Assembly (NCBI RefSeq): GCF_002127225.1
Contig: NZ_NFUR01000001.1
Location: 1,055,592 to 1,119,591 of the forward strand
Length of the DNA stretch: 64,000 nt
Origin: Sphingomonas sp. IBVSS2
GTDB taxonomy: Bacteria; Pseudomonadota; Alphaproteobacteria; Sphingomonadales; Sphingomonadaceae
Direction: 5' to 3'
The notes under the pieces are model-generated. The model ran no database searches, was not told where the DNA came from, and saw nothing but the letters and a program-made list of their open reading frames with translations. The position numbers and the translations under genes were made by a program. This document shows positions 1 through 64,000 of the stretch, piece after piece (the first letter of the stretch is position 1; each line of letters opens with the position of its first letter).

Positions 1-57
1 ATGGGCACCCCCAATACCGGCGATGCGGCCACGGCGACGCAGGTGGAGGCGCTGTGA
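1..57 (+). CDS. C-terminal end of an upstream gene (partial)
   Basis: Frame 1 is open from the window edge and ends in TGA at 55-57, leaving 18 residues that finish ATATQVEAL. It stops just before the purU start, so it is probably the preceding gene of the same operon. The fragment is too short to assign a family. The first codon here is ATG, but that is probably internal. It could also be a chance open frame. Confidence 0.4.
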   Translation: MGTPNTGDAATATQVEAL

Positions 58-82
58 TGCCATGGCAGCCGGCCCGCCGCGC

Positions 83-931
83 ATGACCGCGCCGGCCTGG
101 ATCCTGACCCTGGATTGCGAGGACCGGCCGGGCATCGTCGCGGCGGTGAGCGGATTCCTCGCCGCGCGCGACGGCTTCATTCTCGACAGCCAGCAATATG
201 CCGATCTCGATTCGGGCCGCTTCTTCATGCGCGTCGAGTTCAAGGCGGTGGGGGCGCCCTTCGAGACCGCGGTGCTGCGCGCGGATTTCGCACCCGTGGC
301 GGAGCGTTTCGGCTTCGACTGGGCGATGGCGGAGAGCAACAGGTTCCCGCGCATCCTGATCGCGGTGTCGCGGGGCTCGCACTGCCTCAACGACCTGCTC
401 CACCGCTGGAAGACCGGCGGCCTGGGCGTCGAGATCGCGGGCGTGGTCTCGAACCACGACACGCTGCGCGACCTCACCGAATGGCATGGCCTGCCCTTCG
501 TCCTGCTGCCCGAGGACAAGGCATCGCAGGAGGCGGCGCTGCTCGCCGAGTTCGACCGCGCCGATGCGGACTATCTGATCCTCGCGCGCTACATGCAGAT
601 CCTGTCGCCCGCGCTTGCCGATCGGCTGGCGGGGCGATGCATCAACATCCATCACAGCTTCCTGCCAGGGTTCAAGGGCGCCAGGCCCTATCACCGGGCG
701 CATGCGCGCGGCGTGAAGCTGATCGGCGCCACCGCGCATTTCGTCACCGGCGACCTCGACGAGGGGCCGATCATCGAGCAGGCGGTCGAGCGGGTCGACC
801 ACCGTGCCTCGGTCGACGACATGATCCGCATCGGCCGCGACATCGAGGCGCAGGTGCTCGCCCGCGCGGTGCAGTGGATCGGCGCCCGCCGGGTCTTCCG
901 CAACGGCAATCGCACCATCGTCTTCCGCTGA
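83..931 (+). CDS. purU: Formyltetrahydrofolate deformylase
   Basis: This enzyme hydrolyses 10-formyl-THF to formate and THF in the cytoplasm. Residues 1-80 form an ACT domain (ILTLDCEDRPGIVAAV) and residues 88-280 a formyl-transferase fold. The active-site stretch NIHHSFLPGFKGA lies near residue 190 and the TGDLDEGPII loop near 222. The 282-residue length matches E. coli PurU (280). The start at 83 fits family N-termini (MTxPxxILTL). An ATG at 62, closer to a GGAGG at 44-48, would add seven residues. fghA follows after 10 bp. The purU, fghA and reductase order suggests formaldehyde or C1 disposal after a demethylation reaction. That role is inference. Confidence 0.93.
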   Translation: MTAPAWILTLDCEDRPGIVAAVSGFLAARDGFILDSQQYADLDSGRFFMRVEFKAVGAPFETAVLRADFAPVAERFGFDWAMAESNRFPRILIAVSRGSHCLNDLLHRWKTGGLGVEIAGVVSNHDTLRDLTEWHGLPFVLLPEDKASQEAALLAEFDRADADYLILARYMQILSPALADRLAGRCINIHHSFLPGFKGARPYHRAHARGVKLIGATAHFVTGDLDEGPIIEQAVERVDHRASVDDMIRIGRDIEAQVLARAVQWIGARRVFRNGNRTIVFR

Positions 932-941
932 AGGGCCGCCC

Positions 942-1775
942 ATGGAACTGCTTTCCTCCAACAAGTCCCAGGGCGGCATGCAGGGCGTCTATCGCCACGC
1001 CTCGTCCGCCACGGGCACCGACATGACCTTCTCCGCCTTCGTGCCCGAGCATGCGCCGGGCGCGAAGCTGCCGGTGCTGTGGTTCCTGTCCGGGCTGACC
1101 TGCACCCATGCCAATGTCACCGAGAAGGGCGAGTATCGGGCGGCATGCGCCCGGCACGGCGTGATCCTGGTCGCGCCCGACACCTCGCCGCGCGGCCCGG
1201 GCGTGCCCGATGACGAGGCCTATGATTTCGGCCAGGGCGCCGGCTTCTATCTCGACGCGACCGAAGCGCCCTGGGCGGCGCAGTTCCGGATGCGCAGCTA
1301 TGTCGAGCAGGAACTGCCGGCGCTGGTCGGGGCGGAATTCCCGGCGGACATGGGCCGCCAGGGCATTACCGGCCATTCGATGGGCGGGCATGGCGCGCTC
1401 ACCATCGGCCTGCGCCATCCGGAGCGCTTCCGCTCGGTCTCGGCCTTCTCGCCGATCGCGGCGCCGAGCCGGGTGCCCTGGGGCGAGAAGGCGCTGGGCG
1501 GATATCTCGGCACGGATCGGGCGGCGTGGCGCGCCCATGACGCCGTCGCGCTGATCGAGGACGGCGCGCGCCTGCCCGAACTGCTGGTCGATACCGGCGC
1601 CGGCGATCCGTTCCTCGACACCCAGCTCAAGCCCGAACTGCTGGAGGCCGCCTGTCGCCGGGCGGGCATCGCGCTGACCCAGCGGCTCCAGCCGGGCTAT
1701 GACCACAGTTATTATTTCGTCTCCACCTTTCTCGGCGCGCATGTCGCCTGGCACGCGGAGCGGCTGCACGCATGA
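942..1775 (+). CDS. fghA: S-formylglutathione hydrolase
   Basis: This serine hydrolase cleaves S-formylglutathione to glutathione and formate, the last step of glutathione-dependent formaldehyde oxidation. The 277 residues match the esterase D family. The nucleophile elbow GHSMGGHG is at residues 144-151 (Ser146). The other triad members are probably the Asp in GAGDPFLD near 222 and the His in GYDHSYYF near 255. The conserved SGLTCTHAN is near residue 50. Its TGA overlaps the next gene's ATG (ATGA). The partner hydroxymethylglutathione dehydrogenase is not in the window and may lie upstream. Confidence 0.95.
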
Positions 1776-2989
1776 GATACGACGTCCTCATCGTCGGCGC
1801 CGGCCATGGCGGCGCCCAGGCGGCGATCGCGCTTCGCCAGAACAAGTTCGAAGGCAGCATCGCGCTGCTCGGCGACGAGCCCGAACTGCCCTATGAGCGC
1901 CCGCCGCTCTCGAAGGAATATCTCTCCGGCGAGAAGCCCTTCGAGCGGCTGCTGATCCGCAACGCTGCCTTTTGGGAAGAGCGCCAGGTGACGCTGCTCC
2001 CCGGCCGCACCGTCACCGCGGTCGATCCCGTCGCGCATGCCGTCACCGCCGATGGCGAGGCGATCGGATATGGCCGGTTGATCTGGGCGACCGGCGGCAA
2101 GCCGCGCCGCCTGGCCTGTGACGGCCATGACCTTGCCGGCATCCACACCGTGCGCACCCGCGCCGATGTCGACCGGATGATGGGCGAGCTGGACGGCGTT
2201 TCCCGCGTCGCGGTGGTCGGCGGCGGCTATATCGGGCTGGAGGCGGCGGCCGTCCTCGCCAAGCTCGGCAAGCAGGTGACCGTGATCGAGGCGCTGGACC
2301 GGGTCCTGGCCCGTGTCGCCGGTGCGCCGCTGTCGCATTTCTTCGAGGCCGAGCATCGCGCCCATGGCGTCGAGATCCGGCTCGGCGCGCAGGTCGCGGC
2401 GATCGAGGGCGAGGACCGGGTCACCGGCGTCCGCCTGGCGGATGGCGAAGCGATCCCCGCCGACATGGCCATTGTCGGCATCGGCATCCTGCCCGCCGTC
2501 GAGCCGCTGCTCGCGGCCGGGGCGGTCGGCGGCAACGGCGTGCTCGTCGATGCCCAGTCCCGCACCAGCCTGGCGGACGTCTTCGCGATCGGCGACTGCG
2601 CGCTGCACGTGAACCGCTATGCCGGCGACATGGCGGTCCGCCTCGAATCGGTCCAGAACGCCAACGACCAGGCGACCGTCGCCGCGAAGACGATCTGCGG
2701 CGTCGAGGCGAGCTACGACGCCGTGCCCTGGTTCTGGTCCAACCAGTACGACCTCAAGCTCCAGACCGTCGGCATCTCGGCCGGGCATGACACCGTGGTG
2801 GTCCGCGGCGATCCCTCCACGCGCAGCTTCTCGCTGGTCTATTATCGGCAGGGCCGGGTGATTGCCCTCGACTGCGTCAACGCGGTCAGGGACTATGTCC
2901 AGGGCCGCAGGCTGGTGGTGGAGGGGCTCGCCGTCGATCCGGCGGCGATCGCCGACGCATCCGTTCCGATCAAGGAAATCGCAAGCTAG
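1772..2989 (+). CDS. FAD-dependent ferredoxin/rubredoxin-type reductase
   Basis: The 405 residues form a two-dinucleotide-binding oxidoreductase. The FAD motif VGAGHGG is near residue 8, the NAD(P)H motif [12 protein letters not shown] at about 148-159, and the second FAD motif DVFAIGDCA near 270. The C-terminal reductase domain contains [13 protein letters not shown]. Such proteins pass electrons from NAD(P)H to a ferredoxin that feeds Rieske oxygenases or P450s. It overlaps fghA by 4 bp and should be co-transcribed. No ferredoxin or oxygenase is visible here, so the electron acceptor is unknown. Confidence 0.88.
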
Positions 2990-2993
2990 CCGA

Positions 2994-3012
2994 GCCTGAC
3001 ATTATGTCAGGT
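2994..3012. promoter_or_regulatory. Operator copy 1 (inverted repeat)
   Basis: GCCTGACA-TTA-TGTCAGGT is a near-perfect 8+3+8 inverted repeat. It begins five bases after the reductase stop and ends four bases before the -35 hexamer of the XRE-gene promoter. Its arms match copy 2 (3051-3069) except for the first base. Proposed binding site for the XRE protein encoded at 3093. Confidence 0.75.
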
Positions 3013-3016
3013 CTTG

Positions 3017-3044
3017 TTGACAATTGCGCGCGACTCGCTATGTA
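3017..3044 (+). promoter_or_regulatory. Promoter of the XRE/membrane-protein operon
   Basis: TTGACA at 3017-3022 and TATGTA at 3039-3044 are separated by 16 bp, a good sigma-70-type match in GC-rich surroundings. Initiation would fall near 3051, the first base of operator copy 2. A repressor bound to either operator would therefore hinder polymerase. Confidence 0.7.
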
Positions 3045-3050
3045 AGGTGT

Positions 3051-3069
3051 ACCTGACAAGGTGTCAGGT
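3051..3069. promoter_or_regulatory. Operator copy 2 (inverted repeat)
   Basis: ACCTGACA-AGG-TGTCAGGT is a perfect 8-bp-arm inverted repeat lying at the predicted transcription start, 57 bp from copy 1. It sits 24 bp before the XRE start codon. Confidence 0.75.
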
Positions 3070-3092
3070 CATGGGGACATGCCGAACAACGG

Positions 3093-3305
3093 ATGCGAAA
3101 CCGGCTGAAAGTGCTGCGCGCCGAACGCGACTGGAGCCAGGCGGAGCTTGGCGGTCGGCTCGGCGTGTCGCGCCAGGCCGTGAACGCGATCGAGACGGGC
3201 AAGCACGATCCGTCGCTGCCGCTCGCGTTCAAGATCGCGCGCCTGTTCGGCATGCCCATCGAGGAGATATTTTTCGATGGCGAGTCGGGAGGCGGGGATG
3301 ACTGA
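3093..3305 (+). CDS. Small XRE-family helix-turn-helix regulator
   Basis: The 70 residues are almost entirely one Cro/CI-type HTH domain (residues 3-58, with WSQAELGGRLGVSRQ and VNAIETGKHDPSL), ending in the usual PIEEIFF strand of this short family. It binds DNA, probably as a dimer. Two matching inverted repeats around its own promoter suggest autoregulation. It overlaps the following membrane-protein gene by 8 bp. Such repressor/membrane-protein pairs are common, but what they respond to is not known to me. The ribosome-binding site is weak. Confidence 0.85.
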   Translation: MRNRLKVLRAERDWSQAELGGRLGVSRQAVNAIETGKHDPSLPLAFKIARLFGMPIEEIFFDGESGGGDD

Positions 3306-3711
3306 GCGGGCGGGGCCCGGCGAACGTGCCGAGGTGGCGCGCCGCAATCGTTTCTGGCTGATGATGTCGGGCTTCATGCTGCTCGGCGCCGTGATCGGCG
3401 GCACCCTCGTCGCGATCCAGAACAGCCCGTCGGGCAGCCTGCCCGCGATCTGGGCGATCGCGATCACCGTGACCTTCGTCGCCGTCCTGGGCGGCGGCAC
3501 CTGGTATTTCTACCGCGATATCGACGAGGTGGAGCGGCGGGACAATCTGATCGCGGGCACGATCGCGATCAATTTCTACGCGATCTTCTATCCCGCCTGG
3601 TTTTTCCTGTGGAAGGGCGGCCTGGTTCGCGAGCCCGATCACGAAATCGTCTTCGTGGCGACGCTGATTGTCATGAGCGCCGTCTATTTCTGGAAGAAAC
3701 TTCGGCCCTGA
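3298..3711 (+). CDS. Four-helix membrane protein paired with XRE regulator
   Basis: The product is 137 residues, starting at the ATG at 3298 behind GGGAGGCGGGG. An ATG at 3277 is possible but has no comparable ribosome-binding site. Four hydrophobic segments are visible: about residues 18-38, 48-70, 86-108 and 118-132. A short charged stretch (DIDEVERRDN) precedes the third. It is inner-membrane, with no catalytic motif that I recognise. It is translationally coupled to the XRE gene, so the two probably form one unit in which membrane or envelope state could feed back on repression. That function is inference. Confidence 0.75.
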   Translation: MTERAGPGERAEVARRNRFWLMMSGFMLLGAVIGGTLVAIQNSPSGSLPAIWAIAITVTFVAVLGGGTWYFYRDIDEVERRDNLIAGTIAINFYAIFYPAWFFLWKGGLVREPDHEIVFVATLIVMSAVYFWKKLRP

Positions 3712-3738
3712 GGGCCGCGCAACTGGAGTGATCCCGCG

Positions 3739-4662
3739 ATGTTGAAGAAGAAGTTGCTCACCGTCCTGGCGGGCTTCACTGCCCTCGCCACGCTGCCGGC
3801 GGTCGCCTATGCCCAGGCCGCGCCGAAGGCGGCCGCGGCACCGGCCGCCAAGGAAGCCGATCCGGCGCTCTGGGTGGTCAAGGATGCCGATACCACCATC
3901 TATCTGTTCGGCACCGTCCATGTGCTCAAGCCCGGCCTCAGCTGGTTCGACAAGGCGGTGAAGGCGGCGTTCGACAAGAGCGACACGGTGGTGCTCGAGA
4001 TGGTGATGCCCGAGCCCGCGGTGATGCAGGGGGTGATCATGAAGGCCGCGGTGGCGCCGCAGGCCGATCCTGCGCTCACCGCCAAGCTGCCCGAGGACGC
4101 CCGGCCCGCGCTCGCGGGCGCGCTGACCAGCCTCGGCATGCCGGCCACCGCGCTGGACCGTTTCGAGCCCTGGTATGCGGCGATGATGCTCAGCATGCTG
4201 CCGCTGGCCAAGCTGGGCTATGATCCTTCCAGCGGCGTGGAGGTGACCGTCACCGCCGCCGCCAAGTCGGCCAACAAGCGGCTGGAAGGGCTCGAGACCT
4301 TCGAGCAGCAGATCGGCTTCTTCGACACGCTGCCGGAGGGCCTGCAGGTCAAGTTCCTGGCCAATACGGTCAAGGAGTTCGACAAGATCGGTCCGCAGCT
4401 CGACAAGATGGTCGCGCAGTGGAGCGCCGGCGATCCCGATGCGCTCGGCGTGACGCTGAACGAAGAGATGCGCAAGACGCCGGAAGTGGGCAAGGTGCTG
4501 CTTTCCGATCGCAATGCCCGCTGGGCGGAGTGGATCGATGCGCGCATGGCCAAGCCGGGCACCGTGTTCATCGCGGTAGGCGCGGGGCACCTGGCCGGTG
4601 CCGACAGCGTCCAGGCCTATCTCGCCAAGCACAATCTCAAGGCCGAGCGCATCCAATATTGA
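3739..4662 (+). CDS. TraB/GumN-family exported protein
   Basis: The product is 307 residues with a signal peptide (MLKKKLLTVLAGF, cleavage after AYAQA). The Ala/Pro/Lys-rich stretch that follows looks like a linker. The TraB/GumN family is recognised from TTIYLFGTVHVLKPG near residue 55 and the C-terminal VAVGAGHLAG near 288, each with the family's conserved glycine and histidine. Related proteins are proposed to be Tiki-like metalloproteases, but no activity can be claimed here. It is probably periplasmic. An 11-bp perfect hairpin (4697-4725) follows the gene. Confidence 0.82.
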   Translation: MLKKKLLTVLAGFTALATLPAVAYAQAAPKAAAAPAAKEADPALWVVKDADTTIYLFGTVHVLKPGLSWFDKAVKAAFDKSDTVVLEMVMPEPAVMQGVIMKAAVAPQADPALTAKLPEDARPALAGALTSLGMPATALDRFEPWYAAMMLSMLPLAKLGYDPSSGVEVTVTAAAKSANKRLEGLETFEQQIGFFDTLPEGLQVKFLANTVKEFDKIGPQLDKMVAQWSAGDPDALGVTLNEEMRKTPEVGKVLLSDRNARWAEWIDARMAKPGTVFIAVGAGHLAGADSVQAYLAKHNLKAERIQY

Positions 4663-4696
4663 TTGCCCCGATATTGATGTGACGCCGGGAGCCGGG

Positions 4697-4725
4697 CAGG
4701 GATGGGCGCATCGAGCCCATCCCTG
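4697..4725 (+). other. Strong RNA hairpin between 3739 gene and 4740 gene
   Basis: CAGGGATGGGC (4697-4707), a seven-base loop and GCCCATCCCTG (4715-4725) form a perfect 11-bp stem. No T-run follows, so it is not a standard intrinsic terminator. It lies 14 bp before the next start codon, close enough to affect ribosome access. Confidence 0.6.
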
Positions 4726-4739
4726 TCCCGGAGTTCCCG

Positions 4740-5216
4740 ATGGCAAAGCCCCGCCCGTTTCTCGGTCTTCTCGCCGGTGTCGCCGCGGGGCTCGTCGCTT
4801 CCGCGGCGATGGCCGCTTTCCAGCACCAGGCCGGGAAACTGCTGCCCGAGGATGAAGGCGGGGACCCAGCAACGGTGAAGGCCGCCGACCAGGCGAGCGA
4901 GGCGCTGACCGGCGCGCCGGTGCCCGAGCCCTTGCGCGAGCAGGCCGGGCTGGCCGTCCATTACATCACCGGCGCCGTGCTCGGCGGCATCTACGGCGTC
5001 ATCACCGAGTACAAGCCGGAGGCGAGCGCGGGTTTCGGCGGCGCCTATGGCATCGCGACCAGCGCGCTGCTCGACGAAGCCATCGTGCCCGCCGCCGGCC
5101 TGGCTCCAGGGCCGGAGGATACGCCGCTTGCCCAGCATGCCTATGGCGCGGCCTCGCACCTGGTCTATGGCATCGTTCTCGAAGGGGTGCGGTGGCTGAT
5201 CGCCGGCAGGCGCTGA
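4740..5216 (+). CDS. Small membrane protein (DUF1440/YagU-like)
   Basis: The product is 158 residues. The N-terminal segment FLGLLAGVAAGLVASAAMAAFQ is hydrophobic and glycine-rich. Further membrane segments lie near 75-95 (YITGAVLGGIYGVI), 102-125 and 140-155. The layout resembles the DUF1440/YagU inner-membrane family, whose role is unknown. The call rests on overall pattern only. It ends exactly where the convergent exonuclease gene ends, with no bases between the two stop codons. Confidence 0.65.
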   Translation: MAKPRPFLGLLAGVAAGLVASAAMAAFQHQAGKLLPEDEGGDPATVKAADQASEALTGAPVPEPLREQAGLAVHYITGAVLGGIYGVITEYKPEASAGFGGAYGIATSALLDEAIVPAAGLAPGPEDTPLAQHAYGAASHLVYGIVLEGVRWLIAGRR

Positions 5217-5981
5217 TCAGAACAGCAGCCGCTGTGCCGGCGCGTCGCGCCCCGTGGGCGCCCCGCCGCGACGGCGCGCCAGTTCGGTCTGCGCCGTGAA
5301 GCGCACGTCCTCGTCGCGATCGTTCAGGAAGACGGCGAGCGAATCGTCGTCGATCTCGCTCCACTCCTTGCCGCGATCCGGCCCGAAGCGGACGCGCGGC
5401 AGCAGGCCCGGCGACTTGGACCATTCGACCAGCTGCGCGACGCCGACCTCGTTCAGCATGTCGCGCAGATGGTGCGCGGTGACATAGGCGTCGGGAAAGG
5501 CGCGGTGGGCGGGCAGGCCGCGTTCGTGCACCAGCCCCTCGGGATTGCGCCAATAGCGCAGGAACTGGTTCGAGAAGCCGCCGCTGTCCGGCCACAGCCG
5601 GAGCGCGCATTTCCAGGTGCAGATCCAGTCGGCGCCCCGGGTAAGGGCCGGGGTGCAATATTGCTCCTCGAAGCTCGCCCGGTGCGCCGCCAGCGCCACG
5701 CGGCGCGGCCAGGGATCGAGGATCGGCCGCGCGACGTCGTGCCACCAGGGCGCGTCGGCGACGTCCTCGTCGCGGATATGGTGGATCGCCATGGTGAGCG
5801 GCGGGATCGGCCGGCCGGGATTGACGAGCCGGTTGCCGCCTTCGCCATGGAGCTCCCAACGCCCGTCCTTGCCCATCGCGACGTCCTGCCAGCCGATTTC
5901 GCACACGGCATGGGCCGGCGGCTTGTCGCCGGTGGTTTCGAGATCGATGACACGGATGATGGGCGGGTGGGATGACGCCAT
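5217..5981 (-). CDS. 3'-5' exonuclease (DnaQ/RNase T-like)
   Basis: The product is 254 residues from the ATG at 5981; a TTG at 5990 is also in frame. The DEDDh fold is seen from VIDLETTGD (residues 10-18), HHIRDEDV, AHRASFEEQY and the HRAFPDA block. The second conserved Asp of the family appears as Glu (SFEEQ). A 60-residue C-terminal extension (WSKSPGLLPRVRFGPDRGKEW, then an Arg-rich end) resembles a module seen in some proteobacterial exonucleases. Substrate, DNA or RNA, cannot be told. The next gene on this strand, 57 bp upstream, may be co-transcribed. Confidence 0.82.
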   Translation of the reverse strand: MASSHPPIIRVIDLETTGDKPPAHAVCEIGWQDVAMGKDGRWELHGEGGNRLVNPGRPIPPLTMAIHHIRDEDVADAPWWHDVARPILDPWPRRVALAAHRASFEEQYCTPALTRGADWICTWKCALRLWPDSGGFSNQFLRYWRNPEGLVHERGLPAHRAFPDAYVTAHHLRDMLNEVGVAQLVEWSKSPGLLPRVRFGPDRGKEWSEIDDDSLAVFLNDRDEDVRFTAQTELARRRGGAPTGRDAPAQRLLF

Positions 5982-6038
5982 GACCCCCAAATGGGGGCTG
6001 AGCGACGGAATTGCGAGTCGAATCGCCGCGAGGGCCGA

Positions 6039-6419
6039 TCAGGCGGTGGCGGCGATCCAGCGGCGAACGATGTCGCGCAGTGCATCGGCATGCGCGATGA
6101 CGTCCTCCGCGTCGCGCAGCTGGATCACGCCGCGGTCCGGCGCCGGCCATTGCGCGAGGCCGGCGGGATCCTCGAACCGGAAGCCCGCCATCGCCTTCGC
6201 CGTGGCCCCGCGATGCAGGACGATCCGGATGCCGCCCTTGCGATCGATGCCGAGCGTCACCTTGTGATCCTGGGCGTCGCGGAAGCTCGGCGCATTCCAC
6301 TTCAATTCCTCGACCAGCCCGGGCGCCGCCTCGGCGACCAGCGCACGCAGCGCTTCGACGGCGGCGCGATGCGCGGGATCGAGCGTATCGAGGAATTCGG
6401 GAACCGATCCGGCCGCCAT
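6039..6419 (-). CDS. DUF1801-type protein
   Basis: The product is 126 residues. The region EELKWNAPSFRD, followed by LGIDRKGGIRIVLHRG, fits the DUF1801/YdhG-like fold, a small intracellular domain of unknown function. Its ATG shares a base with the phosphomannomutase stop (TGATG), so translation is coupled to that gene. Whether this reflects a role in sugar-phosphate metabolism is unknown. Confidence 0.75.
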   Translation of the reverse strand: MAAGSVPEFLDTLDPAHRAAVEALRALVAEAAPGLVEELKWNAPSFRDAQDHKVTLGIDRKGGIRIVLHRGATAKAMAGFRFEDPAGLAQWPAPDRGVIQLRDAEDVIAHADALRDIVRRWIAATA

Positions 6420-7807
6420 CAATGCCCCACCGTCTCCCCGCGCACGAGCCCGCTCTTCGCCAGCTGGTCGTCGATCTGGGCGAGCAGCCGGTCGAGCCCG
6501 GCCTGGTCCCGGGCCTCGGCGCGAGCGACCAGCACGTCCTGCGTGTTCGAGGCGCGCAGCAGCCACCAGCCATCGGCGGTGCTCACCCGGGCGCCGTCGG
6601 TGCGGTCGACATCGGCGCCATCGGCCTCGAGCCGGTCCAGGACCTCGTCCACCACCGCGAACTTGCGGCTCTCGTCCACCTGGAAGCGCATCTCGGGCGT
6701 GTTGACCAGCCGGGGCATCGCGTCCCTCAGCTCGGTCAGCGACTTGCCGATCACATGGATCGCCTGGATCAGCCGGATCGCCGCGTACTGGGCGTCGTCG
6801 AACCCGTAATAGTCCTGGGCGAAGAAGATGTGGCCGCTCATCTCGCCGGCCAGCGGCGCATGGGTTTCCTTCATCTTGGTCTTCACCAGGCTGTGCCCGG
6901 TCTTCCACATCAGCGGCTTGCCGCCCAGCTCGGCGATTCGGTCGAACAGCATCTGCGATGCCTTCACATCGGCGATGATCGTCGCGCCCGGCTCCACGCG
7001 CAGGACGGGTTCCGCCAATATGGACAGAAGCTGATCGCCCCAGATCACGCGGCCCTGCCCGTCGATCGCGCCCAGCCGGTCGCCATCGCCGTCGAAGGCA
7101 AGTCCGAAATCGAGCTGCTTCTCCGCGACGAGCCGCTTCAGATCGGCGAGGTTCTTCTCGTCGGTGGGATCGGGATGATGATTGGGGAAATTGCCGTCCA
7201 CATCGGTGAACAGCGTGTGGTGCTCACCAGGGAGCAGCTTCACCAGCTTCTCGATCACCGGGCCGGCGGCGCCATTGCCCGAATCCCATCCGATGCGATA
7301 GGCGCCGCCGGCATAGCCCGCGATCAGCCGGCCGACATACAGGTCCTCGACATCGGCGTCGGTCACGGTCTCGCTGCCGTCGCCTTCGTCCCAATCGCCT
7401 TGCGCCGCCATCCGGCCGAGCAGCTGGATCTGCTCGCCGAAGAAGCTGGCGTGCTGAAACACCATCTTGAAGCCGTTGTAATGGCCGGGATTGTGGCTGC
7501 CGGTTATCTGGATGCCGCCATCCACCTCCAGCGTGGCCTCGGCATAATATAGCATCGGCGTCGGGCCCATGCCGGTGCGCACCACCGAGCAGCCCGACCT
7601 GGTGAGCCCGTCGATCAGTGCTTCCTCGAGCGCGGGCGAGGAGAGGCGGCCGTCGCGCCCCACGGCCACGCGGGTGCCGCCGGCGCGGCGCAGCAGCGTC
7701 GCGAAGCCGCGGCCGATCGCGCGGGCGTCGTCCGGGCCGAGGGTCTGCCCCACGATCCCGCGAATGTCGTACTCGCGCAGCGAAGTGGGGTCGAAGCGAT
7801 GCGTCAT
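6419..7807 (-). CDS. Phosphomannomutase/phosphoglucomutase
   Basis: The product is 462 residues, starting at MTHRFDPTSLREYDIRG behind GGGAGG with good spacing. It interconverts the 1- and 6-phosphates of mannose and/or glucose, feeding GDP-mannose, UDP-glucose and envelope polysaccharide synthesis. The phosphoserine loop TGSHNPGHYNGFKM has Ser at the catalytic position. The metal site DGDGDRLG and the late substrate loop GEMSGHIFF are present. The C-terminal domain ends in LLRASNTQDVLVARAE, a phosphate-binding region. The arrangement is that of AlgC/ManB-type bifunctional enzymes. Substrate preference cannot be decided from sequence alone. Confidence 0.92.
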   Translation of the reverse strand: MTHRFDPTSLREYDIRGIVGQTLGPDDARAIGRGFATLLRRAGGTRVAVGRDGRLSSPALEEALIDGLTRSGCSVVRTGMGPTPMLYYAEATLEVDGGIQITGSHNPGHYNGFKMVFQHASFFGEQIQLLGRMAAQGDWDEGDGSETVTDADVEDLYVGRLIAGYAGGAYRIGWDSGNGAAGPVIEKLVKLLPGEHHTLFTDVDGNFPNHHPDPTDEKNLADLKRLVAEKQLDFGLAFDGDGDRLGAIDGQGRVIWGDQLLSILAEPVLRVEPGATIIADVKASQMLFDRIAELGGKPLMWKTGHSLVKTKMKETHAPLAGEMSGHIFFAQDYYGFDDAQYAAIRLIQAIHVIGKSLTELRDAMPRLVNTPEMRFQVDESRKFAVVDEVLDRLEADGADVDRTDGARVSTADGWWLLRASNTQDVLVARAEARDQAGLDRLLAQIDDQLAKSGLVRGETVGH

Positions 7808-7930
7808 GATGCCTCCCGGGGGAATCTCTGGCGGCCTAATTCGCGAATATCGGGGAAAGTTCAATCCGGCTTGGGGCGAAGCGATTCGCGGTGCGGAAGT
7901 CTGCGAAGCTTGCGCTATGGGGACGAGGGC

Positions 7931-8188
7931 TCAGCGGCCATGCCGCAGCAGCGTGTCGCGCGCCGAATTGATCCGCCGGGTCAGCTCGGCCGAGCCGCCC
8001 TTGTCCGGATGCACCGCCGAGACGAGCCGGCGATGTGCCGAGCGGATTGCCTCGTCATCGGCATCGGCGGCCACGCCCAGGATCGCGCGCGCCTCTTCCT
8101 CGGGCATGCGCGGCCCCTTGGAGCGCGGCTTCAGCACGAGCAGGTACAGCGCGTAGAGGACCAGCGCCGCGATGATCAGCTTCGCCAT
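7931..8188 (-). CDS. Membrane-anchored J-domain protein
   Basis: The product is 85 residues. An N-terminal membrane helix (LIIAALVLYALYLLVL) is followed by a basic stretch and a compact J domain (residues 33-83) with the HPD motif in SAVHPDKGG. The layout is like mitochondrial Pam18/Tim14: one helix plus a J domain, with no zinc finger. It should stimulate a DnaK-type ATPase at the inner membrane. Its start overlaps the mipZ stop (TGATG), so it is co-translated with mipZ. Confidence 0.85.
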   Translation of the reverse strand: MAKLIIAALVLYALYLLVLKPRSKGPRMPEEEARAILGVAADADDEAIRSAHRRLVSAVHPDKGGSAELTRRINSARDTLLRHGR

Positions 8189-8982
8189 CAGGCGAACAGC
8201 GGCATGGTGACTTCGGGAAGCGCGAGCCCGGCCATCATCTCGCGCAGTTCCTGTCGCGCGGCGACGTGCGCCAGGCCCATCTCGCCGAATTCGCGGCTGT
8301 CGAGCATGGTCAGCCCCTGGGGGAACAGCTCGCGATAGATCACGCGCTCAGAAAGCCCCGAGATCACGCGGAAGCCGACGCGCTTCGAAAGCTGGTCGAT
8401 CGCCTCCGACACGCGCTTCATGTTGCGCGCCTCGATGTGCTGCATGCGGTTGCGCAGCACCACCCAGTCGATCGTCTCGCCGTCGGCCTTGGCGCGGCGC
8501 TTGCGCGATTCCCAGATCAGCTCGGAATAGAAGCTGGGGCGGACGACCTTGAAGGTATCGGGGTCGACCTGGCCGATCAGGTCGAAATCGACGAAGCTGT
8601 CGTTCATCGGGGTGACCAGCGTGTCGGCATTGGTGACGGCGATGCGGGCGAACTTGTCGTCGCGGCCCGGCGTGTCGATCACCAGGAAGTCCGCGCCCGT
8701 GCCCAGCCGGTCGAGCGCCTCGGAGAAATAGGCCATGCTCTCGCCGTCATGCGTGTCGTAGACCGGCATCGGCAGCTCGCGGCCCATGCGCTTCATCGTC
8801 GCGCCGCGATTGTCGAGATAGCGGCCCATGGTGCGCTGCCGATGGTCGAGATCGAAGCAGGCGACGCGCGCGCCCTTCGACGCGAGCGCGATGGCGGTGT
8901 GGACCGCCGTGGTGGATTTTCCGGTGCCGCCCTTCTCGTTCGCGAATACGAGAACGTGCAGCCGCTTCGATCCTTCGCTCAA
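8188..8982 (-). CDS. mipZ: Division-plane positioning ATPase MipZ
   Basis: The product is 264 residues. It is a ParA/MinD-type ATPase with a deviant Walker A NEKGGTGKST (residues 15-24). DLDHRQRTMGRYLDNR follows, a signature of MipZ rather than ParA. VIDTPGRDD is the Walker B region. In Caulobacter, MipZ forms a gradient from the ParB/origin complexes and inhibits FtsZ, setting the division site at midcell. It is divergent from panC across 79 bp and is followed by the coupled J-domain gene. Confidence 0.93.
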   Translation of the reverse strand: MSEGSKRLHVLVFANEKGGTGKSTTAVHTAIALASKGARVACFDLDHRQRTMGRYLDNRGATMKRMGRELPMPVYDTHDGESMAYFSEALDRLGTGADFLVIDTPGRDDKFARIAVTNADTLVTPMNDSFVDFDLIGQVDPDTFKVVRPSFYSELIWESRKRRAKADGETIDWVVLRNRMQHIEARNMKRVSEAIDQLSKRVGFRVISGLSERVIYRELFPQGLTMLDSREFGEMGLAHVAARQELREMMAGLALPEVTMPLFA

Positions 8983-9061
8983 CGTCTCAACATCCTTTAT
9001 TGATCGATCGGCCCGCCCCCCATAGAAGGCCGCGCCTCCGTCTTATCGAAAGTGTTAACGC

Positions 9062-9904
9062 GTGCAAACAGTCCGTCAGCTCGAAGCCCTTCGCGAGGCG
9101 ATCGCCGCCTGGCGCCAGGCAGGCGAGCGCATCGCCCTCGTCCCCACCATGGGGGCGCTGCATGACGGGCACATGGCGCTGGTCGATGCCGCCAGGCGCG
9201 CCGCGAACCGCGTCGTCGTCTCGATCTTCGTGAACCCGAAGCAGTTCGGCCCGGGTGAGGATCTCGCCAAATATCCCCGCAAGGAAGCCGCGGATTCGCG
9301 CATGCTCTCGGGCGCGGGGGTGGACCTGCTGTGGATGCCGCCGGTGGAGCTGGTCTATCCCGAAGGCTTTGCGACCAACGTCTCGGTCTCGGGCGTGAGC
9401 GAAGTGCTCGAGGGCGCGCACCGGCCGGGCCATTTCGACGGCGTGGCGACGGTGGTCGCCAAGCTGTTCGGCCAGGCCCAGCCCGACATCGCGTTCTTCG
9501 GCGAGAAGGACTGGCAGCAGCTCGCCGTGATCCGCCGCATGACCATGGACCTCGACCTGCCGGTCGAGATCCAGTCGGTGCTGACCCAGCGCGACGATGA
9601 TGGCCTGGCCCTGTCGTCGCGCAATGCCTATCTGATGCCCGAGGAGCGCGCCAAGGCCGTGGCGCTGCCCCGCGCGCTCGGCGCGGCGGGCAAGGCGATC
9701 GTGGAGGGCGGCGACGTCGAGGCGGCGCTTGCCCAGGCGCGCGAGACGCTGGCCGCGGCAGGCTTCGAGATCGACTATGTCGCGCTCGCCGATGCCGCTA
9801 CGCTGGCGCCCGTGGCCGCCTATTCCACCGACCGGCCGCTGCGCCTGCTCGCCGCCGCCCGGATCGGGGCCACCCGGCTGATCGACAACATCGCGATACC
9901 CTGA
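9062..9904 (+). CDS. panC: Pantothenate synthetase
   Basis: The product is 280 residues from a GTG start. It joins pantoate and beta-alanine with ATP hydrolysis to AMP, the last step of pantothenate synthesis. VPTMGALHDGH (residues 27-37) carries the HIGH-like ATP motif. FVNPKQFGPGEDLAKYPR, FFGEKDWQQL and LSSRNAYL are the other family blocks. Length is normal. It stands alone, with no panB or panD nearby. The GTG lies directly after GTTAACGC, and the ribosome-binding site is poor. Confidence 0.95.
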   Translation: MQTVRQLEALREAIAAWRQAGERIALVPTMGALHDGHMALVDAARRAANRVVVSIFVNPKQFGPGEDLAKYPRKEAADSRMLSGAGVDLLWMPPVELVYPEGFATNVSVSGVSEVLEGAHRPGHFDGVATVVAKLFGQAQPDIAFFGEKDWQQLAVIRRMTMDLDLPVEIQSVLTQRDDDGLALSSRNAYLMPEERAKAVALPRALGAAGKAIVEGGDVEAALAQARETLAAAGFEIDYVALADAATLAPVAAYSTDRPLRLLAAARIGATRLIDNIAIP

Positions 9905-9912
9905 ACAATTAC

Positions 9913-9944
9913 GGTTAACGCCGTTAACCATTTGTTTTGGATTC
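9913..9944. promoter_or_regulatory. TTAAC dyad and GANTC site upstream of the Sel1 gene
   Basis: GGTTAAC-GCC-GTTAACC (9913-9929) is an inverted repeat in a short AT-rich gap. It includes TTAACCAT (9924-9931), a half-site like those bound by the alphaproteobacterial cell-cycle regulator CtrA. GATTC (9940-9944) is a CcrM methylation site. The two TTAA cores are five bases apart, not the seven of a classical CtrA box, so the assignment is tentative. Confidence 0.35.
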
Positions 9945-9992
9945 GAGTGCCAAACCCCATCCACCACGAAAGGGTGGAAAGGGGTAAGCGAC

Positions 9993-10289
9993 ATGGGCAG
10001 CAGCCTGAAGAGTGCGCGTTTCCTTATCGAGAGCCGGCTGCGCGATGCGGCCCGGGGCGATGCCAATGCGTGCTACGATCTGGGGATGGTCTATTCGAGC
10101 GGCGCGGACGGTATCGGCGTCGATCTGATCGAGGCGCATAAATGGTTCAACATCGCCGCGGTTACTGGCGACGCTCGCGCGCAGGAATGCCGTGCCGAGA
10201 TCGCCGAGGACATGACCGCGCGCGAGATCATCGAAGCACAGAAGGCCGCACGGGCCTGGCTCCGCGGTTTCGAGGTGCGGGCGGCCTGA
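9993..10289 (+). CDS. Short Sel1-repeat protein
   Basis: The product is 98 residues. Residues 18-60 (GDANACYDLGMVYSSG then DLIEAHKWFNIAAVTGD) make one Sel1/TPR-like helical hairpin, followed by a helical tail. There is no signal peptide, so it is probably cytosolic. Single-repeat proteins of this size are common in sphingomonads, and their function is not known to me. The TTAAC dyad and GANTC site upstream may tie it to the cell cycle, which is inference. The start has AAGGGG upstream. Confidence 0.78.
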   Translation: MGSSLKSARFLIESRLRDAARGDANACYDLGMVYSSGADGIGVDLIEAHKWFNIAAVTGDARAQECRAEIAEDMTAREIIEAQKAARAWLRGFEVRAA

Positions 10290-10304
10290 TCCGCCGGCCT
10301 CGCC

Positions 10305-10745
10305 TCAATCGAGGCTGAGTTCCATATCGACCCGGTGCATTCCGGGGCCCCAGCCATCGGCGATCCGGCCGCGCGACCGCGCGCCGTGCCGCGCGAAGAA
10401 GGGCTCCGACAGATGACTGGCCGCGATGTCGATCATATGGGCGCCGCCTGCCCTGGCCGCCGCCATCGTCGCGGCGATCATCGCCCCGCCGGCTCCCGAT
10501 CCCTGCGCCGCGGGATCGACCATGATCCAGTTCAGCCGCGCCCGTGCGCCGTGCAGCGCGACTCCGAATGCCGCGACCACCCGGCCATCGCGCTCGCACA
10601 ACCGGTACTCGCCGGCATGCGCGCGCAGATAGCCGATGAACTCGGCGCGTTCGTTCGGGGCGAAGAAGCGCGGGCAATTGGCATCGAACAACGCCAGGCA
10701 GGCGGACAGGTCCGCCTCCCCGAACGCGCGGATGCCCGGCTTCAT
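10305..10745 (-). CDS. GNAT-family N-acetyltransferase
   Basis: The product is 146 residues. The GNAT fold is recognised from LNWIMVDPAAQGSGAGGAMI (the acetyl-CoA loop, residues about 69-91, with Q-G-S-G-A-G) and the C-terminal HLSEPFFARHGARS, typical of the last strand and helix. The substrate is unknown. It overlaps the topA stop by 4 bp (ATGA), so it is translated as the second gene of a topA transcript. Confidence 0.85.
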   Translation of the reverse strand: MKPGIRAFGEADLSACLALFDANCPRFFAPNERAEFIGYLRAHAGEYRLCERDGRVVAAFGVALHGARARLNWIMVDPAAQGSGAGGAMIAATMAAARAGGAHMIDIAASHLSEPFFARHGARSRGRIADGWGPGMHRVDMELSLD

Positions 10746-13282
10746 CCCGTCTTCGCCGCGGCCTTTTTGGGCGCCGCCTTCTTGGCGGGCGCCTTCTTGG
10801 CCGGGGCCTTCTTCTTGCCCTTGCCCTTGGCCGGGCCCGCCGCCGCGCGCGCGTCGATCAGCTGGGCGGCTTCCTCGAGCGTCAGCTGGTCCTTGTCGAT
10901 CGACTTGGGCAGCGTGGCATTGGTCTCGCCATCGGTGACATAGGCGCCGTAGCGGCCGTCCATCAGCTTGATCTCGGCCTCGGTCCGCGGATGCTTGCCG
11001 AGCAGCTTGAGGGGCTCGCGCGCGGCGCCCCGGGCCGGACGGCCCGAATTCGCCGCCGCTTCGGCCAGCTTGACCACCGCGGCGTTCATGCCGGTCTCGA
11101 ACACTTCCATGGTCGAGCCGAGCCGCGCGTACTTGCCGTCATGGGCCAGATACGGCCCATAGCGGCCGATCGAGGCAGTGATCGGATTGCCGGTCTCCGG
11201 ATGGTCGCCGATGACGCGCGGCAGCTTGAGCAGCTTGAGTGCCAGCTCGAGATCCAGCTCGACGTCCTTGGGGATCGAGGCGCGCGCCGCTTCCTTGCCC
11301 TCGCCGAGCTGGATGTACGGCCCGAACCGGCCCGACTTGCGCTCGACGTTGAGGCCCGTTTCCGGATCCTGGCCGAGCACTTCCGGCCCGCTGTCCTCGC
11401 CCGCTTCCCCGCCCGGCTGGGCGAAGCGGCGGGTATATTTGCATTCGGGATAGTTGGAGCAGGCGATGAACGCGCCGAACTTGCCGCCGCGCAGCGCCAG
11501 CCTGCCGTTGCCGCAATTGGGGCACAGCCGCGGATCGCTGCCGTCCGCCTTTTCCGGGAACAGATAGGGCGCCAGGAACTCGTCCAGGGCGGCCGTGATG
11601 TCCGACGGCTTCTGCTCCATCACGTCTGCCGTGCGCGGCTTGAAGTCCTTCCAGAAGGCCTCGAGCACTGCCTGCCACTGGGCGCGGCCGCCCGATACGT
11701 CGTCCAGCTCCTCCTCCAGCTCGGCGGTGAAGTCGTAGTTGACGTATTTCTGGAAGAAGCGCTCGAGGAACGCCGTCAGCAGCCGGCCGCTTTCCTCGGC
11801 GAAGAAGCGGTTCTTCTCGACGCGGACATAGGCGCGGTCCTTCAGGACCTGGATGATCGAGGCATAGGTCGACGGGCGGCCGATCCCCAGCTCTTCCAGC
11901 CGCTTGACCAGCGAGGCTTCGGAGAAGCGGGGCGGCGGCTGGGTGAAATGCTGCTCGGCATGGACTGCCTTCTTCGCCGGAGTCGCGCCTTCGCTCATCC
12001 GCGGCAGGCGGCGCGAATCCTCATCGCCTTCGTCGTCGCGGCCTTCCTCGTAGAGCGCGAGATAGCCGGGGAAGAGCACCACCTGGCCGGTGGCGCGCAG
12101 CCCGTGCTGGCTGGTGCCGTCCTCCAGGTCGATCGTGGTGCGCTCCATCCGGGCCGAGGCCATCTGGCTGGCCAGCGCGCGCTTCCAGATCAGGTCGTAC
12201 AGCTTGCCGTGATCGCCCGAGCCGGCGCGATCCTTGGAGAAGTCGGTCGGGCGGATCGCCTCGTGCGCTTCCTGGGCGTTCTTCGCCTTGGTGGTGTAGA
12301 CGCGCGGCTTGTCGGGCACGTACGACCCGTCATAGCGCGTCGCGACGGCCTTGCGGGCCTCCTGGATCGCGCCAGGGTCCATCTGCACGCCGTCGGTACG
12401 CATGTAGGTGATCGCACCATCTTCGTACAAACCTTGCGCGATCCGCATGGTGTGGCTGGCCGAGAAGCCCAGCTTGCGCGCGGCTTCCTGCTGCAGCGTC
12501 GAGGTGGTGAAGGGCGGCGGCGGGTTGCGCATCGCCGGCTTGGTCTCGACCGAGACCACGGTGAAGCGGCCTTCCTCGACCGCCTTCTTCGCGGCCTCGG
12601 CGGTCTTGCCGTCGCCGATCGAAAGCCGGTCGAGCTTGTCACCCTTGTACTTGACCAGCCGCGCCTGGAACGGCGTGCCGTCCTGCTCCATGTCGGCGGT
12701 GACCGACCAATATTCCTGTGGGCGGAAGCCTTCGATCTCGCGCTCGCGTTCGACGATCAGGCGCAGCGCCACCGACTGGACGCGGCCTGCCGACTTGGCG
12801 CCGGGCAGCTTGCGCCACAGCACCGGCGACAAGGTGAAGCCCACCAGATAGTCCAGCGCGCGGCGGGCCCGGTATGCGTCGATCAGGTCGGTATCCAGCT
12901 CGCGCGGCTGCGCCATCGCGGTCAGGATCGCCGGCTTGGTGATCGCGTTGAAGGTGACGCGCTCCACTTCCCTGGGCAGCGCCTTCTTGTTCCGGAGCAC
13001 TTCCTGCACGTGCCAGCTGATCGCCTCGCCCTCGCGATCGGGGTCGGTCGCGAGGATAAGCCGGTCGGCCTTCTTCGCTTCGTCGGCGATGGCCTTCAGC
13101 TGCTTCGACTTGTCGGCATAGGTCTCCCATTCCATCGCGAACCCTTCGTCCGGGTCGACGGAGCCGTCGCGCGCCGGCAAGTCGCGGACATGGCCGTAGG
13201 AGGCGAGGACGCGGTAGTCCTTGCCGAGATATTTCTCGATGGTCTTCGCCTTGGCCGGCGATTCTACGATGACGAGCTGCAT
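10742..13282 (-). CDS. topA: DNA topoisomerase I
   Basis: The product is 846 residues. It relaxes negative supercoils by transient single-strand breakage. The Toprim domain (residues 1-115) has ATDPDREGEAISWH (78-91). The catalytic tyrosine is Tyr293 in AITYMRTDG. One four-cysteine zinc ribbon (CPNCGNG, CSNYPEC) follows. Three glycine/tyrosine-rich C-terminal repeats come next (GRFGPYIQLG, GRYGPYLAHD, GRYGAYVTDG), then a Lys/Ala/Pro tail of about 30 residues likely to bind nucleic acid. This is the usual alphaproteobacterial layout. The GNAT gene is coupled to its 3' end. Confidence 0.96.
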   Translation of the reverse strand: MQLVIVESPAKAKTIEKYLGKDYRVLASYGHVRDLPARDGSVDPDEGFAMEWETYADKSKQLKAIADEAKKADRLILATDPDREGEAISWHVQEVLRNKKALPREVERVTFNAITKPAILTAMAQPRELDTDLIDAYRARRALDYLVGFTLSPVLWRKLPGAKSAGRVQSVALRLIVEREREIEGFRPQEYWSVTADMEQDGTPFQARLVKYKGDKLDRLSIGDGKTAEAAKKAVEEGRFTVVSVETKPAMRNPPPPFTTSTLQQEAARKLGFSASHTMRIAQGLYEDGAITYMRTDGVQMDPGAIQEARKAVATRYDGSYVPDKPRVYTTKAKNAQEAHEAIRPTDFSKDRAGSGDHGKLYDLIWKRALASQMASARMERTTIDLEDGTSQHGLRATGQVVLFPGYLALYEEGRDDEGDEDSRRLPRMSEGATPAKKAVHAEQHFTQPPPRFSEASLVKRLEELGIGRPSTYASIIQVLKDRAYVRVEKNRFFAEESGRLLTAFLERFFQKYVNYDFTAELEEELDDVSGGRAQWQAVLEAFWKDFKPRTADVMEQKPSDITAALDEFLAPYLFPEKADGSDPRLCPNCGNGRLALRGGKFGAFIACSNYPECKYTRRFAQPGGEAGEDSGPEVLGQDPETGLNVERKSGRFGPYIQLGEGKEAARASIPKDVELDLELALKLLKLPRVIGDHPETGNPITASIGRYGPYLAHDGKYARLGSTMEVFETGMNAAVVKLAEAAANSGRPARGAAREPLKLLGKHPRTEAEIKLMDGRYGAYVTDGETNATLPKSIDKDQLTLEEAAQLIDARAAAGPAKGKGKKKAPAKKAPAKKAAPKKAAAKTG

Positions 13283-13412
13283 GGGGGGTAGGCGTTCCTC
13301 ACGTGTACGCGTGTAAGGTGGGGAGGGGAGACGGGAGCCGTCAACCCGGTTGATCTGGAACCTGAAGCGGTTTTGCGGGTATCACTCGTCGAGGCCGAGG
13401 GGGAGCAGGATA

Positions 13413-14945
13413 TTGCCCGAAGAGACAGTGCCGCCGCAGTCGCGCCGCTCGCATCGGCGCCTGTGGATCTTCGGAACTATCCTGGCCCTGCTCGCGGCGG
13501 CCGGCGGCGCCGGCTTCCTCTGGCTCCGCGCCGCGCTCGACGTGAAGGCCGAGGCGCCGCCGCGCGCCAGCGACGCGATCGAAGTGCCGAGGCAGGTTTC
13601 CGCGATCGACGTGCCGCTCGACGTGAACGTCTCCGTCCTCAGCCGCGCGCTCGAACGGGCGGTGCCGCGCACGCTCTGGTCGATCGACCAGCAGATCGAC
13701 AATTGCGTGCCGGCGCAGCGGGTGAAGCTGTTCAGCAAGAAGCTCAAGGTCACGCCCGATCTCGGCTGCACCGTGGTCGGCACGGTCACCCGCTCGGCGA
13801 TCCGGCTGCGCGGCGCGGGCGACGAGATCATCGCCGACGTGCCGATCCGCGCCAATATCGCCGCGCGCCATGTCGGCGGCTTCCTCAAGGGCAAGACCGC
13901 GACCGGATCGGCGATGGTCCATGCCCGGGTCCGCCTGTCGATGACCGCCAACTGGCAGCCCCAGGCGACCGTCCGCCTGGCCTATGCCTGGACGGCGCCG
14001 CCCGGGATCGATTTTCTCGGCCGCCGCATCACCTTCACCGACAAGGCCGACGAGAAGCTCCGCCCGGTGGTGCGCGATGTGGAGCGCACGCTGCCGCGCG
14101 AGATCGCCAAGCTCAACGTCCGCGCCCGCGTCGCCGATGCCTGGCGGCAGAGCTTCACCGCGTTGCAGCTCAATGCCGAGAACCCGCCGGTCTGGATGCG
14201 GATCACGCCGCAGAAGCTCAACTATGGCGGCTATGGCCTGGCTGGGAACCGCCTGCGCCTGCGCCTCGGCCTGTCCGCGCTCACCGAGACGTTCGTCGGC
14301 CCGCGGCCCGAGGATCCCGCGCCCACGCCGCTGCCGCCGCTCGGTCGCGATGCGCATGGCGCGAAGCTTGCCTTCTTCATCCCGGTGATCGCCGACTATG
14401 CCCAGCTGGAGCCGGTGTTGCAGAAAGCGCTTGCCAAGCGCTCGACGCGGCCGTTCGAACTGCCGGGCATCGGCCCGGTGGTCGCGCGGTTCGACAAGGT
14501 GACCGGCTATGGCACCACGGGCGGCCGCATCGCGGTGGGCCTGGCGATCGCCGCCCGCCGGCAGAACAGCGCGACCGAGACGCATGGCCTGGTCTGGCTC
14601 ACGGCAATTCCGGTCAACCAGCCCGGCTCGCAGAAGGTCGCCTTCAAGGACCTTTCGGTCTCGGGCCAGACCGACGGGATCGGTGGCGACCTGCTGGTCA
14701 AGCTGGTGCAGAGCCCGGCCATCGCCGAGACGCTCGCCGAATCGCTGACGCAGAATTTCACGCATGATTTCGACAAGCTGCTCGGCAAGGTCCGCCGCGC
14801 CATCGTCCAGAAGCGCGCCGGGGACTTCGTGATCCGCGCCGACATCGCCGACGTGCGTACCGGCGAGCTCAAGGCCGCCGGGCAGGGGGTCTATCTGCCC
14901 GTCTGGGCCTCGGGCACCGCGCGGGTGGAGTATGTCGGGCGGTAG
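13413..14945 (+). CDS. DUF4403-family protein with N-terminal anchor
   Basis: The product is 510 residues if translation starts at the TTG at 13413, which has GGAG seven bases upstream. A TTG at 13350 and a GTG at 13428 are also in frame. A basic N-terminus is followed by a membrane helix (LWIFGTILALLAAAGGAGFLWL), then a large domain with alternating beta-strand character and no catalytic motif. DUF4403 proteins are lipid-transfer-like, but no activity has been established to my knowledge. It is probably periplasmic and tethered. It stands alone, divergent from topA. Confidence 0.8.
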   Translation: MPEETVPPQSRRSHRRLWIFGTILALLAAAGGAGFLWLRAALDVKAEAPPRASDAIEVPRQVSAIDVPLDVNVSVLSRALERAVPRTLWSIDQQIDNCVPAQRVKLFSKKLKVTPDLGCTVVGTVTRSAIRLRGAGDEIIADVPIRANIAARHVGGFLKGKTATGSAMVHARVRLSMTANWQPQATVRLAYAWTAPPGIDFLGRRITFTDKADEKLRPVVRDVERTLPREIAKLNVRARVADAWRQSFTALQLNAENPPVWMRITPQKLNYGGYGLAGNRLRLRLGLSALTETFVGPRPEDPAPTPLPPLGRDAHGAKLAFFIPVIADYAQLEPVLQKALAKRSTRPFELPGIGPVVARFDKVTGYGTTGGRIAVGLAIAARRQNSATETHGLVWLTAIPVNQPGSQKVAFKDLSVSGQTDGIGGDLLVKLVQSPAIAETLAESLTQNFTHDFDKLLGKVRRAIVQKRAGDFVIRADIADVRTGELKAAGQGVYLPVWASGTARVEYVGR

Positions 14946-14990
14946 CGGGGGAGGTTCCCAGCTCCCCGCCCGTCCAGGGAGGGGAGTGTC

Positions 14991-15884
14991 TTACGCCGGC
15001 ATCTTCGCCCGCACCGCATCGATATCCGCCGCCGAATGCCGCTCCGGCACGCGCTGGTCCTCCGGCCCGGTGCCGCGATTGACCAGCCGGCCGCGCTGGA
15101 CGGCCTCGCGCGCACCGACTTCCGCGACCCAGCGGTTGAAGTGCGCATATTCGGCGGTGTTCAGGAATTCGGCCGCGCCGGGATAGGCATCCCCGCGCGC
15201 GACGCCGCCATACCAGGGCCAGATCGCCATGTCGGCGATGGTATAGTCGTCGCCCACCATGTAGCGATTGTCCGCCAGATGCGTGTCGAGCACATGGAGC
15301 TGGCGCTTCACTTCCATCGCATAGCGGTTGATCGCATATTCGACCTTGTAGGGCGCATAGACGAAGAAATGGCCGAAGCCGCCGCCCAGGAACGGCGCCG
15401 AACCCATCTGCCACATCAGCCAGCTCATCGTCGCCGCGCGCCTTGCCGGATCGCTGGGCAGGAAGGCGCCGAACTTCTCGGCCAGATAGACCAGGATCGC
15501 GCCGCTCTCGAACACGCGGATGGCGGGATCGACCGAATGGTCGACCATCGCCGGGATCTTCGAGTTGGGGTTGATTTCGACGAAGCCGCTGCCGAACTGG
15601 TCGCCCTCGCCGATGTTGATCTTCCACGCATCATATTCCGCGCCCGCATGGCCGGCGGCGAGCAGCTCCTCGAGCATGATCGTAACCTTCTGCCCATTGG
15701 GCGTGCCGAGCGAATAGAGCTGGATCGGGTGCGCGCCGACTGGCAGCGGCTTTTCGTGCGTCGCGCCCGAGACCGGCCGGTTGATGTTCGCGAACTGGCC
15801 GCCGCTGGGCTGCTCCCAGGTCCACACCCTGGGCGGGACATAGCCGGCGGGCTGGTTGTTCGCGGGGTCTTGGGCGTCGGCCAT
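14991..15884 (-). CDS. yghU: Glutathione S-transferase, YghU-type
   Basis: The product is 297 residues. The long N-terminal arm (VPPRVWTWEQPSGGQFANINRP) is characteristic of the YghU/Nu-class subgroup, which works as a disulfide-bond reductase with bound glutathione. A thioredoxin-like domain follows (LYSLGTPNGQKVTIMLEE), then NPNSKIPAMVD and FESGAILVYLAEKFG, the glutathione-binding strand. The helical C-terminal domain contains YTIADMAIWPWY. Cytosolic. The ORF ends 45 bp from the DUF4403 stop, with a degenerate G-rich palindrome (about 14961-14987) in the gap. Confidence 0.9.
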   Translation of the reverse strand: MADAQDPANNQPAGYVPPRVWTWEQPSGGQFANINRPVSGATHEKPLPVGAHPIQLYSLGTPNGQKVTIMLEELLAAGHAGAEYDAWKINIGEGDQFGSGFVEINPNSKIPAMVDHSVDPAIRVFESGAILVYLAEKFGAFLPSDPARRAATMSWLMWQMGSAPFLGGGFGHFFVYAPYKVEYAINRYAMEVKRQLHVLDTHLADNRYMVGDDYTIADMAIWPWYGGVARGDAYPGAAEFLNTAEYAHFNRWVAEVGAREAVQRGRLVNRGTGPEDQRVPERHSAADIDAVRAKMPA

Positions 15885-15952
15885 GTCGGGGTTCCTTGTG
15901 GGGAGGATTGCCCCGGCGATGTAGGAACCGCGGCGGGACTTGCCAGCCCCGG

Positions 15953-16615
15953 TCAGGCGAAGATCTGCTCGAGTTGCGGCGCCGCTTCCCGGGCCGAGAA
16001 GGAATAGATCGCCATCGCCAGGAACCAGGTGAGCACCGTCGAGGCATAGGCAAGCAGATTGCTGGCGAGCGCCGGCACCAGCGGGGCGGGGCCATACTCC
16101 GGCATGAGGAAGAGATCGAGCACCGCCGATACGACCAGGCCGGTGCCGACCACCAGAAATGCGAGGCAGATCGGCACGGCCCTGCCGCGCGTACGGGTCC
16201 AGCTGGCGCCCAGTGCCGCTCCCATTCCCTTGCCCTCCGCGATCACGATCGGCACGGCGATCGACCAGCGCGCGAGCAGGTAGAGCCCGGGCAGCACGAG
16301 GAGGAAGATGCCGAGCAGAATGGCGAGGCCCGAGACGATGCTCAGCAGCGCATAGCTGCCGGCGCGGCCGGGCACGTCGTCGGCTTGCATCAATCCCGCG
16401 CGGCGCGCCACCCGGCCGCTCACGATGAACTGGCCGAAGATGCTGACGATCCCGCCGACAAAGGCGAAGCGGGCGTCGCCGCCGCCGCCGGGCAGCACGG
16501 CCAGTGCCGTGGTAGGGAGCGCCAGCGCCAGCCAGAAGATCAGCGTGGCGCGGGGCGCGAGCCGGACCATCTCGCCGGTCCGCCGCAGGATCATGCCCGT
16601 GTCGTATTCTTCCAT
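15953..16615 (-). CDS. Polytopic membrane protein of unknown function
   Basis: The product is 220 residues, starting at MEEYDTGMILRRTGE behind a G-run. About five to six hydrophobic segments are present, for example LIFWLALALPTTALAVL, IVSIFGQFIVSG, ALLSIVSGLAILLGIFLLVLPGLYLL and the C-terminal LLAYASTVLTWFLAMAIYSF. The middle (WSIAVPIVIAEGKGMGAALGASW) resembles glycerophosphodiesterase-membrane-domain or DUF975-like proteins, which is only a family impression. It starts 11 bp after the dprA stop and is likely in the same transcript. Confidence 0.7.
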   Translation of the reverse strand: MEEYDTGMILRRTGEMVRLAPRATLIFWLALALPTTALAVLPGGGGDARFAFVGGIVSIFGQFIVSGRVARRAGLMQADDVPGRAGSYALLSIVSGLAILLGIFLLVLPGLYLLARWSIAVPIVIAEGKGMGAALGASWTRTRGRAVPICLAFLVVGTGLVVSAVLDLFLMPEYGPAPLVPALASNLLAYASTVLTWFLAMAIYSFSAREAAPQLEQIFA

Positions 16616-16626
16616 TCCGCCCCCCT

Positions 16627-17712
16627 TCACCGGGCCGCCAGGCTCACCCGCCCGCCCGCATGCCGCTCCAGCCGCCCGGCCAGCTCCAGCTCGAGCAGCA
16701 CCGTCTGCACCACCGCCGGCGCCAGCCCCGATTGCCGGATCAGCTCGTCCGCCGCCACCGGCACCGGCCCGAGCAGCCCGGCCACAGCGCGGCGATCCGC
16801 ATCGCCCGCATCCTCGGGCGGCGGGCCGCGCCAGCCGGCGCCCGGCACCCGCACGGCCCGCGGGTCGATCGGGCGGACCATCTCCAGAATGTCGTCCACG
16901 CCCTGCACCAGGGTCGCGCCCTCGCGGATCAGCAGGTTGCAGCCCTGCGCCCGCGGGTCGAGCGGCGAGCCGGGCACCGCCATCACTTCGCGCCCGGCCT
17001 CGGCGGCGATCCGGGCGGTGATCAGCGAGCCGGAGCGCGGCGCCGCTTCCACCACCACCGTGCCGAGCGCGAGCCCGGCGATGATCCGGTTGCGCGCAGG
17101 GAAGAAGCGGGCGAGCGGCTCGGTGCCCGGCGGCTGCTCGGCCAGCAACAGCCCTTCGCGTGCCACGCGCTCCTGCAGCTCGCGATTCTCGGGCGGGAAG
17201 GCGATGTCGATCCCGCTCGCGATCACACCCACCGTGCCGCTGGCGAGCGAGCCGACATGCGCGGCGGTGTCGATCCCCCGTGCCAGCCCCGAGACCAGCG
17301 TCACCCCGGCCTCGCCCAGCCCGAGCGCGAGCTGGCGGGCGAAGCGACAGGCGGCGGCCGAGGCGTTGCGGGCGCCGACGATGGCGACGGTGGGGCGGGC
17401 GAGCAGCGCCGGCCGGCCCCGCAGGATCAGCGCGGGCGGCGCATTCTCCAGCTCGGCAAGGAGCGGAGGATAGTCCGCATCCTCCAGGAACAGGTAGCGC
17501 GCGCCCAGCCGCTCGACGGCCGCGATCTCGCGCCGCACCGCGCCCGGATCCGCGATCACCGGCGCCCGCCCGCCGCCACGCGCGGCCAGCATCGGCAGCG
17601 CGTCGAGCGCCGCCTCGGCGGTGCCGAAGCGGGCGATCAACTGGGCATAGGTGACGGGGCCGATATTGGCGGAGCGCAACAGCCTTAGCCGTGCCTCCCG
17701 CGTGTCAGCCAC
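16627..17712 (-). CDS. dprA: DNA-processing protein DprA
   Basis: The product is 361 residues. It binds incoming single-stranded DNA and loads RecA during natural transformation. The Rossmann-like core is clear: VAIVGARNASAAA, LVSGLARGIDTAAH, GVIASGID, the FPARNRIIAGL block and SGSLITARIAAE, then MAVPGSP. An N-terminal SAM-like region and a C-terminal winged helix (LIRQSGLAPAVVQTVLLELELAGRLE) complete the usual layout. It overlaps plsY by 8 bp. No other competence genes are in the window. Confidence 0.94.
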   Translation of the reverse strand: MADTREARLRLLRSANIGPVTYAQLIARFGTAEAALDALPMLAARGGGRAPVIADPGAVRREIAAVERLGARYLFLEDADYPPLLAELENAPPALILRGRPALLARPTVAIVGARNASAAACRFARQLALGLGEAGVTLVSGLARGIDTAAHVGSLASGTVGVIASGIDIAFPPENRELQERVAREGLLLAEQPPGTEPLARFFPARNRIIAGLALGTVVVEAAPRSGSLITARIAAEAGREVMAVPGSPLDPRAQGCNLLIREGATLVQGVDDILEMVRPIDPRAVRVPGAGWRGPPPEDAGDADRRAVAGLLGPVPVAADELIRQSGLAPAVVQTVLLELELAGRLERHAGGRVSLAAR

Positions 17713-18310
17713 TTTTCTTCCCGATGCGGGGCTCGGTGCCGTTCAGCAGGCGATCGATGTTGGCGCGGTGCTTCCACAGCACGATCATCGCCAGCGCGAG
17801 CAGCATCAGCACCAGCTCGATCCGCCCGAAAAAGGCGGCGCTCACCGGCGCGCTGATCGCCGCGCTCATCCCCGCGAGCGAGGAGATGCGCAGGATCGCC
17901 AGCAGCCCGAGCCAGACCACCGCGAACACGATCGCCGAGGGCCAGTGGAGCGCGAGCACCACGCCCATCATGGTCGCCACGCCCTTGCCCCCGTTGAAGC
18001 GCAGCCACACCGGATAGCAATGGCCGATGAACGCGGCGAGCCCGCCCAATATGCCGCCGCCCGGCACGAGCATGCCGGCGATCCACACCGCGGCGGCACC
18101 CTTGGCGAGATCGAGCAGCAAAGTCGCGGCCGCCAGCCCCTTGCGGCCGGTGCGCAGCACGTTGGTCGCGCCGATGTTGCCCGAGCCGATCTGGCGCAGG
18201 TCGCCGGCGCCGAAGAAGCGCGTGAGCAGCAGCCCGAACGGAATCGAGCCCAGCAGATAGCCGAGCAGCAAGACCCCTGCGGGAGCGAGCCATGGAATGT
18301 CGGTCGTCAA
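17705..18310 (-). CDS. plsY: Glycerol-3-phosphate acyltransferase PlsY
   Basis: The product is 201 residues from a TTG at 18310, preceded by GGGGGATGA. Longer in-frame versions lack family similarity. It is an inner-membrane enzyme that acylates glycerol-3-phosphate using acyl-phosphate, the first step of phospholipid synthesis. The family blocks are GYLLGSIPFGLLL, IGSGNIGATNVLR and the loop FNGGKGVATMMG. About five membrane segments. It overlaps dprA by 8 bp, an arrangement often seen in alphaproteobacteria. Confidence 0.92.
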   Translation of the reverse strand: MTTDIPWLAPAGVLLLGYLLGSIPFGLLLTRFFGAGDLRQIGSGNIGATNVLRTGRKGLAAATLLLDLAKGAAAVWIAGMLVPGGGILGGLAAFIGHCYPVWLRFNGGKGVATMMGVVLALHWPSAIVFAVVWLGLLAILRISSLAGMSAAISAPVSAAFFGRIELVLMLLALAMIVLWKHRANIDRLLNGTEPRIGKKSG

Positions 18311-18447
18311 TTCATCCCCCTGCGCCCGCCAACATAGTGGCTGGCGGGGACGGTGCAATGACGCGGATGACGCCCAATCGGATGTATCGGCCGGTTGCAT
18401 CGGCGCGAGGTTGACGCTGCCCCGCGCCCGGCCCATGCCGCGCGGCG

Positions 18448-19245
18448 ATGTCCGACGATCGGTCCCTCCTGTTCTTCGATTCCGGCATGGGCGGGCTCTC
18501 GGTGCTTGCGCCCTGCGCGGCGCTGCTGCCGCAGGCGCCGCTCGTCTATGTCGCCGATTCGGCGGGCTTTCCCTATGGCACCCGCAGCGAGGGCGAGATC
18601 GCCGCGCGCGTGCCCGCCCTGCTCGGCCGCCTTGCCGAGCGCTATGATCCGCGCCTGATCGTCATTGCCTGCAACACCGCGTCCACGATCGCGCTCCAGC
18701 ATGTCCGTGCCGCGCTCGACGTGCCGATCGTCGGCACCGTTCCGGCGATCAAGCCGGCCGCGGCGATCAGCGAGACGCGGGTGATCGGCGTGCTGGGCAC
18801 CGAGGCGACGGTGCGCCAGCCCTATGTCGACGATCTCGCGGCGCGCTTCGCCGGCGATTGCACGGTGTTGCGCCACGGCTCCGCCGAGCTGGTCGAGATC
18901 GCGGAGGCCGCGCTGGAAGGGGTGCCCCCGATCCCGGCGCGGATGCGCGCCGTGCTCGCCGGGCTGTTCGGCCAGCCGGGGGGCGAACGGATCGACGTGA
19001 TCGTCAATGCCTGCACGCATTTCCCGCTGGTCGAGGGCGAACTCGCCGCCGCGGCGCCGCATCCCGTGCGCTTCGTCGATGGCGGCCCAGGCATCGCCCG
19101 GCGCGTCGCGCATCTGACCCAGGGACAGGGCTGGCCCTCTGCGCCGGTGCCGGGAAAGGCGGTGTTCACGGCGCGCAGCGCGCGGACCGAGATGCTCGCG
19201 CCGGCCCTGGCGCGGTACGGCCTGGTCGAGATCGAATCGCTCTAG
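18448..19245 (+). CDS. murI: Glutamate racemase
   Basis: The product is 265 residues. It converts L- to D-glutamate for peptidoglycan. The two catalytic cysteines are Cys75 in ACNTAST and Cys189 in NACTHFPL. The N-terminal FFDSGMGGLSVL and the YVADSAGFPYGTRS block are typical. It is divergent from plsY across 137 bp and monocistronic. A TTGACG about 35 bp before the start could be a -35 element, with no convincing -10. Confidence 0.94.
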   Translation: MSDDRSLLFFDSGMGGLSVLAPCAALLPQAPLVYVADSAGFPYGTRSEGEIAARVPALLGRLAERYDPRLIVIACNTASTIALQHVRAALDVPIVGTVPAIKPAAAISETRVIGVLGTEATVRQPYVDDLAARFAGDCTVLRHGSAELVEIAEAALEGVPPIPARMRAVLAGLFGQPGGERIDVIVNACTHFPLVEGELAAAAPHPVRFVDGGPGIARRVAHLTQGQGWPSAPVPGKAVFTARSARTEMLAPALARYGLVEIESL

Positions 19246-19270
19246 GCGGGGGATTCACATCCTCTCCCTC

Positions 19271-19404
19271 GTCATCCCCGCGCAGGCGGGGATCCAGGGC
19301 CAGACGCGGGAGTCACGCAACTCGGTTTGGCATCTCCGGTGCCCATGGGCGATTGCTTCGATTGTCGCGGGTCACCCCCGATCCGCGCCTGCGCGAGGAT
19401 GGCG
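19271..19404. repeat. Palindromic intergenic repeat, CGTCATCCCCGC type
   Basis: CGTCATCCCCGCGCAGGCGGGGATCC at the left and, inverted, CCCCGATCCGCGCCTGCGCGAGGATGG at the right flank a less structured centre. Each end can fold on itself and the two ends can pair with each other. Shorter relatives are at 38658-38736 and 45791-45824. No coding potential. It resembles REP/BIME-type elements. Confidence 0.6.
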
Positions 19405-19436
19405 GATGGCGGAATGCCGGGTCCCGAACCCGGCCG

Positions 19437-19607
19437 TCAGGCCTGGACGCAGGGAATGGCGACGACGGCGATGTCGCGCAGCCGCGCCGAATAGCGATCG
19501 GCCATTTCCAGATGGACGCGCCGCGCGATCATGTCGTCGCTGCGTGCGGCATGCTCGCGCTCCTGGCGCTCGCGTCTGGCGAAATATTCCATGTCCCTGA
19601 CCGTCAT
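19437..19607 (-). CDS. Small conserved-looking protein, 56 residues
   Basis: The start is ATG at 19607 with GGAG eight bases upstream. An in-frame extension to 19688 exists but lacks that support. The product is charged and helical (MEYFARRERQEREHAARSDD, then RRVHLEMADRYSARLRD), ending IPCVQA. It resembles short sphingomonad proteins that end in an HLE-ADRY helix, which is an impression rather than a match. It lies in the gap between murI and hemA on the opposite strand. Function unknown. Confidence 0.55.
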   Translation of the reverse strand: MTVRDMEYFARRERQEREHAARSDDMIARRVHLEMADRYSARLRDIAVVAIPCVQA

Positions 19608-19753
19608 GGCCCGATGCTCCTGTTCAAGGCGGGGCGCGCTGGGTCTCTCAGCCGCGGGTCTGCTCGATAGCCGAGTCGCTCGCGACATCTCCTGCTTACC
19701 ACAAGTCGCGCCGTTCCCGCAGCAATCCCTATCGATTCCGGACCAATGGCATT

Positions 19754-19767
19754 TTGTTTTCGATCAA
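19754..19767. promoter_or_regulatory. FNR/CRP-family-like box upstream of hemA
   Basis: TTGTT-TTCG-ATCAA matches the FNR consensus TTGAT-N4-ATCAA at nine of ten positions. It lies 75 bp before the hemA start in an AT-richer stretch. FnrL-type control of hemA is known in other alphaproteobacteria. Binding here is inference. Confidence 0.5.
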
Positions 19768-19841
19768 AGGAGGGACGGGGCGTTCCGATTAGGCATTATG
19801 TCCAACTGGAAATCGCCGGATTTTGGCGATAGGAACGCTGC

Positions 19842-21083
19842 ATGCACAGCGCAGACAGCCCCGCGCCCGTCGACTATTCCCGGGTTTTCTCGTCCGCGAT
19901 CGACCGGCTGCACGCCGAGGGCCGCTACCGCGTCTTCATCGATATCCTGCGCAACAAGGGCATGTTCCCCAACGCGCGCTGCTTCGCCGGCCATAACGGC
20001 CCGAAGCCGATCACCGTCTGGTGCTCGAACGACTATCTGGCGATGGGCCAGCATCCCAAGGTGATCGCGGCGATGGAGGAGGCGCTGCACGATGTCGGCG
20101 CCGGCTCGGGCGGCACGCGCAACATCGGCGGCAACACCCATTATCACATCGAGCTGGAGCATGAGCTCGCCGATCTCCACGGCAAGCAGGGCGCGCTGCT
20201 CTTCACGTCCGGCTATGTCTCCAACGAAGCGACGCTCTCGACGCTCGCCAAGATCCTGCCCGGCTGCATCGTCTATTCGGACGAACTCAACCATGCCTCG
20301 ATGATCGCCGGCATCCGCAATTCGGGCTGCGAGAAGCGCGTCTTCCGCCACAACGACCTGGCCCATCTCGAGGCACTGCTCGCGGCGGACGATCCCGCGG
20401 TGCCCAAGCTGATCGCCTTCGAGAGCGTCTATTCGATGGATGCCGACATCGCCCCGATCGCCGCGATCTGCGACCTGGCCGACAAGTACAACGCGCTGAC
20501 CTATCTCGACGAGGTCCATGCCGTCGGCATGTACGGCCCGCGCGGCGGCGGCATTTCGGAGCGCGACGGCGTTGCGGACCGGCTGACGATCATCGAGGGC
20601 ACGCTCGGCAAGGCGTTCGGCGTGATGGGCGGCTATATCGCGGCCGACCAGATGATCATCGACGTGATCCGCAGCTATGCGCCGGGCTTCATCTTCACCA
20701 CCTCGCTCTCGCCCGTGCTCGTCGCCGGCGCGCTGGCCAGCGTGAAGCATCTGAAGGGCTCCACCGGCGAGCGCGACGGCCAGCAGGCGGCCGCGGCGAA
20801 GCTGAAGGCGATGATGGCCGATGCGGGCCTGCCGGTGATGCCGTCGACCACGCATATCGTGCCGCTGATGGTCGGCGATCCGGTCAAGGCCAAGAAGATC
20901 AGCGACATCCTGCTCGCCGAATATGGCGTCTACGTCCAGCCGATCAATTATCCCACCGTGCCGCGTGGCACCGAGCGGCTACGCTTCACGCCCGGCCCCG
21001 CGCATGACGAGGCCATGATGCGCGATCTGGTCGACGCACTGGTCGAGATCTGGGGCCGGCTGGAGCTTCGCCGCGCGGCCTGA
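19842..21083 (+). CDS. hemA: 5-aminolevulinate synthase
   Basis: The product is 413 residues. This PLP enzyme condenses glycine and succinyl-CoA to 5-aminolevulinate, the first step of heme synthesis by the C4 route used in alphaproteobacteria. The PLP lysine is Lys257 in [14 protein letters not shown]. The glycine-rich [17 protein letters not shown] (near 87-102) and [16 protein letters not shown] are family blocks. Length is normal. A long leader precedes it, with an FNR-like box at 19754-19767. It is not in an operon with other heme genes here. Confidence 0.96.
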
Positions 21084-21162
21084 GGCTGTTCCTCCGATGC
21101 GCGCCCTCCCTGCGAGGGCGGGGAGGGCGGATCTGGTTCAAGGGCTTGCACGGGTTCCCACC

Positions 21163-21699
21163 CTAGGCGTCGTCGTCGTCCCTGTCCCGTGCCGGCAGGA
21201 AGCGGCTGTTGCGCAGCAATCCGGCCGAGACCAGCGACACCAGCGCGCCCACCGGGAAGATCTCCGCGAAGGTCATCGGCAGCCGGAACAGGGGATTGTG
21301 ATAGGTGGCGCGGAAGCCTTCCACCTCCGCCTTGGCCTGGGCCAGCGCATCGCCGCTCAGTCCCTCGAGCTGCGCGCCGGCGAACTTGTCGATGAACGCG
21401 TCGATGCCGATCAGGTGGAGCGCCACATCCCAGCACAGCGCATAGACGATCCCCGCGACCAGGCTGATGCCCAGCCCCAGCGCGAATGCGGGCAGGAAGC
21501 GGATCACGCCGCCCTGCGTCACGTCGCGCTGGCGCTTGATCGCGATGAAGATGGTGCTCAGGCCGATCAGCATGATCAGATAGCCGATCGCCATGCCATA
21601 TTGGCCGGTGGCGCCTTCGAAGTTCAGCACGACGACGGACAGCATGCCGCCGGCGATCAGCCCGCCGATCATGCCATATGCCAGGATGGTGCGCAGCAT
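21163..21699 (-). CDS. DUF4199 membrane protein
   Basis: The product is 178 residues. It begins with a glycine-rich helix (ILAYGMIGGLIAGGMLS), then GMAIGYLIMLIGLSTIFIAIKRQRD, a helix around LPAFALGLGISLVAGIVYAL and a last one near LPMTFAEIFPVGALVSLVSAGLL. The four-helix pattern and the IAIKRQRD step are those of DUF4199. The tail is acidic (DRDDDDA). Function unknown. It lies downstream of a membrane-anchored LuxR-type regulator on the same strand, 127 bp away. Confidence 0.8.
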   Translation of the reverse strand: MLRTILAYGMIGGLIAGGMLSVVVLNFEGATGQYGMAIGYLIMLIGLSTIFIAIKRQRDVTQGGVIRFLPAFALGLGISLVAGIVYALCWDVALHLIGIDAFIDKFAGAQLEGLSGDALAQAKAEVEGFRATYHNPLFRLPMTFAEIFPVGALVSLVSAGLLRNSRFLPARDRDDDDA

Positions 21700-21781
21700 T
21701 TCGCGTCTCCCCTTGCTCCAGGTTGCGCCCGGAAGAGGCCATGGGCAAGCCCGCGGCGCAATCGCCCGAAAGGATGATTTG

Positions 21782-21836
21782 CGTGAAATGAACGGGAGGG
21801 GCAGGGGCCCTCCTGCCGGGAGGACGTTATTTCACG
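21782..21836. other. Nested inverted repeats at the end of the LuxR-type gene
   Basis: CGTGAAAT (21782-21789) and ATTTCACG (21829-21836) form an outer stem around an inner GGCAGG/CCTGCC stem. The outer right arm overlaps the TAA of the LuxR-type gene (minus strand). This could be a transcript-end structure. There is no clear T-run. Confidence 0.4.
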
Positions 21837-22243
21837 ATCCCCAGTTCCCGCGCCCGCGCCACTGCGTCTCCGCGACGCTTGGCGCCGAGCTTCTCCAGCA
21901 GCCGCGCGACATGCGTCTTCACGGTGTTCGGCGAAACGCCCAGCCGCTCGGCGATCTCCTGGTTCGACCGGCCGGCGCGCAGTTCCTCCAGCACTTCCAG
22001 CTCGCGTGGCGAAAGTCCCAGCGTCTCCACGGCCTGCGGATTGCCGTCGAAGCTGCGCGCGGCCGGCCGTGCCATCCCCTTCATGCCCAGGAACAGGCCC
22101 AGCGCCAGGAAGCCGCAGGCGATCAGGAAGATATAGACGTCGCCGATATGCGAGCGCACGAGCCGCTGATAGTCGAGCCATTCGAGCAGCAGCGTGCCCG
22201 CCGCCAGAAGCGCGCCGTACAGGACGATGCGCTTCCACATCAT
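21827..22243 (-). CDS. Membrane-anchored LuxR-type HTH regulator
   Basis: The product is 138 residues. Two membrane helices (IVLYGALLAAGTLLLEWL and VYIFLIACGFLALGLFLGM) precede a LuxR/GerE-type helix-turn-helix (residues about 74-134: LSPRELEVLEELRAGRSNQEIAERLGV, then SPNTVKTHVARLLEKLGAKRR). No receiver or sensory domain is present, so it is not a classical response regulator. The DNA-binding part would be cytoplasmic and tethered. It is followed by a DUF4199 membrane protein on the same strand, which it may control. Confidence 0.85.
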   Translation of the reverse strand: MMWKRIVLYGALLAAGTLLLEWLDYQRLVRSHIGDVYIFLIACGFLALGLFLGMKGMARPAARSFDGNPQAVETLGLSPRELEVLEELRAGRSNQEIAERLGVSPNTVKTHVARLLEKLGAKRRGDAVARARELGIVK

Positions 22244-22247
22244 GCGC

Positions 22248-22910
22248 TCAGTCCCGCGTCAGCGTCGCGCTCCACACATAGCCGCGCAGGGAGGAGCGGA
22301 AGTCGAGCCGCAGGCCCTGCTCCTCGGCGATGCGCTTCAGCACGGCGGGCAGTTCGGCGCGTGGGAACACGTGGAAGTCGTTGAGCGACTTGAAATGGAG
22401 CCGCTTGGCGAACCCCGGCAGCCGCTCATACTGGCCGAAATCGACGATGTGCAGGCTGCCGCCCGGCGCCAGCGCCCTGGCCCCCAGCTCGATCGCCTCC
22501 ACCCAGGGCGGGATCATCGAGAGGGTGTAGCTCATGAACACCCGGTCGAGCTTCTCCAGCCCGAACAGGCTGGTCACGTCGAACGCGCCCGCATCGCCCT
22601 GCGCCAGCGTGATCCTGCCGCTCAGGCCGTTCTTCTCGACCGAGGCGCGCGCAGTTTCCAGCATCGCTTCGCTGATGTCGAAGCCGAAGAAGCGCGCCTG
22701 TGGGAAGCGCTTCGCCGCGACGATCAGGTTGCGCGCGGTGCCGCAGCCCACCTCCAGCACCGTCCCGCCCTCGGGCGGGTTCAGCCCGCGGATCAGCGCA
22801 TCGCGCCCCAGCAGGTAGAATTTGCGCGTGAAATCGTAGAAATGGCGATGGAGCGCATAGGTCGCGTCCATCAGCCCCTTCTGGTCGGCCCCCCCGGTCG
22901 CGGCACTCAT
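22248..22910 (-). CDS. btaB: Betaine-lipid N-methyltransferase BtaB
   Basis: The product is 220 residues. The SAM-binding motif is VLEVGCGTARNLI (near residue 51), with an acidic FGFDISEAMLE strand. BtaB methylates diacylglyceryl-homoserine three times to form the betaine lipid DGTS. The family call rests mainly on linkage: it starts inside the end of btaA (4-bp overlap). The HFYDFTRKFYLLGRDALI segment also resembles the rhizobial enzyme. Membrane-associated. Confidence 0.85.
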   Translation of the reverse strand: MSAATGGADQKGLMDATYALHRHFYDFTRKFYLLGRDALIRGLNPPEGGTVLEVGCGTARNLIVAAKRFPQARFFGFDISEAMLETARASVEKNGLSGRITLAQGDAGAFDVTSLFGLEKLDRVFMSYTLSMIPPWVEAIELGARALAPGGSLHIVDFGQYERLPGFAKRLHFKSLNDFHVFPRAELPAVLKRIAEEQGLRLDFRSSLRGYVWSATLTRD

Positions 22911-24151
22911 GCGTGCGGCTTCAGCGTCCAGACGTGCGTCGCGCCATAGACCGAGGAGCGGTCGCGGCGCGTCCAGTCGTCGAGCTTGGCCTGGTCCTCA
23001 TATTCCCACTGATCCAGGATCGCGTCGGGGATATGGCCCTTCACCACGTCGGGGATCGCCGCGGTGCGATAGAGCACGCGGGCACCGGGCTTGGCGGTAC
23101 GGGTGATCTCGTTCCAGATGCGGGTGAGTTGCTCGTCGGTCATCCAGTCCTGCGCGTCGAGCAGGATGAAGCGATCGAGCGACTGGGCGGGCATCGATTC
23201 GAGATAGTCGGCATAGTTGGTGTGGCGGATCTCGACGCGGTCGGCCCGCGCGCGCACCACATCCCAGTTCTTCGCTTCGAGATAGGGCGGCAGCGGCGCG
23301 TCCGGCCCTTCGCCATAACCGCGGCCGAATGCCTGCCAGGCGTAGAAATTGTCCTTCAGGTCGAAGTCGCAGGCGAGCTTGCGCAGGCGGCTCCTGAGCG
23401 CGCCGGTGATCCCGGCCTGGTCGTCGACCTTGAGCAGGTCGTACTGCGCCGGCGGAATGCCGAAGCCGAACAGCGCGGCGGGCTGGTCGACCAGCCAGCG
23501 CAGGAACTTCTTCTCGAAGAAGGGCGCGAAGCGCGTCTCGAAGATCTGGCGCTGCTCCTCGATGGTCTTCGCCGCCAGGATCTCGCGCGGATCGATGCCA
23601 TAGCGGTGCGCGAGCCAGTGGACGAAGCCGATCAGCCGGCCGAGCAGCCCGTATTTGTAGAAGCCGTGCCGGAACGCGTCGATCCGGCGGGTGCCGTTCA
23701 GCCCGCGGCGTTCCCAATAATCGCGATAGGGCGCATCGAGGTGCGGCGCGATGTGCTGGCGATAGGCTTCGACATTCTCCGCCTTGTTCGCCTGGCCGAA
23801 GAAGCGGTGGAACGCAGCATAGTCGGGCAGGTTCAGCGCCGCCTGCTTCTTGAGGTTGTTGAGCGCGATGTGCGCCGGGTTCAGGTCCACCGCGGTGATC
23901 CTGGCCGGGTTCGCCGTCAGATACGAGAAGACGTTGCACCCGCCCGAGGCGATCGTCACCATGTGATGATCCGGCTGGAGCTGCAGCGCCTCCATGTCGA
24001 TCACCGGGTCTTCCCAGATCTGCGGATAGACCAGGCCCCGGAACGCGAAAGTGAAGGCGCGCTCGAGCAGGCCTTCCTTGGTCATGTGCTCGTGGCGGTG
24101 CACGGCACCGCGCACGGCGACATTCTTCGGCGTCTTGGTAATCGAACCCAT
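22907..24151 (-). CDS. btaA: Diacylglycerol 3-amino-3-carboxypropyltransferase BtaA
   Basis: The product is 414 residues from MGSITKTPKNV. An upstream in-frame ATG at 24193 is less likely. It moves the aminocarboxypropyl group of SAM to diacylglycerol, the committed step of DGTS synthesis. The DUF3419 fold is seen from YPQIWEDPVIDMEAL, the SAM-site IASGGCNVFSYLTANPARITAVDLNPAH, and the late FILLDAQDWM. In Rhodobacter and Sinorhizobium these genes are induced by phosphate limitation. Two GTCA half-sites spaced 11 bp (24223-24237) lie upstream, but in the opposite orientation to a standard Pho box. Confidence 0.9.
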   Translation of the reverse strand: MGSITKTPKNVAVRGAVHRHEHMTKEGLLERAFTFAFRGLVYPQIWEDPVIDMEALQLQPDHHMVTIASGGCNVFSYLTANPARITAVDLNPAHIALNNLKKQAALNLPDYAAFHRFFGQANKAENVEAYRQHIAPHLDAPYRDYWERRGLNGTRRIDAFRHGFYKYGLLGRLIGFVHWLAHRYGIDPREILAAKTIEEQRQIFETRFAPFFEKKFLRWLVDQPAALFGFGIPPAQYDLLKVDDQAGITGALRSRLRKLACDFDLKDNFYAWQAFGRGYGEGPDAPLPPYLEAKNWDVVRARADRVEIRHTNYADYLESMPAQSLDRFILLDAQDWMTDEQLTRIWNEITRTAKPGARVLYRTAAIPDVVKGHIPDAILDQWEYEDQAKLDDWTRRDRSSVYGATHVWTLKPHA

Positions 24152-24251
24152 CAGTGACTCCTGGGCGCCCGGCGGGCGGCGGCGTTCCGCCACGCCCTAT
24201 TACCCCTTTGTGACGAACCGGCGTCACCCTTGGGTCAGGAGTGCTGTAAAA

Positions 24252-24845
24252 TCAATCCCGTGTCATGCTCCCGGCCGTCGGCCAATCGGTATCGCCGACG
24301 CGTTTCAGCGTCATCCGGAAGAAGGGGCGGGGCGGCTGGCCGTCGGCGACGAAGTCGCCGGTCTCGGTCCAGGTCGTGCCGTCGAAGCTCGCCTTGTACC
24401 GCACGCGGGCAGTGGGGCCGGCCGGCACTTCCCAGGCATAGCCCCGCTCGGCCGCGATCAGCGGGAAGCTGCCCGATCGGCCGCCCGTGTGGCTCGCCAT
24501 GGTGAAGGCCTTCGCGGCGGGATCGTAGGAGACGACGGCGAAAGCGTTGAACGGCACCTTGCCGTCCGCGCCGAACGACTTGCCTTCGATCAGCGTGATC
24601 GTGCCGCCGAGCAGCGTGCCGACGCGTTCGGTATGCGTCACCACCAGCTCCTTGCCGCCCGGCATCTGTATCCGCGCCTCGCCGCGCCATCTGCCGTGCA
24701 TCCAGTCGAGCTTGTGCATCGCTTCGGCCTGCGCGGCCATGGCGGCGGTGTCGGCGGCCTGGGCGTGCGCCGCTGCGGCGGGCAGGGCGAGCGCGGCGAG
24801 CGTGGAGGCGAAACGGAACATGGGGCGGAACAGGGGGCGAAGCAT
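24252..24845 (-). CDS. Exported lipocalin-like protein of unknown function
   Basis: The product is 197 residues with a signal peptide (FRFASTLAALALPAAAAHA, cleavage after AHA or AQA). The mature part begins with a helix, then WMHGRWRGEARIQMPGGKEL, and runs on in beta-strand pattern to FFRMTLKRV. This shape (a tryptophan-rich first strand, then repeated strands) is that of DUF1579-like or lipocalin-like domains. No active site is visible. Its start could also be the ATG nine codons in. Confidence 0.65.
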   Translation of the reverse strand: MLRPLFRPMFRFASTLAALALPAAAAHAQAADTAAMAAQAEAMHKLDWMHGRWRGEARIQMPGGKELVVTHTERVGTLLGGTITLIEGKSFGADGKVPFNAFAVVSYDPAAKAFTMASHTGGRSGSFPLIAAERGYAWEVPAGPTARVRYKASFDGTTWTETGDFVADGQPPRPFFRMTLKRVGDTDWPTAGSMTRD

Positions 24846-24892
24846 GGGGTCTCCCGTTGTGATCCCGGGCCGCGCATGGCAGCCTATCCGCC

Positions 24893-25741
24893 ATGCCCGC
24901 AGCCCGATCGCTCCGCACTGGCCCCGTCGCCCGCCTCGCCGGCAAGCGCGGTTTCGCGAAGCGCGCGCGCGGCTTCGCGAAACGCGCGCCCGGATCCGTG
25001 CGGCGCCTGTTGCCGCAAGGGCCGGTGCCGGGCTTTCCGCTCCTCTGGGTCGCCTGCCTCGCCGCCGCGGCGCTGATGATCGTCACCGGCGGATTCGAGA
25101 CCGGCGCGTTGCCGCTCGGCTCCCGCACTGCCTTCTGGCTGCTGCTGATGGGCTGGAACGCATGCAAATGGCAGGTGCTGTTCGCCTGGGGCGTGCGCAA
25201 GCCGGGCGACTGGCCGCGCGTCGCGCTGCTCGGCACCGTTCCGCTCAACCTGCCGTTGCCGCTGGAGATCCAGTTCTGCGGCGCGCTGGTCGGCCAGAGC
25301 ATGCGCGCGATGCCGCTCGACGTCTGGATCCGCGCGGCGGCGATCAGCGCGGGGATCTTCGCGGTCTGCTGGGTGGTCGCGCGGATATTGCTGCGCCGGA
25401 TGCGCCCGGTACGCGCCGATACCGGCCTGCTCGCCCGCGCCCGGGTTCCCGCCGGCGATCTCGCGGCGATCGAGGCCGAGGACCATTATTGCCGCATCCA
25501 CCGCCGCGACGGCGGGAGCGCGCTGATCCATTATCGTTTCGGCGATGCGCTGGAGGAAGTTGCCGGCCTCGACGGCCTCCAGGTCCATCGCGGCGCCTGG
25601 GCGGCGGCAGGCGCGGTGGAGGGCGCGGAGCGCGACGGCCGCAAATGGCGCCTGCGCCTCGCCGGCGGCGGCAGCGTGCCGGTCAGCGCCACCCATGCGG
25701 CGGCGGCGCGGGCGCGGGGATGGCTGCGGCCCGTCAGGTGA
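24893..25741 (+). CDS. LytTR-type DNA-binding membrane protein
   Basis: The product is 282 residues if the ATG at 24893 is used. Residues about 48-170 hold four membrane helices (for example FPLLWVACLAAAALMIV and IRAAAISAGIFAVCWVVARILL). The C-terminal 100 residues are a LytTR domain: LAAIEAEDHYCRIHR, IHYRFGDALEEV, LQVHRGAWAA and the closing VPVSATHAAAARARGWL. Sphingomonads have several such tethered LytTR regulators; targets are unknown. The first 40 residues are Arg/Lys-rich and include a duplicated RGFAKRA encoded by a large palindrome (24951-24983). No good ribosome-binding site precedes 24893, so the true start may be further in. Confidence 0.78.
   Translation: MPAARSLRTGPVARLAGKRGFAKRARGFAKRAPGSVRRLLPQGPVPGFPLLWVACLAAAALMIVTGGFETGALPLGSRTAFWLLLMGWNACKWQVLFAWGVRKPGDWPRVALLGTVPLNLPLPLEIQFCGALVGQSMRAMPLDVWIRAAAISAGIFAVCWVVARILLRRMRPVRADTGLLARARVPAGDLAAIEAEDHYCRIHRRDGGSALIHYRFGDALEEVAGLDGLQVHRGAWAAAGAVEGAERDGRKWRLRLAGGGSVPVSATHAAAARARGWLRPVR
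24951..24983. repeat. Perfect 12-bp-arm inverted repeat at the 5' end of the LytTR gene
   Basis: GTTTCGCGAAGC (24951-24962) and GCTTCGCGAAAC (24972-24983) flank a GC-only nine-base centre. Each arm contains the smaller palindrome TTCGCGAA, so the site can be read as two identical dyads 21 bp apart. Confidence 0.65.
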
Positions 25742-25857
25742 TCGCCGGCGATGAACAGGTCGAGCACCATCTCGAAATCATCGACTAGACACAGGTCCTG
25801 GCGGGCAACCGGTGCATATTCGGCCCGACGGCGAATGGTGCCTGCTTTGAAGAACAT

Positions 25858-25878
25858 CCCCTCCCTGGAAGGGAGGGG
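25858..25878. repeat. CCCCTCCC palindrome (half element)
   Basis: CCCCTCCCTGGAAGGGAGGGG matches the terminal palindromes of the larger elements at 37048-37172 and 47294-47419. It lies between the convergent LytTR and lipoprotein genes and could also act as a weak terminator. Confidence 0.55.
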
Positions 25879-25893
25879 AGTGAAGTTGAAAAC

Positions 25894-26367
25894 CTAGTCC
25901 CGGCAATAGCCTTCGCCGGACTTCACGCTCAGGCAATCCTTCTTGCCCGCCAGATATTTCAGGCCGGTCGCATCGCCGTCGCTGGCGCGCAGCACCTGCT
26001 TTCCGTCCGGCCGCTCGAAGGCAATGCCCCCGCGCGTGCCCGTGCCCTCGAAGCTTCCCTTGTCGTCGAGCGTATATTGCATCTCGAGCTTGTAGGTGCC
26101 GGCATCCTTGCCCTTGGCGACGACCAGATAGGTGCCCTCGACGCCTTTCCAGCGGCCGACCCAGTCGTCATGCGCCACCGGCTTGCCGGAGACTTCCTTC
26201 TTCAGGTCGGCGGCGCCCTCGGCGACGGCATTGGCTATGGAGCCGCCCACCGCCACCGCGGCATTGCCGGCGGTCTCGGTGGCATTGGCGGTGGCGTCGG
26301 CGGCCTTGTCGGCGGCGTTGCACGCGGCGAGCGCCAGCGCGGGCGCGAGGATCAGGAGCGGCCGCAT
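25894..26367 (-). CDS. Lipoprotein with C-terminal domain, second of a pair
   Basis: The product is 157 residues. The lipobox LALAAC gives a lipid-modified Cys16. An Ala/Asn-rich stretch to residue 60 (KAADATANATETAGNAAVAVG) resembles the repeats of the preceding small lipoprotein. It is followed by a compact domain (WVGRWKGVEGTYLVV, then KLEMQYTLDDKGSFEGTGT) ending GYCRD, with two cysteines that could form a disulfide. Its ATG overlaps the upstream gene's stop (TGATG). The envelope role is unknown. Confidence 0.72.
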   Translation of the reverse strand: MRPLLILAPALALAACNAADKAADATANATETAGNAAVAVGGSIANAVAEGAADLKKEVSGKPVAHDDWVGRWKGVEGTYLVVAKGKDAGTYKLEMQYTLDDKGSFEGTGTRGGIAFERPDGKQVLRASDGDATGLKYLAGKKDCLSVKSGEGYCRD

Positions 26368-26618
26368 CAGCGCGTCGCCTCGTCGATCGCGTTGCCGACA
26401 TGCTCGGCACGATTGCCGAGGTCGTCGGCCGTGTTGCCGATCGCGGCACCGGCATCGTCGGCGGCGTTGCCCAGCGTGTTGCCCATGTCGTTCATGCTGT
26501 TCGCCAGCGAGTCGCCGGTGCGGTCGAGCGAGTTGGACAAATTGCTCTCCGTACCGGGGGAGCAGGCCGCCAGGCCCAGGGCCAGCACCGGAAGCAGCGG
26601 GAAAATCGTCTTGCGCAT
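26367..26618 (-). CDS. Small Asn/Asp-repeat lipoprotein, first of a pair
   Basis: The product is 83 residues. The signal peptide and lipobox (VLALGLAAC) place Cys19 as the modified residue. The mature part is a low-complexity series of short N-x-x-x-N and G-N-x-A-D units (NTLGNAADDAGAAIGNTADDLGN). It is probably helical, like Lpp-type or entericidin-like small lipoproteins. It is coupled to the larger lipoprotein downstream. No known domain. Confidence 0.72.
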   Translation of the reverse strand: MRKTIFPLLPVLALGLAACSPGTESNLSNSLDRTGDSLANSMNDMGNTLGNAADDAGAAIGNTADDLGNRAEHVGNAIDEATR

Positions 26619-26676
26619 GTCTCTCTCCGAATAGTCGGTCTAGCCAGCAGGTTCCTTGCGGCGTAGGGGAGCGCGC

Positions 26677-27129
26677 ATGTCGCACAGCATCGCTATCGCC
26701 TCGGACCATGCAGCCTACGCCATGAAGGCAGAACTCGTCGAATGGTTGCGTAACGAAGGGCATGAAGTGCTCGATCTCGGTACCAACGGGCCGGAGAGCG
26801 TCGACTATCCCGACTATGGCTATCGCCTGGCCAAGGCGATCGAGGACGGCCAGGCCGAGCGCGGCGTCGCGCTGTGCGGCTCGGGCATCGGCATCTCGAT
26901 CGCGGTGAACCGCAATCCCGCCGCCCGCTGTGCGCTCGTCTCCGAGCCGCTCTCGGCCAGCCTCGCCCGCCAGCACAATGACGCGAACGTCGTCGCGCTG
27001 GGTGCCCGTCTCGTCGGGATCGAGATGGCCAAGGCGTGCATCACCACTTTCCTCGCAACCGAGTTTCTCGGCGAACGCCACCAGCGTCGGGTCGACAAGC
27101 TCAGCCATCCCGAAAGGACCCCTGCATGA
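26677..27129 (+). CDS. rpiB: Ribose-5-phosphate isomerase B
   Basis: The product is 150 residues, starting at [17 protein letters not shown] behind GGGGAG. It interconverts ribose-5-phosphate and ribulose-5-phosphate. The RpiB/LacAB blocks are [30 protein letters not shown] (catalytic Cys) and [12 protein letters not shown]. Its TGA overlaps the glyA ATG. The rpiB-glyA-nrdR order is common in alphaproteobacteria. Confidence 0.95.
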
Positions 27130-28436
27130 GCACCAACCCCGTTAGCAATGGCGTGCAGCCGGATGGCTTCTTCACCCGCGGCCTCGCCGAGGCGGACCCT
27201 GCGGTCTTCGCCGGCGTGCGGCACGAGCTGAAGCGCGAGCAATATCAGATCGAGCTGATCGCCTCGGAGAACATCGTCTCCAAGGCGGTGCTGGAAGCCC
27301 AGGGCTCGGTCTTCACCAACAAATATGCCGAGGGCTATCCCGGCAAGCGCTATTATCAGGGCTGCCACCCGTCGGACGAAGTCGAGCAGCTGGCGATCGA
27401 TCGCGCCAAGCAGCTGTTCGGCTGCGAATATGCCAATGTCCAGCCGCACTCGGGCGCGCAGGCGAACGGTGCCGTCATGCTGGCGATGGTCAAGCCCGGC
27501 GACACGATCATGGGCCTCAGCCTCGATTCGGGCGGCCACCTGACGCATGGCGCCAAGGCGGCGATGTCGGGCAAGTGGTTCAACGCGGTTTCCTACGGCG
27601 TCACTCCCGACACCCATGTGATCGACTATGATCAGGTCGCGAAGCTTGCCCGCGAGAACAGCCCCAAGCTGATCATCGCCGGCGGCTCGGCCTATCCGCG
27701 CCATATCGACTTCGCCAAGTTCCGCGCGATCGCGGACGAAGTCGGCGCGATCTTCATGGTCGACATGGCGCACTTCGCCGGCCTGGTCGCCGGCGGCGTG
27801 CACCCCACGCCGTTCGGCCATGCCCATGTCGTCACCACCACCACGCACAAGACGCTGCGCGGCCCGCGCGGCGGCGCCGTGTTCACCAATGACGAAGCGA
27901 TCGCCAAGAAGATCAACTCGGCGGTGTTCCCGGGCCTGCAGGGCGGCCCGCTGATGCACGTCATCGCCGCCAAGGCGGTGGCGTTCGGCGAGGCGCTCCA
28001 GCCCGAGTTCAAGAGCTATGCGGCGGCGATCGTCGAGAACGCCAAGATCCTTGCGGCGACGCTCAAGGAGCGCGGCGCGGCGGTGGTCTCGGGCGGCACC
28101 GACACCCACCTGGCGCTGATCGACCTCACGCCGCTGGGCGTGACCGGCAAGGACGCCGACGAGGCGCTGGAGCGCGCGGCGATCACCTGCAACAAGAACG
28201 GCATCCCCAACGATCCGCTGCCCCCAGTCAAGACCAGCGGCATCCGCGTCGGCTCGCCGGCGGGCACCACCCGCGGCTTCGGGCCCGCCGAGTTCCGCGA
28301 GATCGGCAACATGGTCGCCGACGTGCTCGACGGGCTGAAGAAGAATGGCGAGCAGGGCGACGCCCAGGTCGAGCAGAATGTCCGCGAGCGTGTCCGCGCG
28401 CTGTGCGAGCGCTTCCCCATCTATCCGGAGCTCTAA
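27126..28436 (+). CDS. glyA: Serine hydroxymethyltransferase
   Basis: The product is 436 residues. It makes glycine and 5,10-methylene-THF from serine. The PLP lysine is Lys242 in [29 protein letters not shown] and [14 protein letters not shown] are family blocks near the N-terminus. It overlaps rpiB by 4 bp (ATGA), and the nrdR start follows its stop by 3 bp. It supplies C1 units that would connect to purU elsewhere in the window, although they are far apart. Confidence 0.96.
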
Positions 28437-28439
28437 GGA

Positions 28440-28901
28440 TTGCGCTGCCCCTTTTGCGGACATGAAGACAGCCAGGTAAAGGACAGCCGCCCCACCGAAG
28501 ACGGGGCGGCGATCCGCCGCCGGCGCCAGTGCGAGGCCTGCGCCGCGCGCTTCACCACGTTCGAGCGCATCCAGCTGCGCGAGCTGACCGTGCTCAAGAG
28601 CGAGGACAAGCGCGAGCCGTTCGACCGCGACAAGCTGGTCCGCTCGATCTCGGTCGCCACGCGCAAGCGGCCGGTCAACGCGATGCAGATCGAGAAGCTG
28701 GTCTCCGGCATCCAGCGCCAGCTCGAGACGGCGGGCGACACCGAAATCCCCTCGCAGAAGATCGGCGAGTTGGTGATGGAAGGGCTCAAGGGCCTGGATT
28801 CGGTCGCCTATATCCGTTTCGCCAGCGTCTATAAGGATTTCCGGGAGGCGAAGGACTTCGAGGAATTCGCCGGCAATGTGAGCGAGGTGGGGAAGGGGTA
28901 G
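28440..28901 (+). CDS. nrdR: Transcriptional regulator NrdR
   Basis: The product is 153 residues from a TTG start, three bases after the glyA stop. The N-terminal zinc ribbon is [18 protein letters not shown] with its second pair CEACAARF. An ATP-cone follows (residues about 49-139: [19 protein letters not shown]). NrdR represses ribonucleotide reductase genes according to ATP/dATP level. No alternative start makes sense, because the zinc ribbon begins at once. The TTG may keep expression low relative to glyA. Confidence 0.94.
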
Positions 28902-29025
28902 GTTCCGTCCTTCCTCCGGACCCTCTCGTCATTCCTCTCCCGGACCCATCCGCGCCTATGGCGGCCATGGACAGTTGTCCTCGGCGTATCGTGCGCCCAG
29001 GACTCGCGAAGAAGCGATTGAAGAA

Positions 29026-29763
29026 GTGAGCAAAGCCGTGGCCCCACCCCCCGTCATCGTCCTCGTCCGCCCGCAGCTTGGCGAGAATATCGGCAAGGCC
29101 GCGCGCGCGATGCTCAATTTCGGGCTGGTCGATCTGCGTCTCGTCGCCCCGCGCGACGGCTGGCCCAATCCCGGCGCCGGCCCCGCCGCCAGCGGCGCCG
29201 ACCTGGTGCTGGAACGGGCCGAGGTCTTCGAGACCGTCGCCGATGCGGTGGCGGATTGCGCGCACGTCTATGCCACCACGGTGCGCAAGCGCGGCGTCTC
29301 CAAGCCGGTCGTCACCCCCGAAGAGGCTGCCGGCGAGATCCACTGCGAGGAAGGGCGTTCGGCGATCCTGTTCGGCCCCGAGCGTTCCGGCCTGGAGACG
29401 GACGACGTCGCCGTCGCCCGCACCATCGTCACCGTGCCGATCAATCCGGAGTTCGGCTCGCTCAACCTTGCCCAGGCGGTGATCCTGGTCGCCTATGAAT
29501 GGTCGAAGGGCGTGCGCCTCGCCCAGCCGACCCAGGAGGTGCTCGATCCCCCCGCGCCGCAGGACGAGCTCGACGGGATGATCGGCCAGCTCGATGCGAT
29601 GCTCGAGGAATCGGGCTATTATTTCCCGCCCGATCGCGTGCCGTCGACCAGGCGGACCTTGCGTACCCTGCTCACCAAGCCGGCCTGGTCGAGCCAGGAG
29701 CTGCGCACCCTGCGCGGCGTGCTTTCGGCGCTCGAAGGGAAGAAGCGGCATCGCGGCAGCTGA
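29026..29763 (+). CDS. SpoU-family RNA methyltransferase (TrmJ-like)
   Basis: The product is 245 residues from a GTG at 29026. A GTG at 29038 or an upstream start is possible. The SPOUT fold is clear: VLVRPQLGENIGKAARAMLNFGL at the start, ILFGPERSGLETDD in the middle and the knot motif PINPEFGSLNLAQAV. TrmJ 2'-O-methylates position 32 of several tRNAs. The C-terminal ~80 residues fit the TrmJ extension. It lies 124 bp after nrdR, so it may have its own promoter. Confidence 0.86.
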   Translation: MSKAVAPPPVIVLVRPQLGENIGKAARAMLNFGLVDLRLVAPRDGWPNPGAGPAASGADLVLERAEVFETVADAVADCAHVYATTVRKRGVSKPVVTPEEAAGEIHCEEGRSAILFGPERSGLETDDVAVARTIVTVPINPEFGSLNLAQAVILVAYEWSKGVRLAQPTQEVLDPPAPQDELDGMIGQLDAMLEESGYYFPPDRVPSTRRTLRTLLTKPAWSSQELRTLRGVLSALEGKKRHRGS

Positions 29764-29848
29764 TACAGTGCTGCAATACACTTCTGCTTTCCGCAGCTGT
29801 GGAATCCCGCTAGATTATGCGAATCTTTCGAGTGGGGAGGGATTTTTG

Positions 29849-30121
29849 ATGCGTTTCGTACCCGTGCTTGCGTTGCTCGCTCTCGCTACCCCGGCACTTG
29901 CCCATCAGGATGCCGATGGCGGAGCCGAAAAGAAGACCAAGGCCGAGAAGAAGATCTGCCGGGCGCTCATCTCGACCGGCTCGATCATGGGCAAGCGGGA
30001 ATGCCACACCAAGGCCGAATGGGACGCGATGAGCGACCGTTCGACCAATGCGCGCGAGAAGCTGGACCGCGACATGGGCGGCCGCACCGGCGGCATCGGC
30101 GCCACGCGCAGCAACGACTGA
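29849..30121 (+). CDS. Small exported basic protein
   Basis: The product is 90 residues with a signal peptide (MRFVPVLALLALATPALAH, cleavage after ALA). The mature part is rich in Lys and Arg and carries two cysteines (KKICRALIST and KRECHTKAEWDAM) that may pair. The spacing I-C-R-x9-G-S-x-M-x-x-R-x-C recalls short sphingomonad secreted proteins. GGGGAGGG precedes the start. Function unknown. Confidence 0.75.
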   Translation: MRFVPVLALLALATPALAHQDADGGAEKKTKAEKKICRALISTGSIMGKRECHTKAEWDAMSDRSTNAREKLDRDMGGRTGGIGATRSND

Positions 30122-30183
30122 GCGGCTTTCCGCGCGTCGGCGGCGTCGGCCGTCGCGCGGATGCCTGCACTTGCGATTTCACG

Positions 30184-30486
30184 TCAGCGCCGGTCGAACG
30201 CCTCGAGCTCATAAGCGATCGAGGCTTCGACCAGCCTGTCCCAGATCTCGCCGATCGGCGCGTCGGGAATGCCGGCGGCGCGTGCGTGCGCGCGGGCATT
30301 GGCGATCACCTGCGCCTTGCGCGCCTCGTCGCGGACATGGCCGCGCTCGGGCTTGATGCGCGCGGCGGCGTCCATATAGCCGAAGCGGCGCTTGAGGAGC
30401 TGGACCAGCGCCGCGTCCACCGCGTCGACGCCGGCACGCACCTCGATCATGGTCGTGCAGGCTTCGGGATCGATCGTGTCTTGCAT
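30184..30486 (-). CDS. Chorismate mutase (AroQ/PchB-like)
   Basis: The product is 100 residues, all one AroQ helical domain: VRAGVDAVDAALVQLLKRRFGYMDAAARIK, then VRDEARKAQVIANARAHA. The arginine and lysines expected at the active site (R17 in EVRAGVD, K45 in RIKPE, R52 region) are present. It isomerises chorismate to prephenate, or acts as an isochorismate-pyruvate lyase like PchB. A free-standing mutase is normal. AGGAG precedes the start. It is convergent with the small exported gene and divergent from rpsD. Confidence 0.85.
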   Translation of the reverse strand: MQDTIDPEACTTMIEVRAGVDAVDAALVQLLKRRFGYMDAAARIKPERGHVRDEARKAQVIANARAHARAAGIPDAPIGEIWDRLVEASIAYELEAFDRR

Positions 30487-30523
30487 GGCGGCTCCTTGGC
30501 CGGGCGGCGCGCCGCTGTCCAGC

Positions 30524-30552
30524 TTGACTCGGCCGCGCCGCGCCGCTAACCG
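30524..30552 (+). promoter_or_regulatory. Probable rpsD promoter
   Basis: TTGACT at 30524-30529 and TAACCG at 30547-30552 are 17 bp apart. The strong -35 with a weak GC-containing -10 is frequent in alphaproteobacterial housekeeping genes. It would give a leader of about 105 bases. Confidence 0.45.
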
Positions 30553-30665
30553 CGCGCCTTCGCAATGGCCCCGCACCCCGGTGAAGCGGTGGCCCTGTCC
30601 TCCCTTGCGGAGATCGGCAGGCGGATACCGGGAAAACCGTTGTTAGCGATTGCAAGGATTTACGA

Positions 30666-31280
30666 ATGTCGAAGCGTTCCAGCGCAAAGTACAAGCTCGA
30701 CCGCCGCATGGGCGAGAACATCTGGGGCCGTCCCAAGTCCCCGGTGAACAAGCGCGAATACGGCCCGGGCCAGCACGGCCAGCGCCGCAAGGGCAAGATG
30801 TCGGACTTCGGCATCCAGCTGCGCGCCAAGCAGAAGCTCAAGGGCTATTACGGCGACGTCACCGAGAAGCAGTTCAAGCGCGCCTATGAGGACGCGTCGA
30901 AGATGAAGGGCGATACGTCGCAGAACCTCATCGGCCTGCTCGAGCAGCGCCTCGACATGATCGTCTATCGCGCCAAGTTCGCGCCGACGATCTTCGCGGC
31001 CCGCCAGCTGGTCAACCATGGCCACGTCCTGGTCGATGGCGAGAAGTGCAACATCGGTTCGCGCCGCATCAAGCCGGGCCAGACCGTGTCGCTGCGCGCC
31101 AAGGCGCAGGAAATGGCGCTGGTGATGGAGGCGCAGAGCCTCGCCGAGCGCGACATCCCCGATTACGTGTCGCCGGACGGCGCTTCGAAGATCACCTTCA
31201 CCCGCGTGCCGACCCTCGACGAGGTGCCGTACCCGGTGAAGATGGAGCCGAACCTCGTGGTCGAGTTCTACAGCCGCTGA
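30666..31280 (+). CDS. rpsD: 30S ribosomal protein S4
   Basis: The product is 204 residues. It is a primary 16S rRNA binder that starts assembly of the small-subunit body. The N-terminal part is basic ([19 protein letters not shown], with [14 protein letters not shown]), and the S4 RNA-binding domain has [17 protein letters not shown], then [18 protein letters not shown]. As usual in alphaproteobacteria it is outside the main ribosomal operons. An intrinsic terminator follows at 31393-31419. Confidence 0.97.
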
Positions 31281-31392
31281 TGCCAGGATCTGGCGCAAGC
31301 CAGGTCCGGCCATGATCAGCGGCTCGGCCGGCGGCGCCGAAAGCGCCGACCGACGACGCGGCTTTGCCGCGTTGCCGATCCGGAAAGAAACG

Positions 31393-31419
31393 GGGCGGTC
31401 CTTCGGGGCCGCCCTTTTT
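31393..31419 (+). terminator. Intrinsic terminator after rpsD
   Basis: GGGCGG (31393-31398) and CCGCCC (31409-31414) enclose a CCTTCGG tetraloop-like centre, followed by five Ts (31415-31419). Confidence 0.8.
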
Positions 31420-31492
31420 CGTTGCGGGGATCGAACCGCTATGGCGGATGTCCGGTCTGGTCCGGCCTCTGTGGATCCGGCACAGATGCCGG

Positions 31493-32260
31493 ATGATCGA
31501 TCCGACCTTGTCCACCCCAGCCGAGGTGCTGGCGGCCGCGCACGCCATCGTGGCGTCGCGCTATCCGGATGCCATCTTCGCGCTCGTCGCGGGGTCGCTG
31601 ATGCGCGGGGAGGGCACGGTGCATTCCGATCTGGACCTGATCGTGATCCACGACCGGGTCGATGCGTCGCGGCGCGAATCCTTCGTCGCCGGGGGCGTGC
31701 CGGTGGAGGCGTTCGTCCATGACGACGCGACGCTGGCCTGGGCGATCGACGTCGCCGCGACGCGCGGCCGGCCCAGCCTTCTCGCCATGATCGCCGAAGC
31801 GACGGCGATCGGCCGGGCCCCGCAGCGCGCGGCGCGGCTGAAGGAGGCGGTGGCGGGGATCCTCGCCAAGGGGCCGCCGCCCCTGCCGCCCGCGCAGCTC
31901 GATGCGCTGCGCTATGCGATCACCGACGCGGTGCAGGATTTGCGGGGCGCCCGCGGCGAGGCGGAACCCCTGGCGATCGGCGTCCTGCTATATCCCCTGC
32001 TGGCCGAGCTGGCCCTGCGCGGGCGCGGCCAGTGGAACGCGACCGGCAAATGGGTGCCGCGCGCGCTGGCCAGGATCGACGGCGAGCTGGCGGCCCGGTT
32101 CGACCACGCCTTTCGCAGCCTGTTCGCGACGGGCGCGGCCGACGCCGTCGTCGCGCTCGCCGAACGGGAGCTCGCGCCGCATGGGGGCATGCGCTTCGAC
32201 GGCGACGTCCAGGTCGCCAATCCCGCCTGGCGCGCACCGGCAGGCCGGTTCGGCGCCTAG
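31493..32260 (+). CDS. Nucleotidyltransferase-fold protein
   Basis: The product is 255 residues, from the ATG at 31493. The polymerase-beta-like signature is GSLMRGEGTVHSDLDLIVI near residue 34, with the two metal-binding Asp in SDLDL. A helical C-terminal half follows (RYAITDAVQDLRGARGEAE). This resembles aminoglycoside-adenylyltransferase-like or other minimal nucleotidyltransferases. Substrate unknown. It is monocistronic, 13 bp from the end of the convergent S9 peptidase gene. Confidence 0.78.
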   Translation: MIDPTLSTPAEVLAAAHAIVASRYPDAIFALVAGSLMRGEGTVHSDLDLIVIHDRVDASRRESFVAGGVPVEAFVHDDATLAWAIDVAATRGRPSLLAMIAEATAIGRAPQRAARLKEAVAGILAKGPPPLPPAQLDALRYAITDAVQDLRGARGEAEPLAIGVLLYPLLAELALRGRGQWNATGKWVPRALARIDGELAARFDHAFRSLFATGAADAVVALAERELAPHGGMRFDGDVQVANPAWRAPAGRFGA

Positions 32261-32272
32261 TGCTTCCCGGCC

Positions 32273-34258
32273 TCAGGGCCTGGCGGGGAGCTTCAGCGCC
32301 GCGCGCAGGAACCCGTCGCTCCTGTCGAGCATCTGGGTGCGTGCGCGATCATCGTCGAGCTGGTGGTCGAGGCCCTTGAACTCGACCAGCTCGACCGATT
32401 TGCCCGCGCCGCGCAGCTTCGATGCCATCAGCCGCGATTCGCCGATCCCGACATTCAGGTCCTGGTCGCCATGGAACATCAGCACCGGCGCCTTGATCCT
32501 CTGGGTGTTCTGGGCCGGCGAGCCTTCCCGCACGTGCGGCCCGGAGCCGATGAACTTGCTGACCATGTCGTAATTGGTGAAGCCCAGGGCTTCCTTGCGC
32601 AGCGTCTCCAGGTCCGTCACCGGCGCGATCGCCACGATCGCCTTGAACAGGTCGGGGTCGAGGGCCGGGCTCTGCAGCGCCGCATAGCCGCCATAGGACC
32701 AGCCGACGATCGCGAGCTTGTCCGGCGCGGCGATGCCCTGGGCGACCAGCCAGCGCCCGCCGTCGTTGACGTCGCCGATCGCGGTGCGCCACGACTGGAA
32801 GCCGTTCTTCTGGAACCAGGCGTCGCCATAGCCCGTCGATCCGCGGAAATTGGGCTGGAGCACCGCGAAGCCGCGCGCCGCGTAGAATTGCGCCAGCCAG
32901 TCGAATCCCCATTCGTCGCGCGAGCCCGGCCCGCCATGCGGCATCACGATCGCGGGCAGGTTCTTGCCGTCGCTGCCCGGCGGCAGGGTGAGATAGCCCG
33001 GGATCGCGGTGCCGTCCGCCGCCGGGAAGGTCACCGCCCGCATCGGCGACAGGCTGGTCTTGGCCAGCCCCGGCCGCAACGGCATCACCTCGGCGAGCTG
33101 CCGGCTGGTCTTGTCGTAGAGATAATAAGTGCCCGGATCGGTGTCGCCGCCGGCGAACAGCAGCAGCTTCTTCTCGTCGGCAGTCGCATCGACGAAGGTC
33201 ACCAGCGGCTTGCCGGGTAGCGCCTTGCCGAGCGCGGCACGCAGCTTCTGCAGCTCGGGGTCGAAGAATTCGGTGTTGCGCTTGTCGGTGGCGTAGCTCA
33301 CGCCGACCACGCGCCGCTGCCGGCCGATGCGGACCAGCCCGTCGACATCGACCTGGGGGTGCGCGAACACCAGCTTGCGGGTGAGGTTGCCGTCGAGCGC
33401 GATGCTGTAGAGCGCCATCCGCCCGTCCTTGGCGTCGAAGCCATAGACGATGTTGGCATCGCGATCGACGGCATAGGGGTTGAAGCCGGAATAGCCGCCG
33501 ACACCGTCGGCGACGAGTTCGCCCAGCTTCTTCCATTCGCGGCTGTCGGACGTGCGATAGCTATAGGCATAGCGGCCGGTGCTCATCCCCGTGCCGCGGG
33601 TCTCCGCCACGCCCAGGATGCGGACATTGCCGTGCCCGTCGCTGATATACTCGCTGGCGCCGCCCCGCGGCAGCTCGACGCTCCTGCGCTTGAGCGTCGT
33701 CGCGTCGACCAGCTCCACCCCCATCCCCTCGCGCGTGTTGGCGAGATGGGTGCCGGTGGAATATTCGGGGACCGACATGCTCGTCATCAGCACCGATCCG
33801 TTCGATCCGTCCGGGCCCCAGTCGATGATGTCCCCACCCGACTGGACGATGTCGAGCGCGGTCGCGCTGCCCCGCTTGCTCAGCAGCTTGAGGTCCGATC
33901 CGTCGGCGTTGAGCGAGACCATCCGGGTGAAGGCGAGCTTCTGGTCGAGCTGCTGGATGATGTAGATGTTGCACACGATTCGCGTCGAGCTGGCCCAGCG
34001 GCAGCTGGTGAGCTGATCGGGCTCGCCGCTTGCGGTGAGCACCACCTTGCTCGCGCCGGTCTGCACATTGGCGACCACCAACCCCGCGCCGTGCCCGGGC
34101 ATCGGCTGGATCATCGCCACCTGGGTGCCGTCGGGCGACAGGCTGATCTGCTGCACGAACTCGCGCGCGCCGAAATTGCGCGCATCCTCGCTCTGCGCCG
34201 AAGCGAGCGCGGGCATGGCCGAAGCGACGAGCAGCGCCGCGCGAACGAAAGCTTTCAT
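32273..34258 (-). CDS. Exported S9-family peptidase
   Basis: The product is 661 residues with a signal peptide (FVRAALLVASAMPALASA). Residues about 30-400 form a beta-propeller-like region, and the C-terminal 250 an alpha/beta-hydrolase. The catalytic triad is probably Ser521 in GWSYGG, Asp598 in FHGDQD and His632 in LDHQLDD. GGPGSRDEWGF forms the oxyanion region. It belongs to the prolyl-oligopeptidase/dipeptidyl-peptidase group and acts in the periplasm or outside. It is divergent from a TonB-dependent receptor, an arrangement also seen for isopeptidases of sphingomonad lasso-peptide clusters. Confidence 0.88.
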   Translation of the reverse strand: MKAFVRAALLVASAMPALASAQSEDARNFGAREFVQQISLSPDGTQVAMIQPMPGHGAGLVVANVQTGASKVVLTASGEPDQLTSCRWASSTRIVCNIYIIQQLDQKLAFTRMVSLNADGSDLKLLSKRGSATALDIVQSGGDIIDWGPDGSNGSVLMTSMSVPEYSTGTHLANTREGMGVELVDATTLKRRSVELPRGGASEYISDGHGNVRILGVAETRGTGMSTGRYAYSYRTSDSREWKKLGELVADGVGGYSGFNPYAVDRDANIVYGFDAKDGRMALYSIALDGNLTRKLVFAHPQVDVDGLVRIGRQRRVVGVSYATDKRNTEFFDPELQKLRAALGKALPGKPLVTFVDATADEKKLLLFAGGDTDPGTYYLYDKTSRQLAEVMPLRPGLAKTSLSPMRAVTFPAADGTAIPGYLTLPPGSDGKNLPAIVMPHGGPGSRDEWGFDWLAQFYAARGFAVLQPNFRGSTGYGDAWFQKNGFQSWRTAIGDVNDGGRWLVAQGIAAPDKLAIVGWSYGGYAALQSPALDPDLFKAIVAIAPVTDLETLRKEALGFTNYDMVSKFIGSGPHVREGSPAQNTQRIKAPVLMFHGDQDLNVGIGESRLMASKLRGAGKSVELVEFKGLDHQLDDDRARTQMLDRSDGFLRAALKLPARP

Positions 34259-34515
34259 GAATCCCCCCTTTTCGGACGGAAGCCTAGCCGACGCGCGCAC
34301 TTTGGCAATCACCCGATCCCCGGTGGTGCGGAGCCCGCGGCACGGGCTCTGTCCCATGCCTCTCGCGACTGGCTCCATGCACATGGGAAATCGTTGTCAT
34401 TTTTCCGCACAAATAGCTTCATTTCGGTGTCTTCTCCAAGCCGTCCAATCGCAACAGCAGGCGCCTAGCGCGCCCCGGCAGCAGCCTGCGCTGTCCATGC
34501 GAAAGGGGATTACCA

Positions 34516-37020
34516 ATGCAGATCAGCCATATGCTGACACGCACCAGCTTCACCGCCCTCCTGTTGACGGCGAGCGTTCCGGCGCTCGCCCAGGCACAGG
34601 AAGCCGCCAGCCCGGCCACCGGCGCCACCACGCCCGACGAGGAGATCGTCGTCACCGGCCGCGCCGGCGCCGGCGAGCGCACCAAGCTCGACACCAGCTA
34701 CGCCGTCACCACCCTGTCGAACGACATGATCCGCTCGCGCGCGCCGTCGAGCGTGACCGAGACGCTCAAGTCGATCCCCGGCTTCTGGGTCGAGGCCTCG
34801 GGCGGCGAAGGCTCGGGCAATGTCCGCGCGCGCGGCATCCCGGTCGACGGCTTCGGCTCGATCAACCTGCTCGAAGACGGCCTGCCCGTGCAGCACGATC
34901 CCGCGCTCGGCTATCTGAATGCCGACCAGGCCTTCCGCCTCGACGAATCGATCGACCGGATCGAAGTCGTCCGCGGCGGCCCGTCCTCGGTCTTCTATTC
35001 GAACGCCCCCGGCGGCGTGGTCAACTACATCACCCGCCGCGCCGGCGATTCGATCACCGGCAATGCCCGCGTGCTCTATGGCCCCACCGCCGAGCTCTAT
35101 CGTTTCGACGGCTGGATCGGCGCGCCGCTGGCCGACGGCCTCAAGCTCGGCGTCGGCGGCTTCTACCGCAGCGAGCAGGGCGTCCGCGATCCCGGCTTCA
35201 CCGGCAACAAGGGCGGCCAGGTCCGCGCCGACCTCGTCAAGGAATTCGACGGCGGCTCGCTGACCTTCAGCTACAAGCATCTCGACGACAATGCGATCTT
35301 CTACACCGGCATCCCGCTGACCAAGGACCGCAAGGGCAAGATCGTCGGCCTGCCGGGCTTCGATCCGCACTATGGCACCACCGCCAGCCCCGCATCGGCC
35401 AAGCTCTCGCTGCGCAGTGCCACCGGCCTGGTGAATTTCGACAACACCAAGGGCACCGACATCCGCCTCGACCAGGGCTCGGTCCTCACCGACTATGAGT
35501 TCGCGCCGGGCTGGAAGCTCACCAACGGCATGCGCTACCGCGACAGCTACACCGTCCGCAACGGCGTCTACCCCACTTCGGTGAACACCGCCGCCGCGTT
35601 CCTCGCCAGCAACCGCGCCGCGCTGCTCGCCGCCTTCCCGGGCGCGACCGACGTTCAGATCCGCTATGCCGACAATGGCCAGGCGTTCAACGTCGCCAAC
35701 CAGAACGGCAATGGCGATATCTTCATCAACGCCGCCCGCCCCGTCACGGTCTGGGAGCGCGAGTTCCTCAACGACTTCCGCATCGCCCACAAGTTCGAAG
35801 CCGCGGGCACGCATGATTTCGCGTTCGGCTTCTATTATGCGAACATCGACGAGACCTTCAGCCGCTATTCCGCCTCGACGGTGCAGGACGTGTCGAACAA
35901 TTCGCGCCTGCTCGACGTGGTCGCGGTCAACGCCGCCGGCACCGTCGTCGGCGCGCTGACCAAGAACGGCGTCGCGCGCTACGGCTCGGAATTCGCCAAC
36001 GGCACCGGCAGCCAGACGACGATCGCGCTCTATGCCTCGGACGAGTGGCAGATCACGCCGACGCTGCGCTTCGACGGCGGCATCCGCTGGGAGCAGATGA
36101 AGGCCAGCGGCGCGCAGGAAGGCCAGAAGACGGTCAATCTCGGCGATCCCACCACGCTGGCGGACGACAATGTCCTTACCGGCAGCGGCGTGTTCACCAA
36201 CTTCGATCGCAAGTTCGACGATATCGGCTATACCGCCGGCATCGACTGGCAGTTCGCCAGGATCGGCGGCGTGTTCGCGCGCTATACGCACGCTTTCCGC
36301 ATGCCGAGCGTGGGCAGCTTCATTACCAGCGCCACCGCGACGCCGGTGATCCAGGGCATCAACATGTGGGAAGGCGGGCTCAAGCTCTCCACGCCGCTGA
36401 TCAGCGTCTATGCCACCGGCTTCCTGACCGACTACGACTCCTATTCGATCGGCAATTTCGTCTTCGCGCCGCCGCCGGCCACCGGCGTCATCCAGCAGAC
36501 GGTCTATACCGACACGCGTGCCTATGGCGTCGAGCTCGAGGCGACGCTGCGCCCGGTCAAGTGGTTCGACTTCACGGTCCAGGCGACCATCCAGGAGCCG
36601 ACCTTCCGTAACCTGCGTTACAACGAGAACACTTCGGGCGGCCTGGTGGCGCGCGACTATTCGGGCAATCAGCTGCTGCGCGTGCCCAAGCTCTCGCTGC
36701 GTGCCACGCCGGCGGTCACCCTGTTCGACGGGCGCCTGCGCGCGCAGATGGACGTCGAGCATTATGGCGACCGCTATGCCGATGCGGCGAACACGTCGAA
36801 GCTGCCGGCCTATACGGTGATCAATGCCAGCGTCAGCCTGGGCCTGACGAAGAACATCCGCCTCTGGGCCTATGGCGACAACCTCACCAACACGATCGGC
36901 CTTACCGAGGGCAATCCGCGCGCGGGCGAGCTGACCAGCGGCCAGGCCAACGACCTGCTGTTCATCGGCCGCCCGATCGTGGGCCGCAATATCCGCTTCG
37001 CAGTGGATTTCTCGTTCTGA
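34516..37020 (+). CDS. TonB-dependent outer-membrane receptor
   Basis: The product is 834 residues with a signal peptide (SFTALLLTASVPALAQA). The TonB box region is EEIVVTGRAG. The plug spans about residues 45-175 (SSVTETLKSIPGFWVEA, the RARGIPVDGFG strand, VVRGGPSSVFYSNAPGGVVNYITRR). A 22-strand barrel follows, ending in a C-terminal Phe. FecA-like transport of siderophores or other large molecules is the family role. The ligand cannot be named. The neighbours (S9, M28, PHP and deiminase genes) suggest a peptide or guanidino-containing substrate. Confidence 0.93.
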   Translation: MQISHMLTRTSFTALLLTASVPALAQAQEAASPATGATTPDEEIVVTGRAGAGERTKLDTSYAVTTLSNDMIRSRAPSSVTETLKSIPGFWVEASGGEGSGNVRARGIPVDGFGSINLLEDGLPVQHDPALGYLNADQAFRLDESIDRIEVVRGGPSSVFYSNAPGGVVNYITRRAGDSITGNARVLYGPTAELYRFDGWIGAPLADGLKLGVGGFYRSEQGVRDPGFTGNKGGQVRADLVKEFDGGSLTFSYKHLDDNAIFYTGIPLTKDRKGKIVGLPGFDPHYGTTASPASAKLSLRSATGLVNFDNTKGTDIRLDQGSVLTDYEFAPGWKLTNGMRYRDSYTVRNGVYPTSVNTAAAFLASNRAALLAAFPGATDVQIRYADNGQAFNVANQNGNGDIFINAARPVTVWEREFLNDFRIAHKFEAAGTHDFAFGFYYANIDETFSRYSASTVQDVSNNSRLLDVVAVNAAGTVVGALTKNGVARYGSEFANGTGSQTTIALYASDEWQITPTLRFDGGIRWEQMKASGAQEGQKTVNLGDPTTLADDNVLTGSGVFTNFDRKFDDIGYTAGIDWQFARIGGVFARYTHAFRMPSVGSFITSATATPVIQGINMWEGGLKLSTPLISVYATGFLTDYDSYSIGNFVFAPPPATGVIQQTVYTDTRAYGVELEATLRPVKWFDFTVQATIQEPTFRNLRYNENTSGGLVARDYSGNQLLRVPKLSLRATPAVTLFDGRLRAQMDVEHYGDRYADAANTSKLPAYTVINASVSLGLTKNIRLWAYGDNLTNTIGLTEGNPRAGELTSGQANDLLFIGRPIVGRNIRFAVDFSF

Positions 37021-37047
37021 GGACTGAAACTCTCCCCCGCCCTCGGT

Positions 37048-37172
37048 CTCCCCTCCCTGGAAGGGAGGGGCCGGGGGTGGGTGGGGGCCTGGCGATACGG
37101 CTGGGTCTTGGTCCGTCAGCAGTCGTATCGCGTACATCGACCCACCCCTAATCCCTCCCTTCCAGGGAGGGG
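37048..37172. repeat. 125-bp palindromic element, CCCCTCCC family, copy 1
   Basis: The element begins and ends with CCCCTCCCT-type palindromes (37050-37070 and 37153-37172). Inside, GGGGGTGGGTGG and CGATACG on the left pair with CGTATCG and CGACCCACCCC on the right. The whole unit is therefore a long imperfect inverted repeat. A second copy is at 47294-47419. It sits between the receptor stop and the PHP gene start. The last G-rich block could serve as a ribosome-binding site for a TTG at 37176. Confidence 0.8.
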
Positions 37173-37190
37173 AATTTGTTGAGGCTCCCC

Positions 37191-38639
37191 ATGCTCCACC
37201 GCCTCCTGATCGCGCTCGCTCTCCTCCTCGTCCACGCGCCTGCATATGCGCAGCAGGCGGACCAGGTGATGACCGGCGAGATCACCGGCGCGGATCACGA
37301 GACCTACAAGCAGATTCCCTTCGATGTGCCGGAAGGGGTCGAGCGCATCACCGTGCGTCTCAGCTATGACAAGGCGAACCGGACGGTCGTCGATCTCGGC
37401 CTGTTCGACCCCCGGCGGTTCCGCGGCTGGAGCGGCGGCACGCGCGACCGCTTCACCATCGCCGCCAGCGACGCCTCGCCCGGCTATCTCCCCGGCGCCC
37501 TGCCCGCCGGCCGCTGGCACGTCCAGCTCGGCGTGCCCAATGCCCGCAAGGGCGCGCGCAGCCCCTATCGGGTCGAGGTCTTCCTCGATCGCGGTACCGT
37601 CCGCAGCGCCAGCGCCGCGATTGCCGATGGCCCGGTCAGGGCCGGCCCCGGCTGGTTCCGCGGCGATCTCCACATGCACGATGCCCATTCGGACGGCAGC
37701 TGCACCAGCAAGGCGGGCAGGAAAGTGCCGTGCCCGCTCTTCCGCACCGTCGATGCCGCCGCGCGGGCCGGCCTCGATTTCGTCGCGGTCACCGACCACA
37801 ACACCGTCGCGCATTTCGCGGGGCTGCGCGAGCTCCAGCCCTATTATGACGACATCCTGCTGATCCCCGGCACCGAGGTCACCACCTTTGGCGGCCATGC
37901 GAATGCGATCGGCCTCGATCGCTGGGTCGACTTCCGCATCGGCACGCCCGGGGTCCCCAATGTCGCGGCGATGGAGAAGGCCGTGGCGGAGGCCGGCGCG
38001 ATCCTCTCGATCAACCATCCGGCGCTGCCCTCGGGCGAGGCCTGTATGGGCTGCGGCTGGATCTGGCCGGACACCGACTGGACGGGCATCGCCGCGGTCG
38101 AGGCGATCAACGCCAATACGGTCGACACGCCGCTCTCGGGCATCGGCTTCTGGTACGCGCGGTTGAACGCCGGCAATCGCCTCACCGGCATCGGCGGCAG
38201 CGACAATCACGATCCCGATGCCCAGGCCGGCCGCGCGCCGATCGGCCGCCCGACCACCGTGGTCCATGCCGCCGAACTCTCCACGCCGGCGATCCTGGCG
38301 GGCATCCGTGCCGGCCGCGTCTTCATCGACGTCGAGGGCACGCGCGACCGGATGCTCGACGTGACGGCCGTTTCGGGCCGCAGCCGCGCGGCGATGGGCG
38401 AGACGATCGCCGCCGGCGCCAGGGTCGACGTCGCCGTGACGATCGCCGGCGTCGCGGCGGGCAAGGCAGTGCTGGTCGCCAATGGCGTGGAAGTGCGGTC
38501 GCTGCCGGTCGGGCCGGAGGTTGCCTTCCGGCTCGATCGCAAGGCGGCCTGTGGCTGGGTCTCGGTCAAGGTGACGACGGAGAGCGGCAAGCTCCTGCTG
38601 GTCGGCAATCCCATCTATGTGACTTGCGGCAAGCCCTGA
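37191..38639 (+). CDS. Exported PHP-type metallohydrolase (CehA/McbA family)
   Basis: The product is 482 residues from the ATG at 37191, behind TTGAGG. A TTG at 37176 is the alternative. The signal peptide is LLIALALLLVHAPAYAQ. A beta-rich N-terminal part precedes the PHP domain. Its metal ligands are visible in GDLHMHDAHSDG, VTDHNT, PGTEVTTFGGHANAIG, NHPAL and GGSDNHD. CehA and McbA were described as carbaryl hydrolase and a microcin-related protein, but most members are uncharacterised phosphodiesterase or amidohydrolase-like enzymes. Periplasmic. Substrate unknown. Confidence 0.85.
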   Translation: MLHRLLIALALLLVHAPAYAQQADQVMTGEITGADHETYKQIPFDVPEGVERITVRLSYDKANRTVVDLGLFDPRRFRGWSGGTRDRFTIAASDASPGYLPGALPAGRWHVQLGVPNARKGARSPYRVEVFLDRGTVRSASAAIADGPVRAGPGWFRGDLHMHDAHSDGSCTSKAGRKVPCPLFRTVDAAARAGLDFVAVTDHNTVAHFAGLRELQPYYDDILLIPGTEVTTFGGHANAIGLDRWVDFRIGTPGVPNVAAMEKAVAEAGAILSINHPALPSGEACMGCGWIWPDTDWTGIAAVEAINANTVDTPLSGIGFWYARLNAGNRLTGIGGSDNHDPDAQAGRAPIGRPTTVVHAAELSTPAILAGIRAGRVFIDVEGTRDRMLDVTAVSGRSRAAMGETIAAGARVDVAVTIAGVAAGKAVLVANGVEVRSLPVGPEVAFRLDRKAACGWVSVKVTTESGKLLLVGNPIYVTCGKP

Positions 38640-38657
38640 GCCGCTGTGGCCTCAATC

Positions 38658-38736
38658 GTCCTCCCCGGCAAAAGCCGGGATCTCGTGCAGCTCCTTCCCG
38701 CCCTCGCCTGAGCTCCCGGTTCTCGCCGGGAGGGCG
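38658..38736. repeat. Degenerate palindromic repeat, CGTCATCCCC type
   Basis: CGTCCTCCCCGGCAAAAGCC at the left and CTCCCGGTTCTCGCCGGGAGG at the right are each self-complementary and related to the element at 19271-19404. It fills part of the 250-bp gap between the PHP and M28 genes. The rest of that gap shows nothing recognisable. Confidence 0.45.
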
Positions 38737-38889
38737 GTCTAGGGCCAGCTTGCCGCCGGCCATGGGTGCCAGCGTGGGGTGGAAACGCCGAAGCAGCCGG
38801 CCCCCTTGCGCGATATATGGCGCCGCGCATTGCGATCCCGCGCAACCCTTGCCAACATCCGCGCAACAATGTTCCGTTAGGGGGATCCC

Positions 38890-40509
38890 ATGCGTCACCT
38901 GCTCACCGCCGCCCTGCTGCTCGCGGGCACCGCGGCCAATGCCCAGACCATCCCGGTCGAGACGATGAAGGAGGTGACGAAGGAGCTGTCCTCCGATGCC
39001 TATGAGGGGCGTGCGCCGACCACCCCGGCGGAGGACAAGACGATCGCCTATATCGTCCAGCGCTTCGAAAAGGCCGGATTGAAGCCGGGCAACAAGGGCA
39101 AATGGACCCAGGACGTGCCGCTGGTCGAGCTCACCGCCGGCAACGTCCAGCCGCTGGTCTTCACCGGCGGCAAGGCGCCGGTCAGCCTCGACTATCGCAA
39201 GGACATGGTGGTCGCCACCTACCGGGTGGTGCCCAAGGTCGCGATCAAGAACAGCGACGTGGTGTTCGTCGGCTATGGCATCAACGCTCCCGAGCGCGGC
39301 TGGAACGACTATGCCGGCCTGGACGTGAAGGGGAAGACGGTCGTCATCCTGGTCAACGATCCCGACTATCAGGCACCCGATACCAAGGGTTTGTTCGAGG
39401 GCCGGGCGATGACCTATTATGGCCGCTGGACCTACAAGTTCGAGGAAGCCGCCCGCCAGGGCGCGGCCGCCGCGATCATCGTCCATGACAGTTTCCCGGC
39501 CGCCTATCCCTGGGGCGTCGTCCAGTCCTCCTGGGCCGGTCCCCGGCTGGAGCAGGACACGCCGGGCGATCACATGGACCAGAGCCAGGCGATCGGCTGG
39601 ATGCAGCTCGACAAGGCCAAGGCGCTGTTCGCCGCCGCGGGCAAGGATTTCGATGCCCTCGCCGCCGCCGCGACGAAGCAGGGCTTCAAGGCCGTGCCGC
39701 TGGGCGTGAAGGCCTCCGTCAGCTGGGACAATTCGATCAAGCGCCAGGCTTCGAAGAATGTGGTCGGGATCCTTCCCGGCGCCGGCAAGCCTGACGAAGT
39801 GGTGCTCTATTCGGCCCATTGGGATCATCTTGGCCGCTGCGACGCCGTGAAGGGCGACGACATCTGCAACGGCGCGGTCGACAATGCCTCCGGCGTCGGC
39901 GGGCTGGTTGCGCTGGCGGAAGCCCATGCGAAAGCGGGGCCCGCCCGGCGCAGCATCGTCTTCCTGGCGGTCACCGCCGAGGAATCGGGCCTGCTGGGCA
40001 GCAAGTTCTACGCCGAGAACCCGGTCTATCCGCTCGCCAGGACGGTGGGCGGGGTGAATATGGATTCGCTCAACGTCATTGGAAAGACCAGGGATTTCGT
40101 GCTGGTCGGCGCCGGCAAGTCCGAGCTCGAGGACCTGGTGAAGCCCATCGTCGCCGCCGAGGGCCGCGTGATCGTCCCCGAGGAACGGCCCGAGGCGGGC
40201 GGCTATTATCGCTCGGACCATTTCAGCTTCGCCAAGCTGGGCGTGCCGATGCTCTATGGCGAGAGCGGCGACGATCTGGTGAACGGCGGCAAGGAAGCCG
40301 GCGAGAAGGCCGCTCGGGACTATACCCAGAACCGCTACCACAAGCCCCAGGACGAATATGATCCCAGCTGGGACTGGAGCGGCGCGGTCTCCGACCTCAA
40401 CGTCTATTACGGCCTCGGCCGCCAGCTCGCCGACGGCACCGCCTGGCCCAACTGGTATCCGACCGCCGAATTCCGCGCGATCCGCGACAAGTCTCGCGCC
40501 GGGCAATGA
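38890..40509 (+). CDS. Exported M28-family metallopeptidase
   Basis: The product is 539 residues with a signal peptide (HLLTAALLLAGTAANAQ). A PA-type insert spans about residues 110-260. The M28 zinc ligands are visible in SAHWDHLG, NGAVDNASGVGG (bridging Asp), TAEESGLLGS (Glu pair), VNMDSL and SDHFSFAKLGVP. These enzymes are aminopeptidases that trim peptides, here in the periplasm. It lies 19 bp before the deiminase gene and is likely co-transcribed with it. Confidence 0.92.
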   Translation: MRHLLTAALLLAGTAANAQTIPVETMKEVTKELSSDAYEGRAPTTPAEDKTIAYIVQRFEKAGLKPGNKGKWTQDVPLVELTAGNVQPLVFTGGKAPVSLDYRKDMVVATYRVVPKVAIKNSDVVFVGYGINAPERGWNDYAGLDVKGKTVVILVNDPDYQAPDTKGLFEGRAMTYYGRWTYKFEEAARQGAAAAIIVHDSFPAAYPWGVVQSSWAGPRLEQDTPGDHMDQSQAIGWMQLDKAKALFAAAGKDFDALAAAATKQGFKAVPLGVKASVSWDNSIKRQASKNVVGILPGAGKPDEVVLYSAHWDHLGRCDAVKGDDICNGAVDNASGVGGLVALAEAHAKAGPARRSIVFLAVTAEESGLLGSKFYAENPVYPLARTVGGVNMDSLNVIGKTRDFVLVGAGKSELEDLVKPIVAAEGRVIVPEERPEAGGYYRSDHFSFAKLGVPMLYGESGDDLVNGGKEAGEKAARDYTQNRYHKPQDEYDPSWDWSGAVSDLNVYYGLGRQLADGTAWPNWYPTAEFRAIRDKSRAGQ

Positions 40510-40528
40510 ACGGGATTATGGGGGCGGA

Positions 40529-41509
40529 ATGACGATTCCGCCTCCCCCCAAGCCCGAATGGGCGCATCATCACGCCGTGTGGATCGGCTTCCCCAGCCAT
40601 CCCGAACTCTGGCTCGAAGACCTGGCCTCGGCCCGGCTGGAAGTCGCCGCCTTCGCCAAGGCGGTGCATGCCGAGGGCAAGGGCGAGCAGGTGATCCTGG
40701 TCGCCGCCAACGAAGAATCCGCCAAGGCGGCCAGGCTGCTCGCCGGCCATGCCGCCAAGGTGGTGATCGAGCCGTTCGGCGACATCTGGCTGCGCGACAC
40801 CGCCGCGATCATCGGTGGCGACGGCACCGCGCACGACTTCCGGTTCAACGGCTGGGGCGGCAAATATGATCTCGAAGGCGATGACGATATCGGCCATCGC
40901 CTGGCCGAGCGCGCCCGGATGCGGGTCGAGGATCATGGCTGGATCCTAGAGGGCGGCGCGATCGACGGCGACGGCACCGGCCTCGTCGTCACTACCGAGC
41001 AATGCCTGCTCAACCGCAATCGCAACCCGCAGCTGAGCAAGGCCGATGTCGAGGAGATGCTGCGCAAGGACCTGGGCTATACCCAGGTGCTGTGGCTGGG
41101 CGACGGGCTGCTCAACGACCATACCGACGGCCATGTCGACAATCTCGCCCGCTTCATCGGCCCCAACCGGCTGCTGATCCCCGAGGGCGCCGAGAACGAC
41201 CCCAATTGGCGCATCTACCAGGATGCCGCCGCCCGCGCCGAGCGTGCCGGCGTCGAAGTGGTGCGCTTCCCCTCGCCGGGCCGGGTGCTCAACGAGGATG
41301 AGGAGATCATTCCGGCGAGCTACATGAACTTCTATATCGGCAATGCCGCGGTGGTGGTGCCGCTCTACGGGCAGGAGAACGACCAGGCGGCGGTCGACAG
41401 GCTGGCCAGGCTCTTCCCCGGACGGGCGATCATCGGCCAGCGCGCCGATCATATCCTGACCGGCGGCGGCAGCTTCCACTGCATCAGCCAGCAGATCCCG
41501 GCGGCCTAG
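40529..41509 (+). CDS. Agmatine deiminase / peptidylarginine-deiminase family
   Basis: The product is 326 residues from the ATG at 40529, with GGGGGCGG upstream. Guanidino-group hydrolase motifs are present: IWLRDTAAI, FRFNGWGGKY, ILEGGAIDGDG, DGHVDNLARFI, SYMNFYI and the catalytic cysteine in GGGSFHCIS near the end. Agmatine deiminase makes N-carbamoylputrescine and ammonia. A bacterial peptidyl-arginine deiminase is the alternative. There is no signal peptide, so it is cytosolic. No carbamoylputrescine amidase gene is beside it. Its position after an M28 peptidase hints at use of arginine-derived compounds. Confidence 0.86.
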   Translation: MTIPPPPKPEWAHHHAVWIGFPSHPELWLEDLASARLEVAAFAKAVHAEGKGEQVILVAANEESAKAARLLAGHAAKVVIEPFGDIWLRDTAAIIGGDGTAHDFRFNGWGGKYDLEGDDDIGHRLAERARMRVEDHGWILEGGAIDGDGTGLVVTTEQCLLNRNRNPQLSKADVEEMLRKDLGYTQVLWLGDGLLNDHTDGHVDNLARFIGPNRLLIPEGAENDPNWRIYQDAAARAERAGVEVVRFPSPGRVLNEDEEIIPASYMNFYIGNAAVVVPLYGQENDQAAVDRLARLFPGRAIIGQRADHILTGGGSFHCISQQIPAA

Positions 41510-41562
41510 GACGAATCGACATTCAGGCTAAGGGTGTGGCCTGGCTTCGAACCAACCTCCTT

Positions 41563-41650
41563 CGTCACCCTGAACTTGTTTCAGGGCCCAACCTGCCGCC
41601 AGCGATATCGCCAGTGGGGAATTGGATGCTGAAACAAGTTCAGCATGACG
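41563..41650. repeat. 88-bp palindromic element, TGAACTTGTTTCAG family, copy A
   Basis: CGTCACCCTGAACTTGTTTC at the left and GAAACAAGTTCAGCATGACG at the right form a long inverted repeat around AGCGATATCGCC. Copies B (45673-45760), C (51363-51453) and D (60216-60303) share this design. It lies between the convergent deiminase and sorbosone-dehydrogenase-like genes. The remainder of that gap shows nothing I recognise. Confidence 0.85.
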
Positions 41651-41774
41651 GAAAGGAGGGGTTTCGACATTCAACTTCCTTCCCTCGCCACCGAGAATGG
41701 AAGGGACGGAGCTGAATGTCGATCGGCCCTAGAGGTATCGGGCAACCGATCCCCGGCGACGGCCGGCGATCAGG

Positions 41775-43208
41775 TTATTTCCCGGCGACCGGCGCAGGCG
41801 CGCCCGCGATCGGCGCGCCGGCCTTGCTGCTCACGCGCCAGATCATGTTGCCGACATCGTCCGCCACCAGCAGTGCGCCGCCGGCATCGGTGATCACGCC
41901 CACCGGGCGGCCGTTCACTGTCTTGCCGTCCTTGGCGAGGAAGCCGGTGAGCAGGTCGACCGGCTTGGCGTTCTTCAGGGGATAGCCATTGTCGCCGAAC
42001 GGCACGAAGACGAGCTTGTAGCCCGAGGGCGGCTCGCGGTTCCACGAGCCGTGCAGCGCGACGAAGGCGCCGTTGGCGAACGGGCCGCCGAGCTTGGCGT
42101 CCGCCGCGAAGGCGAGGCCGAGCGGCGCGGTATGCGCGCCCAGCGCGAAATCGGGGCGCTTGGTGTATTCGCGCAGGTCCGGCCGCTCCGGCGTCACGCG
42201 CTTGTCGACATAGCCGCCCCAGTAATTCCACGGCCAGCCATAAAAGGCGCCGAAATCGACCTGGGTGAGATAGTCGGGCGGCATGTCCGAGCCGAGCATG
42301 TCGCGCTCGTTGACGACGGTCCACAAATTGCCGGTATGCGGCTCGAAGGCCATGCCGTTCGGGTTGCGCAGGCCCCAGGCATAGACGCGCGACGACCTGG
42401 TCTCGGGCACCACTTCCAGGATCGCGGCGCGGGTGCGCTTGGCGGCGTCGAGCTGCTTCGCGGCCTGGAACGGCGTATCGGCGGCGTAGATGTCGCCTTC
42501 CTTGTCGAGCCCGTTCTCGGCGATGTTCGAGGAGGAGCCGACCGCGACATAGATGCGCTTGCCGTCGGGCGAGGCGAGGATGTTGCGCGCCCAGTGATTG
42601 CCGCCGCCGGCCAGGTCGACGATCTTCTCCGGCTTGGCGGTGATCCGGGTGTCGCCCGCCTTGTAGGGGAAGCGGACGAGCGCATCGGTGTTGGCGACGT
42701 AGAGCCAGTCGCCGACCAGGGCCATGCCGCTCGGCGAGTTGAGCCCTTCGAGCAGGGTCGAGCGCTGGTCGGCGACGCCGTCGCCATTGGTGTCGCGCAG
42801 CAGGGTGATGCGATTGGCCGAGGGCACGCCGGCACCGGCGCGGTTCATCAGGATGCCCATGATCCAGCCGGTGATGCCGCCGCCCTCGCGCGGGGGCGAG
42901 TTGGTCTCGGCGACCAGCACGTCGCCATTGGGCAGGCGATAGAGCCAGCGCGGGTGATCGAGCTTGTCGGCGAAGGGTGCGACTTCGATCCCGGCGGGCG
43001 CCGCCGGCTTCGCGCCGTTCGCCCAGCCCACCGGCTTGGCGATGCGGATCGTCGGGATGTCCTGGTAGCGGGCCTCGCCCAGCTGCGGGATCACGCCGGT
43101 CACGGCCTGTTCGGGGAGCTTGGCGACATCCGGCCGGGTAGCCCAGACGAAGAGGCCGATGAGCGCCACCGCAAGGATGGCCAGGACGATGAGGATCCGC
43201 TTGAGCAT
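41775..43208 (-). CDS. Sorbosone-dehydrogenase-like protein (PQQ-type propeller)
   Basis: The product is 477 residues from MLKRILIVLAILA. The N-terminal helix (LIVLAILAVALIGLFVW) lacks a clear cleavage site, so the protein is probably anchored in the inner membrane and faces the periplasm. The propeller matches the soluble glucose/sorbosone dehydrogenase fold: GGGNHWARNILASPDGKRIYV, YAWGLRNPNGMAFEP and ALHGSWNREPPSGYKL. Such enzymes oxidise sugars or aldehydes with PQQ. No PQQ biosynthesis genes are here. Substrate unknown. Confidence 0.85.
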   Translation of the reverse strand: MLKRILIVLAILAVALIGLFVWATRPDVAKLPEQAVTGVIPQLGEARYQDIPTIRIAKPVGWANGAKPAAPAGIEVAPFADKLDHPRWLYRLPNGDVLVAETNSPPREGGGITGWIMGILMNRAGAGVPSANRITLLRDTNGDGVADQRSTLLEGLNSPSGMALVGDWLYVANTDALVRFPYKAGDTRITAKPEKIVDLAGGGNHWARNILASPDGKRIYVAVGSSSNIAENGLDKEGDIYAADTPFQAAKQLDAAKRTRAAILEVVPETRSSRVYAWGLRNPNGMAFEPHTGNLWTVVNERDMLGSDMPPDYLTQVDFGAFYGWPWNYWGGYVDKRVTPERPDLREYTKRPDFALGAHTAPLGLAFAADAKLGGPFANGAFVALHGSWNREPPSGYKLVFVPFGDNGYPLKNAKPVDLLTGFLAKDGKTVNGRPVGVITDAGGALLVADDVGNMIWRVSSKAGAPIAGAPAPVAGK

Positions 43209-43286
43209 GCAGCGAGGATAGGGGCGGGGAAGGGGGAAGCCAATCGTAATTCCTCCCCGAGACAAGCTCGGGGAGGAACCGGATAG

Positions 43287-45638
<2,352 letters not shown>

Positions 45639-45672
45639 TCACTATGTGAATCATCCGGGTGCCAATCACTTG

Positions 45673-45760
45673 CGTCACCCTGAACTTGTTTCAGGATCCA
45701 ACTTTCCACGAGCGATATCGCCTGAAGAGTGTTGGATGCTGAAACAAGTTCAGCATGACG
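45673..45760. repeat. 88-bp palindromic element, TGAACTTGTTTCAG family, copy B
   Basis: This element has the same ends and length as copy A (left CGTCACCCTGAACTTG, right CAAGTTCAGCATGACG, centre AGCGATATCGCC). It sits in the 365-bp gap between the katG start and the corC stop. Directly after it, 45791-45824 (GTCCCGGGCAGG to GCCGGGATGACGG) looks like a fragment of the CGTCATCCC family. The rest of the gap is katG upstream sequence. Confidence 0.85.
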
Positions 45761-45859
45761 GTGAACGGGGCATGCCGCAGCCTGAGCTTCCGTCCCGGGC
45801 AGGCCCGCGGCTGCCGGGATGACGGTGGATGGGATGGCGGCCAGCCGTAGCGGCGGGGT

Positions 45860-46768
<909 letters not shown>

Positions 46769-46777
46769 GTTCGGTGT

Positions 46778-47287
46778 TCAATCCTCGCGTATCAGATAGG
46801 GGTCGTGCAGGCCGAGGTCGCGAAGCGCGGCGCGCTCCATTTCCTCCATCGCCTCTGCCTCGGCATCATTCATATGGTCATAGCCTAGCAAATGCAGCAG
46901 GCCGTGGACAATCAGGTGCGTGGCATGATCCTGGACGCCGACCCGGCGCTCCAGCGCTTCGGCGGCGCAGACGCCGTGCGCCAGGACGATGTCGCCCAGC
47001 AGCACTTCGCCATCGTCGCTGTTCTCGGTGACCGCTTCCATCAGGTCCGGCTGGATCATTGGGAAGGAGAGCACGTTGGTCGGCTTGTCCTTGCCCCGAT
47101 ACTGGCGGTTGAGGACATGGACTTCCTCGTCCGAGGTGAAGCGCACCGCAACTTCGATCGTCGCGGCGTGATCCAGCCATTCGAGAAAGGGGGTCTGGCG
47201 GAGCGCGGTCTCGGCGGCGCGGATGGAGAGGGCTTCCCAATCCGCATTCGGCCAGGGGGATTCGACCAGGGCGGCGACGTCCAGCAC
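46778..47287 (-). CDS. ybeY: Endoribonuclease YbeY
   Basis: The product is 169 residues. The zinc-binding signature HGLLHLLGYDH (H-x3-H-x5-H) is near residue 130, and the upstream RFTSDEEVHVLNRQYRGKDKPTNVLSFP is the family's other hallmark. YbeY acts in 16S rRNA 3'-end maturation and ribosome quality control. It belongs to the conserved phoH-ybeY-corC order, but a 126-bp palindromic element separates it from phoH. Confidence 0.95.
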   Translation of the reverse strand: MLDVAALVESPWPNADWEALSIRAAETALRQTPFLEWLDHAATIEVAVRFTSDEEVHVLNRQYRGKDKPTNVLSFPMIQPDLMEAVTENSDDGEVLLGDIVLAHGVCAAEALERRVGVQDHATHLIVHGLLHLLGYDHMNDAEAEAMEEMERAALRDLGLHDPYLIRED

Positions 47288-47293
47288 TTACTT

Positions 47294-47419
47294 CCCCTCC
47301 CTTTCAAGGGAGGGGAGCGAGGGGTGGGTGGCGTCCTGGCGATACGGATGATGGATGGTCATGCGGATGCCGTAGCGCGTGTATCGACCCACCCCGAACC
47401 CCTCCCTTGCAGGGAGGGG
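47294..47419. repeat. 126-bp palindromic element, CCCCTCCC family, copy 2
   Basis: Terminal palindromes lie at 47294-47315 and 47399-47419. The inner GGGGTGGGTGG, GGCGATACGG, GTGTATCGACCC and ACCCC blocks match copy 1 (37048-37172). It fills nearly all of the 145-bp phoH-ybeY gap inside an otherwise conserved gene string, so it would be transcribed. Confidence 0.8.
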
Positions 47420-47432
47420 CTTATCGGAAAGA

Positions 47433-48434
47433 TCAGGCATTCGGCCCCTCATACGCCTCGACGATGCGGCCGACGATCGGGTGGCGGACCACGTCCGCCG
47501 TCGAGAAGCGGGAGAAGGCGATGCCCTCGACGCCCTCGAGCCGCCGCGTCGCGTCGTTCAGGCCCGAGGCGGGCGGGCCGCCGGGCAGGTCGACCTGGTT
47601 GGGATCGCCGCAGATCACCATCCGGCTGTTCTGGCCGAAGCGGGTGAGGAACATCTTCATCTGCGCGGGCGTGGTGTTCTGCGCCTCGTCGAGGATGACG
47701 AACGCATCCGCCAGCGTGCGGCCGCGCATGAAGGCGATCGGGGCGATCTCGATCTCGCCGCTGGCGATACGCCGCTCGACCTGCTCGGCGGGCAGGCAAT
47801 CATAGAGCGCATCGTAGATCGGGCGGAGATAGGGATCGACCTTCTCCTTCATGTCGCCGGGCAGGAAGCCCAGCCGCTCGCCGGCCTCCACGGCGGGGCG
47901 CGAAAGGATCAGCCGCTGGACGCTGCCGGTGATCAGCTGCGCGACTGCCTGCGCCACGGCGAGATAGGTCTTGCCGGTGCCCGCGGGCCCCAGGGCGAAG
48001 ATCATGTCGTTCGAGACGAGCGCGCGCATATACTGGGTCTGCGCGACCGAACGGGGCACGATCGTCTTCTTGCGCGTGCGGATCATGATCTGGGGCGGCG
48101 CGTTGCCATTGTCCGCCTTGATGATGCCGGTGAGCGTCGGCTCGCTCGACATCGCGATCACCGCGTCGATCAGCCCGGTATCGACTTCCTCGCCGCGGAT
48201 GACGCGGGCATGGAGTTCCTGCAGCACTTCGCGGGCATGGGCGACGGCCTCGGCGGACCCTTCGATCTGCACGCGCTGGCCGCGGGCGTGGATGTACACG
48301 CCGAGCCGCTCTTCCAAAGCGAGGATGTTGCTGTCGAATTCGCCGAAGAGCTGCGGCAGGAGTTGGGGCTTGTCGAAATTCACCTCGGCGCGGCTGCGTT
48401 CACCGGACTGGGCGGGGACAGGCTTGCGGCTCAT
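47433..48434 (-). CDS. phoH: PhoH-family ATPase/RNA-associated protein
   Basis: The product is 333 residues. An N-terminal KH-like region ([20 protein letters not shown]) precedes the ATPase core: Walker [17 protein letters not shown] near residue 146, the [21 protein letters not shown] block, and Walker B region [22 protein letters not shown]. These proteins (YbeZ in E. coli) work with YbeY. It is first of the phoH-ybeY-corC string. Upstream, the SDR/MerR pair separates it from miaB. Confidence 0.93.
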
Positions 48435-48609
48435 GCGGCTCCTTGCGGCTGCGAGATGTTGACTCTGTTGACGGTGCCACGCGTGCGCGCGGACGTCCCC
48501 TGCCCGACGCGCGTAGAGACGCTGCGTGTCAAAGCGAAGACGATGCGGGCGGTTCCCTGGCGCATGCGATATGGGGAGAGTGGCAGAGGATTGCCGACTT
48601 GGACAGGGG

Positions 48610-48642
48610 AAAAGCCGCGGCGAGGCGCATGCACGCCTCGCC
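48610..48642 (-). terminator. Hairpin terminator of the SDR gene
   Basis: GGCGAGGCG (48619-48627) and CGCCTCGCC (48634-48642) form a perfect nine-bp stem with a six-base loop. On the minus strand it is followed after five bases by TTTT (48613-48610). It lies 19 bp past the SDR stop. Confidence 0.65.
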
Positions 48643-48660
48643 GTGTCCCATGCGCAACGC

Positions 48661-49494
48661 TCAGTCGGCCCGGCGCGACTGGCTCATCCGCCACATCAGT
48701 GCATCCTTCCAGCGATCGGGCAGCCAATGGGCGAGGAACAGGAAGACCTTGGCCCCGCCGCCCGTGCCGTAGCGGATGCGCGGGCGGCGCGCGGCGGCGG
48801 CCCTGGCGATGGCGTTCGCCACCACTTCGGGCGGGGAGGCGAAGCTGCCGCTTTCGGCGCCGCTCAGCACCGCGGCATGCCGGAGCGCCCAGGGCGCATA
48901 GGCACTGCTGCCCGAGCGCTCGACCAGGCTCTGGTGCGCGATGCCGCCCCATTCGGTGCGGATCGCACCGGGCTCGATCACTACCACGCGGATGCCGAAG
49001 GGCCTGAGCTCCATGCGCAGGCAATCGCTGAAGCCCTCCACCGCGAACTTGGTCGCATGGTACCAGCCGCCGAACGGCTCGCCGAACTTGCCGCCGATCG
49101 ACGTGACGTTGACGATCGTGCCCGATCGCTGCGCGCGCATCAGCGGGGTGGCGAGCTGGCAGAGCCGGGCAAGGCCGAAGACGTTGACTTCCATCTGGCG
49201 GCGGGCCTCTTCCATCGGCACGTCCTCGATCGCGCCATAGCTGCCATAGCCGGCATTGTTGACGAGCAGGTCGAGCCGGCCGGCGGCGGCGCGGATCTTC
49301 TCCATGGCGGCGACGATCGAGGCATCGTCGGTCAGGTCGAGGTCGATCAGCTCGGCGCCGAGGCGCTCGAGCGGCGCCATGCGATCGAGGCGGCGGGCGG
49401 CGGCGAAGACCTTGTAGCCGTCCTTCAACAGCCGCTTGACGGTGGCTTCGCCGATCCCCGCGGAGGCGCCGGTGACGAGGGCGGTTTTCTGCAT
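48661..49494 (-). CDS. Short-chain dehydrogenase/reductase
   Basis: The product is 277 residues. It is a classical SDR with TGASAGIG (residues 8-15), NNAGYGSYG, the catalytic Ser in NVTSIGGK and the YHATK tyrosine/lysine. The long C-terminal part, rich in Arg and Trp (FLAHWLPDRWKDALMWRMS), suggests association with the membrane surface or a bulky substrate. It is divergent from a MerR-type gene, and its promoter (49526-49556) has MerR geometry, so it is very likely the regulator's target. The pair is inserted between miaB and phoH. Confidence 0.9.
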   Translation of the reverse strand: MQKTALVTGASAGIGEATVKRLLKDGYKVFAAARRLDRMAPLERLGAELIDLDLTDDASIVAAMEKIRAAAGRLDLLVNNAGYGSYGAIEDVPMEEARRQMEVNVFGLARLCQLATPLMRAQRSGTIVNVTSIGGKFGEPFGGWYHATKFAVEGFSDCLRMELRPFGIRVVVIEPGAIRTEWGGIAHQSLVERSGSSAYAPWALRHAAVLSGAESGSFASPPEVVANAIARAAAARRPRIRYGTGGGAKVFLFLAHWLPDRWKDALMWRMSQSRRAD

Positions 49495-49525
49495 TTCTGG
49501 CTCCGGTTGCGATGTGGAGCCTCGT

Positions 49526-49556
49526 CATATAAGTATGGACCATAGTCCATGGTCAA
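49526..49556 (-). promoter_or_regulatory. MerR-type promoter of the SDR gene, 19-bp spacer with dyad
   Basis: On the minus strand, TTGACC (49556-49551) and TATATG (49531-49526) are 19 bp apart. That over-long spacer is typical of MerR-activated promoters. The spacer holds the perfect dyad ATGGAC-TATG-GTCCAT (49550-49535). A second overlapping dyad, GACCAT/ATGGTC, is also present. The divergent MerR gene starts 14 bp beyond the -35 element. Confidence 0.75.
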
Positions 49557-49569
49557 GAGATGAAATCGC

Positions 49570-50004
49570 GTGCTGATCTCCGAATTCGCCCGGCGCGCCG
49601 GCATGAGCACCGACACGGTGCGCTTCTACGTCCGCAAAGGGCTGCTCGCACCCGCGACGGGCAGGAAGGGCGGCTCCAACCCCTATCAGATCTTCACCGA
49701 GGAGCATCTGGACGTGGCGCGGATCATCCGGATGGCGCAGAATCTCGGTTTCTCGCTGCGCGAGATCGCGGCGCTGGCGGCGGAATATCATGATGGGGCG
49801 ATAACCGCCGAGCGCAGCCTGGAGCTGATGCGGATGCAGCTCGCGCGGCTGGAGGAGAAGGCGGCGCAGGTGAACGCGATGGTCGATTATGCCCGCGCCA
49901 AGGTGGCCTGGCTGGAGACGGGGCAGAAGGGTGCCGAGCCGTTGTTCGGGGAATATGAAGGCTGCTGGGCGGAGCCGGCGACCGTGAAGGCGAGCGCGGC
50001 CTAG
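49570..50004 (+). CDS. MerR-family transcriptional regulator
   Basis: The product is 144 residues from a GTG at 49570. The MerR winged helix is at residues 1-70 (LISEFARRAGMSTDTVRFYVRKGLL), followed by a long coiled coil (LELMRMQLARLEEKAAQVNAMVDYARAKVAWLE). There is no metal-binding cysteine pair; one Cys lies in YEGCWAEP near the end. It probably senses an organic or redox signal and twists the long-spacer SDR promoter into an active form. Its stop overlaps the miaB stop by four bases on opposite strands (CTAG). Confidence 0.88.
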   Translation: MLISEFARRAGMSTDTVRFYVRKGLLAPATGRKGGSNPYQIFTEEHLDVARIIRMAQNLGFSLREIAALAAEYHDGAITAERSLELMRMQLARLEEKAAQVNAMVDYARAKVAWLETGQKGAEPLFGEYEGCWAEPATVKASAA

Positions 50005-51335
50005 GCCGCCGCGCGCGCCTTCTCCACGCCGCGCAGCGAATTGGCGAAGCCCTCGACGATCTCCGCCTCGACCATGTCGCCGATCCCGGCATCGGTATCG
50101 AGATAGACCGACTGGAGCCAGGGCGACTTGCCGAGCATCTGGCCGGGGAGCTTGCCCCGGCGCTCGATCAGCACCGGACAGCTTTTGCCGGCGGTCGCCT
50201 GGTTGAAGGCGAGCTGGTCGCGGTTGAGCGCGGCCTGGAGGCGCTGCAGGCGCTCGTCCATCACTTCGGCGGGGACGAACCGGTCGGTCATCTCCGCGGC
50301 GGGCGTGCCCGGGCGCGGGCTGTACTTGAAGCTGAAGCATTGGGCATAGCCGACCGCGTCGACCAGGCGCAGCGTCTCCTCGAATTCGGCCTCGGTCTCG
50401 CCCGGGAAGCCGACGATGAAATCGCCCGACAGCGCGATGTCGGGCCGCGCGGCGCGGACGCGCTCGAGGATATCCAGATACGAGTCGCGCGTGTGGCTGC
50501 GGTTCATTGCCTTGAGGATGCGGTCGCTTCCCGCCTGCACCGGCAAATGGAGGAAGGGCATCAGCTTCGCCACCTCGGCATGGGCGCGGATCAGGCCCTC
50601 GCGCATGTCGTTGGGGTGGCTGGTGGTGTAGCGGATGCGCTCCAGGCCCTCGATCCGGTCGAGCGCGCGGATCAGGCCGTGCAGCCCGGTGCCGGCATCG
50701 TCGTCCCAGGCATTGACGTTCTGGCCGAGCAGCGTGATCTCGCGCGCGCCGGCATCGACCAGCGCCTTGGCCTCGTCGACCAGTTCGGCGAAGGACCGGC
50801 TGATCTCGGCGCCGCGCGTATAGGGCACGACGCAATAGGTGCAGAATTTGTCGCAGCCTTCCTGCACGGTGAGGAAGGCCGTGGGGCCGACCTTGCGGCG
50901 CCGGGGCAGCGCGCCGAACTTGCTGAGCGCCGGCATGTCGGTATCGAGGGTCGACTGGCCGCTGGCGGCCTTCGCCACCAGCTCGGGCAGGTTGTGATAG
51001 GCTTGCGGGCCCACCACGACATCGACCCTGGCGCGGCGGACGATCTCCTCGCCCTCGGCCTGGGCGACGCAGCCGGCGATGGCGATCATCGGCTCCGCGC
51101 GCCCGTCCGCGCGCGCGCCCTTCCGCAGGCGGCCGATGTCCGAATAGACTTTCTCGGTCGCCTTTTCGCGGATGTGGCAGGTATTGAGCACGACGAGATC
51201 GGCGGCCTCGCCCTCGGCGGCGGCGGTCATGCCCTGCGCGGCCATCAGCTCGGCCATGCGCTCGCCGTCATAGACGTTCATCTGGCAGCCGAAGGATTTG
51301 ACCTGAAAGGTCCTGGGATTCTTGGGGGCGTTCAT
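50001..51335 (-). CDS. miaB: tRNA methylthiotransferase MiaB
   Basis: The product is 444 residues from MNAPKNPRTFQVKSFGCQMN. It adds a methylthio group to i6A37 of tRNAs reading UNN codons. The N-terminal MTTase domain has its three cluster cysteines (GCQMN, LNTCHIR, AGCVAQ). The radical-SAM motif is GCDKFCTYCVVP. A C-terminal TRAM domain is present. In relatives phoH follows directly; here a MerR/SDR pair intervenes. Copy C of the 88-bp repeat family lies just upstream. Confidence 0.95.
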   Translation of the reverse strand: MNAPKNPRTFQVKSFGCQMNVYDGERMAELMAAQGMTAAAEGEAADLVVLNTCHIREKATEKVYSDIGRLRKGARADGRAEPMIAIAGCVAQAEGEEIVRRARVDVVVGPQAYHNLPELVAKAASGQSTLDTDMPALSKFGALPRRRKVGPTAFLTVQEGCDKFCTYCVVPYTRGAEISRSFAELVDEAKALVDAGAREITLLGQNVNAWDDDAGTGLHGLIRALDRIEGLERIRYTTSHPNDMREGLIRAHAEVAKLMPFLHLPVQAGSDRILKAMNRSHTRDSYLDILERVRAARPDIALSGDFIVGFPGETEAEFEETLRLVDAVGYAQCFSFKYSPRPGTPAAEMTDRFVPAEVMDERLQRLQAALNRDQLAFNQATAGKSCPVLIERRGKLPGQMLGKSPWLQSVYLDTDAGIGDMVEAEIVEGFANSLRGVEKARAAA

Positions 51336-51362
51336 GATTGGCGGGGCTATAGCCAAATCCTT

Positions 51363-51453
51363 CGTCATGCTGAACTTGTTTCAGCATCCAAGGTGGAATG
51401 GGCGAGCCCGTCGCCTGTGAAGGGTTGGGCCCTGAAACAAGTTCAGGGTGGCG
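51363..51453. repeat. 91-bp palindromic element, TGAACTTGTTTCAG family, copy C
   Basis: The left end is CGTCATGCTGAACTTGTTTC and the right end GAAACAAGTTCAGGGTGGCG. The CATGC and CACCC variants are on opposite sides compared with copies A, B and D, so this copy is inverted, and its centre differs. It lies between plsC and miaB, inside a run of same-direction genes. Confidence 0.8.
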
Positions 51454-51458
51454 ATCGG

Positions 51459-52346
51459 TTATTCGGTTGCCCCCGGCCTCGGCCGATATCCGATCGGATC
51501 CTCGGCGAAGCGGAAGGGGCGCAGCGGCTGGCCCAGCACCGCGACCAGCGCCTCCTCGATCCGCCGCCGGCTCTCCGCGGCGATCACCTTGCGGCCGGGA
51601 AAGTCGCGCGGGTGGAAGGGCTCGAGGAAATGCACGTCGAGCCGGAAGCTGCCCTTGCGGCCGAGCACGCGCCGCGCATTGTTGAGCCCGCGTTCCTGGC
51701 CGATCCAGCAGATGTCGTCCGCCGCCGCGCCATAATGGAGCATCACCGGCTGCACCATCACCCCGGGCGGCGGCGGCTCGAGCACGCGCAGCATCGGCGT
51801 CTTGAAGGGGAGGAGCGACTTGCCGTCGGTGGTGGTGCCTTCGGGGAAGACCGTGATCGCCCAGGTCTCCGCCAGCGCGTCGCGCAGCTCGTTGATCTGC
51901 TCGGCGACGCCCAGACGGTTTTCGCGCTTCACATAGACGGTGCGGTTGAGCCCGGCGAGCCAGCCGACGATGGGCGAGCTCCGGATCTCGGCCTTGGCGA
52001 TGAAGGCCGTGCCGCTGGCGCCGCCCAGCGCCAATATGTCGATCCAGCTCAGATGGTTGGAGATATAGAAGACGTCGCGCTTCAGGTGCGTGCCGATGCG
52101 GTTGATCCGCGCGCCGCAGATCCTGGCGGCGATGGAGAGGAAATAGCGCGGCCAGGGCGAGGGCAGGCGGGCGAAGCGGAAGAGATAGTGGAGCGGGACG
52201 AGCAGCAGCAGCGACAGCACCAGCATCGCCACGCGCCACCCCATCCGGCACCGCTCGGCCAGGGTGAGCGGAGTGTCGTGGCCCTGGATCGCGTCCTCGC
52301 GCCGGCGCGCGGCGCGCTGGGCCCGGATCTCGCCGGTGCCCGGCAT
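51459..52346 (-). CDS. 1-acyl-sn-glycerol-3-phosphate acyltransferase (PlsC-like)
   Basis: The product is 295 residues. An N-terminal helix (VAMLVLSLLLLVPLHYLF) anchors it in the inner membrane. The acyltransferase signatures are NHLSWID (HX4D) near residue 97 and VFPEGTTTDG near 168. It makes phosphatidic acid from lysophosphatidic acid, though some paralogues act on other acceptors. The start at 52346 follows the fur stop by one base. The first 35 residues (Arg-rich) may be an over-extension. Confidence 0.9.
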   Translation of the reverse strand: MPGTGEIRAQRAARRREDAIQGHDTPLTLAERCRMGWRVAMLVLSLLLLVPLHYLFRFARLPSPWPRYFLSIAARICGARINRIGTHLKRDVFYISNHLSWIDILALGGASGTAFIAKAEIRSSPIVGWLAGLNRTVYVKRENRLGVAEQINELRDALAETWAITVFPEGTTTDGKSLLPFKTPMLRVLEPPPPGVMVQPVMLHYGAAADDICWIGQERGLNNARRVLGRKGSFRLDVHFLEPFHPRDFPGRKVIAAESRRRIEEALVAVLGQPLRPFRFAEDPIGYRPRPGATE

Positions 52347-52347
52347 C

Positions 52348-52770
52348 TCAGGTCTTGCGGTCGAGCGCGACGCCGTAGAGTTCCATGCGGTGATCGACCA
52401 GGCGGAAGCCCAGCCGCTCGGCGATCTGCTTCTGCAACTGTTCGAGTTCGGGATCGACGAACTCGATCACTTCGCCCGTCTCGACGTTGATCAGGTGGTC
52501 GTGATGCGCTTCGGGCGAAGGCTCGTAGCGCGCGCGGCCGTCGCCGAAATCGTGGCGGTCGAGGATGCCGGCTTCTTCGAACAGGCGCACGGTGCGATAG
52601 ACCGTGGCGATCGAGATGCCCGGATCGATCGCCGAGGCGCGCTCATAGACCTTCTCGACGTCGGGATGATCCTCCGCATCGGAGAGGACGCGCGCAATCA
52701 CCTTGCGCTGTTCGGTGATGCGCAGCCCCTTCTCGTGGCAGAGCGCTTCGAGATCGATCTTACGGCCCAT
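52348..52770 (-). CDS. fur: Fur-family regulator
   Basis: The product is 140 residues. The winged helix (LRITEQRKVIARVL, then SIATVYRTVRLFEEAGIL) and the metal region (PEAHHDHLINVETGEVIEF) are clear. It has only one cysteine (Cys11) and no C-terminal CXXC pairs, so no structural zinc site of the E. coli kind. That is usual for alphaproteobacterial members, which can respond to iron, manganese or heme (Fur/Mur/Irr). Which one applies here is not decided. It is coupled to plsC. Confidence 0.88.
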   Translation of the reverse strand: MGRKIDLEALCHEKGLRITEQRKVIARVLSDAEDHPDVEKVYERASAIDPGISIATVYRTVRLFEEAGILDRHDFGDGRARYEPSPEAHHDHLINVETGEVIEFVDPELEQLQKQIAERLGFRLVDHRMELYGVALDRKT

Positions 52771-52835
52771 GGGCGCGATGTAGCGTGCGTGCGCCGAAGT
52801 TGGAAGACTGTGGCGGAGAAAAGGCGCGGGCAGCG

Positions 52836-52870
52836 AAAAGGCCGGCCCGGAGCGATCCGGACCGGCCCTT
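52836..52870 (-). terminator. Terminator of the mucR gene
   Basis: On the minus strand, GGGCCGGTCCGG and CCGGGCCGGCC-type arms (stem core 52840-52845 with 52862-52867) are followed by TTTT (52839-52836). It is placed 22 bp beyond the mucR stop. Confidence 0.7.
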
Positions 52871-52891
52871 CCAATTCCGGCGGTCTGCGGC

Positions 52892-53305
52892 TCAGCGCTT
52901 GCGGCGCTTGGTGCCCAGGCCGATCTTCTTCGCCAGGCTGCGGCGCTGCTCGGCATAATTGGGGGCGACCATCGGATAATCGGCGGGCAGGTTCCACTTG
53001 GCGCGGTACTGCTCCGGCGTCATCTGATAGTGCGTCATCAGGTGACGCTTCAGCATCTTGAGCTTCTTGCCGTCCTCGAGGCACACGATATAGTCGGGCT
53101 TCACCGAGGCACGAATGGAAACGGCCGGCTCCTGCTTCACTTCGGGCTCGGCGGCGGCGCGGCCAAGACCCGAGAGCGCGCCATGCACGTTCTGGATGAG
53201 AGTCGGAAGGTCGGATACCGCAACGCTGTTGTTGCTGACATGCGCCGCAACAATATCTGCCGTCAGGGTGACCAGCGTTTCATCAATCTCGGCTTGCGTT
53301 TCCAT
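52892..53305 (-). CDS. mucR: MucR/Ros-family regulator
   Basis: The product is 137 residues. The C-terminal DNA-binding part is [23 protein letters not shown], then [25 protein letters not shown]. The second zinc cysteine of Ros is replaced by Asp (CLED), giving a Cys-Asp-His-His site as in many MucR proteins. MucR proteins are global repressors of exopolysaccharide, motility and cell-cycle genes and bind AT-rich DNA. The N-terminal half is for oligomerisation. It lies between rimI and fur, with its own terminator. Confidence 0.9.
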
Positions 53306-53413
53306 TTTTTTCCTTTCGACCCGGCGAAGACGACTATCACTCGTCGCCCGGCGTCACCCTATCGGACCATTTTGGATCAAACGCAAGATCATATTTGCAG
53401 ATATCCGTAAGTC

Positions 53414-53890
53414 TCAGTCCAGATCCCGAGCATAGGTATGGGCATCGAACAACTGCCCGCTACGTCCTCGATAATAGTCCTTGCGCTCGCCGACCTTTTC
53501 AAAGCCTTCGCGACGGTAGAGCCAGACGGCATCGTTTCCTGAACGCACCTCGAGATGAAGACGAGCGACACCGCGGCCACGGGCTTCTTCGATCACGGCG
53601 CGGAGCAGCGCGCCGGCAACGCCGCGGCGGCGCGCGGCGGGGTGCGTGGCGAGGAGCAGCAACTCGGCCTCGCCGGCGATGGCGCGGGCGAGGGAGAAGC
53701 CGGCGTCCTGGCCGTCGACGCTGGCCACCACCAGCCAGACGCCGGGGAGCGAGAGCATGCCGAGGCACTGCGCGCTGGTCCAGGCCTCGCCATAACGGGG
53801 GTCGAACGCTTCCTGCATGATGCGGTTGACGCTGTGGAGATCGTGCGCCCCGCCCTCGCGCAGCTCGATCAGGTTGATCGTGCCGCTCAT
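53414..53890 (-). CDS. rimI: Ribosomal-protein-alanine N-acetyltransferase
   Basis: The product is 158 residues. The GNAT core has LLLATHPAARRRGVAGALL as the acetyl-CoA loop (R-R-x-G-V-A), and the RimI-like ARLHLEVRSGNDAVWLYRREGFEKVGERKDYY closes it. RimI acetylates ribosomal protein S18. It overlaps tsaB by 4 bp (ATGA), the usual partner of rimI. Confidence 0.9.
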   Translation of the reverse strand: MSGTINLIELREGGAHDLHSVNRIMQEAFDPRYGEAWTSAQCLGMLSLPGVWLVVASVDGQDAGFSLARAIAGEAELLLLATHPAARRRGVAGALLRAVIEEARGRGVARLHLEVRSGNDAVWLYRREGFEKVGERKDYYRGRSGQLFDAHTYARDLD

Positions 53891-54588
53891 GCCAAGCCCC
53901 GCTCGGCGAGCGTCTTGGCATCGGGCGCGCGGCCATAGACGGGGCGGGCGGGCAGGGCGGTGAAGCCCCCGGGGAGCAGCCGGACGTCGGCGGCGGCGGG
54001 CAGCGCCTCGCGCAGGTCGGGCCCCTCGGCCAGCGGCGCCAGGTGGCGGACGCCGCTGCCAATGGCCGGGCGCCCCTCGAGCGCGGCAAGGGCGGCGGCG
54101 GGCGCGAGCGAGCGGAACGGCCCGTCTTCCCGCAGCGGCTGGGAATGGAAAGCCTGCATGAACACCTCACCGTGCCCGCCTTCGAGCACCACGGCAAGGC
54201 TGGCGATCGCCGGGTTGGCGGCGAAGCCGGCGGCGGCGACGAGCGCGAGCGACGAAAAGCCGTGCACGTCCGCGCTCCAGCCGATCGACAGGCCGAGCGC
54301 CGCGGCGAGGCCGACGCGCACGCCGGTGAAGCTGCCGGGGCCGACATCGACGAGGATGTGCGCCGCCCGGCCCTGGCCCGGCAGCGCGGCGATCATCGGC
54401 ACCAGCCGCTCCGCATGGCCGCGGCCGACGACTTCATGGGCCGCGGCCACCACGGTCGCCCCATCGAGCAACGCGACCGAACAGGCCGCGGTCGCGGTCT
54501 CGATGACGAGAGTCAGATCAGAGGACGCGATTGAACTGCTCGAATTCAGGGCGCGGGAGTCGATCGAAGATGGTGGAGGGGTCGCCAT
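53887..54588 (-). CDS. tsaB: tRNA t6A-modification protein TsaB
   Basis: The product is 233 residues if the ATG at 54588 is used. The ASKHA-type N-terminus LTLVIETATAACSVALLDG begins at residue 25, and the DVGPGSFTGVRVGLAAALGLS block is near residue 82. TsaB works with TsaC, TsaD and TsaE in threonylcarbamoyl-adenosine formation. The first 24 residues (Ser-rich) overlap the nitroreductase 3' end by 71 bp and look unlike the family. Translation may really begin near 54514, where only CTG is available, or by coupling. Confidence 0.88.
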   Translation of the reverse strand: MATPPPSSIDSRALNSSSSIASSDLTLVIETATAACSVALLDGATVVAAAHEVVGRGHAERLVPMIAALPGQGRAAHILVDVGPGSFTGVRVGLAAALGLSIGWSADVHGFSSLALVAAAGFAANPAIASLAVVLEGGHGEVFMQAFHSQPLREDGPFRSLAPAAALAALEGRPAIGSGVRHLAPLAEGPDLREALPAAADVRLLPGGFTALPARPVYGRAPDAKTLAERGLA

Positions 54589-55111
54589 GTCCCAGTGTCG
54601 AGATGAAGTTGGACTTCACATTGGGCTGGTCCGCAAAAAAGGCTTCGTCAACCTTCGCGTTGTCGAAACCCGACATCGGGCCGGTATCGAAACCGAGCGC
54701 ACGGGCGGCGAGCAGCAGATATGCGCCCTGCAGCGACGAGTTGCGGAACGCCGTGGTGTAGCGGCTTTCCTCGGTGGGGAACCAGTCCTTCGCGGTCGGC
54801 GCGTGCGGAAAGAGCCAGGGCAGCTGCTCGTTGAACGCCAGGTCCATGCCGATGATCACCGCGGCGGGCGCCTTGCGGATCTTGTCGGCATTGGTGCTGC
54901 TCGACAGCTGGGCGAGCTTCTCCTTCGCTTCGGGCGTGGTCAGCCATACGAAGCGTGCGGCCTGGTTGTTGGCCGAGGTAGGGCCCATCTTGAGCAGGTC
55001 GTAGATGCTGCGGATATCGGCCTGGGTGACCGGGGCGTCGGTATAGCCGTTATAGGTGCGCGCGGTACGGAAGATCGTGTCCAGCGCCGCGTCGTCGAGC
55101 GGTTGGGCCAT
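54518..55111 (-). CDS. Nitroreductase-family FMN protein (RutE/malonic semialdehyde reductase-like)
   Basis: The product is 197 residues from MAQPLDDAALDTIFRTARTY. The fold is recognised from MGPTSANNQAARFVWL (an FMN-binding loop with conserved PTSAN), LLLAARALGFDTGPMSGFDNAKVD and the late NFISTLGHGDPS. RutE-type enzymes reduce malonic semialdehyde to 3-hydroxypropionate, in pyrimidine breakdown or detoxification. No other rut genes are present. It lies between nifU and tsaB. Confidence 0.88.
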   Translation of the reverse strand: MAQPLDDAALDTIFRTARTYNGYTDAPVTQADIRSIYDLLKMGPTSANNQAARFVWLTTPEAKEKLAQLSSSTNADKIRKAPAAVIIGMDLAFNEQLPWLFPHAPTAKDWFPTEESRYTTAFRNSSLQGAYLLLAARALGFDTGPMSGFDNAKVDEAFFADQPNVKSNFISTLGHGDPSTIFDRLPRPEFEQFNRVL

Positions 55112-55175
55112 GGGTATCGGTCCTTTCGTTTTCGGCTTGCTTCGAGCGCGGTGCCGGGGCCGGCACCGCAAGATC

Positions 55176-55748
55176 TCAAACTGCCCGGACTTCGGTGACT
55201 TCGGGGACGTAATATTTGAGCAGCTGCTCGATGCCGTTCTTGAGCGTGGCGGTCGAACTGGGACAGCCCGAGCAGGCGCCCTGCATCTGGAGATAGACCT
55301 TGCCGGCATCGAAGCCGCGATAGACGATGTCGCCGCCGTCATTGGCGACGGCGGGGCGCACGCGCGTCTCGATCAGTTCCTTGATCTGCGCAACGATCTC
55401 CGCGTCCTCGGGATTGTCGCCGAAGTCCTGGCTCTCGGCCGGCACGCTGAAGCCGGCGGCGGCGGCGTGGAACAGCGGCATGTTCGCCGCGAAATGATCG
55501 AGCAGGATGCCGAGCACGCCGGGCTTGGCATCGTGCCATTCGGCGCCGGGAGCGATCGTCACCGAGATGAAGTCGCGGCCGAAGAACACGCCGGTCACGT
55601 CGCCCAGGCCGAACAGGGCCTCGGCGAGCGGGGAGGCCTCGGCCTCTTCCGGGCTCGCAAAGTCGCGGGTGCCCGCTTCCATCACGGTGCGGCCCGGCAG
55701 GAATTTGAGCGTCGCCGGATTGGGCGTGGCTTCGGTCTCGATCAGCAT
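55176..55748 (-). CDS. NifU-family iron-sulfur scaffold (Nfu-type)
   Basis: The product is 190 residues from MLIETEATPNPATLKFLPG. The N-terminal Nfu_N domain (residues 1-88) is followed by the NifU C-terminal domain with the cluster-binding CSGCPSS (C-x2-C) near residue 159. It carries Fe-S clusters to client proteins such as lipoate synthase or aconitase. An in-frame extension to 55847 lacks family similarity. The start has no strong ribosome-binding site. Confidence 0.92.
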   Translation of the reverse strand: MLIETEATPNPATLKFLPGRTVMEAGTRDFASPEEAEASPLAEALFGLGDVTGVFFGRDFISVTIAPGAEWHDAKPGVLGILLDHFAANMPLFHAAAAGFSVPAESQDFGDNPEDAEIVAQIKELIETRVRPAVANDGGDIVYRGFDAGKVYLQMQGACSGCPSSTATLKNGIEQLLKYYVPEVTEVRAV

Positions 55749-55860
55749 GGGCGTCATTTGGGCGCTCGGGCGGTGGCGATCAAGCTGGAAGGAGGAAACG
55801 AAAGGTTTCCGGTACCCCACCATGGTCATCCGGCCCTGGGCCGGCATGACGGATCGGAGT

Positions 55861-56130
55861 TCAGTCCTGCCGCTCGTCGTGCATGGTCGCGTCGGTCACG
55901 CTCTGGTCGTGGCCGCTCTTGTCGCTGAAGAAGGCGGCGGCGAACAGGCCGCAGCCGAGCAGCGTGGAAAGGAACACGCCGCCGATCGTGGCGAGGATGG
56001 CCGAGGGATAGAGCGCGTCGTAGAGCGAGAGATACCAGAGGGCGCCCGCGACCATCAGCACGCCCGCGAATGCGATCCAGGCGATCATCCGGCGGAATTC
56101 GGTCCAGGCCTTGGCGCGGTTGGTAGCCAT
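55861..56130 (-). CDS. Small two-helix membrane protein
   Basis: The product is 89 residues from MATNRAKAWTEFRRM, with GGAGC upstream. Two membrane helices (WIAFAGVLMVAGALWYLSLY and LATIGGVFLSTLLGCGLFAAAFFS) are followed by a hydrophilic tail (DKSGHDQSVTDATMHDERQD). No motif. The 112-bp gap to nifU also runs in this direction, so the two might share a transcript. Confidence 0.72.
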   Translation of the reverse strand: MATNRAKAWTEFRRMIAWIAFAGVLMVAGALWYLSLYDALYPSAILATIGGVFLSTLLGCGLFAAAFFSDKSGHDQSVTDATMHDERQD

Positions 56131-56180
56131 TTGGCGGCAGCTCCTTCGTGTGCGCCATGTGGGCCCGTGGCGCGCGCAAA

Positions 56181-56948
56181 TCAATCGTCGAGCGCCCTCA
56201 TCGCCGCGTTCCAGCGGTTCACGTTCGCCCGTGCCTCCTGCACGAACGCCGAGCTGCGGATCCAGGCCAGGAACCGGTCGACGAACCACCGGCCGGGCTG
56301 GCGGAGCGGCCGGCGGAACTGGACGAGCAGCACCACGCGGGTGCCGCTGGTGTCGTTCCACACCTCGTGATCATAGGTGTCGTCGAACACCAGCGTCTCG
56401 CCCTCCGCCCAGCGCAGGATGCGATCGCCGACGCGCATGCGCACGTCGCCGTCGCGCGGCACGACAAGGCCGAGATGGCAGGTGATCAGTCCCTTGGTGA
56501 CGCCGCGATGCGCCGGGATGTGCGTGCCCGGGGCGAGGATCGAGAAGAAGGCGCTGTTGAGGCCGGGGATCGATTCGACCAGCCGGGTGGTCACCGGGCA
56601 GCGATCGAGATTCTCCGGCACGAAATAGCCATAGCCATAGAGGAAATAGCTTCGCCACTTGTTCACCGGCGCGATGGCGCGGTGGTCGGGCGAGATGACG
56701 GAGAGCGAGGGCGCGAGATGCGGCGCGATCGCGGCGGCGATCGCCTCGGCGCGGATCGCCTGCCAGTTGGCGCGCAGCGCCTCGGTCCAGGCGAAGTCGC
56801 GCACGTCGAGCACCGGGCCGTTCGAGACGAGCGAAAAGCGGGCGATGAACCGGTCGAGGATCCTGCGTAGATGCTTGCCATATTTGATCAGGAAAGGCCG
56901 GTCGCGATCGGCGCGCAACGGCGCGTCGGGCATGCTGGTACCCGACAT
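56181..56948 (-). CDS. Aspartyl/asparaginyl beta-hydroxylase-like protein
   Basis: The product is 255 residues from the ATG at 56948; ATGs at 56969 and 56933 are alternatives, and none has a good ribosome-binding site. The 2-oxoglutarate/iron oxygenase fold of the LpxO/AspH group is seen from the first iron His in THIPAHRGVTKG, the LGLVVPRDGDVRMRVGDR strand pair, and the second His plus Arg in DDTYDHEVWNDTSGTRVVLLVQF. LpxO hydroxylates lipid A acyl chains; others act on proteins or free amino acids. There is no N-terminal membrane helix, unlike most LpxO proteins. Divergent from the M16 peptidase gene. Confidence 0.82.
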   Translation of the reverse strand: MSGTSMPDAPLRADRDRPFLIKYGKHLRRILDRFIARFSLVSNGPVLDVRDFAWTEALRANWQAIRAEAIAAAIAPHLAPSLSVISPDHRAIAPVNKWRSYFLYGYGYFVPENLDRCPVTTRLVESIPGLNSAFFSILAPGTHIPAHRGVTKGLITCHLGLVVPRDGDVRMRVGDRILRWAEGETLVFDDTYDHEVWNDTSGTRVVLLVQFRRPLRQPGRWFVDRFLAWIRSSAFVQEARANVNRWNAAMRALDD

Positions 56949-57238
56949 GATCGTAAGATCGGGAATCATTTCCCGTGCTGCGGCGGCCTCGACTTCGCCT
57001 GCGTCCCGCCACATTGCGCTGCCCCGCGCGCTCGGCTCGACCTTCACTGCACCTGACCTTGCTGGTTACGCTGCCTTTTCGACCGCGGGACTCGCCCGCA
57101 CCGCTTCGATTAGCCTGTGGATGGGTCGAAAACATGGCCCCGCTGCGGCGCACAAGGGCCGCTTCGTGTCCCGTGCGTACATCTGGCGGAAAGGTTCGCG
57201 CTGGCATGCCCGGCGCTTCGCCCCTAGATGGACGGTCT

Positions 57239-60133
57239 ATGCACTTTTTCCTGCGTGCGCCTCTCGCGCTCCTCGCTTTCGCCGCGCTCGCGCCGGTCCT
57301 GCCGGCCCAGGCCCAGGTTTCGACCAATCCCCCGAACGTGCCCGATACGCAGACGGTGGGGCGCCCGGTCCAGACCGCCAAGGATCCCTGGCTCTATGAG
57401 AAGAGCGATCTCGTCCATGACGATGCGTGGAAATTCGGGCGGCTTCCCAACGGGGTACGCTATGCCGTGCGCAAGAACGGCGTGCCGCCCGGCCAGGTCT
57501 CGGTCCGCGTGCGCATGGATGTCGGCTCGCTCATGGAGCGCGACAGCGAGCGGGGCTTCGCGCACCTGCTCGAACATCTTTCCTTCCGCGGCTCGGTGCA
57601 CGTGCCCGACGGCGAATCGAAGCGCGTCTGGCAGCGCCTGGGCGTGACCTTCGGCTCCGATTCGAACGCGAGCACCACGTTCACCGCCACTACCTACAAG
57701 CTCGACCTGCCCATGGCGTCCCCGGCGGGGCTGGACGAGAGCTTCAAGATCCTGGCCGGCATGATGTCCGGCCCGCAGATCACGCAGCAGATCCTCGATT
57801 CGGAGCGGCCGGTGGTGCTCGCCGAGCAGCGCGAGCAGCCGGGGCCGCAGGTGCGGCTGCAGGATGCGATGCTCGACCTGATGTTCGCCGGCCAGCCGCT
57901 GTCGCAGCGCGAGCCGATCGGCACGGTGGACACGCTCGTCGCTGCCACGCCGGCAAGCGTGCAGGCATTCCACGAGCGCTGGTATCGCCCCGAGCGCGCC
58001 ACCGTCATCGCGATCGGCGATGTCGATCCGGCGTTGCTAGAGCAGATGATCGTCAAGCATTTCTCGGACTGGAAGGGCACCGGCCCGGCGGTGCCGACGC
58101 CCGATTTCGGCAAGCCCGTCGAAGGCACCCCCGTTGCCGCCAGCATCGTCGAGCCGGCGCTGCCGGTGCTCACCACCATGGCGATCGTGCGCCCCTGGAC
58201 GGTCGACGGCGATACGGTGATCTTCAACCAGAAGCGGATGATCGACCTGGTCGCGATCCGCATCATCAATCGCCGGCTGGAGACGCGCGCGCGCTCGGGC
58301 GGCACCTTCATCGCCGCCGGGGCCGATCTGAGCGACATCGGCCGATCGGCGAACATCACCACCGTGCAGGTGCTTCCCATCGGCGACGACTGGGAAGCGG
58401 CGTTGCGCGACGTGCGCGCGGTGATCGCCGACGCCCAGGCCGCGCCGCCGAGCCAGGCCGAGATCGATCGCGAGGTCGCCGAGATCGAATCGTCGATGAA
58501 GCAGCGGATCAACACCGCGCCGGTCGAGGCCGGGGCCAAGCTGGCCGACGACCTGGCCGAGGCAGTCGACATCAACGAGACGGTGACGACGCCCGAATTC
58601 TCCTACGCGATCTTCAAGGGCGCGGTGGACGGCAAGATGTTCACTCCCGCCACGGTGCTGGCGTCGTCGAAGAAGGTGTTCGAAGGCACCGCGACGCGCG
58701 CGATCGTCAACCTGCATGCGCCCGATCCCGCGATCACCACCAAGGTGGCCTCCGCGCTCGAGGCCAATGTCGCGGCGAGCGGCAAGCGCAAGCTGGTGGG
58801 CAATGTCAGCTTCGCGGCGCTGCCCAAGCTCGGCGTGCCCGGCAAGGTGGCGAGCCGCGAGCAGATCCTGCCGGGCACCGGCATCGAGAAGCTCGCTTTC
58901 GCGAACGGCGTGACGCTGCTGATCCGCCAGGACCCGTCGGAGACCGGCAAGGTCTATGTCAACGTGCGCTTCGGCCGCGGGCTCTCGGGCCTGCCGAACA
59001 AGGGCCAGACCCCGGCCTGGGCCGGCGATCCGGCGCTCGTGGCCAGCGGCATCGGCAAATATGGCCAGGAAGAGCTCGACGCCCTGACCGGCCGCCGCCA
59101 GATCGGCGCCGATTTCGACGTCGACGACGATGCCTTCCTCCTGAAGGGGCAGACCACCAAGGAAGACCTGCCCGACCAGCTCAAGCTGCTGGCGACCAAG
59201 CTCGCGGCACCGGGCTGGGATCCCAATCCGGTGCTGCGCGCCAAGGCGGGCATCCTGTCGGGCTATGCCGGCCTCTCGGCCTCGCCCGACGCGGTGCTGA
59301 ATCGCGACCTGGAGCGGCTGCTCCACAATGGCGATCCGCGCTGGGGCGTGCCGCCCGAGGCGACGATTCGCGAGACCACGCCGGAGAGCTTCCGCAAGTT
59401 CTGGGAGCCGCTGCTGGCGACCGGGCCGATCGAAGTCGAAGTATTCGGCGACATGGATGCCGAGGCGACGGTGAAGGCCGTGGCCGCCACCTTCGGTGCG
59501 TTGAAGCCGCGGGTGGCGAGCAAGGCGCCGCTCGCGCCGGTGGAGTTCCCCGCGCACGTCGCCACGCCGGTGACGCTGTTCCACAAGGGCCAGCCCAATC
59601 AGGCGGCGGCGGTGATCGCCTGGCCGACCGGCGGCGGCACCGAGAATGGCGGCATCACCGAGAGCCGCAAGCTCGAAGTGCTCGCCGCGGTGTTCCGCGA
59701 CCGGCTGCTCGACCAGCTGCGCAGCCAGGCGGGCGTGAGCTATTCGCCCCAGGTGGCCAGCCAGTGGCCGCAGGGTTTGCCGGCGGGCGGCAAGATCATG
59801 GCGCTCGGCATGGTGCCGCCCGACAAGGTCGACTTCTTCTTCGAGCTGTCGCGCAAGATCGCCGCCGACCTGGTCGCCAAGCCGATCGACGCGGACGAGC
59901 TCAACCGCGCGCTCACGCCGCTGAAGCAGCAGATCCTGCGCATGTCCTCGGGCAACATGTTCTGGATGCGCCTGGTCGAGGGCGGCACCTATGATCCCGC
60001 GCGGATCGCCGCCGTCGAGACGCTGGCCGCGGACTATTCGCGGGTGACGCCGCAGGACGTGCAGGGGCTGGCGATGAAATATCTCCGCCCGGACAGGGAC
60101 TGGACGCTCAAGGTGGTGCCGGAGAAGAAGTGA
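57239..60133 (+). CDS. Exported M16-family zinc metallopeptidase
   Basis: The product is 964 residues from the ATG at 57239, with GGACGG upstream and a signal peptide (FFLRAPLALLAFAALAPVLPAQA). The N-terminal M16 domain has the inverted zinc motif HLLEH in FAHLLEHLSFRGS near residue 113. The expected downstream Glu lies in the stretch after it. The second half repeats the fold without an active zinc site. Such two-domain peptidases degrade peptides in the periplasm or at the cell surface. A strong bidirectional terminator follows. Confidence 0.92.
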   Translation: MHFFLRAPLALLAFAALAPVLPAQAQVSTNPPNVPDTQTVGRPVQTAKDPWLYEKSDLVHDDAWKFGRLPNGVRYAVRKNGVPPGQVSVRVRMDVGSLMERDSERGFAHLLEHLSFRGSVHVPDGESKRVWQRLGVTFGSDSNASTTFTATTYKLDLPMASPAGLDESFKILAGMMSGPQITQQILDSERPVVLAEQREQPGPQVRLQDAMLDLMFAGQPLSQREPIGTVDTLVAATPASVQAFHERWYRPERATVIAIGDVDPALLEQMIVKHFSDWKGTGPAVPTPDFGKPVEGTPVAASIVEPALPVLTTMAIVRPWTVDGDTVIFNQKRMIDLVAIRIINRRLETRARSGGTFIAAGADLSDIGRSANITTVQVLPIGDDWEAALRDVRAVIADAQAAPPSQAEIDREVAEIESSMKQRINTAPVEAGAKLADDLAEAVDINETVTTPEFSYAIFKGAVDGKMFTPATVLASSKKVFEGTATRAIVNLHAPDPAITTKVASALEANVAASGKRKLVGNVSFAALPKLGVPGKVASREQILPGTGIEKLAFANGVTLLIRQDPSETGKVYVNVRFGRGLSGLPNKGQTPAWAGDPALVASGIGKYGQEELDALTGRRQIGADFDVDDDAFLLKGQTTKEDLPDQLKLLATKLAAPGWDPNPVLRAKAGILSGYAGLSASPDAVLNRDLERLLHNGDPRWGVPPEATIRETTPESFRKFWEPLLATGPIEVEVFGDMDAEATVKAVAATFGALKPRVASKAPLAPVEFPAHVATPVTLFHKGQPNQAAAVIAWPTGGGTENGGITESRKLEVLAAVFRDRLLDQLRSQAGVSYSPQVASQWPQGLPAGGKIMALGMVPPDKVDFFFELSRKIAADLVAKPIDADELNRALTPLKQQILRMSSGNMFWMRLVEGGTYDPARIAAVETLAADYSRVTPQDVQGLAMKYLRPDRDWTLKVVPEKK

Positions 60134-60156
60134 GGCTCCGGCTTCACGCCTGAAAC

Positions 60157-60190
60157 GAGAAAGGCCGGGGTGGAAGCCCCGGCCTTTCTC
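60157..60190. terminator. Bidirectional terminator after the M16 gene
   Basis: GAGAAAGGCCGGGG (60157-60170) and CCCCGGCCTTTCTC (60177-60190) form a perfect 14-bp stem with a six-base loop. TTTCTC/GAGAAA ends serve both directions. Confidence 0.8.
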
Positions 60191-60215
60191 GTTGGGTTCG
60201 CTCTCCAACTTCCAC

Positions 60216-60303
60216 TGTCACCCTGAACTTGTTTCGGGGTCCAACGCGCCTCGCAGGATATCGCTTGGGGAGAGTTGGATGCTGAAACGAGTTCCGCATG
60301 ACG
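60216..60303. repeat. 88-bp palindromic element, TGAACTTGTTTCAG family, copy D
   Basis: The left end is TGTCACCCTGAACTTGTTTC and the right end GAAACGAGTTCCGCATGACG. The centre keeps GGATATCGC. Two substitutions in the right arm (ACGAGTTCCG for ACAAGTTCAG) make it the most diverged A/B-type copy. It lies between the convergent M16 and acyl-CoA ligase genes, beside the terminator. Confidence 0.82.
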
Positions 60304-60328
60304 AAGGGGTGAGGAATATCGATACGCC

Positions 60329-62113
60329 TTAGTTCCGGTACAGCGCGTCCAGCCGCTCGCCATAGACGGCCTTCAATATGTGCCGGCGGATCTTGAGGCT
60401 GGGCGTCAGCTGCTCGTTCTCGATCGTGAAGGGTTCGTCGGCGACCAGGAACTTGCGGACGCGCTCGATCACCGACAGGTCCTTGTTCACCCGCTCCACC
60501 GCCGCGCCCAGCGCCGCCTTGTAGTCGGGATCATGGGCCAGTTCCCTGAAGTCGCACTTGGTGGCGGTCCGGGCGCACCATTCGGCGGTCCATTCCGGAT
60601 CGGGGACGATCACCGCGCTCATATAGGGCTTGCGGTCGCCGGCGATCATCGCCTGGACGATCTCGGGCTGGAGCGTCAGCATGCCCTCCACCTTCTGCGG
60701 CGCGACATTGTCGCCCTTGTCGTTGACGATGATGTCCTTCTTGCGATCGGTGATCTTGATCCGGCCCTTCTCGTCGATATGGCCGATGTCGCCGGTATAG
60801 AGCCAGCCGTCCCGCAGGACGCGCTTCGTCTCCTCCTCGTTGCGCCAATAGCCGTGCATCACCAGCTCGCCGCGCACCAATATCTCGCCATCGTCGGCGA
60901 TGCGCACCTCCACCCCCTCGAGCGGCGGGCCGACCGTGTCCATCTTGAGCCCCGCCTTGGGCCGGTTGCACGAGATCACCGGCGCCGCCTCGGTCTGGCC
61001 ATAGCCCTGGAGGAAAGTGAGCCCGAGGCTCTGGAAGAAGATGCCGACCTCGGGATTGAGCGGCGCGCCGCCCGAGACCATCGCCTTGATCCGGCCGCCG
61101 AACTTCTTCGAGAGCTTCGGCTTCAGGGTGGCGCCGAGGAACAGGTTCATCGGCAGGTCGGACAGGCGCCCGGTGCCCGTCGCCTTGCGCCCGCCGATCG
61201 CGACGGCCTTGTCGAGCAGGAAATTGGCGAAGCTGCCCTGCTTCTCCACCTGCTTGACGATGCGGGTGCGCAGCACCTCGAACAGGCGGGGCACGACGAC
61301 CATGATGGTGGGGCGCACTTCCTCGATGTTCGAGGCGAGCTTCTCCAGCCCTTCGGAATAATAGATCTGCGCGCCGAGCCCGATCGGGAAATGCTGGCCG
61401 CCGGTATGCTCATAGGCGTGGGACAGGGGCAGGAAGGAGAGGAACACTTCGTCCTCCCAGCCGAAATCCTCGCTGATCAGCGCGCAGCACGCCTCGACAT
61501 TGTGCAGGATCGCGCCGTGATGCTGCATCACGCCGCGCGGGGATCCGCCCGTGCCGCTGGTGTAGATGATGCAGGCCAGGTCCTCGCGGCGGAAAGTGCA
61601 GGACAGGCCGCGCGGATCGGTGTCGTGCTTCGCGACCAGCGCGCGCCAGTCATGGAACTCCAGGCTGCCCTGCTGGGCGACGCGCAGTTCCTCGATGCCG
61701 ATCACCATCCGGGCCGACGAGGCGCGGATCGCGGCGGGCAGCAGCGCCTTGGCCAGCTTGGTGTTCGAGACGATGATCGCGCAGGCGCCCGAATTCTCGA
61801 TGATGTGCTGGTGGTCGCGCTCGGTGTTGGTGGTGTAGGTGGGCACGGTCACGCAGCCCGCGGCCATGATCGCCAGGTCGCTGATGCAGAATTCCGGGCG
61901 ATTCTCCGAGACGAGCATCACCCGGTCGCCGCGTTTCAGGCCGAGCGCGGTCAGCGCCGCGGCCAGGCTCGCCACCTGGCGGGCCGCCTCGGCCCAGCTG
62001 GTCGGCCGCCACTTGCTTTCGTCCTTGTGCCAGAGGAAGGGCGCGTCGCCCTTTTCCTTCGCCCGCGCGAAGAACATCTGGACCAGGTTGTCGAACCGTT
62101 CGAGCCTACGCAT
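60329..62113 (-). CDS. Long-chain fatty-acid-CoA ligase
   Basis: The product is 594 residues. The adenylation signatures are IIYTSGTGGSPRGVM (AMP-binding P-loop), LQGYGQTEAAPVIS and YTGDIGHIDEKGRIKITDRKKDIIV (hinge). It activates fatty acids to acyl-CoA through acyl-AMP. The C-terminal lysine is expected in the LTPSLKIRRHIL region. The LCAS-like length and the DDGWLYTGD order fit FadD15-type enzymes. Monocistronic; gamma-glutamyltransferase lies 56 bp upstream in the same direction. Confidence 0.92.
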   Translation of the reverse strand: MRRLERFDNLVQMFFARAKEKGDAPFLWHKDESKWRPTSWAEAARQVASLAAALTALGLKRGDRVMLVSENRPEFCISDLAIMAAGCVTVPTYTTNTERDHQHIIENSGACAIIVSNTKLAKALLPAAIRASSARMVIGIEELRVAQQGSLEFHDWRALVAKHDTDPRGLSCTFRREDLACIIYTSGTGGSPRGVMQHHGAILHNVEACCALISEDFGWEDEVFLSFLPLSHAYEHTGGQHFPIGLGAQIYYSEGLEKLASNIEEVRPTIMVVVPRLFEVLRTRIVKQVEKQGSFANFLLDKAVAIGGRKATGTGRLSDLPMNLFLGATLKPKLSKKFGGRIKAMVSGGAPLNPEVGIFFQSLGLTFLQGYGQTEAAPVISCNRPKAGLKMDTVGPPLEGVEVRIADDGEILVRGELVMHGYWRNEEETKRVLRDGWLYTGDIGHIDEKGRIKITDRKKDIIVNDKGDNVAPQKVEGMLTLQPEIVQAMIAGDRKPYMSAVIVPDPEWTAEWCARTATKCDFRELAHDPDYKAALGAAVERVNKDLSVIERVRKFLVADEPFTIENEQLTPSLKIRRHILKAVYGERLDALYRN

Positions 62114-62169
62114 TCCCTCTCCCCATTACGGGCGCCCCTTGTCCGGAGCGTCCCGCCTTCCCCCGACGT

Positions 62170-63888
62170 TTATTCCGACGGCCGGTTCGGCTGCGCGCCC
62201 ACGCGATTGATAACGGTCATGTGGCCCTGTTGGTCCATCACGACGCCTTCGCTGCGCGGATCGGCACCGCCGGTCCAGCGGCCCCCGACCCGCTCGACCG
62301 CGTTCATCTTCAGCCCGAGCGGGGCGGACTGGACCTTCTCGCCCAGTGCCTGGAGCGCCGGGACCATCGCGTCGAGCTGGGTGCCCTTTTCGGCGACCGC
62401 CATCTTGCCGGGCGCATAGAGCAGGCCGAGGCCGATCGCGTCCTGGGCCGAGAGCTTCCAGTCGATCACGCCGACCAGCGCCTTGGCGACCTGGGCGATG
62501 ATCGTCGAGCCGCCGGCCGCGCCGATCGCGATGCGGACCTTGCCGTCCGGACCATAGACGATCGTCGGCGCCATCGAGCTGCGCGGGCGCTTGCCGCCCT
62601 CCACCCGGTTGGCGACGAGATAGCCGTCCTTCTCCGGCACGATGTCGAAATCGGTGAGCTCGTTGTTGAGCATCACGCCGTCCACCGACAGGCCCGAGCC
62701 GAACGCGCCTTCGATCGTGGTGGTCACCTGGGCGACGTTGCCGGCCTTGTCGACCACCGAGAGCGAGGTGGTGCCGGGCACTTCCTGCGGCTTCACGGCG
62801 ATGCGCTTCGGAGCGCCCGGGGGCGTGCCGGCCTTCACGTCGGCCATGGTGCCGTCCGGGCTGATCAGCGCCGAGCGGCCGGCGAGATAGTTGCGGTCGA
62901 GCAGACCGGCGATCGGCACCTGCACATAATCGGGATCGCCGACATAGAGGTCGCGATCGGCATAGGCGAGGCGCGAGCTCTCGGCGAACAGATGCCAGGC
63001 GACGGGGCTGTCCTTGCCGAGCTTCGCCATGTCGAAGCGCTCGAGCTGGGCGAGGATCATCATCACGGTGACGCCGCCGGAGGAGGGCGGGCCCATCGAG
63101 CAGATCTTGTAGGCGCGGTAGCTGGCGCACAGCACTGGCCGCTCCTTGGCGTCATAGGCGGCAAGGTCGCCAATGGTCATCTTCGACGGGTTGCGCGCCG
63201 CGCCGTTCACGGTCGCGACCAGCTTCTCCGCCTGCGGGCCGACATAGAAACTGTCGGGGCCGAACTTCGCGACGCGCTCGAGCAGCGCGGCCTGTTGCGG
63301 ATTGGTCGCGCGCGCACCGGCGGCCAGCGGCTTGCCGTCGGCCTGGTAATAGATCGCGCGGACGCCGGCATCGACGTGCGGCGCATAGTTGCGCAGCGCG
63401 TTGGCGAGCCGGGGCGAGACGTCGAAGCCGTCGCGCGCCAGCCGGATCGCCGGCGCGAACAGCCGGGCCCAGGGCAGCTTGCCGGCGCGGGCATGCGCCT
63501 TCGCCATGGCGCGCAGCGTGCCCGGCACGCCGACGCTGCGCCCGCCCGGCACGGCGGCCATATGGCTGAGCGGCTGGCCGTCGGCGCCGTAGAACCAATG
63601 GTCGTTCGCGGCCATCGGCGCCGCCTCGCGCCCGTCGACCGTGGCGATCTTGCCGGTCTTCACGTCATATTGGAGGAAGAAGGCGCCGCCGCCGATGCCG
63701 GCGCTCTGCGGCTCGACGACGTTGAGGGCGAGCATCGTCGCGATCGCCGCGTCGGTGGCGCTGCCGCCGGCATTGAGGATCTCGGTCCCCGCCGCCGCGG
63801 CGCGGGGATCGGCGGCGCTCACCACCCCCTGGGCGGAAGCCGCGGCGGGAGCGGCGAGAAAGGCGAGCAGCAGGAACAGCTTCTTCAT
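62170..63888 (-). CDS. ggt: Exported gamma-glutamyltransferase
   Basis: The product is 572 residues with a signal peptide (LFLLLAFLAAPAAASAQ). It hydrolyses or transfers the gamma-glutamyl group of glutathione in the periplasm. Like all family members it should self-cleave before a threonine. The expected site is Thr373 in PGTTSLSVVDKAGN, leaving a 200-residue small subunit. That subunit carries TTTIEGAFGSG and the SSMAPTIV loop, and the large subunit NVVEPQSAGIGGGAFFL. No lid-loop oddity is seen. The 112 bases after its start to the window end show nothing recognisable. Confidence 0.94.
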   Translation of the reverse strand: MKKLFLLLAFLAAPAAASAQGVVSAADPRAAAAGTEILNAGGSATDAAIATMLALNVVEPQSAGIGGGAFFLQYDVKTGKIATVDGREAAPMAANDHWFYGADGQPLSHMAAVPGGRSVGVPGTLRAMAKAHARAGKLPWARLFAPAIRLARDGFDVSPRLANALRNYAPHVDAGVRAIYYQADGKPLAAGARATNPQQAALLERVAKFGPDSFYVGPQAEKLVATVNGAARNPSKMTIGDLAAYDAKERPVLCASYRAYKICSMGPPSSGGVTVMMILAQLERFDMAKLGKDSPVAWHLFAESSRLAYADRDLYVGDPDYVQVPIAGLLDRNYLAGRSALISPDGTMADVKAGTPPGAPKRIAVKPQEVPGTTSLSVVDKAGNVAQVTTTIEGAFGSGLSVDGVMLNNELTDFDIVPEKDGYLVANRVEGGKRPRSSMAPTIVYGPDGKVRIAIGAAGGSTIIAQVAKALVGVIDWKLSAQDAIGLGLLYAPGKMAVAEKGTQLDAMVPALQALGEKVQSAPLGLKMNAVERVGGRWTGGADPRSEGVVMDQQGHMTVINRVGAQPNRPSE

Positions 63889-64000
63889 CCCGCAAGCCGT
63901 AGCGGGCTTTGGCCGGAGCGCAAAGACGCTACGTCGGGCGGCAGGCGATCGGATGATTGCGCAAGGGTATAACCGGGCGCAATCTGGCGGAGGCCGAAGC

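Follow-up and report, generated by a model that had tools for sequence, protein, structure and literature searches.

A gene for a MerR-type regulator and a gene for a short-chain reductase (SDR) stand back to back in Sphingomonas sp. IBVSS2, and it is probable (roughly 0.7) that they form a divergent switch by which a single carbonyl reductase gene is induced, with binding, activation, inducer and substrate as its putative elements. The pair lies within the stretch of 64,000 nucleotides that was analysed (the window). By analogy with the MerR family, a dimer of the regulator would occupy the dyad ATGGAC-N4-GTCCAT between the -35 and -10 elements of the SDR promoter, whose 19-bp spacer would be too long for RNA polymerase; upon a signal MerR would distort the DNA, again as expected of this family, and the promoter would be switched on. 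The output would be a short-chain reductase, probably from a single-gene transcript, and its most likely job would be to reduce a reactive carbonyl, whether aldehyde, ketone, quinone or enone, which is either the signal itself or a companion of the signal. As a MerR switch this one is well formed and ordinary in kind, and it belongs to an uncharacterised subfamily; its least ordinary parts are an inverted repeat in the leader and the way in which one operator serves several reductase families. The features of the locus are as follows.

48610–48643, minus strand: G+C-rich hairpin with an 11-bp stem, then TTTT, 3' of the SDR gene; probable intrinsic terminator (predicted, hairpin search)
48661–49494, minus strand: SDR gene, 277 aa, NCBIfam PRK06182 subfamily, with TGASAGIG, NNAG and S132-Y145-K149 (ORF list, NCBIfam, motifs)
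49499–49521, minus strand: leader inverted repeat GGCTCC-N11-GGAGCC just after the -10 element, its right arm holding the Shine-Dalgarno GGAG (repeat search, comparison)
49526–49531, minus strand: -10 element of the SDR promoter, TATATG, 19 bp from the -35 element (sequence; TATA at the same distance in 19/23 loci)
49535–49550, no strand assigned: predicted MerR-type operator dyad ATGGAC-N4-GTCCAT, loop TATG (sequence, dyad count, conservation)
49551–49556, minus strand: -35 element of the SDR promoter, TTGACC (sequence; TTGAC in 23/23 loci)
49570–50004, plus strand: merR gene, 144 aa, GTG start, divergent to the SDR gene (ORF list, Pfam)
49963–49965, plus strand: codon of Cys132, the only cysteine of MerR (sequence)

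Promoter geometry and gene neighbourhood

The two genes are separated by a gap of 75 bp which, on the minus strand, contains TTGACC-ATGGACTATGGTCCATACT-TATATG. The coordinates and letters given in an earlier note on this DNA, that is, TTGACC and TATATG 19 bp apart with a perfect dyad between them, were all confirmed on this strand. That note also placed the dyad at the centre of the spacer, which is not the case: its axis lies 8 bp from the -35 and 11 bp from the -10 element. The off-centre position fits MerR-type sites, since an offset of 8 bp from the -35 element is the figure given for MerR-type 22-bp sites, as against 7 bp for the CueR type, in the available part of PMC5045206. Like the promoters of mercury MerR and CueR, the SDR promoter has its dyad inside a 19–20-bp spacer, an arrangement given for MerR-family promoters in an excerpt of PMC9909328; it differs from them in its half-site, TGGAC/GTCCA.

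The -10 element is weak, agreeing with TATAAT at 4/6 positions. A standard promoter scan with 16–18-bp spacers gave no match here, which is what a MerR-type promoter would lead one to expect. The exact dyad occurs once in 64 kb; with up to two mismatches the window holds three matches where 1.8 are expected, which is chance level. The combination of TTGAC, a 16–21-bp spacer containing a 6-bp dyad, and a -10-like hexamer is found at a single site in the window (with spacers of 19 and 21 bp), and 100 first-order Markov sequences of 64 kb gave three hits. An overlapping dyad, GACCAT-N5-ATGGTC, was considered and set aside: over 18 distinct operators its axis averages 4.06 of 6 pairs against 4.94, still above all other axes. 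The plus strand carries TATAAG at 49528–49533, overlapping the SDR -10 element; this could be the -10 of merR, in which case both genes would share one -10 region.

In the window the pair is flanked by miaB and phoH, and the same placement is found at loci L010–L014. In genome G004 the pair adjoins phoH, with miaB about 31 kb away. In nine of 14 same-genus relatives lacking the pair, no more than 1.2 kb separates phoH from miaB; in the other five, phoH did not appear in the stretch examined. The stop codons of merR and miaB overlap tail to tail in the window (50001–50004), whereas about 0.4–1.8 kb separates these two genes at L010–L014. The interval from miaB to phoH appears to be a minor place of gene gain. 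All five named relatives that were obtained with the MerR protein belong to Sphingomonas. The gene katG, for a catalase-peroxidase (43287–45494, minus strand), is located downstream of phoH-ybeY-corC.

Because a terminator-like hairpin follows the SDR gene, it is probably expressed as a single gene. The hairpin (48643–48610) was not among the output of a stricter terminator scan. Similar 3' hairpins followed by TTT or TTTT were read by eye at L010–L013 and were not evident at L014 and L022 (five of seven, the window included).

Conservation of the operator and exchange of reductase partners

Operator and cysteine counts are based upon 23 loci with a related MerR, the near-identical L031 being retained. 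Loci occupying the same contig place (L004, L005, L015, L019–L022, L033, L034, L054, L056 and L061) and those with other MerR types (L002, L003 and L030) were left out. TTGAC is present within 150 bp upstream at all 23, and TATA follows exactly 19 bp past the -35 element at 19; the exceptions are L028 (TATC), L057 (TATA at 20 bp), and L018 and L029 (no clear -10). Eighteen distinct operators are represented. All of them have the same Watson-Crick pairs at 7/20 and at 10/17 of the dyad, pair 9/18 is always paired with one G-C to A-T swap, pair 8/19 is paired in 17, and pair 11/16 in 14 with two C-G to G-C swaps. Across the seven carriers of the SDR pair, 24/29 operator positions are invariant as against 5/42 flanking positions, a gap-free count which understates the flanks. 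Comparison of the intergenic region among carriers, a check which the earlier note had proposed, finds both the promoter geometry and the dyad kept, and this conservation is the strongest support for the predicted operator being real.

No second copy of the 29-base operator was found in the 4.29-Mb genome with up to three mismatches, nor of a looser pattern with up to two, though a more diverged second operator is possible. With one operator in the genome at this stringency, the single-target circuit suggested previously is likely. Among 346 genomes of the order, a 29-base pattern (up to two mismatches) was matched in three, every match adjoining such a MerR. The genome of the window has a further MerR-type gene (L002, G000:C7:31600-34977), which has cysteines at 112 and 120 and adjoins a gene for a MauE-domain protein; its divergent promoter contains the palindrome CCGTAC-N4-GTACGG, which we presume to resemble the mer operator.

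The regulator is uncommon. Homologs at E <= 1e-20 occur in 7/151 genomes of the genus, 4/397 of the family and 2/385 of the class, and profile A1 found them in 2/349 genomes of the phylum and in 1/39 and 2/149 of two other families; the own genome is counted and the samples partly overlap. Twelve of 72,556 plasmid records matched at E <= 1e-10, eight of which were inspected; when the plasmids were searched again, with the MerR of L026 as query, ten records matched, none new, and a search of viral contigs gave no match. A close MerR (at least 70%) and a close SDR (at least 83%) occur in the same 4/151 Sphingomonas genomes (G000, G004, G078 and G104). In G141, which has the fifth SDR match of the genus (52%), no MerR of this type reached the threshold, and the remaining MerR matches (G106, G119 and G150; 46–53%) have partners of other kinds. 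PRK06182-like genes were found in eight plasmid records, three of which were inspected; the one on a Rhizobium lentis plasmid has an annotated TetR regulator, not a MerR, as its neighbour.

The SDR of the window scores 384.5 with the PRK06182 model (NF004826, cut-off 305). The SDRs of L018, L014, L006 and L023 and the Rhizobium lentis gene also exceed this cut-off, while that of L029 gave no match at the limit used. Classical SDRs are recognised by TGxxxGxG, NNAG and a Ser-Tyr-Lys triad, here at 8–15, 79–82 and S132, Y145 and K149, and these motifs are retained in 9/9 SDRs compared. An Arg after the second strand is associated with a preference for NADPH in SDRs; its presence suggests that this enzyme prefers NADPH.

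Similar operators are found with more distant MerRs beside other reductases, that is, extended SDRs and aldo/keto reductases. Partner families were assigned by Pfam at eight loci besides the window and by annotation or sequence clustering at the rest. In a MerR tree of 25 rows the classical-SDR partners correspond to a clade of seven (support 95/97), the aldo/keto reductase partners to a clade of five (97/98), and the extended-SDR partners to a clade of seven which is not fully supported (92/88) and includes L007, with a different SDR. The MerRs of L018 and L029 fall outside these clades, and their SDR partners cluster with that of the window. The subclades thus appear largely to follow reductase type, in a tree whose long branches leave deep placements unsure. 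Other neighbours also occur: L028 adjoins insertion sequences, L057 a short frame which by eye looks membrane-bound and unlike a reductase, and L030, whose MerR is more remote and whose operator differs, an FMN oxidoreductase.

The regulator, its cysteine and the signal

The regulator has the N-terminal winged helix-turn-helix of the MerR family, with the Pfam domains MerR_1 (56.2 bits, cut-off 21.6), MerR (37.2, cut-off 28.2) and MerR-DNA-bind (42.9, cut-off 25.4), and reached none of the NCBIfam cut-offs. A model built from a six-row alignment (pLDDT 80, pTM 0.60) finds its best fold matches among MerR-family structures including CueR, HiNmlR and CadR, with Z of 10–12. Helical models may commonly give Z values of less than about 13; it is on Pfam that the family assignment rests. 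The C-terminal part of the model consists of a long helix (80–116), a loop, a short helix (126–129) and a low-confidence tail, and Cys132 sits past both helices.

The earlier note had stated that this protein lacks metal-binding cysteines; there is indeed no metal-site pair, but the lone Cys132 was overlooked, as were the leader repeat and the terminator-like hairpin. A cysteine is present at 131–136 in 18/23 MerRs, and as the final residue in four of the aldo/keto type. The MerRs of L007, L028, L029 and L055 have none, and in L057 the last is at 112; it is therefore not the sensor of all members. A thiol sensor at the C-terminus would fit most of them, and we infer that Cys132 is the best candidate sensor residue of the window protein.

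SoxR, also of the MerR family, is a fold match (Z 9.7); the protein is not a SoxR, scoring 33.1 with TIGR01950 against 116.9 and having one cysteine rather than the four-cysteine [2Fe-2S] motif. A four-cysteine MerR-type gene (L003) lies elsewhere in the same genome. The nearest known systems also include NmlR/AdhR of H. influenzae, Neisseria and B. subtilis, in which a short MerR-family regulator likewise controls a dehydrogenase gene and, according to the available part of PMC4776306, the response to carbonyls or formaldehyde depends on a cysteine. HiNmlR is a fold match with Z of 10–11. Unlike these proteins, the window MerR has no cysteine at the place of the conserved Cys54/Cys52, its lone cysteine being residue 132, and its predicted target is an SDR where theirs is AdhC; with 41.9 against a cut-off of 175 for NF041849 it is not a member of NmlR. 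Searches of the literature found no description of this MerR/SDR pair or its operator among the matches listed.

The earlier note's suggestion of a detoxifying SDR and of an organic or redox signal is favoured by the partners at related loci, most of which are SDRs or aldo/keto reductases. Less probably, though still to be reckoned with, MerR would respond to an organic ligand that is not electrophilic, or to a metabolite, and the SDR would be a dehydrogenase of catabolism or biosynthesis. Some related MerRs lack the cysteine, the PRK06182 model names no substrate, and known MerR proteins also sense drugs (PMC9909328, in excerpt); the modelled C-terminal part is, however, too short to accommodate a large ligand domain like that of BmrR, and the reductases next to related MerRs come from several families. 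We think it very improbable that MerR only represses, or that the pair is a decayed remnant: the rarity of the regulator in the genus might suggest so, but the frames are open, the SDR motifs are kept in every protein compared and the operator is strongly conserved. That MerR answers a metal, as do CueR, ZntR and mercury MerR, is scarcely credible. CueR is, it is true, among the best matches both by sequence and by fold, and the offset of the operator agrees with the figure for MerR (PMC5045206, in part), but the single Cys132 does not make the cysteine pair of the metal-sensor C-terminal loop, scores are far under the curated cut-offs for CueR, ZntR, MerR and CadR, and the flanking genes are miaB and phoH with no metal transporter. 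The preferred reading is that of a switch for a carbonyl reductase; weighing against it are the weak -10 element, the loci that depart from the common geometry or lack the cysteine, the neighbour of L057, the Rhizobium lentis gene beside a TetR regulator and the SDR of G141.

An inverted repeat in the leader

A perfect repeat of at least 5 bp is found at the same place in the leader of 14/22 loci (13/20 distinct leaders; L057 left out). It is missing from the five aldo/keto loci and from L018, L028 and L029 among the 22, and accompanies the close classical-SDR and the extended-SDR clades. Base shuffling, repeated 2000 times, gave such a repeat at 1.4 loci on average and at 6 at most, a contrast which overstates the case as the loci are related and the criterion was set after the pattern had been seen. 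The window has 25 ORFs of at least 200 aa with a Shine-Dalgarno-like motif; a comparable repeat occurs in two, the SDR included.

In the 13 distinct leaders selected for the repeat, the core begins 5 or 6 bases past the -10 element and the loop measures 7, 9, 10 or 11. The first core pair is C-G in 11 and T-A in two; the one beyond the core is G-C in six, T-A in four, and unpaired or G-T in three. Compensatory changes are thus seen at two pairs. The variation of the loop from 7 to 11 argues against a rigid DNA site for a dimer. A transcript with the usual start, 7 bp below the -10 element, would lack one or two left-arm bases, which would lie upstream of +1; this argues against a full RNA hairpin.

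RNA folding of the window leader from two alternative starts gave -7.1 kcal/mol (z -1.45) and -11.1 kcal/mol (z -2.51), and two other leaders gave z of -1.22 (L025) and -2.20 (L017); the folded stretches of L014, L008 and L007 excluded the left arm and carry no information. These energies do not clearly separate the repeat, because the repeat-less leader of L009 folds about as well (-13.3, z -2.01). It is possible that the repeat forms a 5'-terminal mRNA hairpin which masks the ribosome site.

A bolder reading, less likely than not, is of an undescribed MerR subfamily, usually carrying a single cysteine close to the C-terminus, which would serve as a sensor module that is transferable and can be combined with one reductase or another. 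Control would then have two layers, the MerR promoter and an mRNA hairpin by which the Shine-Dalgarno sequence is masked. Should the leader hairpin be real, a MerR promoter would gain a translational layer, which was not found described among the matches listed. The locus offers a compact promoter with an operator defined by comparison, together with a single candidate sensor residue, and gives reason to consider carbonyl stress as the signal.
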